NCBI GenBank assembly: GCA_945862285.1
Contig: CAMAYN010000015.1
Coordinates: 1-35,404, forward strand
Reading direction: 5' to 3'
DNA: 35,404 nt
Source of the DNA: Akkermansia muciniphila
Lineage (GTDB): Bacteria > Verrucomicrobiota > Verrucomicrobiia > Verrucomicrobiales > Akkermansiaceae
This document shows positions 1 through 35,404 of this stretch, piece after piece. The position numbers were made by a program, and so were the translations under genes. Numbering within the stretch: position 1 is the stretch's first letter; every line of letters starts with the position of its first letter. Below the pieces are notes generated by a model. It had not been told where the DNA came from. It did no database searches and saw nothing but the letters and a program-made list of their open reading frames with translations.

Positions 1-120
1 TCCTTGGGGTGGTGCGATTTTTTCAAAGGAAAAATATTCCTGCCACGGCGAGGAATGAGCAGTCGTAGCGAGTGCGAGTGCGAGTGCGCTAGTGGTTAGT
101 GCGATCAAAAATGATTTCAT
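1..120 (-). CDS. Secreted protein, N-terminal fragment (runs off the window)
   Basis: Reverse complement of 1-120 reads MKSFLIALTTSALALALATTAHSSPWQEYFSFEKIAPPQG, a typical signal peptide with no stop to the edge. Start overlaps the stop of the upstream cytochrome gene (ATGA overlap). Confidence 0.75.
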   Translation of the reverse strand, partial: MKSFLIALTTSALALALATTAHSSPWQEYFSFEKIAPPQG

Positions 121-1004
121 GGCAGTTGGAAATTGATGGTAAAGTTCGCTGTAGAAGCTGCTGGTATTGTTAGCACATGTCCTTGAACTGAGCCTTGCTC
201 CGAGGTGATCGAAAGCCAATTCTCAGCGGGGATCGTTATTGTAATCGGTGAGGATGATGCTGGACTCAGAGTGAAGGTTTGTTGAAAGCCTTTACCTGAT
301 TTCGCAGGAGAAAATCTTTCAGCAACTGAGGTCGTGCCGATGCTGTAGCGGAAAGTGGGTAGCCCGTTGGTTAAGCTATAGCCTTGAAACTTTACATCGC
401 CTTTAAGGACCGCTGTGAGCGGAGATTCCTCTTGTTGATAAGCGATGCTGCCTTTGATGGTTGCGACTTTGCTACCATTACCTTGCCAATACGGAAAGCC
501 ATCGATGAAGCCGCCCGTCCATGCGTAGCGGAATCGGCATTCACCCGCATCCCAGCATAAAGACGTTTGCTGATCCAAAGCTACCGCAATCGCTGCCGGG
601 CCTGCATTGGGCATGAAAATTCTCTGCACGTAAGGACGAGTCGTGTGCGATGGTGAAGCCAGAAATGGATCACCTTTTTCCTGCTTTTTCTCTTTCGCAC
701 CCACTGATGCTTTCATGATATAATGGTAGATGGCACGCAGTCCTTCATTGCCTACATGAACCATAGAGGGCATCTCAATCACATTCGGTCGTTTCTTTCC
801 GGGTTTATTACACCATTTAATAAAATCGTCTGGCTTTTTATTGTAGAGAGTTCTGATTTCTACCAACGAAGGGCCAACGACCATTTGATCTAACATGTGG
901 CAAGCTGAGCAGTTCAGCTTAAATAATGCCTCGCCATCAGGAGCTGCCGCTAGCGGTGATAGTTGTAATAGAATCGTAGCAAGTATGCCTAATCGTAAGT
1001 TCAT
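117..1004 (-). CDS. Secreted c-type cytochrome domain protein
   Basis: Signal peptide, CSACH heme motif and a later Met ligand region (EMPSM); C-terminal beta-rich extension. Confidence 0.8.
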   Translation of the reverse strand: MNLRLGILATILLQLSPLAAAPDGEALFKLNCSACHMLDQMVVGPSLVEIRTLYNKKPDDFIKWCNKPGKKRPNVIEMPSMVHVGNEGLRAIYHYIMKASVGAKEKKQEKGDPFLASPSHTTRPYVQRIFMPNAGPAAIAVALDQQTSLCWDAGECRFRYAWTGGFIDGFPYWQGNGSKVATIKGSIAYQQEESPLTAVLKGDVKFQGYSLTNGLPTFRYSIGTTSVAERFSPAKSGKGFQQTFTLSPASSSPITITIPAENWLSITSEQGSVQGHVLTIPAASTANFTINFQLP

Positions 1005-1108
1005 CGGATTTGAATGTAGTGTTGTTTGATCATTTTGCCAATCAATTTACCAGTCGAGCAGGAGCGCGCGAATGGAGAAAATTTTTGGGGACGAGTAAAA
1101 ACATGTGA

Positions 1109-4100
1109 CTAACATAGATAGGAAATTTGACTTTGTCCGTTGGATTTTTTTTCGACATGGACTTGCACGCGAATGCGTTCTTTGAGCATCTCGACGTGAG
1201 ATATAACGCCGATAGTTTTCCCCCCTTGCTGGAGTGATTCTAGCGTGGAAATGGCAGTGTCAAGCGCATCGCTATCGAGCGTGCCGAAGCCTTCGTCGAT
1301 GAACATGGTTTCGATCGATTGCTTTCGCCCAGCAATGTCTGAGAGGGCTAAGGCCAACGCTAAGCTGGCGAGGAAAGACTCGCCGCCAGAAAGGCTGTTC
1401 ATGGGGCGGGTGGTGTTGTTTTGATGGTGATCGATGATTTCTAAATGCAGTTCCCCAACGGCACTGCGGCGCATGGAGTAGCGTGGGTGGAGTGTGCGCA
1501 TGTGGTGATTGGCGAATTGCAAGAGTTGATCTAACGAAATACTTTGCGCGTAACGACGAAACTTGGCACCATCGTGCGAGCCAATCAACTCGCGCAACAA
1601 CTGCCAGTGGCTGAGATCGCTTTCCATGGTGGCGAGTTTTTCGATAGATTCTGCCTGTGTCTGCCGCGTGATTTCATCGCGGCTGAGGCGGTCTTTTGCT
1701 AGTGTGAGTTCTTCAATTTGTTGCGTTTGTTGACGTTGTAACGCATCGAGTTGCGCTTGTAATTCTTCTAGCGAGACTGGTTTTTCTTCTTGCTGGCTAA
1801 GTAACGTATTTCGCCTTTGCGTCGATTCTGTTAGGCTGGTTTGTAATTGCGTTTTTTGGGTGTCGTGAGCTGTGATTTCTGCGGTGCGATTTCGCAAATC
1901 CTCATGTTCTAACAAAGCTGCCACCATTTGATCCGTGTTGGGAAACCCTTGGGCTTGAGCTTGTTGATGTAATTTGATTGTTGCCTCGGCAAGGTCGCTT
2001 TGGACCTGATTTTCCGCAGTGATCGCCCACTCGTTGCGCTGCTGGGCCTGCTGCCATTTTTCCTTGGCACGTTGGAGAACAGATTTTACATCATTTACGG
2101 ATTGCCAATCTTGTGGATAGCCTTGTGGATAAGAATGCGCTGAGGGAAGTTCTTCGTCATTCGTTTCATCGGCCAGTTGTGTGAGTTGTTCGCATAAGGA
2201 TTGATCTTGTTGCCATTGTTGCGCGAGTTGCGACTTCGTTAATTCTGCGGCTCGGAGATTGGTTAGGGTGTTTTGATAGGCATACGCGGCATTTTTCCAG
2301 TCGGCTGGCTGTTTTGTTGGTAGGTGAAATATGGATAATTTTTCCGCAAGAGCGGTTTCTAACGCGGTGGATTGCTCTTGGAGATCAATCGACTTTTGTT
2401 CTTGGAACGCGAGATTTTCTTTCAGTTGCTGGATTTGTAATTGCAGTTCGTTGATACGCTCGGTCGCTTGCTGAACGTGGATTTGCGCGTCATGCTGTTT
2501 CCTTTCGGATTCGGTATGTGCGGTCATGAGTGCCAGAAAATCATGGGTCTTGGTGGCGATGGATGATTTGAGGAGCACGAGTTCATCGCGGCTGCGTGTG
2601 CAGGCACGGAGTCTTTGTCTTTCTTCAACGGATTGCTCTAAGGCCAGAATGCTATTTTCTAAAGAGGAGATGCGGCTATGTTTTTTGTTCAGTTCCGCTT
2701 GGTGCGCTTGCCATGCTTGATCTGCTTGGCGATAGGCATTTTCCACCACAGAGAGGGTGGGGGGGCGATGTTCGGATTGCCAAGGATGGTGTTCCGAGCC
2801 GCAGAGGGGACAAGGGTTTCCTTGGCGTAGTTGGTCGCGGTGTTGGTCGAGGGACGCGGCAGATTTGGCGAGCAGAAAGTGATCTTCGCGAAGGACTTTT
2901 TCTTGCAGAGCTTCGGTGGTGATTGTCGCTAGTTGCAGTATTTCATGGGTGATGATTTGTTTTTCTTCGAGCTGTTTTTTCTTACTTTCTTCGGCGATCG
3001 TAATGTCATCAATGATTCGTAGCGCGGCATCGCAGTTCTCGATTTCCTTTTGGAGAGACGCAAGAGTTACGGCAGGTTCTTCTGCTGGGTCGTTAGTATA
3101 ACTTGCCAATTTTTCAAGAATGACAAGTCGCTGGCGATTTTCTTCTTCAAGGTGGGTGCTCCATTTGGCGCGTTCGTTTTCGAGCAAATTCATGCGCTCC
3201 GATGACGCAGTAAGTTCGGTTTTGCGTTTTTGTTGGTCTTGTTGAATAACGACCTGAATCTTCTGGTTCGATTCGATTTTCTGATAAAATTCCAACAAGT
3301 CATGAATTCCGATTGCCAGTGTGGCGTGATGTTGATGATCAAGCAACCATGAGTGGAGGTCTTTGATTTGCTGTTCTGCTGCGGTGATTTCTATCTGTGT
3401 GTTTGCGATGCGCTCTTGAAGATCTTTGGCTTGTACTTCGGCAAAATGACGCGACTGTGCGAGACAATGCCGCCACTCATTTGTGGCAGATTGATCAGAT
3501 TCCTTGGCAATTTGTGATTGTGCGCTGGCACTGGTGAGGCGCGACGAAGTCTCGCGCCAGCGATGAATGTCTTCTTGGGCTAGTTGTGCTCGCTGATGGG
3601 CGGCGATAAGGGCGCGTTTTGGCTGAAAGGTTTCATCAACTTTTTGCCATTCATTCCATGCTTGTTGCGCTTGTAATAGATCATCGGTTGCTTGCGCGAG
3701 GGCGCGCCAGTGTGAGATGTTCTTTTGCTGCATTTCGATAAGAGACGCACTCGCAATTTTTTTGGTAGATAAGTCAGTGATCGCTTGTGATAAACTGTCT
3801 CGCTCCTCACTGCTGAGAATGGTAACAGCAGAAATTTTACTGCGCCATTCTGCGCATATTCGTTCTTTTTCCATCGCCATCGTGTGTGCTAGGCGACCTA
3901 ATTCGGCGTAGATTTCTGTTCCCGTGAGACTTTCTAACAATTCGGCGCGTGCGTTGGCATCGGCTTTTAAAAATCGCGCAAATTCCCCTTGTGCTAAGAG
4001 AACGGAGCGAAGGAAACGTTGGTAGTCAAGGCCGATCAGGTCATCGATGACTTGCTGACATTCACGAGGATTCCGATTCAGCGGAATCTCGTTGGCATCA

Positions 4101-4447
4101 TAAATATATCTCCTAGGGGATTGTGTCGCTCCATCAGGTGATTTGCGGGCGCGATGCAATTGCCACTCCGCTCGGTAGGTTCCAGCCTTGGTTTGGAAGA
4201 TGACTTCTGCTTGGCACTGCCCAGTATGACGACTCATCATATCAACGGGGTTGGCTTCATTATCATAGCGAGCGGCTTTGCCAAAAAGGGCTAAGGTGAT
4301 CGCATCGAGCAAGGTGGTCTTTCCCGCACCAGTCACTCCCGTGATGGCGAATAGTCCACAACCAAGCAGCGGAGGTGTGGTGAAGTCCACTTCATGAGCA
4401 CCGCGAAGGGAATTCAGATTCAGTAATTTGATACGAAGTATGCGCAC
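1109..4447 (-). CDS. sbcC: SbcC-like exonuclease subunit / Rad50-type SMC ATPase
   Basis: MRILRIKLLNLNSL start, Walker A GVTGAGKTTLLDAI, central zinc hook CPLCGSEHHPW, long coiled coils, LSGGESFLASLALALALSD signature and FIDEGFGTLD Walker B. GTG start. Confidence 0.92.
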   Translation of the reverse strand: MRILRIKLLNLNSLRGAHEVDFTTPPLLGCGLFAITGVTGAGKTTLLDAITLALFGKAARYDNEANPVDMMSRHTGQCQAEVIFQTKAGTYRAEWQLHRARKSPDGATQSPRRYIYDANEIPLNRNPRECQQVIDDLIGLDYQRFLRSVLLAQGEFARFLKADANARAELLESLTGTEIYAELGRLAHTMAMEKERICAEWRSKISAVTILSSEERDSLSQAITDLSTKKIASASLIEMQQKNISHWRALAQATDDLLQAQQAWNEWQKVDETFQPKRALIAAHQRAQLAQEDIHRWRETSSRLTSASAQSQIAKESDQSATNEWRHCLAQSRHFAEVQAKDLQERIANTQIEITAAEQQIKDLHSWLLDHQHHATLAIGIHDLLEFYQKIESNQKIQVVIQQDQQKRKTELTASSERMNLLENERAKWSTHLEEENRQRLVILEKLASYTNDPAEEPAVTLASLQKEIENCDAALRIIDDITIAEESKKKQLEEKQIITHEILQLATITTEALQEKVLREDHFLLAKSAASLDQHRDQLRQGNPCPLCGSEHHPWQSEHRPPTLSVVENAYRQADQAWQAHQAELNKKHSRISSLENSILALEQSVEERQRLRACTRSRDELVLLKSSIATKTHDFLALMTAHTESERKQHDAQIHVQQATERINELQLQIQQLKENLAFQEQKSIDLQEQSTALETALAEKLSIFHLPTKQPADWKNAAYAYQNTLTNLRAAELTKSQLAQQWQQDQSLCEQLTQLADETNDEELPSAHSYPQGYPQDWQSVNDVKSVLQRAKEKWQQAQQRNEWAITAENQVQSDLAEATIKLHQQAQAQGFPNTDQMVAALLEHEDLRNRTAEITAHDTQKTQLQTSLTESTQRRNTLLSQQEEKPVSLEELQAQLDALQRQQTQQIEELTLAKDRLSRDEITRQTQAESIEKLATMESDLSHWQLLRELIGSHDGAKFRRYAQSISLDQLLQFANHHMRTLHPRYSMRRSAVGELHLEIIDHHQNNTTRPMNSLSGGESFLASLALALALSDIAGRKQSIETMFIDEGFGTLDSDALDTAISTLESLQQGGKTIGVISHVEMLKERIRVQVHVEKKSNGQSQISYLC

Positions 4448-4475
4448 GGCGAGGTTTGGCGAATCGCGTGGTGGA

Positions 4476-6671
4476 TCAATTTTTCCATCCCATGTTTCGC
4501 AGTTCTTTGGCTAGGCTGCTCGCCCATTTTACATAACTAGGTGCATTGAGGTGCAATAAATCCGGCATAGTGGATTTTTCTAATACGCCATCCGATGTCA
4601 GGAATTGCGGTGCCATATCGAGCCAGAAGACCGATTTCTGATCGGCATAAGGTTTAATGATTTCATTGATTTTATCGTTAATCACACGCAGTTCATCGGT
4701 AGGCTCTGCGCCTCGTGGGAAGATGGCGTGGAGGAGAATTTTTGTATCTGGTGAGCGGTCGCGAATGAAATCGATGATCATACGAATGCCTTGCGCGGTT
4801 TCATGGGGATTTTGTTTGGCTTGTCCGGTATTGTTCGTGCCGATCATTAAGCTCACAAATTCGGGTTTGATGCCATCGAACTCGCCATTATAAAGTCGCC
4901 AGAGCACGTGCTGTGTTTGGTCGCCCGAGAATCCGAGGTTCAAGATCGGCGTGGCTGCAAAATGGGTGGCTAGTGCCGTTTTGCCATTTCCTTGCCATGC
5001 TTGGGTGATGGAGTCGCCAAGGAGGACAAGCTTTGGTTGTGGTTGATCGCCTTTACGGATCGCGGCGACATTTTTGATAATCTTGCTGTGCCGCTCTTTC
5101 CACCATCCTGCGGTAAGCCGCATGGTGGGAGTGGTGGCGGCGTTGACTTGGTATTCGCTGCGTTTTTTCTGATAGATGGTTTTGAGCTCAGCGAGGATTG
5201 CAGCGTATTCCGGAGAATCGTGCAGCGATTTCATTTCGCTGGGATCTTTTTGTAGATCGAAGAGATTCCATTGCTTGGTTGCAGGAAAATAGATGAGTTT
5301 ATGCGTTTCTGTGCGTACGCCGTCGTGTTGGGCAACGTTGTGAGTATTTTCGCCGTAGTAGGCGTAGTAAATGGCCTCGTTGTGCGGTTTCTTCTCGTCT
5401 TTGAGTGATGCGAGGAAGCTCTTACCTTGCATTTCTGGAGTGGCTTGGTTACCAATCATCTCTAAAAGGGTGGGTGCGTAGTCGATGTTTTGTATCAGTG
5501 CCTTCGGTCTTGCGCCTGGCTTGATGACTTCTGGCCAACGAATGATAAAGGGCATGCTGAGGGACTCTTCAAACATCCAGCGTTTGTCGTACCATCCATG
5601 CTCGCCTAGGTAAAAGCCTTGATCAGAAGAGTAAATGACGACCGTGTTTTTCGCTAATCCCGATGTTTCTAAGTATTCGAGCAGCCTACCTACAGATTCA
5701 TCTACTGCGCGAATGGTGCGAAGATAGTCTTTGATGTATCGTTGATATTTCCAACGAGTGATTTCTTTCGCATCGAGTTCTCCTGCTTGCATTTTTGCAA
5801 TAAACGCCTGGTTCTCTGGCTCTCTTGTTGCATCCCATTCCTGCTTTTGTTCCGTGGTCATGCGTTGGTATTCATGGTTCATGTCCATATCACTGAAGTA
5901 TTTTGGAAAAAGATTTTTTCCATGAAATTTCATATCGTGCGACCAAGTTAAATCGTTCTCGATCGACATTGCTTGTTTTTTTAGCGAAATGTCGCGATTG
6001 GAGTAATCGTCAAATAAAGAATCTGGTTCGGGAATGGTGACATCCGAAAATAATTTGACATGGCGCAAGGCGGGAGACCAGTTCCGGTGGGGTGCTTTAT
6101 GCTGGCACATGAGGAAAAATGGCTTGCTGGTATCGCGTCGGCTTTTTAGCCAATCGAGCGACATATCTGTAATGAGATCGGTGCAGTAGCCGCTTAATTT
6201 TTTTTGGCCACTTTTTTCGATAAAGGCGGGATTGTAGTAGCTTCCTTGTCCTGGAAGTATGCACCAGTGATCGAAGCCTTGTGGTTCTGAGACGAGATGC
6301 CATTTGCCGATGATGGCGGTTTGATAGCCGGAAGATTGTAATATCTTGGGCAGTGTTTGTTGGTGTCCGTCAAAGGTATCGAAATCATTGCTGAGGTAGC
6401 CATTCATGTGTGAGTGCTTGCCAGTGATGATGCAGGCGCGTGATGGCCCACAAATGGAGTTTGCACAGAAGGAATTCCGAAACAAGGCGCCTTCATTGGC
6501 GAGTCGGTCGATATGGGGTGTGGGTGCAATGTCTTTCAACGGTCCGCCATAGGCTGAAATCGCTTTAATGGCATGGTCATCAGAAAAGATGAACAGCACA
6601 TTCGGAGGCGTGGCATTTTGTGCATGGGCGCATTGCAACAACACGAAGCAAACCGAAAAAATGTATTTCAT
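4476..6671 (-). CDS. Sulfatase fused to a C-terminal SGNH/GDSL hydrolase domain, secreted
   Basis: Signal peptide; sulfatase motifs NVLFIFSDDH and CGPSRACIITGKH (formylglycine-type C-x-P-S-R); C-terminal VLLGDSITQAW...IGTNNTG and DLLHLN SGNH blocks. Confidence 0.88.
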   Translation of the reverse strand: MKYIFSVCFVLLQCAHAQNATPPNVLFIFSDDHAIKAISAYGGPLKDIAPTPHIDRLANEGALFRNSFCANSICGPSRACIITGKHSHMNGYLSNDFDTFDGHQQTLPKILQSSGYQTAIIGKWHLVSEPQGFDHWCILPGQGSYYNPAFIEKSGQKKLSGYCTDLITDMSLDWLKSRRDTSKPFFLMCQHKAPHRNWSPALRHVKLFSDVTIPEPDSLFDDYSNRDISLKKQAMSIENDLTWSHDMKFHGKNLFPKYFSDMDMNHEYQRMTTEQKQEWDATREPENQAFIAKMQAGELDAKEITRWKYQRYIKDYLRTIRAVDESVGRLLEYLETSGLAKNTVVIYSSDQGFYLGEHGWYDKRWMFEESLSMPFIIRWPEVIKPGARPKALIQNIDYAPTLLEMIGNQATPEMQGKSFLASLKDEKKPHNEAIYYAYYGENTHNVAQHDGVRTETHKLIYFPATKQWNLFDLQKDPSEMKSLHDSPEYAAILAELKTIYQKKRSEYQVNAATTPTMRLTAGWWKERHSKIIKNVAAIRKGDQPQPKLVLLGDSITQAWQGNGKTALATHFAATPILNLGFSGDQTQHVLWRLYNGEFDGIKPEFVSLMIGTNNTGQAKQNPHETAQGIRMIIDFIRDRSPDTKILLHAIFPRGAEPTDELRVINDKINEIIKPYADQKSVFWLDMAPQFLTSDGVLEKSTMPDLLHLNAPSYVKWASSLAKELRNMGWKN

Positions 6672-6788
6672 GAGAGGCAGATACGTATCAATCTCGGCAT
6701 TTTGAGCAAGGAATTTTCCAATCGCTCTAAAAATTCGAGAAAATCAAGCAAGTGAAAGATGAAAGGAGTCGCTACGTAATGAAAGGCG

Positions 6789-9770
6789 ATGAAATTCTGG
6801 AAATTACTACTTTCTCTGTGCTTGGCCGCTAGTGCTAACGTGGCGAGTGCGCAAGAAATTCAATGGATTTGGGCGAGCCAACCCGCGAAAAGTAAGCAAT
6901 CTGTTGCATTTCGAAGAGTATTTGAAGTTCCTGCTCATGTCACATCAGCTACCTGGGTAAGCGCGGCCGACGATCAACATAAAGTCTGGCTCAATGGAAA
7001 GCTGATCCTCGAAAAAAACGGTTGGCAACAAGCGGCATCAGTCGATATCTCATCCAGGCTCAATTTAGGCTCGTCCAACTTGATCGCTGTAGAAGCAAAA
7101 AATGACGGTGGCGCGGCAGGCTTCGCTGGCTCCCTAGCGATGAACATTAAAGGAAATCGCATTGTGCAAATGTATACCGACAAAAACTGGGTCGTCTATG
7201 ATGGGCTTCCAGAGGGGTGGACAACTAGCGAATTTGATAGCAAATCATGGGGAAATGCCGTTGTGGTTGCTCCTATGGGAAAAGAGCCGTGGGGAAATGT
7301 CATCGACGCGAAACCAAAAAACACGCGGCCTGTTCGTGCCGCTGACCCAACCGAATATAAAGTTGCTGCGGGCTTTACGTTAGAGAAAATCTACGATGTT
7401 CCGCGAGATCAAGGTAGTTGGGTTTCGATCACGCCTTTTATTGAAAATACTTACCTATGCGCAGACCAGTATGGGAAAATTTTTCATGTCAAATTAAATG
7501 CAGAACGCGAGTTGGAGGTTCTCCCATCGGATCTTAAATCGGCTGGTGCCCATGGTCTATTGTGGCATAGGAATATTCTTTATGTAACTGTCAATGAAGG
7601 CGTGGGTGGAGAATCTGGCGTTTATAAAGTGGATTACACAAAAGGCAAATGGGGCGAACCTAAGTTACTCAAAGCCGCAAAAGGTCGTAGCGAGCACGGA
7701 CCACACTCTCTCGTAGCATCGCCCGATGGGGAATGGATCTACTTCGTCGCAGGCAATCATACTGATGTGTTACAATATGACAAAAGCATGCCCGCTACTA
7801 CTTGGCAGGAAGACCAACTCGTCCCACGTAAGCCCGATCCCCGTGGGCATGCCGCGTCACGCATGGCTCCTGGCGGATACGTTGCTCGCTTTCGTCCCGA
7901 TGGCAGCAACTGGGAACTCGTAAGCATCGGATTCCGCAACGCATTCGACATCGCCTTTAACCTCGAGGGCGATTTGTTTGCCTACGATGCCGACATGGAA
8001 TGGGATTTCGGCACACCATGGTACCGCCCCACACGCATCAATCACTTGGTAGCAGGAAGTGAATTTGGTTGGAGAAATGGCTCAGGAAAATGGCCATCCT
8101 ATTACGAAGATAGCCACGGCAGCGTTGTCGATATCGGCCCCGGTTGCCCTACCGGATTACTTTCAGGAAAAGGGGCTAAATTTCCGGAAAAATACCAACG
8201 TGCCATTTATGCCCTCGATTGGACATTCGCCACTCTTTACGCCATCCACTTGCAAGAAGACGGCAGTGGCTACAAGGGGAATGTAGAAGAAGTCGTAGCT
8301 GGCTCGGGATTGCCTCTCACAGATGCCATCATTGGTCACGACGGAGCCATGTATTTCCTCACCGGCGGCAGAAAAACCAAGTCTGCCATGTGGAGGCTCA
8401 GTTATACGGGTGCCGATAGCACACAAGCTGCACAACCACGTAAAATTGGGGAAAAAGCCACCATTCGTCGCGGCATCGAGTCTATCACTTCCGCGCAAGA
8501 CGCCGCAAAGTTACCATTGATTTGGGAAAATCTTTCATCGATGGATCGCACCATGCGCTACACGGCACGGCTTGCCTTAGAGAAATTGCCTGTCCCCTCA
8601 TGGATTGACCGACTTGCCTCAGAAAAAGATTTCTGGCGACTCATTCATTCCTCCATGGCGATCGCTCGCCTCAACAGTAAAGATCACAGCTCACAGGCAT
8701 GGAGTGCATTAGATCGCTGCGAATGGGCGAAAATGAATGACCAGCAACGCCTGAACTGGTTGCGTGCCGCAGGGTTGGGCATCATCCGCCTTGGTGAACC
8801 AAGCAAAGAAATACGCGAAATGATTTTGAAAAAAGTCGATGCACAATTCCCCGCCACTGACGCATTCCTCAACCGCGAACTCTGTCTCCTACTTTCTCGC
8901 CTGAATGCCCCAGGAATCGTCGCTCGCACCCTAGATTTGATGGATCGCACCGTCACCACAGAAATTCCTAACTGGGCCGAACTCGCCTCACGCAACAGCA
9001 GCTATGGCGCGAAAGTAAAAGAAATGATCGCCAACTATCCACCAATCGATAATACATGGTACGCCTATTGTCTACGAGTCGTCCCCGGCCCATGGTTGCC
9101 TGGTCAAAGAGCGCGATACCTCGGCTGGATTGGTTCCGCCGCCACCCGTAGCGGCGGAGAGAGTTACATCGGTTACCTTCAGGGCATCCGCGATGACAGC
9201 TTAGCGAACGCCACCAATGAAGAGCGCGCCGTGCATCCCGCGCAATCTTTATTGAAAAAGGCCGATCAATTTCAAAACCTTCCACAGCCCAAAGGTCCAG
9301 GCCGCAATTGGACAGTCGCCGAAGTAGAGAAACTCGAAACACAGCTTACCGGCCGTAACCTAGAAAATGGCAAAAAAATGTTCGCCGCCTGCCTTTGCTC
9401 CGCCTGCCACGTCATCGGCAACGAAGGTGGTAGTGCTGGCCCTCAACTCAACGCTCTTGGTGGCCGATTTTCCGTACGCGATATCGCCGAAGCCATCATT
9501 GAGCCCGGTAAGGTCGTCTCAGATCAATATGCCATGCAAGAAATTGTCAAAAACGACGGATCAATCACCATGGCGAAAGTCCTTGAAGAGAAGAATGAGG
9601 AAATCAGTATTGCCCTGAATGTCTTCGACATGTCACAAGTAACCAAGATCAGCAAAAAAGATGTAAAAGAAATTCGTGATTCGCCCGCGTCACCGATGCC
9701 GCCCGCCTTGATCAACCGCCTCAACGAAGACGAGCTCAAAGACCTTCTGGCCTATCTTCTTGGGAAATAG
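6789..9770 (+). CDS. PVC-type heme-binding protein: N-terminal beta-sandwich, sugar-dehydrogenase-like propeller, HEAT-like region, C-terminal cytochrome c
   Basis: Signal peptide; N-terminal WIWASQPAKSKQSVAFRRVFEVP like rhamnosidase/galactose-binding domains; propeller GPHSLVASPDGEWIYFVAGN; C-terminal CSACH heme motif. Confidence 0.85.
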   Translation: MKFWKLLLSLCLAASANVASAQEIQWIWASQPAKSKQSVAFRRVFEVPAHVTSATWVSAADDQHKVWLNGKLILEKNGWQQAASVDISSRLNLGSSNLIAVEAKNDGGAAGFAGSLAMNIKGNRIVQMYTDKNWVVYDGLPEGWTTSEFDSKSWGNAVVVAPMGKEPWGNVIDAKPKNTRPVRAADPTEYKVAAGFTLEKIYDVPRDQGSWVSITPFIENTYLCADQYGKIFHVKLNAERELEVLPSDLKSAGAHGLLWHRNILYVTVNEGVGGESGVYKVDYTKGKWGEPKLLKAAKGRSEHGPHSLVASPDGEWIYFVAGNHTDVLQYDKSMPATTWQEDQLVPRKPDPRGHAASRMAPGGYVARFRPDGSNWELVSIGFRNAFDIAFNLEGDLFAYDADMEWDFGTPWYRPTRINHLVAGSEFGWRNGSGKWPSYYEDSHGSVVDIGPGCPTGLLSGKGAKFPEKYQRAIYALDWTFATLYAIHLQEDGSGYKGNVEEVVAGSGLPLTDAIIGHDGAMYFLTGGRKTKSAMWRLSYTGADSTQAAQPRKIGEKATIRRGIESITSAQDAAKLPLIWENLSSMDRTMRYTARLALEKLPVPSWIDRLASEKDFWRLIHSSMAIARLNSKDHSSQAWSALDRCEWAKMNDQQRLNWLRAAGLGIIRLGEPSKEIREMILKKVDAQFPATDAFLNRELCLLLSRLNAPGIVARTLDLMDRTVTTEIPNWAELASRNSSYGAKVKEMIANYPPIDNTWYAYCLRVVPGPWLPGQRARYLGWIGSAATRSGGESYIGYLQGIRDDSLANATNEERAVHPAQSLLKKADQFQNLPQPKGPGRNWTVAEVEKLETQLTGRNLENGKKMFAACLCSACHVIGNEGGSAGPQLNALGGRFSVRDIAEAIIEPGKVVSDQYAMQEIVKNDGSITMAKVLEEKNEEISIALNVFDMSQVTKISKKDVKEIRDSPASPMPPALINRLNEDELKDLLAYLLGK

Positions 9771-9777
9771 ATTCTCT

Positions 9778-10428
9778 TCACTCACCCCGACAAAGCACCG
9801 CGATTTTTCGATCAACGAATTTTCCCGGTGCATCATGCAGCATCCGTCCGGCGTGATGCGGAACATCCACAAGCAAGGTAAATCCATTCGTTTTCAATGA
9901 AGCGAGGGCGAGCTCATGCTCTCGGTCAAAGTAGGACGTAATCACCAGTCGCCCGTTGTCGCGCAGTAAATGTTTGGCGTTATTGAAAATCCGATCCCAC
10001 ACCGCAGGTGCATCCCAGAAGTTCTGATGACGTATAAAAATGACATCTGCGATTCCACGAGTAGAAGCCCTTTCTGGTAGATGAGAAGTGTTAGCCGCAT
10101 CGCCGACACGGAAATCAATATGCCAATCCACCCCCAGCGGAGATTTCCACCTGCCACGGGCTTCCTGAATTTCCGCCTGGCGCAAATCACAACCGAAATA
10201 CCATGCTCGCTGATTTTTCCTGAAAAAATGTTTCCACAACACTCCCGTTTCATCCGCTCGCCCACAAGCGAGATTCACTACGGTGACTTCATTGCCGAAG
10301 TTAGGCCACGGCACTAAGGCCGCAACATCGGTCAGCAACTGATCCAGTCGCTGGAGATCTTCGGCTATGCCGGAAAATCGATATTTCACGGCAGGCGCAT
10401 AGTAATCACCTTCTTCAAATTGTTTCAT
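9778..10428 (-). CDS. SAM-dependent methyltransferase (class I-like)
   Basis: VTVVNLACGRADETG motif I-like, FGCDLRQAEIQEA, then FIRHQNFWDAPAVWDRIFNNAKHLLRDNGRLVITSY. Confidence 0.65.
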   Translation of the reverse strand: MKQFEEGDYYAPAVKYRFSGIAEDLQRLDQLLTDVAALVPWPNFGNEVTVVNLACGRADETGVLWKHFFRKNQRAWYFGCDLRQAEIQEARGRWKSPLGVDWHIDFRVGDAANTSHLPERASTRGIADVIFIRHQNFWDAPAVWDRIFNNAKHLLRDNGRLVITSYFDREHELALASLKTNGFTLLVDVPHHAGRMLHDAPGKFVDRKIAVLCRGE

Positions 10429-10469
10429 CGCTTCCGATGCTGCTACATCTTGTGGGTAAACATGTCAAT

Positions 10470-10485
10470 CACACTAGCTAGTGTG
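10470..10485. promoter_or_regulatory. Perfect 16-bp palindrome CACACTAGCTAGTGTG between the methyltransferase gene and dnaN
   Basis: Read directly; arms CACACTAG/CTAGTGTG are exact reverse complements, in the 140-bp divergent intergenic region. Confidence 0.5.
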
Positions 10486-10568
10486 GTGCATAAGAAATAT
10501 TTCCGCAAATTTATGATTGGATGCTTGTCAAGTGCGTAAAATTGTTTTAAAAAGCGTGACCAATTATC

Positions 10569-11666
10569 ATGAAATTCCGTATCTCGAAAGAAGCACTCCT
10601 TGATGGCTTGCAAAAAGTTCAGCACGTCGTTAGCAGCAGAACGACCCTTCCCATTCTGTCCAATGTGCTCATCGTTGCCAAAGGGGATCGACTTCATTTG
10701 ACTACGACAGACTTAGATGTGGGTATCACTGGCTCGGTTCTTGCCAGCATCGAAAAAGAAGGCGCTACGACACTTCCCGCTAAGAAATTTTGTAATATCG
10801 TTCGCGAATTACCCGCGAGCGAGGTCGATATTAGCGTCGATGGCAAAAACATCGCCACCATCCGCTGTGGTGCGGCTACCTTTAAAATCAATGGTCTGGG
10901 CGAAGCCGAATTCCCACCATTCCCAGATTTTGCCTCTGCGAAAGAATTTAAAATCTTGCAGAACGACATGCGCGATGGCCTGCGCAAAACTTCCTACGCC
11001 ATCAGTACGGATGAAACGCGTTACGTCCTTAATGGCATTTACACATCCTTTCGCGATGGGAAAATGACCCTCGTCGCTACCGATGGCCGCCGCCTTGCCA
11101 TGGCCGAAAGCGATCTGGAATTCCCTGCTTCCCATGAGACCGATGTCATCATTCCCACCAAAGCGGTGCAAGAAGTGCAACGTCTCGTCGGCACCGAAGG
11201 CGAACTCACGTTGCGCCTCAGCGACAGCCAAGTGTATTTCTCGATTGGCGATACCATTCTTGTCAGCAAACTCATAGAAGGAAACTATCCAAATTATCGC
11301 CAAGTCATCCCTGGCAATACTAACGAACGCGTAGAAATTCCTCGTGAAGCTCTTCTTGAAACCGTGAAGCGTGTTTCCCTTCTTTCTTCCGATAAGGCCA
11401 GCTCCGTTAAACTGTTCTTCGGAGACAATAAAGTGGAAATATCTGCCAACACTCCAGACGTCGGCGAGGCGCGTGAAGATTTGTTAGTTAAATTTGAATC
11501 CAAAGAGATTCAAGTCGCCTACAATCCCGAGTTCCTCATGGCTCCGCTAAGAAACTTGGAAACTGAAACGGTTTACCTCGACCTCATCGATGAAATGAGC
11601 CCTGGTGTGATTCGCATCGACGGCTCTTTCCTCTACGTCATCATGCCCATGCGTGTAACGAACTAA
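10569..11666 (+). CDS. dnaN: DNA polymerase III subunit beta (sliding clamp)
   Basis: [35 protein letters not shown], full clamp-family length, C-terminal [17 protein letters not shown]. Confidence 0.97.
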
Positions 11667-11694
11667 TCTCATTCTAATACTATCTATTTTTCCT

Positions 11695-12648
11695 ATGAAC
11701 CAGCTCGACCAACTCAAGCAATACACCGTCGTTGTCGCCGATACTGGCGATTTTGCCTCCATGATCGCCTATCAGCCGCAGGATGCCACCACCAATCCTT
11801 CGTTGATTCTTCAGGCCGCAGAGAAACCAGAATATCGTCACCTTGTGGAAAGTGCCGTGGCAGAATTTGCGAACTCAAGTCTCACCGGGCAAGCGAAACT
11901 CAATGCCATTCTCGACCGCATTCTCATTCTTTTTGGATTGGAAATTCTTAAAATCGTTCCTGGTCGTGTTTCTACGGAAGTCGATGCTCGATTGTCGTTC
12001 GATACCGAAAGCACAGTCGCCAAAGCCCGTGAGTTGATTGCTGCCTACGCAAAAGAAGGCCATGCCAAAGAGCGCATCCTCATTAAAATCGCTTCCACAT
12101 GGGAAGGCATCAAGGCCGCAGAAATCCTAGAAAAAGAAGGCATTCGCTGCAATCTCACGCTTCTTTTCTCCTTTGCCCAAGCCGTAGCATGTGCCGAAGC
12201 GGGCGTGCAACTCATCTCGCCCTTCGTCGGTCGTATTCTCGACTACTATAAGGCCACCACTGGTAAAGAATTCTTTGGCGATGAAGATCCCGGCGTGATT
12301 TCCGTGAAAGCCATTTACAACTACTATAAAAAGTATGGCTACAAAACCGAAGTGATGGGGGCATCCTTCCGCAATATTGGCGAAATCCAATCGCTCGCCG
12401 GTTGCGACCTGCTGACCATCGCACCTTCATTGCTCAAGGAGTTGCAAGCAAACGAAGGCGAACTACCTCGCCGCCTCGATGCCGCTTCTGCCGCTGCTTG
12501 CACCACAGAAAAAATTTCCTTGTGCGAAAAATCTTTCCGCTTCCTCTATAACGAAGATCCCATGGCAGTAGAAAAAACCGCCGATGGCATTCGCAAATTC
12601 TCGGCTGATATTGTCAAGCTCGAGAAACTCGTTTCCTCCATGCTTTGA
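11695..12648 (+). CDS. tal: Transaldolase
   Basis: [19 protein letters not shown]...[13 protein letters not shown]; catalytic-region [32 protein letters not shown]. Confidence 0.97.
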
Positions 12649-12660
12649 TTCTCGTTTCTC

Positions 12661-13080
12661 ATGATCTCAAGGAGATGGGCCTTGTTCGGTATTTTGTGCA
12701 TGTCATTCATTGGCTGTGCTCAAAAGAACAAGGCCGATCCTGAAGAAAAGAAACCGCCCCCTCCTCCCAAGCTAGTGGGAATCGTAATTTCCAAGAATAC
12801 CAAAAAAAATTACGTGCTCATCGAGTATTACGGCACTTGGAAATACGAGGAAGAAACCGAGCTAACAACCGAGGCCGATGGCCGTGCGGGCGTTTTAGTT
12901 ACATCCGGTGAAAAGCTCGGGCCATACATCGCCGCAGATATTGAATCTGGGCTCGTTGATGTGGGCGATGCAGTCTATTTTCAACAAACCACAAGTGAGG
13001 TTGTTGCTGAAAATGAAAGCGAGCTACCAGAAACGCCCGCAGAAAAACCCACGAGTGAAGTCATAGAGATTCCGCAGTAG
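12661..13080 (+). CDS. Small putative lipoprotein
   Basis: N-terminal signal with lipobox-like FIGC, KKPPPPPK linker, short C-terminal domain; 12 bp after transaldolase stop. Confidence 0.7.
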   Translation: MISRRWALFGILCMSFIGCAQKNKADPEEKKPPPPPKLVGIVISKNTKKNYVLIEYYGTWKYEEETELTTEADGRAGVLVTSGEKLGPYIAADIESGLVDVGDAVYFQQTTSEVVAENESELPETPAEKPTSEVIEIPQ

Positions 13081-13096
13081 CGGCATGCATGAATGA

Positions 13097-14395
13097 TCAG
13101 TTATTATCCTTTTGCATGCCTTGATAAGCGCGATTGAGACGATCAACTACGCTTTGCGGCAGTTGATTTTTTGACATCCACTGGAAAGCGGCATCTTTAT
13201 CTTCGTTCATCCACCATTCGATGCTGCGCGAATACATTCGATTGCGTTCGTCTTCATTTTGCAAACGACTAATGTTCGATACGGCAAGTTGTGGATCTTC
13301 GCGGAAAGAATGCCATACAAATTGCTGCACCATGCGATCATTCACATCGGCACTATGTCGATCCATCAACGCCGCAGCCGCTTGAGGATTTTCGCTGGCC
13401 GTAGCATTCACGAGTCCCCGCAGAGCATTCGTGCGATTTTCCCCTGCTGGCAAGCCTTGGAAATAACTCATCGCGGCTGAATTATCTTGTTTCGCAAGCT
13501 TGTAAATCGCGTCATCAAGATTGCGCTGCGTTGCCTCGCTAGGATTGGCAATCAACCAATCGGCAGTGCCGCTAGGATCTTTATCCATGGTTTTTTCGGC
13601 AATGCGGGTAATCGCACCGTTACGGAGTGCCTCATCAGAAATGGTCGCGGCCCATGCTCGTGCGGATTCCGTGCCTTGTTTTAATAAGGCAGGGATGAGC
13701 GCATCTAATCCTTCACCGCGTTCGGTTGAGCGAGGCATCTCTTTGAGTAATTTCTCTGCCGTGGCTGTATCTTGAAAGGCAAGACCTTGGATAATGCCTA
13801 CCATATACGGATTGGCACCATCACCTTTGTAATTGTCCTTTGCCCATTGAATGGCTGCTGTTGGGTCTTTCTGACTCCATGTTGCTAAAATGGTCTGTTT
13901 CGCAAAAGGATTCTGCGTGTTTTTATTGGCAAAATCTAATGCTTCTAACGGCGCAACTTTCGCCCATCCGCTCAGAAGCATCGCATATTCGCTGATGTTC
14001 GACGTATTCATGCCGCGATCTCTAAATTCCTTGACCACGGATTCAAATTGATCAGCGGATAGTGAATCAACAAACTCTGTCCACGCCCGCGCTCTTTCCA
14101 TCGGATCATTGATTTCCACAAATTGGTCGAGTCGATCAATCGGATTTCCTGTAGTCCACAATTTTTTTACAGAGTTGTTAGTGCTCGAGCTACCATCTTT
14201 GGCGGATGAGCGTGCTCTTGAAGATGCCATGGATGCTATGCCGCCCTCGGATTGTTCTGCATTTCTTCTGCTACTGGAAGCTTGATCGGCTGCATTCGCA
14301 CTAGTGCCAGTTTCCCCTTTGTTGCCAGCACCAATGAAATATCCTGCGGTGCCAAACAATAGCGCGAGTAAAATAGGTAAAGCTTTCGGTTTCAT
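13097..14395 (-). CDS. Repeat-rich exported/membrane-anchored hypothetical protein
   Basis: Start refined to MKPKALPILLALLFGTAGYFIG (ATG at 14395). Repeated W..-DP..A..W helical units (WSQKDPTAAIQWAKD, MDKDPSGTADWL, WWMNEDKDAAFQWM). Confidence 0.75.
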   Translation of the reverse strand: MKPKALPILLALLFGTAGYFIGAGNKGETGTSANAADQASSSRRNAEQSEGGIASMASSRARSSAKDGSSSTNNSVKKLWTTGNPIDRLDQFVEINDPMERARAWTEFVDSLSADQFESVVKEFRDRGMNTSNISEYAMLLSGWAKVAPLEALDFANKNTQNPFAKQTILATWSQKDPTAAIQWAKDNYKGDGANPYMVGIIQGLAFQDTATAEKLLKEMPRSTERGEGLDALIPALLKQGTESARAWAATISDEALRNGAITRIAEKTMDKDPSGTADWLIANPSEATQRNLDDAIYKLAKQDNSAAMSYFQGLPAGENRTNALRGLVNATASENPQAAAALMDRHSADVNDRMVQQFVWHSFREDPQLAVSNISRLQNEDERNRMYSRSIEWWMNEDKDAAFQWMSKNQLPQSVVDRLNRAYQGMQKDNN

Positions 14396-14586
14396 TTCGG
14401 GTAAGTATAGTTCGTTGTAGATTGATAGATACTCTTTTGATGAGGGAAATATTTCACCGTTTATTATAACGTGCAACAGCGCCATTTTGTTTTGATTCAT
14501 TTTTGACTTGTCGAAATTTCACGCGCTGACGCCTTCCTTCCATATCGTCGCTTGCCACAACGAAGAAAATAGGTAATAACAAATGT

Positions 14587-15963
14587 GTGACGCAGTCTGA
14601 CGAACAAAAAAAATGGGAAATCGCCGCACGCCGCATCGCTCGCCGCGTCAACCTTGGCTGGTGTTTCGAGTCAATGGCTGGACCACTTCTCCTTGTCGGA
14701 TTAGTTGCTGTTTGCGCGATCTTGCTGGTCAGGCGTGAAAACCCAACAATGCCAGCATGGCCCATTGCTGCAATCACATTCTGTGTGATGACTTTGGTGG
14801 TCTTACTAGCGAGTTTCTTTGCACGAAGGAAATTTGAAACGATCGATCAAGCGTTCGTCCGCATTGAAGCCGCGATGCATCTTCGCAGCGCACTGTCCGC
14901 CGCGCGCGCAGGAGTCTGCATATGGCCCACCTGCCCAGATCAGGTGCATGCGGGTTTGCAGTGGAATTGGCTCAGGGCACTGTATGCGCCGATTTCGATT
15001 CTCCTTTTGTTAGTTACGGCTCTCATCATCCCCATTTCCCAAATGATCTTGCCGGGATCCGTGCCGGATCAGCCGCAAGCTTGGCTAGCGACCGAGGGGG
15101 AATTGGATCAACTGGAAAAAGAAAAAGTTGTCGATCAAGAATACATCGAACAGGTAAGGAAAAAAATCGAAGAACTCCGTGCCCAAGATCCTGATGCTTG
15201 GTTCAGTCATGCATCAACGGAAGCGAGTGACAACATGCGCAAGGAACACCTTGCCGAAGCAAAAAAACTCGAACGCGACCTCAGCCGTGCGGCAAAGGCT
15301 CTCGGCTCACTTGAGAAAAGTCCGAAAATGAATGACAAGGAGCGAGCACGTCTGGCGAACGAATTGGAACAAGCGCTCGACGGTCTGAAAAATGGCACCA
15401 TGAAACCGAACCCTGGCTTGCTCAATCAACTCAAAGAACTCGATCCCCAACAGCTACAAAAACAACTGACCCCTGAGCAAATGCAGCAACTGAAAGAGAA
15501 CATGCAAAACCTTGCAGATCAGCTCGATAACGCCACGAATGGAGGTCAGCAAGAAGGCGAAGACTGGTCAGAAGAACTCAATGCCGACGGCACTCACCCA
15601 AATGATAAAAAAGGACAAGGCGAATGCGATGGAGAGGGTGAAGGGGAGGGCGATGGAGAAGGGAAAGACGGCTCGGGCAAGGGCGGCATTACTCGTGGTC
15701 CCGGTCATGATACGAACTTGCTCGGAAAAGCCTCGGATGAAATCGAGACAGGCAAACTTGAAGGTCTGCAAGCGCAAGATTTATCCAAATCACTCCCCGG
15801 CGATTTGTTAGAGCTTCAAGATGGCGAACATGATGTTGATCAATCTGCCTCGCAACTGAGTAGTGGCGGCGCAACCGGCGCGACAGGCCGTGGCGGCGAT
15901 CGCGTCTGGCGCGATACGCTAGATCCCGAGGAGCAAAAAGCGCTCAAGAAATTTTTCGAATAA
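14587..15963 (+). CDS. Membrane protein with coiled coil and acidic low-complexity C-terminal region; MoxR partner
   Basis: Hydrophobic segments followed by Q/K/E-rich coiled coil, GEGEGEGDGEGKDGSGKG tract and DTLDPEEQKALKKFFE C-terminus. GTG start. Precedes moxR. Confidence 0.75.
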   Translation: MTQSDEQKKWEIAARRIARRVNLGWCFESMAGPLLLVGLVAVCAILLVRRENPTMPAWPIAAITFCVMTLVVLLASFFARRKFETIDQAFVRIEAAMHLRSALSAARAGVCIWPTCPDQVHAGLQWNWLRALYAPISILLLLVTALIIPISQMILPGSVPDQPQAWLATEGELDQLEKEKVVDQEYIEQVRKKIEELRAQDPDAWFSHASTEASDNMRKEHLAEAKKLERDLSRAAKALGSLEKSPKMNDKERARLANELEQALDGLKNGTMKPNPGLLNQLKELDPQQLQKQLTPEQMQQLKENMQNLADQLDNATNGGQQEGEDWSEELNADGTHPNDKKGQGECDGEGEGEGDGEGKDGSGKGGITRGPGHDTNLLGKASDEIETGKLEGLQAQDLSKSLPGDLLELQDGEHDVDQSASQLSSGGATGATGRGGDRVWRDTLDPEEQKALKKFFE

Positions 15964-16025
15964 AAATCATCTCCCAATAAAATTTCCCATTCCATTGTTA
16001 CGAATCATCTTATTCCATCATTGCT

Positions 16026-17030
16026 ATGCACGCATCTGAAACCGAAGTCGTCGAGGCCGCAAAACACATCCGCTCCCTCAATCAAGCCTTAAACAACGTC
16101 ATCTTTGGTCAACAAGACCTCATTGATCTCGTCATCACGGGTGTCCTCGCGAGAGGTCACATCTTGTTAGAAGGTTTGCCCGGCCTTGGAAAAACGGAAC
16201 TCGTCAAAGGTCTATCGCGCTCCCTTCATTTGGATACCAAACGTGTGCAATTCACACCCGACCTTCTTCCCGGCGACATCACCGGCAATCCCGTTTTGCA
16301 AGAAAACAACGGACGCCGTGAGTTTGTTTTCCAGCCTGGCCCAATGTTCACCAATATTCTCCTTGCCGATGAAATCAACCGCGCTTCGCCAAAAACGCAA
16401 TCCGCTTTACTCGAAGCCATGCAAGAGCGCCGCGTCACCGTTCTTGGAAACACGCATTCTTTGCCAGCGCCCTTCTTTGTTCTCGCTACGCAAAACCCGA
16501 TCGAACTCGAAGGCACCTATCCATTGCCAGAAGCCCAGCTTGACCGCTTTCTTTTCAAACTCGAAGTCACCCGCAATAACGTCGAGACACTGCAACGAAT
16601 TGTTTCCCATCGCGAACTCGGCACAGAGCCCCATGTCGAAGCCATCATGACGGCAGAAACTCTGCAATCCGTGCTGGATCTCGTAAAACGCGTCTATCTC
16701 CCTGACCCTGTGGCTAACTACATCGCCCGCCTCGTCGATGCCACTCACCCCGGTCAATCGGCAGCAGCGCGCGGCATCCGCTTCGGTGCCTCCCCCCGTG
16801 CAGCACTGTCACTGGCATCGGCAGCCCGAGCCCGTGCTGTGATGAATGAAAGAACCCATGCTTCCTTTGAAGACGTGCGCGCTGTCGCCTTCGCTGTTCT
16901 GCGTCACCGCATTGTCCTCGAATACAATGCCCGCATCGAAGGCCTCAATTCCAACGACATGGTGCGTGCCATCTTAGAAGAAGTTCCCTTCCAAGCCCAT
17001 GCCACTCCGAAAACTCTCACCAAGGCGTAA
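16026..17030 (+). CDS. moxR: MoxR-family AAA ATPase
   Basis: HILLEGLPGLGKTELVKGLSRSL Walker A, LLADEINRASPKTQSALLEAMQERRVT Walker B, VLATQNPIELEGTYPLPEAQLDRF. Confidence 0.95.
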   Translation: MHASETEVVEAAKHIRSLNQALNNVIFGQQDLIDLVITGVLARGHILLEGLPGLGKTELVKGLSRSLHLDTKRVQFTPDLLPGDITGNPVLQENNGRREFVFQPGPMFTNILLADEINRASPKTQSALLEAMQERRVTVLGNTHSLPAPFFVLATQNPIELEGTYPLPEAQLDRFLFKLEVTRNNVETLQRIVSHRELGTEPHVEAIMTAETLQSVLDLVKRVYLPDPVANYIARLVDATHPGQSAAARGIRFGASPRAALSLASAARARAVMNERTHASFEDVRAVAFAVLRHRIVLEYNARIEGLNSNDMVRAILEEVPFQAHATPKTLTKA

Positions 17031-17113
17031 GCCGAGGCGGTATAAATCCGACGTTAAAAAGGCTACGATTTCGTTTTGAATTATCCCATGTAGGATTAAT
17101 CGCCTTCCAGAAC

Positions 17114-17335
17114 TTATGAGTTGCGAATGATTTCATCCAAGGGAATGGTATTGGATGCTTGAATTTCTGCACGTGCTTCGTTGAGAAATTGATCCAACTT
17201 ACCGCCGCTAACATCAGCTTCGATTTGGGTGTCCCAATCTGCCCAAAGCTCATCAGCGAATTCGTGCAATAAACTCCATTGTTCATCCGCAGGCAGTTTG
17301 CGAATGGCCTCTGAAATTTCCTTCGTGGTGCTCAT
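17114..17335 (-). CDS. Addiction-module antitoxin-like small protein (no adjacent toxin)
   Basis: MSTTKEISEAIRKLPADEQWSLLHEFADELWADWDTQIEADVSGGKLDQFLNEARAEI resembles short PF09720-type antitoxins; start refined to 17335. Confidence 0.55.
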   Translation of the reverse strand: MSTTKEISEAIRKLPADEQWSLLHEFADELWADWDTQIEADVSGGKLDQFLNEARAEIQASNTIPLDEIIRNS

Positions 17336-17488
17336 GATACATCTGATTTTAGTGATATTTGTCCAAAGGCCACTTCGCATTTTCTACAAGCCCGAGTTGC
17401 AGTTATGTATCTCCCCAAGAAATAGTAAAATTTTTTGGGAACCTATAACTATACTGCCGCGCATCAAGTTATGTGACCGGAGGACAGC

Positions 17489-17526
17489 GCGTCTCGCCTG
17501 TCTCGGCAAACGGGCGTCCCGCCTGT
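17489..17526. repeat. Imperfect 13-bp direct repeat GCGTCTCGCCTGT...GCGTCCCGCCTGT
   Basis: Copies at 17489-17501 and 17514-17526, one mismatch, in a non-coding interval. Confidence 0.5.
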
Positions 17527-17721
17527 TTTCTTGGTTTAGTGATGCTCTCGCACAGAAAAAGACCCACTTTTTCCAAAACAGAAAACCACAAATCTTGAAG
17601 ACTCGCAGTATAACCAAATCGAGTCGAATAGGAATTTTCATTTACCTGCCGAAGGGGCTGTGAGAGCCAATTCTAGGGATGAGCAGCGCTAATGCTTGGG
17701 CTTTTGCTTGGGCTTTTTCTT

Positions 17722-17741
17722 AATCCCCGTGGGGGATTTTT
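17722..17741 (+). terminator. Hairpin AATCCCC-GTG-GGGGATT followed by a short T tract
   Basis: 7-bp stem plus T run; no gene clearly ends just upstream on the + strand, so function is uncertain. Confidence 0.3.
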
Positions 17742-17819
17742 GCGGAATGATCTTGGGCTGCGCGCTTGGAAAGCGCGGTCACGGTGGTGCAGAACGAAGC
17801 TGGGGGGAGGTTTTTTTAT

Positions 17820-18578
17820 TTAGTCGTGGGCGGGGCGGGACTCGGGGATGTGGAAGGTGCGGCGGACGGCGGCGTGGGCGGGGTTGGTGTGGGGGAAGGC
17901 TTGGTCGGCGGCGAGTTGCAGGTCGAGGCGTTGGTCTTGGAGTTGATCGTAGAGTTCTTCGACTTGCTGGCGAAGTTTTGAGGCCTCGTTGGTGGTTGTG
18001 GTTTGGGCGATGTCTTTGTCGAGGTAGGTGTCGCAGGCGTTTTTGAGGGCGGTGAGGTCGGCGGGGGTGACGCCTTTCAGGGTGTCGGCTGGCGGGAGGG
18101 TGCTAGTACCATTGGGGTCGGGCTGGGGGGTGAGTTTTTCGAGTAGGCTGCCGCCGATGAAGAGGAGTCGTTCGAGGGAGACTTTGGTGGACTCGTTGAC
18201 GAAGTAGGCGCTGCGAGCGGCTCTGTTGCTTTCGCCACGGTATTTGCGTTTGGCACCGGTGCGGATGGGGGCAATGGCTGCGAGTAAGGCGGCGCGGGCG
18301 ATTTCTTCTTCTTGGGTGTCCATTTTGCGGGCGGCACTGCGGCCTACGGCTTTGAGGGCGGTGGCCTGGAGGGTGTCGGCGGTTTGCTCTAGGGTGTCGA
18401 TTTCCTCTGGCGGGCATTCGCGGGCGGTAAGGGGGGCGACGTTTTCGGAGAGTCGGGCGGCGATGATGAGGGCGCGGACGAGTTCGATTTCGTCGAGGTA
18501 TTTGGCGTTGATAATGCCACGGGTGCGGGGTTTTTTGGTAGAGGCGGCTTCGTCAGCGGTGGTGGTGTCTGGATTCAT
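17820..18578 (-). CDS. Hypothetical protein, GC-rich
   Basis: Start refined to MNPDTTTADEAAS; soluble, helical, charged protein with no family I recognise. Confidence 0.65.
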   Translation of the reverse strand: MNPDTTTADEAASTKKPRTRGIINAKYLDEIELVRALIIAARLSENVAPLTARECPPEEIDTLEQTADTLQATALKAVGRSAARKMDTQEEEIARAALLAAIAPIRTGAKRKYRGESNRAARSAYFVNESTKVSLERLLFIGGSLLEKLTPQPDPNGTSTLPPADTLKGVTPADLTALKNACDTYLDKDIAQTTTTNEASKLRQQVEELYDQLQDQRLDLQLAADQAFPHTNPAHAAVRRTFHIPESRPAHD

Positions 18579-18693
18579 GGTTGTTGCTATTGTTATTTTT
18601 TGTTGATTAATCAATGGTTTCAGGCGTAAAAAGTGTTTGATGGGGGTGGGAAATACGTTTTCAGCCATTAGAATGAGCGTTGCAATGCTGATG

Positions 18694-18924
18694 ATTCGTC
18701 TAGTATGGTGGAAAATTAGCGCAGGTCGGTTGATGATTAGCGCAGGTCGGTTGAGAATTAGCGCAAGTCGGTTGATGATTAGCGCAGGTCGGTTGATGAT
18801 TAGCGCAAGTCGGCTGAGAATTAGCGCAAGTCGGTTGATGATTAGCGCAAGTCGGTTGATGATTAGCGTGAGTCGGTTCGTGATTATCTTGGGTCGGTTG
18901 ATGATTTTTCGTGATCGGTGTTTT
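18694..18924 (+). repeat. Tandem array of a 21-bp unit, ATTAGCGCARGTCGGTTGATG
   Basis: Units at 18715, 18736, 18757, 18778, 18799, 18820, 18841, 18862 and 18883, with degenerate flanking units at 18694 and 18904. Confidence 0.95.
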
Positions 18925-18981
18925 TTCTTTTCCTCACGTCGTTGATAAATCGCGCAAAAATTTAATCGCTTTTCATGGGGG

Positions 18982-20310
18982 ATGCTTTATTTTGGGTTCC
19001 CGAAAAAATACATGTTTGAAGTCCGTGAACGCCCTGAAATGGTCGAACGAGCGATGCTCGTGAGTATTTATTTTGATCCAAAAGAGGAGGATCAAGCAGA
19101 GTCATTGTTAGAGGAACTCCATGAGTTGGTAAAAACACTGGAAATCAACATCGTCCATAGCGTATTAGTGCGCTCTCGCAGTTTGCATAAACAGTTTCTC
19201 TGTGGCACCGGCAAGGCTCAGGAAATTATCGATCTGGCTCGTGCGTTTGAGTGCGATGTGATTGTTTTCGATAATGGCCTTGCGCCTTCCCAGCAGCGGG
19301 AGTGGGAGAAATTGGGGAATATCGCGGTGATTGATCGCGAAGAGGTGATCTTGGATATTTTTAATAAACGCGCTGCGACTCGCGAAGCCCGCATTCAGGT
19401 GGATCTGGCTCGCATGCAATATGCCTTGCCGCGCATGGCCCGTATGTGGGGTCACCTTGACCGCGAAGGCGGTGGCGGCTCGTCGGGGGGAGGTGCAGCA
19501 AATCGTGGCATGGGCGAAAAACAAATCGAAGTTGACCGTCGTCTCGCACATGCTCGCATTGACCGCCTAAAGCGCGAATTAGAAGATGTCCGCGCGCAAC
19601 GTCGCACGCAAAGGAAAGAGCGGCAGAAGCTCGGTACGCCACACGCGGCCATCGTCGGTTATACCAATTCGGGGAAATCGACATTGCTTAACCGCTTGTC
19701 AGGTGCGGATGTGTTAGCGAAAGATATGCTCTTTGCCACATTGGATACTACGACAAGGCGCATTGAATTGCCCGATGGTCAACCGTTGCTCTTAACCGAC
19801 ACCGTTGGTTTTGTGCGGAATTTACCGCATCGACTTGTGGAAGCCTTTAAAGCCACATTAGAAGAAGCCGTTTTGGCAGATTTCCTCATCCATGTGTTAG
19901 ATTGTTCTTCGCCAGAAGTTGATGAGCTGTATAATACCACGCTGGAAGTTCTCGAAGAACTGGGTGCGGGAGATAAAAAGATCATCACGGTTCTGAATAA
20001 AAGCGATTTGTTAGAGGATCAAGTTCAGCGACTTTTGTTAGAAAATCGCTACCATGGTGCGATTTTTATCTCGGCGGCGTCGGGCATGAATCTTGATTCT
20101 CTGCTCGCGGCATGTTCAGAGGTGCTAGCGGATCGTGTGCACATTGCGCACTATCGCATTCCGCAAACGCGAGGTGATATATTGCATTTGCTGCACCGCG
20201 AAGCTAAGATTTCAGAGACGGAATACGAAGAGAACGATGTGATCATCACCGCTATCGTTCCTGCCCCTATTGCTGGGAAACTTCAGCCATTTTTGCTATC
20301 ACCTGAGTAG
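18982..20310 (+). CDS. hflX: GTPase HflX
   Basis: GTGKAQEI, glycine-rich GGGGSSGGGAANRGMGEKQIEVDRR, G1 GYTNSGKSTLLNRLSG, G3 DTVGFVRNLPH, G4 NKSD. Start could instead be internal (MFEVRERPEMVERAML at 19012). Confidence 0.95.
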   Translation: MLYFGFPKKYMFEVRERPEMVERAMLVSIYFDPKEEDQAESLLEELHELVKTLEINIVHSVLVRSRSLHKQFLCGTGKAQEIIDLARAFECDVIVFDNGLAPSQQREWEKLGNIAVIDREEVILDIFNKRAATREARIQVDLARMQYALPRMARMWGHLDREGGGGSSGGGAANRGMGEKQIEVDRRLAHARIDRLKRELEDVRAQRRTQRKERQKLGTPHAAIVGYTNSGKSTLLNRLSGADVLAKDMLFATLDTTTRRIELPDGQPLLLTDTVGFVRNLPHRLVEAFKATLEEAVLADFLIHVLDCSSPEVDELYNTTLEVLEELGAGDKKIITVLNKSDLLEDQVQRLLLENRYHGAIFISAASGMNLDSLLAACSEVLADRVHIAHYRIPQTRGDILHLLHREAKISETEYEENDVIITAIVPAPIAGKLQPFLLSPE

Positions 20311-20353
20311 TGGTATGATGATTTGCATTTGAAGAATTTTGCGTCTTATCATG

Positions 20354-20372
20354 TGTTACGAAATTGTCACAA
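20354..20372 (+). promoter_or_regulatory. Motif site A, TGTTACGAAATTGTCACAA, upstream of the 571-aa gene
   Basis: 17-mer TTACGAAATTGTCACAA (20356-20372) recurs exactly on the opposite strand at 23959-23975. Confidence 0.6.
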
Positions 20373-20409
20373 TCTAACAAGTGGCAAGCATGGGCGCGGT
20401 CTGTATTAG

Positions 20410-22125
20410 GTGAACCCTGCTGTGGAACTATTTCTCATCGACGCTATTGGCCCGTTTTTTCGCGGGCATACTGGAAAACGGATTAACTGGTCGAAAATCC
20501 CATTCGTCATGCTCGACGAATCTCCGCCAACGTGGGATCGGATTCGAGCGGATGTGTGGAAGTTTTGTAAAGAATCTTCTGCACTTGGCTACAATGCCGT
20601 GACTCTGGATGACGTTGCGCATTTGTATCATCACCCACTTCATGAAGAGGAGTTGCGCCTCCGTATCGCCTTCCTGCGCGATCAATTTCGACAAATTTTC
20701 CGCATCGTTATCGAAAGCAAAATGCAAGTCTTTCTGACGGTGGATGCCGTGCCCATGACTGCGGCATTGGAACGTCACTTTTGCTATGATCGCGAGGCGA
20801 TAGATCGGTATTTCCAAAACATGATCGCTAGCGTGCTGGATGATTTTCCTGAAATTGCGGGCATTATTTTACGCATCGGTGAGAGCGACGCGCGGGATGT
20901 GAAAGATCCACTAAAATCGCATTTGCACATTAAATCGGCAGCGCACGCGAATGAGGTCTTGCACCTGCTGCTTCCCGAATTTGTTGCGAGAGAACGTACG
21001 TTGATTTTTCGTACATGGACAGTTGGGGCTTATGGCATAGGCGACCTGATCTGGCATCGCGATACGATTTCTAGAGCATTAGCTGGACTCGGCGGGGAGC
21101 ATTTCATCGTCAGTATGAAACATGGAGAAAGTGATTTTTTCCGCTATCTACCTTTGAATAAAGCATTTTTCCACGTGCCGCAGAAAAAGATCATCGAACT
21201 CCAAGCAAGGCGCGAATACGAAGGCGCAGGCGAGTATCCGTCGTTCATCCTCAAGGATTGCCTCGCCTTTCACACACAACTTGCCACGATTAAAAATATG
21301 GTAGGCATGTCGGTATGGTGCCAGACTGGCGGTTGGCATCGCTTTAAAAGGCTGGCATTTTTGCAGCAAGATGAATCGGATCGCTGGATCCGCGCCAATG
21401 TTCTTGCTGCCATTCGCATTTTCCGCTATGGCGATAGTCGCGATGAATTCCTACAACATTGGATGCCGCAGCATGCGAAGGAAGCAGGGCAATTTATCGA
21501 TTCCTGCGATCACCTCATCGAGCAAGGCTTGTACATTAAAAGTTATGCACGACAGAAAAATTTCTTCCGCCGACTGCGCTTACCGCCGCTACTCCACACC
21601 TACTGGGATTCCGTCTATGTTCATCCGTTTCTGCGGGTATTTAAGCAGCAGTTGATCTGCGATTATGAATCCGAACTCGCCGCAGACAGCCAACTGATGA
21701 GCGAATTTGCAAAACTGAAAGCCAACTGCCAGGCGTGGGGATGGCCCGCAGATGACATCGAGCACATGGAGGATTTATGGCGCATTCTCTTGCTGGTACG
21801 CGCTTATTATTTCAGTCCCGATAGCGATAAAGCATTATCGATGGTACGCGATGCGAAAAAGGCTTACAAAAAAAGATGGCCTGCTGCACAACGTACACGT
21901 TACCGCATTAAAACCAATTTCCCCCGCCAAGCTCTGTCTCCGAAGCTAGTAAAATGGTGCTCGAAAATTTTCCTCCGTGGAAAGCGCGGCTACCGGATTT
22001 TTGATCAAATCGTCACCATCCACGGCCTAGCGATTCTTTTCAAGGCGACCTCTGCCAACTCCCGTAAGGCATTGCCCAAAGCTCTGCGCAAACTTGCCAT
22101 GGGTATCGATACCCTATTTCGTTAG
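20410..22125 (+). CDS. Hypothetical TIM-barrel/glycoside-hydrolase-like protein
   Basis: 571 aa; alternating strand/helix segments (YNAVTLDDVAHLYHHP, KMQVFLTVDAVPMTA, EIAGIILRIGESDARD, LIFRTWTVGAYGIGD) resemble GH TIM barrels. GTG start. Confidence 0.7.
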   Translation: MNPAVELFLIDAIGPFFRGHTGKRINWSKIPFVMLDESPPTWDRIRADVWKFCKESSALGYNAVTLDDVAHLYHHPLHEEELRLRIAFLRDQFRQIFRIVIESKMQVFLTVDAVPMTAALERHFCYDREAIDRYFQNMIASVLDDFPEIAGIILRIGESDARDVKDPLKSHLHIKSAAHANEVLHLLLPEFVARERTLIFRTWTVGAYGIGDLIWHRDTISRALAGLGGEHFIVSMKHGESDFFRYLPLNKAFFHVPQKKIIELQARREYEGAGEYPSFILKDCLAFHTQLATIKNMVGMSVWCQTGGWHRFKRLAFLQQDESDRWIRANVLAAIRIFRYGDSRDEFLQHWMPQHAKEAGQFIDSCDHLIEQGLYIKSYARQKNFFRRLRLPPLLHTYWDSVYVHPFLRVFKQQLICDYESELAADSQLMSEFAKLKANCQAWGWPADDIEHMEDLWRILLLVRAYYFSPDSDKALSMVRDAKKAYKKRWPAAQRTRYRIKTNFPRQALSPKLVKWCSKIFLRGKRGYRIFDQIVTIHGLAILFKATSANSRKALPKALRKLAMGIDTLFR

Positions 22126-22128
22126 ATA

Positions 22129-22941
22129 TCATAGCGGATCAACGAGTTGTCGTGCCGCTGCCGCAAGGCTGGCGGCATCGCCGTATGCTTCTGCCGGAAT
22201 AACGCCGCGGAGAATCATACGATGCGTCGTATTGCATGCTGCGGTAAATGTCCTACCTAACAGAAACGTCCGTACCAAAGGATGCAAGGACAGGAAATAC
22301 TCCATCGTCCGCTGATGATGGGCATCGATTCGTAAACAAGCCACTGGCACACGGCAACGCAGAGCGATTTCGAAAACCGACAACATCCACGCACCGTCCC
22401 TCACCACGCCGTCGTCTTGCATCCACGAAATCGTGCCAGCGGGAAATGCCGCTATGCAACCACCTTGGTTCAAGTGCTGCATCGCCCGTCGTAAACTCTT
22501 CGCATTGCGTCGAGCTGCCTGTTCGCCACCATAAAGGGACAAACCAATGACGTGATTCTTAAAAGAAGGAATCGTCACCAGTGCATCGGTCGTCAGGATC
22601 AACGTATCCAATCGCTGCTCTAACAACCATTTTCCATAACTAATACCGTCCATGCAGCCCGTCGGATGATTCGCCACTACGACCAGAGGTCCACTCGGCA
22701 GAGATCCATCGCCCACGACGTTGAGATGACTTAGCTCAGCGATTCCGATGAAGGGATTCGCTGCATCAGGATTCAGCTCGTGTGCCTTTGCTGTAATCTT
22801 TCCCCCTTTGTCAAAAGCCGTAACCCACGCCGCGAAATTTCGCAGCCACTGCTTGAATCGGCTTTTGCCCGCTAAAAAGGGTAACGCAACGGATAGATCC
22901 GGAATGGAATCACGCCAAGAGCTATCCTTTTTGCTTCCCAT
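22129..22941 (-). CDS. olsA-like: PlsC-like 1-acyltransferase (OlsA/GlsA type)
   Basis: VVVANHPTGCMDGISYG (NHx4D-like block) and IAAFPAGTISW; start refined to MGSKKDSSWRDS, overlapping the stop of the upstream gene. Confidence 0.78.
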   Translation of the reverse strand: MGSKKDSSWRDSIPDLSVALPFLAGKSRFKQWLRNFAAWVTAFDKGGKITAKAHELNPDAANPFIGIAELSHLNVVGDGSLPSGPLVVVANHPTGCMDGISYGKWLLEQRLDTLILTTDALVTIPSFKNHVIGLSLYGGEQAARRNAKSLRRAMQHLNQGGCIAAFPAGTISWMQDDGVVRDGAWMLSVFEIALRCRVPVACLRIDAHHQRTMEYFLSLHPLVRTFLLGRTFTAACNTTHRMILRGVIPAEAYGDAASLAAAARQLVDPL

Positions 22942-23891
22942 CACGCACAATCTCGTCCCGCCGCTGCATGATACGCGCGTAAATTCTCCCAACCATCGGC
23001 ACCCAAATACCGCTTAACAGTTTGATCGGGAGCTGCGAGCAAATCCGTCACAATCAATACATCGATCGAATCACCAAAATTCGAATCAACATTAAAATCT
23101 AATACCCGAGCATTCAGTTTCAGATAGTGTTTGAGTAAAATAGGAATCCCCATCCCATCCACATCCGTTACGGTGGCATTGACCGCTTCTACCGTAGCGC
23201 ATTTGCGAAATAACTCACTCGTACCATCTTGCAGTTGATCGATTTCTTCCAGCACCGAACGAAACGGTTGATGCGCTTTCACCATCGGGCTCCAGTTGTC
23301 ATGCATGCGGTCTTGACGTAAGAATTCCACCATCAAGCTTCGGCTCAGATGCGAATAATCATTACTGATACTCACCGGGCCAAACAACAAGCGATGTTGT
23401 GGATTTTTACTGACAAATGCTCCGATTCCTTTCCATAACAAAGACAAAACAAAAGGATGCCCCTGATACTCTGGAACTACAAAAGAACGCCCTAGTTCAA
23501 TTCCTTCATTTAACAAATCGAGAAAATCGCTAGAAAAACCAAATAGTGTGCTTGTGTAAATCCCCTGGTCGCCCGCTGTGGCACGGATTGTCCCCACAAC
23601 TCCGATCCGATAGCCGCCGACGATTTTTTTCGCTTCGTCATCCCACAAAAAGAGTTGTAGATAGGTATCGTCGAAGGAATCCATGTCCATGGATTTACCC
23701 GTGCCTTCACCAATACAGCGGAATGTAATTTCCCGCTGAATGGCAATCTCGCGCATAATGTTGGGAATTTCTTTCGATGAACATAGGTAGGTAGAAAATT
23801 GATTATGCTGATGCAGTCGCTTGTCCGCAGGTAACTGCGCAAGCTCTCTCGCTAGAGAATCAACGTGGACGGATGTAGCTATCGTTTCCAT
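22941..23891 (-). CDS. olsB-like: GNAT-like N-acyltransferase for aminolipid synthesis (OlsB/GlsB type)
   Basis: VGGYRIGVVGTI...GIELGRSFVVPEYQGHPFVLSLLWKGIGAFVSKNPQHRLLFGPVSISNDYSHLSRSLMVEFLRQ matches Acetyltransf_5 (PF13444)-type proteins; coupled to the PlsC gene. Confidence 0.8.
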   Translation of the reverse strand: METIATSVHVDSLARELAQLPADKRLHQHNQFSTYLCSSKEIPNIMREIAIQREITFRCIGEGTGKSMDMDSFDDTYLQLFLWDDEAKKIVGGYRIGVVGTIRATAGDQGIYTSTLFGFSSDFLDLLNEGIELGRSFVVPEYQGHPFVLSLLWKGIGAFVSKNPQHRLLFGPVSISNDYSHLSRSLMVEFLRQDRMHDNWSPMVKAHQPFRSVLEEIDQLQDGTSELFRKCATVEAVNATVTDVDGMGIPILLKHYLKLNARVLDFNVDSNFGDSIDVLIVTDLLAAPDQTVKRYLGADGWENLRAYHAAAGRDCA

Positions 23892-23958
23892 AATTTTGGG
23901 ATAAATTGGTTCGCAGGAGTCCTTGTCGAAGAATCATTGGGTTTTTGCCAGACCTGCT

Positions 23959-23975
23959 TTGTGACAATTTCGTAA
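23959..23975 (-). promoter_or_regulatory. Motif site B, TTACGAAATTGTCACAA on the minus strand, upstream of the olsB-like gene
   Basis: Plus-strand TTGTGACAATTTCGTAA is the exact reverse complement of site A's 17-mer; same orientation relative to its downstream gene as site A. Confidence 0.6.
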
Positions 23976-24015
23976 GATTGGCAAGTAAAAGATTCCTCCG
24001 ACAAAATCGCAGATC

Positions 24016-24039
24016 TTGTGTGACGAACGTGTCACACAA
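24016..24039 (+). promoter_or_regulatory. Motif site C, TTGTGTGAC-GAACGT-GTCACACAA, upstream of the giant phosphoesterase gene
   Basis: Perfect 9-bp inverted repeat with 6-bp spacer; contains TGTGACGAACGTGTCACA, aligning with sites A and B. Confidence 0.65.
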
Positions 24040-24099
24040 AACTTCTCTGCCATCGTCAGTCTGTAGATATGGTTGCGTTGCAGCCAACTGCGAAATACA

Positions 24100-27000
24100 A
24101 TGAAACGAAAACAATTCCATATACTTGCCCTACTATCTATGCTGGCGCCATCCGCCTATGCATTGTCGCCCGGCGATGTAGCCATCATCGGGTATAATAC
24201 GTCTGGTTCGCCAGATTCATTTACGATCGTAACAATGACTGAGCTTGCTGCTGGCACGAGCTTTTTTATCAACGATAACGAAATCGCCACTGATGGCGGT
24301 GGATCGTTCACCGACCTGAATGAAGGGGAGGCATCATTCACTGTCAAAGCCGGCCAAACCATTCCAGCAGGCACCGTCATCACACTCCCATGGGGTGGTG
24401 CTGCGGTTTCCACGTCAACCTATGACTACAGTACAACTTCAGGTTTTGGCCTCGGCAACAACAACGAGGAAATCCATATCTATGAAGCCAGTTTGATCAC
24501 TTCTACAACGCCGACTACCTTCCTATTCAGCGCAAAGATCGGCAGTAGCCCAAGCTCACGTCCCTCAGGTTTGACAGCGGGTACTACATTTATTTCGCCA
24601 ACAGGTACAGCATCGCGCTACAAAATCGCTGGAGCCACGTATTCGGGCACTCCGAGCGAACTACTCACCGCCATCGGCGACACCGCGACTAACTGGGAAG
24701 CAGTTGCACCAGCAGCCACGACGGATTGGACATTTTCTGTTACCGGCGGCGGCGGTCCCACAAATACCCTCACGCTCTCCGCGTCTCCAAGCACTTTTTT
24801 GGAAAATGCGACCAATCCAGCCTCTGTTGGTACTGTCACTCGCTCGGAAGTAACGGGCAGTGATCTGGTTGTAACCCTTTCCTCGTCTGATGTCACCGAA
24901 GTCACAGTGCCTGCTACCGTGACAATTTTGGCCAATCAGGCTTCCGCCACCTTCGATGTTGCGGCGGTGAATGACGACATTCCAGATGGTAATCAAATCG
25001 TCAATCTGACTGCTACCGCATCATCCTCTTCCACGGGCAACTTCAATGTCACAGTGCAAGATGATGGCGATACACTACCTCCTACTGCTTTGCAAACAGG
25101 TGACATCGCTTTCACCTCTTTCAACGCCGACCGCGATGCCATCGCTTTCGTGGCACTAGATGCCATCCCCGCTGGTGAAGTGATCTACTTCAACGACAAC
25201 GAATGGAACGGCAGTGCCATCGGTGCGGGCGGTGCTTTCAACACTGGCGAAGGTGTCGTAACCTGGACAGCCCCCGCTGGCGGAGTTGCCGCAGGAACTG
25301 TCGTAGTGATTGATAACTACGATGTATCTACTACGATTTCTGCCTCTGTAGGCACCGTTACTGGTTCATCAGGTCTCAGTGCCACAGAAGAATCCATTTA
25401 CGCCTATCAAGGACTATCTTCCAGTCAACCTACCACGTTTCTTGCTCTCGTCGCCAACCACGCCGCAGATAGCATCGCCAACACGGGCCTGACCTCAGGC
25501 ACCACGGCAATCTACCTTACGAGCAGTGCTGACTTTGCTGACTATGCAGGCGCACGCTTTGGTCAAGCAAGCTTTGCCGATTATCTGCCCATCATTGGTA
25601 ATATCACCAACTGGACGATTAACGTTGACGGTGCTGGTGTAGATGTTGTGCCAAGTGCAACCCCATTCATCACTGGCACTCCTGCTGTTACCGTTGGCAT
25701 TGCATCCACCGTTTCTGTGACAGAAGGCAACTCTGGTTCTGTGCAACTCAACTTCCCTGTCACACGCTCGATTGACGCGACGGCATTTTCTATCGATTAC
25801 GCCATCACTGGCGGCACGGCCACATCAGGCACTGACTTCACACCACTCGCCAGCGGCACACTCACTTTCCCCGCCAATAGTGGACCACTCATGCAAAACA
25901 TCAGCGTGGAAATCCTCGGCGATGAAATCATCGAGTCAAATGAGACGATCATCATCACACTTAGCAACTTGGTGCAAACCACGGGCACAACGACCCTGAC
26001 TACGGCGGTCAGCACTGGAACAATCACGAACGATGATTCTGTCCCCAACGTGTTTCCCGCAAGCAACAGTATTGCCACTTCGGTAAAAGGAAATATCACC
26101 CTCGCAGGTGCAGAAATCCCCGCCTTCGATCCCATTTCCAAGCGCGCTTTCGCCGCCTCCGGCACCGGTATTCAAGTGGTCGATCTCACGAACCCTGCTT
26201 CGCCAGTTTTTATCTCTACCATCCAGCCCTCCACCCTTATTTCGGGATTGGTAGGTGACGACATCTCTTCCGTTGCTGTTCGCAAAGGTTCTGGCAGCAC
26301 CCCTAGCATCCTTGCAGCATCCATCATTAACTCGCCCAAGACCACCAACGGCCACGTGGTTTTCGTCAACGCCGCCACGGGTGCATTGCTCGGCACCGCT
26401 ACCGTTGGCTCCGTTCCGGATCACATCGCCTTCACGCCCGATGGCACCAAGCTCCTCGTGTGTAACGAAGGGGAACTCGATGGCAGCAACGCTAACATCG
26501 CCACCGAAAACATTCCTGGCACCGTGAGCATCATCAATATCACGAATGTTGCCGCACCCACCGTGCAAACCGCAGGTTTTGCCAGTTTCAATGCTCAAGC
26601 CGCCGCGCTCAAAGCCGCTGGCGTCCGTATCTTCGAAGGCGGAATTCCCGAGTTCGATTTCGAGCCTGAATACCTCGCCATTTCTCCCGACGGAACCAAG
26701 GCCATGGTCACTCTGCAAGAAGCCAATGCCGTCGCCATCCTCGACATCGCATCTGCGACATTTACTTCCGTCGTTCCTCTCGGTGAGAAAAATTTCATCA
26801 ACGGCAGACACGACTTCAGTGACCGCGATGCCGCCGGCGGCAGTTCTGGCCTCGTTAACCCTACCACGGGTAATCCAGTCTTCGGCCTCTACATGCCCGA
26901 TGCCATTGCTTCCTACTCCGTTGGTGGTCAAACCTACTACATCACCGCTAACGAAGGCGATGATCGCAATGACTTCATCGAGCCTAACGAAACCACAACT

Positions 27001-30000
27001 GTCTCTGCTGCTGGTTATGTTCTCGATCCTACAGTATTCCCGGATGCCGCTACCCTGAAAACAAATCCTCGTCTCGGTCGCTTGGTGGTCTCAAACGCAC
27101 CAGGTCTGCGCGGTGATATTGATAACGATGGTGACATTGATCGTATCCTCAGCTACGGCGGACGTTCCTTCTCCATTCTCGACGCCAATGGCGCACAAGT
27201 CTTCGACAGCGGCGATATGATCGAAATGATTGTCGCCTCTCAGTTTCCTGCACTGTTAGATGACACTCGCAGTGACAACAAAGGTCCCGAGCCTGAGGGC
27301 GTTACCGTTGCGAAAATCGGCGCCCGCACCTTTGCCTTCATCGGCCTTGAGCGCTCGCACATGACGCTCGCCTTCGATGTGACGAATCCACTCGCCCCTA
27401 CCTATGCCACCGCGTTCCAACGCACTGGCGATTTAAATCCAGAAGGCATGGTCGTCGTCGAAGCTGCCGATAGCCCCTCCGGCAAGCCACTGCTCATCGT
27501 AGCCAACGAAGTTTCAAATACACTTACTGTGTTTGAAATCAATCAACCCGTTGATTTCAAACTCCAGTTGCTCCATCTCGCCGATGCTGAAGCAGGTCTC
27601 CTTGCCTCACAAACGGCTCCAAACCTAGCCGCGCTCGTGGATGCCTTTGACGGCACTTACGCTAACACCCTCATCCTCGCTGGTGGTGACAACTTCATCC
27701 CTGGTCCATTTATCGCAGGTGGAACAGATATCTCCGTGCGTGACGAACTCAACACGGTCACAGGTTCCACCATGAGCCTCACATCACCCACGTTCAATCA
27801 CCCGACTGCCGCTGTGGACATCGCTATTCACAACCTCATCGGTGTTGAGGCATCCACCGTCGGCAACCACGAGTTCGACCTTGGCACCCGCGTTTTCCGC
27901 GATGCGATTCAAGCCGGTAGCGGCTGGGTAGGAGCAAATTTCCCCTACCTCTCCGCGAACTTGGACTTCTCTGGTGACTCCGACATATCAGGCCGCTTCA
28001 CCAACACCCTAAGTGGCAACTCCACGTCATTGATTGCTGAAGCCAGCACCCTCAAGGGACGCATCGCCCCCTCCGCCGTCGTCACCAAAGGTGGAGAAAA
28101 AATCGGCCTCGTCGCCGCCACCACCCAGATACTTGAGAGCATCTCCTCCACTGGTGGTGTGGAAGTCATCGGTTTCTCTGGTGACGGCTCCGAGACAAAC
28201 AACATGACGCTCCTCGCCTCACAACTCCAGCCCGCCATTGATGAGCTGAAGTCTGAAGGTGTAGATAAAATCATCCTCATGGCGCACCTCCAGCAGATTA
28301 CCCTCGAGCAACAACTCGCACCACTCCTCAATGGCGTGGACATCATCCTTGCCGCCGGGTCTAACACCCGCCTCGGCGATTCGAATGACGTAGCCGCAGC
28401 CTTCACTGGCCATACCGCTGACTTCGCTGCCAACTACCCCATCTACACCGCTGGTGCTGATGGCTTGCCCACCGTCATCGTCAATACCGACAACGAGTTC
28501 ACCTACCTCGGTCGCCTTGTTGCGGACTTCGATGCCGACGGTGTCTTGATCGTGCCGAACCTAATGGCGAACATCGTGGAAAACGGTGCCTATGCCGCCA
28601 CCGATGCCAATGTTGCCGCCGCATGGAATACTACCGTAGGCAACCTGCCGACGACAGCCTTCGCCGCTGGCACCAAAGGCGCGCAAGTGAAATTGCTCAC
28701 TGATGCCGTGCAGGCGGTGATTAATGCCAAAGACGGCGACATCCGTGGCTACACCGATGTCTATCTCGAAGGCGAGCGCAATATCATTCGCAACCAATCT
28801 ACCAACCTTGGTGACATCACTGCAGATTCGCTCATCGCTGCCGCGAAACCATCGCTTCCTTCTGTTACACACATCGCCGCATTCAAAAACGGCGGTGGCA
28901 TTCGCTCCTCTATCGGAGCGGTGGAAGTTGGCAACGGACTCAAAACACCACCGATCGCCAACCCTAGCGCCAATAAACCAGCGGGAGCCATCTCTCTTCT
29001 GGATATCGAAAACTCCCTGCGTTTCAACAACGGCATCATGGTCTGCGAGACTACACCTACGGGTCTCAAAAATATCATCGAGCACGGCGTATTCAACGCA
29101 GGCACCAGCAACGGACGTTTCCCACAGATCGGCGGCATCCGCTTCTCCTACGATCCCTCCCTCAGCCCAGGAGCACGTGTCCTCAGCCTTGTGTTAGTCG
29201 ATGAAAACGACAACATCACGGGCCGCGTCGTTTCGAATGGAGTGATTCGCTCGGACGCACCTGCGACCATCACTATCGTCACTATGAACTTCATTGCCAA
29301 TGGCGGTGATAGCTATCCATTCAAAGCCAATGCGGACAATTTCCGCTACGTGCTAAACAATGGAACACTCTCCTCCGTGGTGGACGAGTCACTCGATTTC
29401 ACAAATGCGGCAAACGTGCCCTCGAATATCCTTGGCGAGCAACTTGCCCTATCCAACTACCTGCAAGTCCGCTACGCTACACCAGCAAGTGCCTTTGACA
29501 TTGCTGATACGACTCCGGCCTTTGACATCCGCATCCAAAGCACCGCCGTCCGCAGCGATGCCGTGCTCGCTGGCCCCGCCACCTTTGGCGCATGGCTCGC
29601 CCTCAACGGCTACACTTCCACCGGTATTGATACTGATACCGATAACGATGGCGTGATCGATAGTCTTGAGTTTTTCTTCAATCAAAACCCCAACAATGGT
29701 GCTGATCAAGAAAACTTACCGAAGCTCGTCCCTAACGGAAATGCTTTAGCGATGCAACTCGCCTACAACAACCAGACTCCCCTGAGTGGTGCGCTTCAAG
29801 TATCCAGCGATCTCACTACATGGGACAATGGATTCTTAGGAGTTGACTTCTCTGTGGCATCGAGCGTTGTCAATGGCGATGAAACAACCGTTAACTACGC
29901 ACTCCTGGGCAGCGGACCATCCGCCGCTGGCACATCAGCGACCTACGCCACGCCAAACAGTGCCGATCCCGCAGGTGCCTCTCTCGGTGGTGTCCGCGTC

Positions 30001-31422
30001 ATCAATCACGGCCTCGTTGGTGTTGGTCGCCTCAGCGGCAATGCCCTCGACCAATTCGGTGAAACACAAGGCGCCGCCTCTGGCCTGTTCATCTCCAACT
30101 GGGCATGGAACGGCAACCAGTTCACTGGCACATTCAACGTGCTTCCTGACCGTGGCTACAACGCAGGCACGATCTTCTCGAACTACGCCGCCCGTCTCCA
30201 CGATGTGAACTTCACCTTCTCCCCTTACTACGGCACTGCGCCCGTCGCCCAAGGTCAGATCGTCCCCACCTACGCCAGTTCCACCAAGTTCACTTACATG
30301 GACGGTGAGAAAATTAAATTTACTACTGGACTTGATGTGACATCCACTGGCTCGCTCTTCGGTGAATCCGTTGGGATTGCCACGGCAGCGAATGGCCCAG
30401 GCGGCACGCAAGAAAGCCTACTTAGCTTCGATGCCGAAGCTGTGTATCTCTTCAGCGATGGCTCCGGCTACGTCTCCGATGAATACGGCACCTACATCGC
30501 CCGCTTCAACTCGGCAAAACGCATCACTGGCATCACTCAGCTCCCTGAGTCCGCCCGTCCGCACAACCCCGCTGGCACATCGAATTTCAGTTCCACTACC
30601 ACACCAGTCAGTGGTCGTCGTCAGAACCAAGGTCTCGAAGGTATGTCCGTCACTCCCGATGGCACCCGCCTCTTCGCCGTCATGCAAAGTGCCCTCGTGC
30701 AAGACACCAACGGTGCCAACCAACAAACGCGCAATAATACCCGCCTCTTCGTTTACGATGTCGCTGGAGTCAATCGCGAGAACCCCGTGTTGATTGGTCA
30801 ATACGTCGTCAAACTGCCACAGTTCCAGGCCACTGGTGCTGGCACAGCCGTCAACCGCACCGCCGCACAATCGGAAATCATTGCTCTCAACGGCACATCC
30901 TTCCTGATGCTGCCCCGTGATGGTAACGGCCTCGGCACTGGCACTACCGCGCCCATCGTCTTCAAGTCCGTGCAGCTTGTCGATTTCGCCTCCGCGACCA
31001 ACATTCTTGGCATGTATGATGCCGAAGGCGCTGCCGTCAGCCCTGCAGGCGTTCTTCGTCCAGAAGTAAAAGCCGCCGCTTCCATGGAAGTGATCAACAT
31101 GCTTGAGCCAACAGACCTTGCGAAGTTTGGATTGAATAAAAACACCAATCCCTCCAACGCAAATACTCTGAACGAGAAAATGGAAGGCATGGCACTCGTG
31201 CCAGACCTCTCCACTCCCGCCGCTAACGACTTCTTCCTCTTCATCGCCAACGATAACGACTTCCAGTCGTCCGATGTGAAGATGATCGATGCCAGCGGCG
31301 CACTCGTCAGCTACGGCGACGGTCGCCTCAACGCCGGCCTCACCAACGACGCGATGTTCTACGCCTACCGCATCACGATTGACGCTAGCGGCAAGCGCTT
31401 CTTCCGCTTTGAAGTGAAATAA
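24100..31422 (+). CDS. Giant secreted multidomain phosphoesterase: two N-terminal beta modules, Calx-beta, choice-of-anchor-I propeller, 5'-nucleotidase/metallophosphatase, phytase-like esterase domain
   Basis: Start refined to MKRKQFHILALLSMLAPSAYA; Calx-beta VTEGNSGSVQLNFPV...GTITNDDS; LQLLHLADAEAG...GDNFIPG...GNHEFD and the 5'-nucleotidase C-terminal block FKNGGGIRSSIG; DTDNDGVIDSLEFFFNQNPN; phytase-like GVGRLSGNALDQFGETQGAASGL and NQGLEGMSVTPDG. Confidence 0.85.
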   Translation: MKRKQFHILALLSMLAPSAYALSPGDVAIIGYNTSGSPDSFTIVTMTELAAGTSFFINDNEIATDGGGSFTDLNEGEASFTVKAGQTIPAGTVITLPWGGAAVSTSTYDYSTTSGFGLGNNNEEIHIYEASLITSTTPTTFLFSAKIGSSPSSRPSGLTAGTTFISPTGTASRYKIAGATYSGTPSELLTAIGDTATNWEAVAPAATTDWTFSVTGGGGPTNTLTLSASPSTFLENATNPASVGTVTRSEVTGSDLVVTLSSSDVTEVTVPATVTILANQASATFDVAAVNDDIPDGNQIVNLTATASSSSTGNFNVTVQDDGDTLPPTALQTGDIAFTSFNADRDAIAFVALDAIPAGEVIYFNDNEWNGSAIGAGGAFNTGEGVVTWTAPAGGVAAGTVVVIDNYDVSTTISASVGTVTGSSGLSATEESIYAYQGLSSSQPTTFLALVANHAADSIANTGLTSGTTAIYLTSSADFADYAGARFGQASFADYLPIIGNITNWTINVDGAGVDVVPSATPFITGTPAVTVGIASTVSVTEGNSGSVQLNFPVTRSIDATAFSIDYAITGGTATSGTDFTPLASGTLTFPANSGPLMQNISVEILGDEIIESNETIIITLSNLVQTTGTTTLTTAVSTGTITNDDSVPNVFPASNSIATSVKGNITLAGAEIPAFDPISKRAFAASGTGIQVVDLTNPASPVFISTIQPSTLISGLVGDDISSVAVRKGSGSTPSILAASIINSPKTTNGHVVFVNAATGALLGTATVGSVPDHIAFTPDGTKLLVCNEGELDGSNANIATENIPGTVSIINITNVAAPTVQTAGFASFNAQAAALKAAGVRIFEGGIPEFDFEPEYLAISPDGTKAMVTLQEANAVAILDIASATFTSVVPLGEKNFINGRHDFSDRDAAGGSSGLVNPTTGNPVFGLYMPDAIASYSVGGQTYYITANEGDDRNDFIEPNETTTVSAAGYVLDPTVFPDAATLKTNPRLGRLVVSNAPGLRGDIDNDGDIDRILSYGGRSFSILDANGAQVFDSGDMIEMIVASQFPALLDDTRSDNKGPEPEGVTVAKIGARTFAFIGLERSHMTLAFDVTNPLAPTYATAFQRTGDLNPEGMVVVEAADSPSGKPLLIVANEVSNTLTVFEINQPVDFKLQLLHLADAEAGLLASQTAPNLAALVDAFDGTYANTLILAGGDNFIPGPFIAGGTDISVRDELNTVTGSTMSLTSPTFNHPTAAVDIAIHNLIGVEASTVGNHEFDLGTRVFRDAIQAGSGWVGANFPYLSANLDFSGDSDISGRFTNTLSGNSTSLIAEASTLKGRIAPSAVVTKGGEKIGLVAATTQILESISSTGGVEVIGFSGDGSETNNMTLLASQLQPAIDELKSEGVDKIILMAHLQQITLEQQLAPLLNGVDIILAAGSNTRLGDSNDVAAAFTGHTADFAANYPIYTAGADGLPTVIVNTDNEFTYLGRLVADFDADGVLIVPNLMANIVENGAYAATDANVAAAWNTTVGNLPTTAFAAGTKGAQVKLLTDAVQAVINAKDGDIRGYTDVYLEGERNIIRNQSTNLGDITADSLIAAAKPSLPSVTHIAAFKNGGGIRSSIGAVEVGNGLKTPPIANPSANKPAGAISLLDIENSLRFNNGIMVCETTPTGLKNIIEHGVFNAGTSNGRFPQIGGIRFSYDPSLSPGARVLSLVLVDENDNITGRVVSNGVIRSDAPATITIVTMNFIANGGDSYPFKANADNFRYVLNNGTLSSVVDESLDFTNAANVPSNILGEQLALSNYLQVRYATPASAFDIADTTPAFDIRIQSTAVRSDAVLAGPATFGAWLALNGYTSTGIDTDTDNDGVIDSLEFFFNQNPNNGADQENLPKLVPNGNALAMQLAYNNQTPLSGALQVSSDLTTWDNGFLGVDFSVASSVVNGDETTVNYALLGSGPSAAGTSATYATPNSADPAGASLGGVRVINHGLVGVGRLSGNALDQFGETQGAASGLFISNWAWNGNQFTGTFNVLPDRGYNAGTIFSNYAARLHDVNFTFSPYYGTAPVAQGQIVPTYASSTKFTYMDGEKIKFTTGLDVTSTGSLFGESVGIATAANGPGGTQESLLSFDAEAVYLFSDGSGYVSDEYGTYIARFNSAKRITGITQLPESARPHNPAGTSNFSSTTTPVSGRRQNQGLEGMSVTPDGTRLFAVMQSALVQDTNGANQQTRNNTRLFVYDVAGVNRENPVLIGQYVVKLPQFQATGAGTAVNRTAAQSEIIALNGTSFLMLPRDGNGLGTGTTAPIVFKSVQLVDFASATNILGMYDAEGAAVSPAGVLRPEVKAAASMEVINMLEPTDLAKFGLNKNTNPSNANTLNEKMEGMALVPDLSTPAANDFFLFIANDNDFQSSDVKMIDASGALVSYGDGRLNAGLTNDAMFYAYRITIDASGKRFFRFEVK

Positions 31423-31455
31423 GTTATCTGCCTAACAAACTCCCCCAAAAAAACG

Positions 31456-31490
31456 AAACGGCCTTCCTGATTCCAGGAAGGCCGTTTTTT
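31456..31490 (+). terminator. Rho-independent terminator, probably bidirectional
   Basis: 11-bp stem CGGCCTTCCTG-ATTC-CAGGAAGGCCG with T tract on the + side and A tract upstream; lies between convergent genes. Confidence 0.9.
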
Positions 31491-31549
31491 GCTATGATTG
31501 GAAGTGAGTTTGATTTATGGCTGGGTGGCGAGACGGTCTTAACTACGAT

Positions 31550-32767
31550 TTATTTTAGCAATTCGACCATGGCCTTGCCCATGCCTTCACCAACATTCAT
31601 GTAAGTTTCGCCATTGCCGCCGTAGTGACTGCCACTGCTGCCACCGTTAGCGACTGGTTTTGTAAAGAACACCGCAGCCTTTCCTTTGAATTCTGCGCTT
31701 TCCGCAAAAGCAAACATCTTCTGCGAGAGTGGTGCGCTCTTGTCGTGCTCACCGAGTGTGGCGCAGACGAATTTCGCATTCGGCGCATTAAAGTCTTTTT
31801 TCAGATCGTTGAAGAGAAAGGCTAAGTTCTTATCGTAATTCTCGATGCTTCCTTTGCCTGCCTCTGCATTTCCTTGCCACCAGAAAAATCCGGCAACCTC
31901 ATATTTCTTAGCGCCTGGATAGTACGTTTCTAAGTCTTTCAGTGCTTGCTGCGCTGCACCGACGTCTTGGTCATACTGAAGACCTGCATACCAGCCTTTA
32001 TTTTTTGCTTTTGCTTCTTCGCTAACTTTCCGATTCGAACTCTCAGAATCTCCTTGATACGATCCACCATTTGCACCCGTGCCTACAGCGCTGGGAGGCA
32101 ATAAGTCCCAGCCTAATGCGCGATTGCCCACACACGATTTGAGTAACAAGACCGGTGCGTCGATGGCGTGGCCTAAATAATTTCCAATGCCGATTTCTGG
32201 CCCGAATTTTTTCGAGCCATTGCCGTTTTCTGGGTTCAGCCAATCATTCATTTTGAGTTGTGCCATGCAGAAAAAGACATTGCGAACATCTTTACGCACA
32301 TTCCAGTTACCCGCGTCATCGACAAGGTAAGGATATTTTTCAGCAGCAACTCCCTTAACGGGGCCTGGATTGCCAAAGCCCAACATGTTCGATTGTCCCA
32401 TCATAATGAACACCTGCACGGGCTTGCTCATGTCAGCTTCTTTGCCATCAGGATCAGGTAAAACATCGGGTAGAGCCTTGATGCTGCCAGTAATTGCCTT
32501 CGATTTGTTGGCAGATAGCGCACCATTCTCTTTGAGAAAAGCTACGTCAGCCTCGGAAAGCACCGACTGGAGAAATTTCATGCTTCTACCCGTGGTTAAT
32601 GTCACTTCGACCATGCCTTTCTCGGGGTCGTAGGCTTTCAATTCGCCTTCAAAGGTTTTTGATCCATCGGCACTTGTCCATGTCCTCGCGTAGGAGGCAT
32701 GTAGGACAATGCTTGATAGAGTCGCCCATAACAGGCCCTTGTAGATTCGTTTTGCGGTAGGTTTCAT
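31550..32767 (-). CDS. Sialate O-acetylesterase/SGNH-like secreted protein with N-terminal SHD1-like domain
   Basis: Signal peptide; RTWTSADGSKTFEGELKAYD (SHD1-like); VQVFIMMGQSNMLGFG esterase motif; GFFWWQGNAEAG. Confidence 0.85.
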   Translation of the reverse strand: MKPTAKRIYKGLLWATLSSIVLHASYARTWTSADGSKTFEGELKAYDPEKGMVEVTLTTGRSMKFLQSVLSEADVAFLKENGALSANKSKAITGSIKALPDVLPDPDGKEADMSKPVQVFIMMGQSNMLGFGNPGPVKGVAAEKYPYLVDDAGNWNVRKDVRNVFFCMAQLKMNDWLNPENGNGSKKFGPEIGIGNYLGHAIDAPVLLLKSCVGNRALGWDLLPPSAVGTGANGGSYQGDSESSNRKVSEEAKAKNKGWYAGLQYDQDVGAAQQALKDLETYYPGAKKYEVAGFFWWQGNAEAGKGSIENYDKNLAFLFNDLKKDFNAPNAKFVCATLGEHDKSAPLSQKMFAFAESAEFKGKAAVFFTKPVANGGSSGSHYGGNGETYMNVGEGMGKAMVELLK

Positions 32768-32881
32768 AATTCTAATTTTCTCTGTAGTGCTTTCGATTGT
32801 AGATAAGGACGGAATGAATGTCGCGAAAAATATAGGAAATTTATTTTGCCGTGATTCACCAAAGCTAAATACGTGGGAAAA

Positions 32882-33901
32882 TTATGTTTTTGTCCACAGT
32901 CGCGTATTTTGATCCAAACTGTTGACGATGTTGAGAAGTGAGAGCAATTGCGCGGCAAAATGTTTGACTTCGGCATCATGATCCGTGGTCGATTCCGTAT
33001 GGAGTTCAAACCATTTTTGTGAAGTGGGGAGAGAGATAAAAAGCAATGATCGATGAAAGGCGAATTGAATGCGTTCATTCCAATCGTTTCGTAGTTCTAG
33101 CATGCGTTCCTGCATTTTTGGTGTCAGGATGTAGCGTGCTTCTACTTGGTCTGTTGAGGTGACTTTAAATGCTTTTTCAAAGGCGGGATTTTCAAGCTGA
33201 ACGAGTCCACCGCCGATGTTCTGGATTTTTCTGCCAAGCCACCCGAACGCCGATTCCGCCACGTCGGTCTGGATGAGGGTTTTTCCATGAAATGCTTTGT
33301 GGTAATCTAACACCATGAAGATTCCTCTGAAAACATTGACCCATCGAGTCGTTCGGTGTCCTTTGGAGTCGGTGGAGGTTTCTTTGCGCTCCACATCGAG
33401 TTCACTGAAAAGCAGTGAGGTCTTACCGACTTTCCCTACAAAATAGTCTTCGCCTTGGTAGCGATCGATGCGTGATCGATGCAACTCACTTTCTTCAAAA
33501 AAACTTTGCTCCACACATTTTTCTGGGTGATAGACCATCGTCGGCGCAATGACTTCCACAACTCTGCGAAATATTTCTGCTTTATAAAGATGGCGATACG
33601 CCGCACCTTGACCAGATAGTTTTGCGATGAGGTAGATCACGATGCCGATGAAGCCGATCAAAATCACAAAAAAAGATACGCTCGCTGAATCAGGAGAGAA
33701 TTGGCATGCAAGAGCGATGAGTGCGGCAACGACGAGAGCGATCAAAGCATTCCGATAGGTAGTGCGTTTTTCTATTTCCTGCGCGGCTCTCCAATTTGCC
33801 AGTGCTTGGTAAACGGGTGAGAGTTGTTGATGGATAGCAGGATAATCAGGACGCCAAGCGATGTTGTCTTGGTCCGATTGCTCAACGTTAGAAGCGGACA
33901 T
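32882..33901 (-). CDS. DUF3137 domain membrane protein
   Basis: Two adjacent TM segments, then SELDVERKETSTDSKGHRTTRWVNVFRGIFMVLDYHKAFHGKTLI; partner of LemA. Confidence 0.8.
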   Translation of the reverse strand: MSASNVEQSDQDNIAWRPDYPAIHQQLSPVYQALANWRAAQEIEKRTTYRNALIALVVAALIALACQFSPDSASVSFFVILIGFIGIVIYLIAKLSGQGAAYRHLYKAEIFRRVVEVIAPTMVYHPEKCVEQSFFEESELHRSRIDRYQGEDYFVGKVGKTSLLFSELDVERKETSTDSKGHRTTRWVNVFRGIFMVLDYHKAFHGKTLIQTDVAESAFGWLGRKIQNIGGGLVQLENPAFEKAFKVTSTDQVEARYILTPKMQERMLELRNDWNERIQFAFHRSLLFISLPTSQKWFELHTESTTDHDAEVKHFAAQLLSLLNIVNSLDQNTRLWTKT

Positions 33902-34430
33902 GAACGTTTTCTTTTTCTACTTCCGTAGCTTCATAGGAGGCCATAGGAGTGAAGTGAAAGATGCTAGCGATGATGGAACTGGGGAACATATCGATGGCAT
34001 TTTGATAATCCATCACGCTGGCATTATAGGCACGGCGAGCAGCGGAAATTTGTTCTTCGCACTCATTGAGTTGGCGTTGCAGCATCAGGAAATTTGCATC
34101 GCTGCGGAGGGCGGGGTAGGATTCGGCAAGGGCAAAGATAGAGTGCGTGGCGGTGGCGAGATTTTGCTGATCTTGCCACGTCGCGCTAGGGCTTAGGGCT
34201 TTGTTTCGCGATTGGATGACGGATTCAAAAGTAGCCCGTTCATGAGCCGCATAGCCTTTCACCGTTTCAACCAGATTGGGGATGAGATCATAGCGCTTTT
34301 TCAAAAGAACGTCGATGCAGGAACTCGCATACTTCGCTTGGTTTCTGCGATTGACCAAGGAGTTGTAGATTACCGCAATCATAATGATCACAAGAAAAAT
34401 CGCGCCGATGAGGATAGTAGTTGCTTCCAT
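33888..34430 (-). CDS. lemA: LemA family protein
   Basis: N-terminal TM, YNSLVNRRNQAKYASSCIDVLLKKRYDLIPNLVETVKGYAAHERATFESVIQSR. Confidence 0.93.
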   Translation of the reverse strand: MEATTILIGAIFLVIIMIAVIYNSLVNRRNQAKYASSCIDVLLKKRYDLIPNLVETVKGYAAHERATFESVIQSRNKALSPSATWQDQQNLATATHSIFALAESYPALRSDANFLMLQRQLNECEEQISAARRAYNASVMDYQNAIDMFPSSIIASIFHFTPMASYEATEVEKENVHVRF

Positions 34431-34520
34431 AGTAAGTTTGTATCGCTACAGCAGCGTATTTTGCGACGAAAAAATTGCAAACGAATATTGATCTCGGTAT
34501 GGGGGCGAGATTTTTACCCT

Positions 34521-35404
34521 TTACCCAGCAGACTCGCGTTCTTGGATCCATTTTTGGCCTTCGGGGGTGTCGCGGAAGAGGACTACGGGGACGTTGCGGA
34601 TGCCAATTCTGCTGCCGACGCGTTCTTCTTTGCGGGAAATAACGATCAGCTCGTCACACTGGCGGAACGCATACGGTATGTTGCCGCTGGACATGGAGAA
34701 CATGCCTTGGAGACCGAGCTCGCTCATTGCTTGGATGCAGTTTTGGATGCGCTCGCCGGAGAGCTTGGAGAAGGCTTCGTCGATTGGCACGAGGGCGAGT
34801 GAGGGTTCTTTTCTGCGCGTTTCGTGGCGATTGTAGGCGTGGAGGTAGCTGGCGAGGATGGCGATGAAATACGGACTCTGGTTTTCGCCACCGCTCATTT
34901 TGCCGCTTTGTTTATCGACGCTGACGGGGCGGGCATCGGGGTCGCGGATGTCGGTCACGAGGAGGTCGTAGTCGTAGTATTGGCGATAGTCTAACAAACG
35001 TGCGGCCTCGGGGCTGTTGGCGTTTTTGACGAGAAGGGTGAGGAAGTTTTGCAGGGCATCGCGCATCTCGCCGCTCATGCTGTCGAAAAAGAGGCTGTCC
35101 TCTTGGTAAACTGCGTTACGATCAATAAGCTCGCGGTAAAGGCGGAAGTCGGGGTTGTTTTTCTTCTCGATGCGGTAGCGGTCGTTGCCGATGGGGCGCT
35201 TGAGTTGTTGGTTGAGCAGGGAGATGATGTTTTCCACGTTCTTGAGCGCTTGCTGCATGCGCGAGAGGAGCTGGGTGCGGAAGAGCGATTCCCAGCGTTT
35301 GCGCTCGGTGGCGGATTTTTTCTCGTAGTCGGGGATGTTGGCGTGCTCGATGACTTCGAGGCGGTTGAGGTAGGTTGCAACTCCTGCGGGTTCTTCGGAG
35401 AGAT
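34521..35404 (-). CDS. C-terminal part of an SMC-like ATPase (Wadjet JetC/MukB/SbcC_Walker_B type), truncated by the window edge
   Basis: KMSGGENQSPYFIAILASYLHAY signature, LALVPIDEAFSKLSGERIQNCIQAM Walker B region. Frame stays open from 35258 to 35404 (SEEPAGVATYLNRLEVIEHANIPDYEKKSATERKRWESLFRTQLLSR). Confidence 0.75.
   Translation of the reverse strand, partial: LSEEPAGVATYLNRLEVIEHANIPDYEKKSATERKRWESLFRTQLLSRMQQALKNVENIISLLNQQLKRPIGNDRYRIEKKNNPDFRLYRELIDRNAVYQEDSLFFDSMSGEMRDALQNFLTLLVKNANSPEAARLLDYRQYYDYDLLVTDIRDPDARPVSVDKQSGKMSGGENQSPYFIAILASYLHAYNRHETRRKEPSLALVPIDEAFSKLSGERIQNCIQAMSELGLQGMFSMSSGNIPYAFRQCDELIVISRKEERVGSRIGIRNVPVVLFRDTPEGQKWIQERESAG

Follow-up and report, generated by a model that had tools for sequence, protein, structure and literature searches.

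A candidate Pho-regulon operator with dyad symmetry in an Akkermansia contig and in related genomes

The window analysed here is one entire contig (C15, 35,404 nt) of an Akkermansia muciniphila genome assembly (GCA_945862285.1; 3.65 Mb in 279 contigs). The first-pass annotation had singled out a 17-mer, TTACGAAATTGTCACAA, said to occur identically on opposite strands in two promoter regions; our search of the window finds it exactly so, at 20356-20372 (+) and 23959-23975 (-). Upon aligning the copies, we see that the real unit is an 18-bp dyad, TGTGAC-N6-GTCACA. The sites of this kind in the window, with the genes and elements around them, are:

20354 to 20371, + strand: site A, TGTTAC-GAAATT-GTCACA, one mismatch to the dyad, holding most of the first 17-mer
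20382 to 20387, + strand: TGGCAA, a -35-like box read in the sequence 10 bp after site A, putative promoter element
20422 to 22125, + strand: conserved protein, probably of 567 aa (earlier called a 571-aa gene), downstream of site A
22129 to 22992, - strand: acyltransferase (PF01553), related to the N-terminal half of OlsF (NF052615 profile positions 79-246)
22941 to 23891, - strand: olsB-like N-acyltransferase (PF13444), OlsF C-terminal half, GlsB-related (NF052615 positions 278-569, E 4e-70)
23960 to 23977, - strand: site B, TCTTAC-GAAATT-GTCACA, two mismatches, holding most of the second 17-mer
24019 to 24036, + strand: site C, TGTGAC-GAACGT-GTCACA, the exact dyad, 63 nt before ATG 24100
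24100 to 31422, + strand: large protein, predicted to be secreted, with choice-of-anchor I, 5'-nucleotidase C-terminal and phytase-like domains

The olsB-like gene is followed by the acyltransferase gene, and the pair looks like OlsF, the ornithine-lipid synthase, divided into its two halves; the OlsF N-terminal half, to which the acyltransferase is related, performs the O-acylation step of ornithine lipid synthesis. Site C lies 42 bp beyond site B in the same divergent intergenic region. The large secreted protein on its far side would start at ATG 24100 rather than TTG 24073, with an N-terminus, MKRKQFHILALLSMLAPSAYA, that looks like a signal peptide. At the other end of the locus, a 21-bp tandem repeat of about nine copies (ATTAGCGCAAGTCGGTTGATG) occupies 18715-18906, just 5' of an HflX-like GTPase gene (18982-20310).

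Orthologues of the protein encoded downstream of site A begin at the residue encoded by GTG 20422, which fits them better than GTG 20410 does, so that the protein is probably 567 aa long. It has no sequence match in Pfam, NCBIfam or PDB, and no signal peptide is apparent. The predicted structure (mean pLDDT 83.8) finds its closest fold among the GH67 alpha-glucuronidases (Z 22.3, rmsd 3.7 over 397 residues, 11% identity), and the GH67 middle domain is matched weakly by 4 of 31 relatives; our guess from this model would be a glycolipid-linked role or an intracellular glucuronide role. The protein belongs to a conserved orphan family, which many Verrucomicrobiota have and which occurs in Leucothrix and Desulfobulbus too. 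No phosphate genes were found among the neighbors of the gene in these last two genera; an E. coli-like site goes with the orthologue in Leucothrix, but at three mismatches it is too weak to use.

The distances first reported for the 17-mers can be given anew for the dyad. From the end of site A it is 38 nt to GTG 20410, but 50 nt to the orthologue-aligned GTG 20422, and the olsB-like ATG (23891) lies 68 nt from the dyad end of site B, where 67 nt had been given. The copies had also been described as pointing toward their start codons; this is only partly meaningful, since the 18-bp unit is nearly a palindrome. Past the TGGCAA of site A there is a -10-like TATTAG at 20404-20409, 16 bp further on, and the same TGGCAA hexamer stands 9 bp after site B on the minus strand (23950-23945). 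No further copy of TTACGAAATTGTCACAA with three or fewer mismatches occurs in the window (0.18 expected in shuffles). An RNA element was set aside, as no Rfam family matched in the window. The odds of 4^17 that had been offered against chance are overstated for a window of this size: 19 of 100 dinucleotide-preserving shuffles of it contain some 17-mer shared with the inverse strand. The case therefore stands on position and conservation, not on coincidence.

A search of the genome for the dyad with at most one mismatch found 20 places. Three lie well inside genes; the rest are located at gene starts or ahead of them, and a few run into the first codons when the frame is taken at its longest. 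The only PhoU gene of the genome, which heads phoU-phoB-phoR (C182), has a copy 45 nt before its start, and the only intact PstS gene, followed by PstC- and PstA-type permease genes (C37), has one 62 nt before its start; a second TIGR02136 match (C144) is a short fragment containing a stop. A DUF47/PhoU_div gene has a copy 13 nt ahead of it; a further copy, with three mismatches, lies between the genes of a PhoD-like phosphatase and a large metallophosphatase-domain protein. Two sites, 53 nt apart from start to start, precede a gene of DUF3419, the family of the betaine-lipid enzyme BtaA (C32; L025:5691-5708 and 5744-5761). One site precedes a glycosyltransferase-phosphoesterase fusion, an open frame of 647 aa (C134; L299:3-1943, -). 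This fusion, which is also seen in relatives (L259, L265), joins a GT4 glycosyltransferase and a calcineurin-like phosphoesterase in one protein. The targets further include a TonB-type receptor gene, and genes lacking a clear phosphate link, namely those of the isocitrate/isopropylmalate dehydrogenase family, baeRF and a Zn protease. The 17-mer belongs to an 18-bp dyad, whose regulon is very probably the phosphate regulon; the first-pass annotation had reached neither point.

Two further observations come from the same genome. Identical dyad-like sites, TGTGTCGATTTTGTCACA, are found on two contigs (C149, L300:448-465; C209, L301:1846-1863), and one of them is 190 nt from a gene of the isocitrate/isopropylmalate dehydrogenase family. 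A near-perfect E. coli-like direct Pho box, TTGTCATGAAATTGTCATAA, is found close to a contig end (C214; L032, starts 148, -), which truncates the gene that it would control.

The dyad is conserved in the family. By its named relatives the genome sits in Verrucomicrobiota, near Verrucomicrobiaceae and Akkermansiaceae such as Luteolibacter and Haloferula. Among 60 genomes of the same family, the dyad occurs exactly 65 times, versus three times for a reversed control. Many of these copies abut pstS, and the genes beside a selection of them include pstB-phoU-phoB-phoR and PstC-like permeases; phoB itself is preceded by the dyad in the genomes of two relatives, OprP/OprO-type phosphate porin genes are preceded by it in four genomes, and glycosyltransferase-phosphoesterase fusions stand beside it in two relatives' genomes. 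Outside the family, genomes of the phylum show the exact dyad at background level: about 129 were covered, and 6 have it, in one copy each. We also ran a de novo motif search by expectation-maximisation, with no symmetry constraint; its input was the upstream sequence of 20 genes orthologous to the 571-aa gene and of 28 pstS genes from the family. The motif that emerged was the dyad, before 19 of the 20 orthologues and 24 of the 28 pstS genes, and in the 43 aligned orthologous sites a TTGNC box starts 9-10 bp 3' of it. Over 79 named loci, a site with three or fewer mismatches was present in 53, as against about 5 in shuffled sequence. The olsB homologues of the same genus also have the site upstream, in a weaker form, and the link to olsB does not extend beyond the genus. 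The suggestion that the repeat is a promoter operator is supported, since few of the sites in the genome lie well inside genes and the site is conserved before orthologues.

The arms of the motif occupy positions 1-5 and 12-16, that is, as half-sites 11 bp apart. This is also the half-site spacing of the Pho box, and the motif could be read as a Pho box of the classical, direct-repeat kind in which a single position is asymmetric. PhoB half-sites GTSAC would then follow each other in tandem at that spacing, and would look palindromic only because GTGAC and GTCAC differ by a single base. We regard this as possible but doubtful. The arms do match as direct repeats save at position pair 3/14, and a few sites are direct, for example GTGAC-N6-GTGAC (L161) and TGTCATGAAATTGTCAT (own contig C214). 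However, pair 3/14 fits inversion at 32 of the 43 sites and direct repetition at one, the spacer reads YY at positions 10-11, mirroring RA at 6-7, and in a leave-one-out comparison of models with equal parameter numbers the inverted model (18.62 bits per site) is ahead of the direct model (16.10) by 2.5 bits per site; a free model reaches 18.96. By pair 3/14 and by this comparison the half-sites are not direct TGTCA repeats, and the classical box was rejected as a description of the motif that precedes pstS and the 571-aa gene, which is inverted. Direct sites may exist besides: TGTCA-N6-TGTCA occurs 165 times in the 60 genomes, against 68 for controls.

What gives weight to the inverted symmetry is that PhoB of E. 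coli binds tandem direct repeats (PMC10294691, PMC3348028), and that a 2016 paper stated that every OmpR/PhoB-family site then known was a direct repeat (PMC4832192). HP1043 was once supposed to bind inverted repeats and so to be an exception; the sites mapped for it turned out to be direct (PMC5253667). We tentatively suggest, as one plausible account among others, that PhoB of the Akkermansiaceae may have given up head-to-tail binding on direct repeats and come to bind an inverted repeat head-to-head, upstream of the -35 box, giving an operator architecture specific to the lineage.

A possible objection is that a Pho-regulon operator of this shape belongs to some other dimeric regulator, which controls the same genes in place of PhoB. 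Sites with inverted repeats are typical of other families of regulators, direct repeats are what most OmpR/PhoB regulators bind (PMC4832192, PMC3960148), and the symmetry of the site is inverted by the bit scores just given (18.6 vs 16.1). We nevertheless consider this unlikely. First, sites precede phoB or its operon in this genome and in related ones, which matches what PhoB autoregulation predicts. Second, no other regulator gene was seen adjoining a site. Third, the recognition residues of PhoB are largely conserved: in the proteins of this genome and three relatives, the E. coli PhoB residues R193, T194, D196, H198, R201, R203, T217, R219 and Y223 are kept, T replaces V197 and K replaces R200. 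Given this conservation of the DNA-contact residues, PhoB stays the best candidate binder.

The TGTGA half-site resembles that of CRP, yet a CRP/FNR-family site (TGTGA-N6-TCACA) is very improbable and was rejected, because the spacing here exceeds that by two bases (TGTGA-N8-TCACA), the spacer is flanked by a nearly invariant C and G, and the associated genes are phosphate genes. Despite the inverse-strand 17-mers that shuffled windows yield, there is hardly any room left for chance coincidence or for a dispersed or mobile repeat (REP/MITE-like), as the copies have only the 18-bp core in common between unrelated flanks, the sites stand before gene starts, with few well inside genes, and are conserved across genera, and exact dyads far outnumber their reversed controls in the family.

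What is directly established is that the site exists, where it lies, that it is conserved, that it goes with pst and pho genes and that it has dyad symmetry. Several points speak against reading it as a Pho operator bound by PhoB: its symmetry differs from the direct repeats of E. coli PhoB, some of the sites stand before genes that have no clear tie to phosphate, and site B, with its two mismatches, is weak, its olsB link being confined to the genus. With these points weighed, we still hold it highly probable that the 17-mer is the core of an 18-bp Pho-regulon operator, bound by PhoB and activating the window genes upon phosphate starvation; that PhoB is the binder, that the effect is activation rather than repression, and that the signal is phosphate, we infer.

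The biology of PhoR and PhoB is established, and the following scheme of the starvation response is drawn from it. When phosphate is scarce, PhoR would phosphorylate PhoB; dimers of PhoB would then occupy the dyad, some 10 bp ahead of a -35-like TTGNCA, and stimulate transcription. The window genes induced in this way would be the olsB-like and acyltransferase genes, for ornithine-lipid-type synthesis, and those of the conserved protein with the GH67-like fold and of the secreted nucleotidase/phytase-like enzyme, which would free phosphate from nucleotides. Phospholipids would be replaced by phosphorus-free lipids.

Several parallels with known systems bear on this scheme. Like the Pho box of E. 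coli and other Proteobacteria, the dyad is a promoter element that precedes pstS, phoB/phoU and phosphate-scavenging genes, and its two half-sites, of 5 bp each, contain TGT-A and stand 11 bp apart; the genome also encodes a PhoB whose DNA-contact residues are largely conserved. The dyad differs in being inverted (TGTGAC-N6-GTCACA) where E. coli has direct TGTCA repeats, and apparently in ending 9-10 bp upstream of a putative -35 box, an element with which PhoB sites of E. coli overlap (PMC3348028). With the operators of M. tuberculosis PhoP and other OmpR/PhoB-family regulators it shares two half-sites about one helical turn apart, although theirs are direct repeats (PMC4832192). The PlcP-Agt system of marine heterotrophs likewise has phosphoesterase and glycosyltransferase genes with upstream Pho sites, and ornithine and betaine lipids as phosphorus-free replacements (PMC4796936). 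Unlike in that system, both domains are here in one protein (the 647-aa product on C134), and the same dyad stands before the genes of all three kinds, ornithine-type, betaine-type and glycolipid.

Our literature search, of incomplete coverage, found no described Pho operator in Verrucomicrobiota. The dyad is a candidate Pho-regulon operator for a family of this phylum, and would be a variant of the Pho operator. One switch would tie a conserved uncharacterised enzyme to three routes to phosphorus-free lipids. If PhoB binds the dyad, its inverted symmetry would depart from the direct-repeat rule of a very large family of regulators.

Follow-up and report, generated by a model that had tools for sequence, protein, structure and literature searches.

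Three adjacent transcription units of an uncultured Akkermansiaceae-type Verrucomicrobiales bacterium very likely belong to its Pho (phosphate-starvation) regulon, and we place high confidence in this reading with its mechanism included. The units lie in a stretch of 35,404 nucleotides (the window), which is contig 15 of a 3.65 Mb genome that is 92% complete. They encode a TIM-barrel protein, a pair of acyltransferases and a giant 5′-nucleotidase/phytase-like protein, a gene content proposed in a sequence-only reading and upheld by Pfam and NCBIfam. The phosphate-starvation regulon suggested in the same reading proved largely right, judging from a conserved operator that the units have in common with the genome's own pho, pst, pit, phoX, btaA and plcP genes. 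Because this operator is shared with genes of phosphate sensing and uptake, phosphate shortage very probably induces the three units. What is new here is that the Pho regulon of these Verrucomicrobiales has an operator of inverted-repeat form and a putative GH67-like lipid-remodelling partner, well supported as far as the Pho-regulon reading goes; no published verrucomicrobial Pho box or regulon was found in the part of the open-access literature that was covered. The result provides a concrete conserved operator for the phosphate response in an entire order of environmentally abundant, hard-to-culture bacteria, together with a list of the genes behind it. It also offers a testable role for a protein family unnamed in Pfam and NCBIfam, namely phosphate-starvation lipid remodelling, the replacement of membrane phospholipids by lipids free of phosphate.

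Three motif copies had been claimed at the three units and described as the only full ones, and both statements were borne out. A pattern search of the window with TNTNACGAANNTGTCACA returned operators A, B and C as the only matches with 0 mismatches (Table 1), and the remaining matches have 3 mismatches each, which is the chance rate. In operator C the arms are longer and form a perfect inverted repeat of 9 bp, TTGTGTGAC-N6-GTCACACAA. In the nearest relative (L065) a site identical to operator B occupies the same place, and operator C is kept as TGTGACGAAATCTTCACA. A second conserved element, CTNGC, occupies positions +27 to +31, counted from the operator's first base, in the promoters of TIM-barrel genes, where T28 is present in 29 of 32 (L065-L115); it also occurs at L038 9691-9790 and at 24045-24055 of the window. 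Its position is where a -10 box would be, and it bears no resemblance to TATAAT.

Table 1. Operators and genes of the three units (positions in the window).
Feature	Position	Strand	Remarks
Operator A, TGTTACGAAATTGTCACA	20354-20371	+	0 mismatches to pattern TNTNACGAANNTGTCACA
GH67-like TIM-barrel gene	20410..22125	+	571 aa, no Pfam/NCBIfam family
PlsC-like acyltransferase (OlsA/GlsA/OlsF-N-like)	22129..22992	-	PF01553, E 3.5e-7
GNAT N-acyltransferase (OlsB/GlsB/OlsF-C-like)	22941..23891	-	PF13444, E 1e-18
Operator B, TCTTACGAAATTGTCACA	23960-23977	-	69 bp before GNAT gene
Operator C, TGTGACGAACGTGTCACA	24019-24036	+	0 mismatches to pattern TNTNACGAANNTGTCACA
Secreted multidomain phosphoesterase	24100..31422	+	2440 aa; Pfam, NCBIfam, sequence

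The genome-wide scan consisted of pattern searches with mismatch limits, and the reversed pattern served as control. With up to 2 mismatches to TNTNACGAANNTGTCACA, 28+21 matches were found against 11+2 for the control, and with up to one mismatch the palindrome TGTGAC-N6-GTCACA gave 20 sites against 3. Strong sites were concentrated at gene 5′ ends (18 of 21) in fetched DNA that is 91% coding; 14 of them are intergenic and 4 more fall no further than 71 bases into an open frame that is too long.

Genes of phosphate sensing and uptake are prominent behind these sites. On contig 182 a perfect TGTGACGAAATTGTCACA lies 47 bp upstream of phoU (L039), the sole PhoU gene in the genome, whose product matches TIGR02135 above the cut-off. 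It is followed by phoB and phoR, that is, by genes for a Response_reg+Trans_reg_C regulator and a HisKA/PAS kinase (PhoR/PnpS-like). In front of the sole PF12849 pstS of the genome, which is followed by two permease genes, GGTGACGAAATTGTCACT stands about 64 bp from the open frame. The sequence-only reading had staked itself on the phoU and pstS promoters, and both have the motif. It had also placed the regulator outside the window. The identity of that regulator is less firm: the best NCBIfam match of the OmpR-type protein encoded after phoU is PhoB, at 225.7 bits and below the cut-off of 296.2, which counts against the Pho-regulon reading. The motif was further found before PhoU_div-Pit and DUF4394-PhoX genes, and two sites precede the gene of a protein of the DUF3419 or BtaA family (btaA). 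On contig 134, an operator stands 38 bp upstream of a gene encoding a 655-aa GT4-metallophosphoesterase fusion (L055:975-2942), in which PF13692/PF00534 and PF00149 occur in one protein; its designation as a glycosyltransferase-PlcP fusion is based on these domains. The TGTGA...TCACA arms resemble the half-site of CRP, though with a spacing of 8 rather than 6, and one could ask whether the three sites are chance occurrences or CRP/FNR-like palindromes of an unrelated regulon (carbon, respiration). This is extremely improbable, as the best genome-wide matches are phosphate genes and the same pairing of motif and gene recurs in related genomes.

In the relatives, sites were counted with a score that is neutral to repeat orientation, as it leaves out the third base of each half-site, the position that distinguishes an inverted from a direct repeat. 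A site precedes 11/11 phoB genes, 7/8 pstS genes, 7/10 glycosyltransferase-PlcP units and 38/45 TIM-barrel genes, as well as 9/9 phoU units, where the regions scored were 1 kb long and single matches mean less. The gene btaA is also among those tracked by the motif. For the TIM-barrel genes, 27 of 33 non-redundant promoters have GTNAC-N6-GTNAC no more than 200 bp upstream, compared with 4.4% of dinucleotide shuffles, and the site usually lies 42-61 bp before the start of the match. Matches to the palindrome exceed those to the reversed control in most Akkermansiaceae genomes; for some of the order's other families the excess is less clear.

The sequence-only reading had seen in the motif a 7+4+7 direct repeat of the PhoB-box type, and this part did not hold. 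Among 78 neutrally scored sites, 54 have the G..C combination of an inverted repeat and 3 have the C..C or G..G of a direct repeat; the non-redundant TIM-barrel promoters alone gave 25 inverted against 1 direct. Based on these counts, the operator is an inverted repeat of about TGTGAC-RAWWYY-GTCACA. When the genome was searched for direct repeats, the top-ranking matches were mostly the palindromic sites themselves. The matches of 13/18, 12/18 and 12/18 to the E. coli consensus reported for the three sites are arithmetically correct, but they are at chance level in the window. Since 20 words in the window reach at least 12/18 (5 at 13 and 15 at 12), resemblance to the Pho box of E. coli is uninformative by itself, and it was dropped as evidence. 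A search with CTGTCATAWAWCTGTMAY gave no match at up to 3 mismatches.

Compared with the Pho regulon of E. coli and other Proteobacteria, the similarity lies in phoU, phoB, phoR, pstS and PhoX genes being placed under one operator, with half-sites 11 bp apart from start to start and a GTCAC half-site. In contrast to the E. coli box, CTGTCAT-N4-CTGTCAC, the arms are inverted here (TGTGAC-N6-GTCACA), and the targets include a GH67-like protein and a 2440-aa phosphoesterase. Most regulators of the OmpR/PhoB family bind direct repeats, with HP1043 among the few exceptions (PMC3960148). The palindromic form of the operator thus speaks against PhoB as the binder. The motif might mark the phosphate regulon and yet be bound by a different regulator, such as a helix-turn-helix protein that recognizes palindromes, with PhoB acting elsewhere or indirectly. 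We consider this quite unlikely: in many genomes phoB itself and phoU-phoB-phoR are preceded by the motif, the half-site distance equals that of PhoB boxes, and an unsystematic look at the loci viewed revealed no other regulator gene consistently beside the motif. How an OmpR/PhoB-family or other regulator recognizes an inverted repeat is a question that this operator raises.

With PhoB as the preferred binder, the following mechanism can be proposed. Low phosphate would be signalled through PstSCA-PhoU-PhoR and lead to phosphorylation of the OmpR-type regulator PhoB. We infer that PhoB~P would then bind TGTGAC-N6-GTCACA about 40-70 bp before start codons and activate transcription. Among the products, the giant secreted protein would release phosphate from nucleotides and further esters, a phosphorus-free aminolipid would be made by the acyltransferase pair, and the GH67-like TIM-barrel protein would work with the glycolipid branch of the glycosyltransferase-PlcP enzymes.

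The giant protein has a signal peptide, Calx-beta and choice-of-anchor I domains, a UshA-type 5′-nucleotidase at about residues 1237-1745 and an esterase-like phytase domain at 2084-2388. The 5_nucleotid_C domain (PF02872, E 8.7e-18) spans 1562-1740, and the metallophosphatase part was assigned from UshA/NadN matches at 1237-1489, each of them below its own equivalog cut-off. In 5 other genomes, homologs of the gene lie in the vicinity of the TIM-barrel gene.

The acyltransferase pair resembles the OlsF/OlsBA ornithine and GlsB/GlsA glycine lipid synthases in combining a GNAT (PF13444) with an O-acyltransferase, and the two genes are apparently co-transcribed. The PlsC-like gene probably starts at ATG 22941, overlapping the stop codon of the GNAT gene as TGATG. 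However, the pair falls far below all equivalog cut-offs. The GNAT scores 236.9 bits against the OlsF C-half (cut-off 620), 146 against GlsB (300) and 46 against OlsB (320); the PlsC-like protein scores 74.9 bits against the OlsF N-half (620) and 48.5 against GlsA (260). The earlier assignment to OlsB/OlsA therefore needs correcting to an aminolipid acyltransferase pair, and the ornithine head group is not established since the scores lie below every curated cut-off. Sequence does not separate ornithine, glycine or another head group. In relatives, clear operator sites upstream of the GNAT gene were found in the genus only, with no general link beyond it, and the presence of this gene showed no correlation with that of the TIM-barrel gene (P 0.19). 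The lack of a wide link between GNAT gene and motif is a point against the Pho-regulon reading. Since the link is not general outside the genus, Pho control of the acyltransferase pair may be a local acquisition.

The TIM-barrel protein matched no Pfam family at E <= 0.001, PF07488 included, and no NCBIfam family, and a sequence search against the PDB gave nothing (best E 0.21). Its start is probably GTG 20422 rather than 20410, because homology begins at residue 5 with the conserved MxLFLIDAIGPFFRG. Homologs were found at 55 loci in the genome collection, mostly in Akkermansiaceae and Verrucomicrobiaceae, with Luteolibacter pohnpeiensis and Haloferula rosea among the carriers and outliers in Desulfobulbaceae, Granulosicoccaceae and Kiritimatiellae. 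Genus g3, which we take to be gut Akkermansia, is without the gene. The outlier homologs share no common neighbor theme, apart from polyphosphate kinase 2 in Granulosicoccaceae, where a PPK2 gene follows the TIM-barrel homolog (L100:10266-11222).

An AlphaFold model built from a 32-sequence alignment reached a pLDDT of 86 and a pTM of 0.88. The best PDB fold match of the model is the GH67 α-glucuronidase 1mqq (E 1.5e-11), and further matches are to GH138, GH84 and GH20, with TM-scores of about 0.4-0.5. Distant paralogs in the phylum match PF07488 (Glyco_hydro_67M) with up to 22.8 bits, where the cut-off is 23.5. In comparison with the GH67 enzymes (1mqq, 1gql), however, the TM-score is only ~0.5 and the identity 10-12%, and there is no direct match to a GH67 profile. 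We regard the protein as a new GH67-like family. Many acidic residues are invariant in the alignment (D67, D68, D112, E158, D160, D242, E263, E269, E271, and E275) and no signal peptide is visible in the sequence, which suggests a cytoplasmic enzyme of the GH67-like superfamily.

The TIM-barrel gene is linked to the glycosyltransferase-PlcP genes. These genes, fused or split, adjoin it in 11 loci, and in other loci its neighbors are pst/phoU, btaA or the gene of the giant phosphoesterase. Among 57 relatives, the TIM-barrel gene is present in 29 genomes, all of which (29/29) have glycosyltransferase/PlcP genes, whereas it is present in 0/13 genomes lacking them (Fisher P 1.5e-5, a value that ignores phylogeny). 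Verrucomicrobia carry many enzymes of the GH67/GH138/GH84 type, and given its fold the protein might simply be a glycoside hydrolase of the usual glycan-degrading kind, under phosphate control only because of where its gene happens to lie. We regard this as unlikely, as no signal peptide was seen, the gene's own promoter keeps the operator across the order, and the gene is present only together with glycosyltransferase/PlcP genes, often adjoining them or pst.

A role beside the glycosyltransferase-PlcP enzymes can be viewed against the remodelling of lipids by PlcP, Agt and BtaA under phosphate deficiency, which is established in marine bacteria (PMC4796936). As in the marine PlcP-Agt/BtaA system, a GT4 glycosyltransferase and a metallophosphoesterase are here under a Pho-type operator, accompanied by BtaA-type betaine lipid synthesis. 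Unlike the marine PlcP-Agt enzymes, both are joined in one fused 655-aa protein in Akkermansiaceae, and a GH67-like partner gene accompanies them. In other Verrucomicrobiales families the glycosyltransferase and the PlcP-like phosphoesterase are encoded by two neighboring genes beside phoU or phoB (L258, L259, L241). Since glucosyl- and glucuronosyl-DAG are formed by Agt-type enzymes when phosphate is lacking (PMC8231724, PMC4796936), the simplest hypothesis is that the GH67-like protein would act on such a glycolipid or on its sugar; its substrate would probably be a glycosyl or glucuronosyl lipid, or the sugar of one. More specifically, and only tentatively, the phosphate response of Verrucomicrobiales may run via an inverted-repeat Pho operator, and their lipid remodelling may include a hitherto undescribed GH67-like enzyme of the cytoplasm. 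This enzyme would trim or transfer the sugar moiety, perhaps glucuronic acid, of glycolipids that the fused glycosyltransferase-PlcP produces during phosphate starvation.

Further predicted targets of the operator in the genome include TonB-receptor-like, lamin-tail and autotransporter-type surface proteins. On contig 46, a baeRF family 10 (eRF1-like) gene (L041:4148-5299) and an unknown gene (5429-6172) diverge from the operator-like TGTTACGAAATTGTAACA. On contig 153 (L042:6670-8155), an operator with one mismatch precedes a gene with a zinc-protease domain and, overlapping it, a gene for a RimK-like ATP-grasp ligase. On contig 110 (L049), two successive operators precede a TonB-receptor-like gene and an unknown gene of 366 aa, and this pair could possibly serve phosphate-regulated uptake across the outer membrane.

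Follow-up and report, generated by a model that had tools for sequence, protein, structure and literature searches.

A putative PhoB operator with inverted half-sites upstream of a giant phosphoesterase-like gene in Verrucomicrobiales

Described operators of the PhoB type

Pho boxes, and nearly all sites of the OmpR/PhoB family, are presented in reviews and structures as direct repeats bound head-to-tail (PMC4415409, PMC4832192). The E. coli Pho box combines two GT(C/A)A(C/T) half-sites, with core centres 11 bp apart, with A/T-rich bases past the half-site, and it controls pstS and phoB. The PHO boxes of Streptomyces PhoP (GTTCACC-N4-GTTCACC) and other OmpR/PhoB-family operators are likewise all described as direct repeats. 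A site that can be read both as a direct and as an inverted repeat is that of the family member HP1043 (HsrA) of Helicobacter pylori (ttTAAG-5bp-tTTAAg), which has been modelled with a head-to-head arrangement (PMC8345958). Pho control of genes for ornithine lipids and other phosphorus-free lipids is known elsewhere. In a literature search that covered few subscription journals, no detailed account of a Pho box from Verrucomicrobia was found.

The site analysed here lies in a 35,404-nucleotide stretch of Verrucomicrobiales DNA (hereafter the window). It resembles the E. coli Pho box in its half-sites and their spacing, in the A/T-rich bases past the half-site and in the predicted control of pstS and phoB, but its first half is inverted, position 6/17 has almost exclusively C instead of C/T and, unlike at E. 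coli phoB, a -35-like TTG follows the box at a distance of about 9 bp. With the operators of Streptomyces PhoP and other family members it shares the 11-bp period and the phosphate regulon, whereas its layout is inverted. HP1043 differs in being an orphan, phosphorylation-independent regulator with another half-site and no phosphate regulon. The CRP site (TGTGA-N6-TCACA, a 16-bp dyad) contains the same TGTGA and TCACA letters; as correctly noted in the preliminary description of the window, the spacer is 2 bp longer here, and the targets are phosphate genes.

The dyad and the distribution of its motif

The perfect 9+6+9 inverted repeat TTGTGTGAC-GAACGT-GTCACACAA occupies positions 24016–24039, 61–84 nt 5′ of the ATG at 24100, exactly as first described. 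It has no strand of its own and separates a divergent N-acyltransferase gene (22941–23891, minus strand) from a giant gene (24100–31422, plus strand) whose predicted secreted product of 2440 aa contains, according to domain searches, Calx-beta, choice-of-anchor I, 5′-nucleotidase-like and phytase-like esterase domains. As a bare dyad the 24-mer is not beyond chance: counting arms of 9 nucleotides or more and loops of up to 20, the window contains three perfect dyads, versus 2.7 ± 1.6 in dinucleotide shuffles (0.16 for the same class restricted to loops of 6). As a motif it is clearly beyond chance, because of the motif family to which it belongs in the host genome and in the taxonomic family. 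Within the window, TGTKACGAANNTGTCACA with up to 3 mismatches has three matches versus 0.39 expected, a number that no shuffle reached. These matches bear out the kinship proposed earlier between the 24-mer and two further sites, A (box TGTTACGAAATTGTCACA, 20354–20371, plus strand) and B (box TCTTACGAAATTGTCACA, 23960–23977, minus strand). The corresponding part of the 24-mer, designated site C, is the 18-bp core TGTGAC-GAACGT-GTCACA (24019–24036, plus strand).

Site B, recovered by motif search and matrix, belongs to the divergent operon. Domain searches suggest that this operon encodes an aminolipid N-acyltransferase (22941–23891, resembling the C-terminal half of OlsF and GlsB) and a lyso-aminolipid O-acyltransferase-like protein (22129–22992, minus strand, resembling the N-terminal half of OlsF and GlsA), both under the NCBIfam cut-offs. 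Site A, found by motif search, matrix and comparison of orthologues, precedes a gene for a 571-aa protein (20410–22125, plus strand) with no match in Pfam, NCBIfam or PDB sequences. Its AlphaFold model (mean pLDDT 73) predicts a TIM-barrel glycosidase-like structure, with a resemblance to GH138, GH20 and GH84 at fold level only. Orthologues of this gene were found in 54 of 145 genomes of the family.

We then consider the host genome, for which all genome-wide statistics come from pattern searches. The 18-bp core, generalized as TGTGAC-N6-GTCACA, is the motif that recurs there: TGTNACRNANNTGTCACA with one mismatch has 16 matches in 3.65 Mb, and TGTNACGAAATTGTCACA with up to 3 mismatches has 34, versus 6 for the reversed control. 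Boxes are located 46 bp 5′ of phoU-phoB-phoR (contig C182, locus L002; the products carry PhoU, Response_reg plus Trans_reg_C, and HisKA plus HATPase domains), 63 bp 5′ of pstS (contig C37) and ahead of a DUF47 plus PHO4 gene for a PiT phosphate transporter (contig C256). Two boxes precede a DUF3419 (BtaA-like) gene (contig C32; L009 3691–3761), a pair that points to the use of phosphorus-free betaine lipids in phosphate starvation, beside the aminolipid gene pair of the window. The boxes of the window itself stand ahead of that pair, of the giant 5′-nucleotidase/phytase-like gene and of the 571-aa gene. The genes at which the motif recurs are thus pst, phoB and other phosphate-starvation genes, as for known Pho boxes.

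A further box (L017 1501–1518, C155:6721–6738) is located just 5′ of type II secretion-type pseudopilin genes (N-methyl/GspI-like), which suggests phosphate-controlled secretion. The Hxc system of Pseudomonas is a parallel for such control.

Over the 145 family genomes the motif has 63 matches, versus 1 for the reversed-pattern control. Boxes are found directly 5′ of PhoB-type response regulator genes in five genomes (L093, L099, L106, L107, L108), of Na/Pi cotransporter genes in four (L101, L110, L111, L112), of pstS in three (L098, L105, L116) and of a gene for a phosphate-selective OprP-type porin (Porin_O_P) in L095. Expectation maximisation run without a seed on the upstream regions of 30 pstS genes converged on TGTGACGGATTTGTCACA in nearly all of them, with a log-likelihood of 256 versus 62 after shuffling. 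The motif that the same procedure extracted from phoU upstream regions has the look of a coding sequence and was discarded; in many genomes phoU comes after other genes, which probably explains it. In the small-genome genus g3 the boxes are weak.

The promoters of orthologous genes retain the box to different degrees. Absence of the dyad from such promoters, which the preliminary description had named as evidence against its proposal, holds for the perfect symmetry only: a scorable inverted box is located 75–95 bp 5′ of the start in all four giant-gene orthologues in which the N-terminus is present (per-promoter shuffle p 0.01–0.02), although these boxes are weaker than site C of the window. 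The closest relative (L040, a Verrucomicrobiaceae MAG, 80% identity) retains sites B and C. Its site C is TGTGACGAAATCTTCACA, flanked as CAA-TGTGACGAAATCTTCACA-CAA, so that the box survives whereas the perfect dyad is lost. The outer TTG/CAA that make the dyad "9+9" are therefore not conserved, and across 37 sites the outer bases display no complementarity beyond a symmetric A/T preference. The full 9+9 perfection emphasized at first is thus not supported. For the site-A gene, an inverted box was the best site in 15 of the 20 orthologues examined, 56–71 bp 5′ of the start, and was individually significant in 10 of those 15. The N-acyltransferase box (site B) is retained in the closest relatives only.

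Half-site orientation and promoter layout

The preliminary description had offered two readings, a dyad or direct half-sites with an 11-bp period, and the choice between them proved to be the question to ask. A dyad agrees better with the evidence, although 11 bp is also the PhoB period. Because the PhoB core GTNAC reads identically on both strands, half-sites repeated in the same direction every 11 bp always resemble a dyad in part, and their orientation can be judged mainly from a single base pair in each half-site. Among the 59 E. coli sites known from ChIP-seq (PMC10294691), this central base is A17 C42 G0 T0 at position 4 and A18 C40 G1 T0 at position 15, that is C/A in both halves with one exception among 118 half-sites. 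We compared these counts with 28 pstS promoters of the family, picked with a mask blind to positions 4 and 15. Position 4 is G25 T3 and position 15 is C20 A4 G2 T2, so that half 1 carries G/T in 28/28 promoters and half 2 carries C/A in 24/28; G/T is C/A read on the opposite strand. Two TGT(C/A)A(C/T) half-sites with an 11-bp period are thus present in these promoters, with half 1 read on the opposite strand and not as a direct repeat. At site C, the upstream half-site is GTCACA on the minus strand (24019–24024) and the downstream half-site is GTCACA on the plus strand (24031–24036).

A half-site matrix trained on E. coli sites only was used to score the layouts FF and RR (direct), RF (inverted) and FR (everted). 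Site C scored 17.7 as RF, 13.1 as FF, 11.9 as RR and 7.3 as FR. All 12 host-genome sites were called RF, versus 58 of 59 E. coli sites called FF. The 22 significant pstS promoters of the family comprised 17 RF, 4 RR, 1 FR and no FF, versus 5 FF, 2 RF and 1 FR among the small number of pstS promoters that could be scored in other families of the class (RF versus direct, Fisher p = 0.02, uncorrected for relatedness). With the neutral pattern TGTNAC-N6-GTNACA in 22 family genomes, the 74 listed places were divided into RF 49, RR 16, FF 6 and FR 3. The inverted layout therefore appears as a strong preference and not as a rule, because direct pairs exist in some family promoters. At either end of the box, the two base pairs just outside it are rich in A/T (89 and 89%, and 73 and 89%), with background composition beyond. 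This would fit one A/T tail per half-site pointing outwards, a second and independent sign of the inverted layout. In the phylum outside the family, the perfect RF pattern is not enriched (6 RF versus 13 FR matches of the same composition); we therefore make no phylum-wide claim.

Other layouts were observed within the class. Some pstS promoters of genus g7 (L165, L166, L174) combine a direct (RR) box with an inverted (RF) one. In family f5, direct repeats of the form TGTCAC-N5-TGTCACA (L179 at 3587, 5975 and 9564; L180 at 2733, 6657 and 8700) repeatedly precede chemotaxis-receptor-like, porin-like and small substrate-binding-like genes, and seem to be a different use of PhoB-like direct repeats. 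The clustered direct repeats in the class members G222 and G232 were left out as Pho boxes, being located at chemotaxis- and porin-like genes that are not obvious Pho genes.

Aligning 48 family boxes in gene direction, we found TTG enriched 9 bp past the box (10/48 boxes, versus a mean best offset of 3.9 in rotated controls) and TAnnnT enriched 32–34 bp past it (11/48 versus 5.9); none of 300 rotated controls reached as high for either. These elements look like a -35/-10 pair about 18 bp apart, with the box upstream of a -35-like element. In contrast, the box of E. coli phoB takes the place of the -35, because the -10 region begins about 10 bp past it. The present site, in which neither a direct repeat nor a box in place of the -35 was found, is a variant of the Pho box and not a plain member. 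At the giant gene, a candidate -10, TATGGT (24068–24073, plus strand), is located 31 bp past the box, near the family offset for TAnnnT. The -35 of site C itself is poor, as would be expected for an activated promoter.

A predicted phosphate-starvation operator and its alternatives

The preliminary description had proposed a regulatory-type site in the giant phosphoesterase promoter, of the same kind as A and B and distinct from CRP, which agrees with our analysis; the regulator and the regulon (PhoB, phosphate starvation) were absent from it. We consider the 24-mer to be quite probably a PhoB operator of inverted design within a Pho regulon, and the giant 5′-nucleotidase/phytase-like gene is best explained as one that would be switched on in phosphate starvation. 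That PhoB binds the box is suggested by its co-location with the regulon, by a placement of the autoregulation type and by the identity of its half-sites with those of E. coli PhoB. The host genome encodes PhoR and a PhoB 41% identical to that of E. coli, whose best NCBIfam match is TIGR02154 (PhoB) at 225.7 bits, versus an equivalog cut-off of 296.2. The base-contacting residues of PhoB are T194, V197, R201 and R219 (PMC3264566); the host protein retains T194, R201 and R219, with V197 replaced by T in each of the five aligned sequences from the family.

When phosphate is scarce, PhoR would phosphorylate PhoB, both being encoded behind a box of the same type (phoU-phoB-phoR, contig C182). A PhoB dimer could then bind the facing half-sites, GT(C/A)ACA-WW, across 6 bp and, standing just upstream of the -35 region, help a sigma-70-type RNA polymerase at a weak promoter. 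Transcription, presumably directed by the candidate -10, would lead to production of the giant secreted protein. Sites B (divergent aminolipid synthesis) and A (571-aa protein) would belong to this regulon as two more operators.

An ordinary direct-repeat Pho box (TGTGACG-N4-TGTCACA) bound by head-to-tail PhoB, with the dyad as a by-product of GTNAC, was our first idea and was dropped after the position-4 count. We now regard it as unlikely, even though the spacing is exactly the PhoB period, the half-sites match, the Pho boxes already described are direct repeats (PMC4415409, PMC4832192) and genuine direct repeats (GG/CC pairs) occur at some family sites. In none of the 28 pstS promoters does half 1 carry C/A at position 4, whereas half 2 and all E. 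coli half-sites need C/A; moreover, the A/T tails are symmetric and the E. coli-trained matrix favours the inverted layout in 17/22 significant promoters and 12/12 host sites. More doubtful still is another symmetric dimeric repressor or activator (CRP/FNR, GntR or similar) that would share its targets with the phosphate regulon by chance. Perfect dyads are typical of such factors, the TGTGA and TCACA letters resemble CRP, and a position upstream of the -35 recalls class I/II CRP sites. However, the sites are concentrated at pst, phoU-phoB-phoR, phoB and Pi transporter genes, and C is preferred over A at the variable base just as in E. coli PhoB sites. A CRP-type site in particular was rejected, the TGTGA-TCACA spacer being N8, both here and in the recurrent motif, instead of the N6 of CRP, and the targets being phosphate genes.

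Two explanations without a protein operator have a negligible probability. The number of perfect dyads of this size class in the window and the lack of conservation of the outer arms would suit a functionless chance dyad with an accidental likeness to A and B, but the motif counts in the window and the family, given above, and the retention of the box in the four scorable orthologous promoters argue against it. An mRNA-leader hairpin or terminator would agree with the folding of the 24-mer as RNA at -11.9 kcal/mol, but site B does not fold (0 kcal/mol), the L040 orthologue folds weakly (-3.6), neither a T-run nor an Rfam match was found, and a candidate -10 located downstream means that the dyad is probably untranscribed. 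This explanation was rejected on the sibling sites without a fold and on the position.

Returning to the inverted PhoB operator, we also favour, with appreciable reserve, a more general proposition drawn from the genome comparisons. PhoB of Verrucomicrobiales would use inverted operators, binding as a head-to-head dimer to GT(C/A)AC half-sites ahead of a -35 left intact; head-to-tail boxes would persist in several related families of the class. Within one class, the layout of the operator would thus have flipped for a single orthologous regulator, both forms coexisting in some promoters. If true, this would be a natural case of mirrored half-sites in use by an OmpR/PhoB regulator whose DNA-contact residues are nearly unchanged, and the matching of receiver-domain and DNA-binding-domain symmetry could be tested directly on a single protein family with two kinds of operator. 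The phylum also gains a usable phosphate-regulon motif, by which a giant ecto-phosphoesterase, aminolipid and betaine-lipid synthesis and a conserved 571-aa protein can be provisionally assigned to phosphate starvation.

Two other perfect dyads were observed in the window. One (12+8+12, 27531–27562) is located within the giant ORF. The other, the 14+4+14 inverted repeat AAACGGCCTTCCTGATTCCAGGAAGGCCGTTT (31456–31487), lies directly past the stop codon of the giant gene and is probably a bidirectional terminator towards a convergent SASA-type esterase gene.
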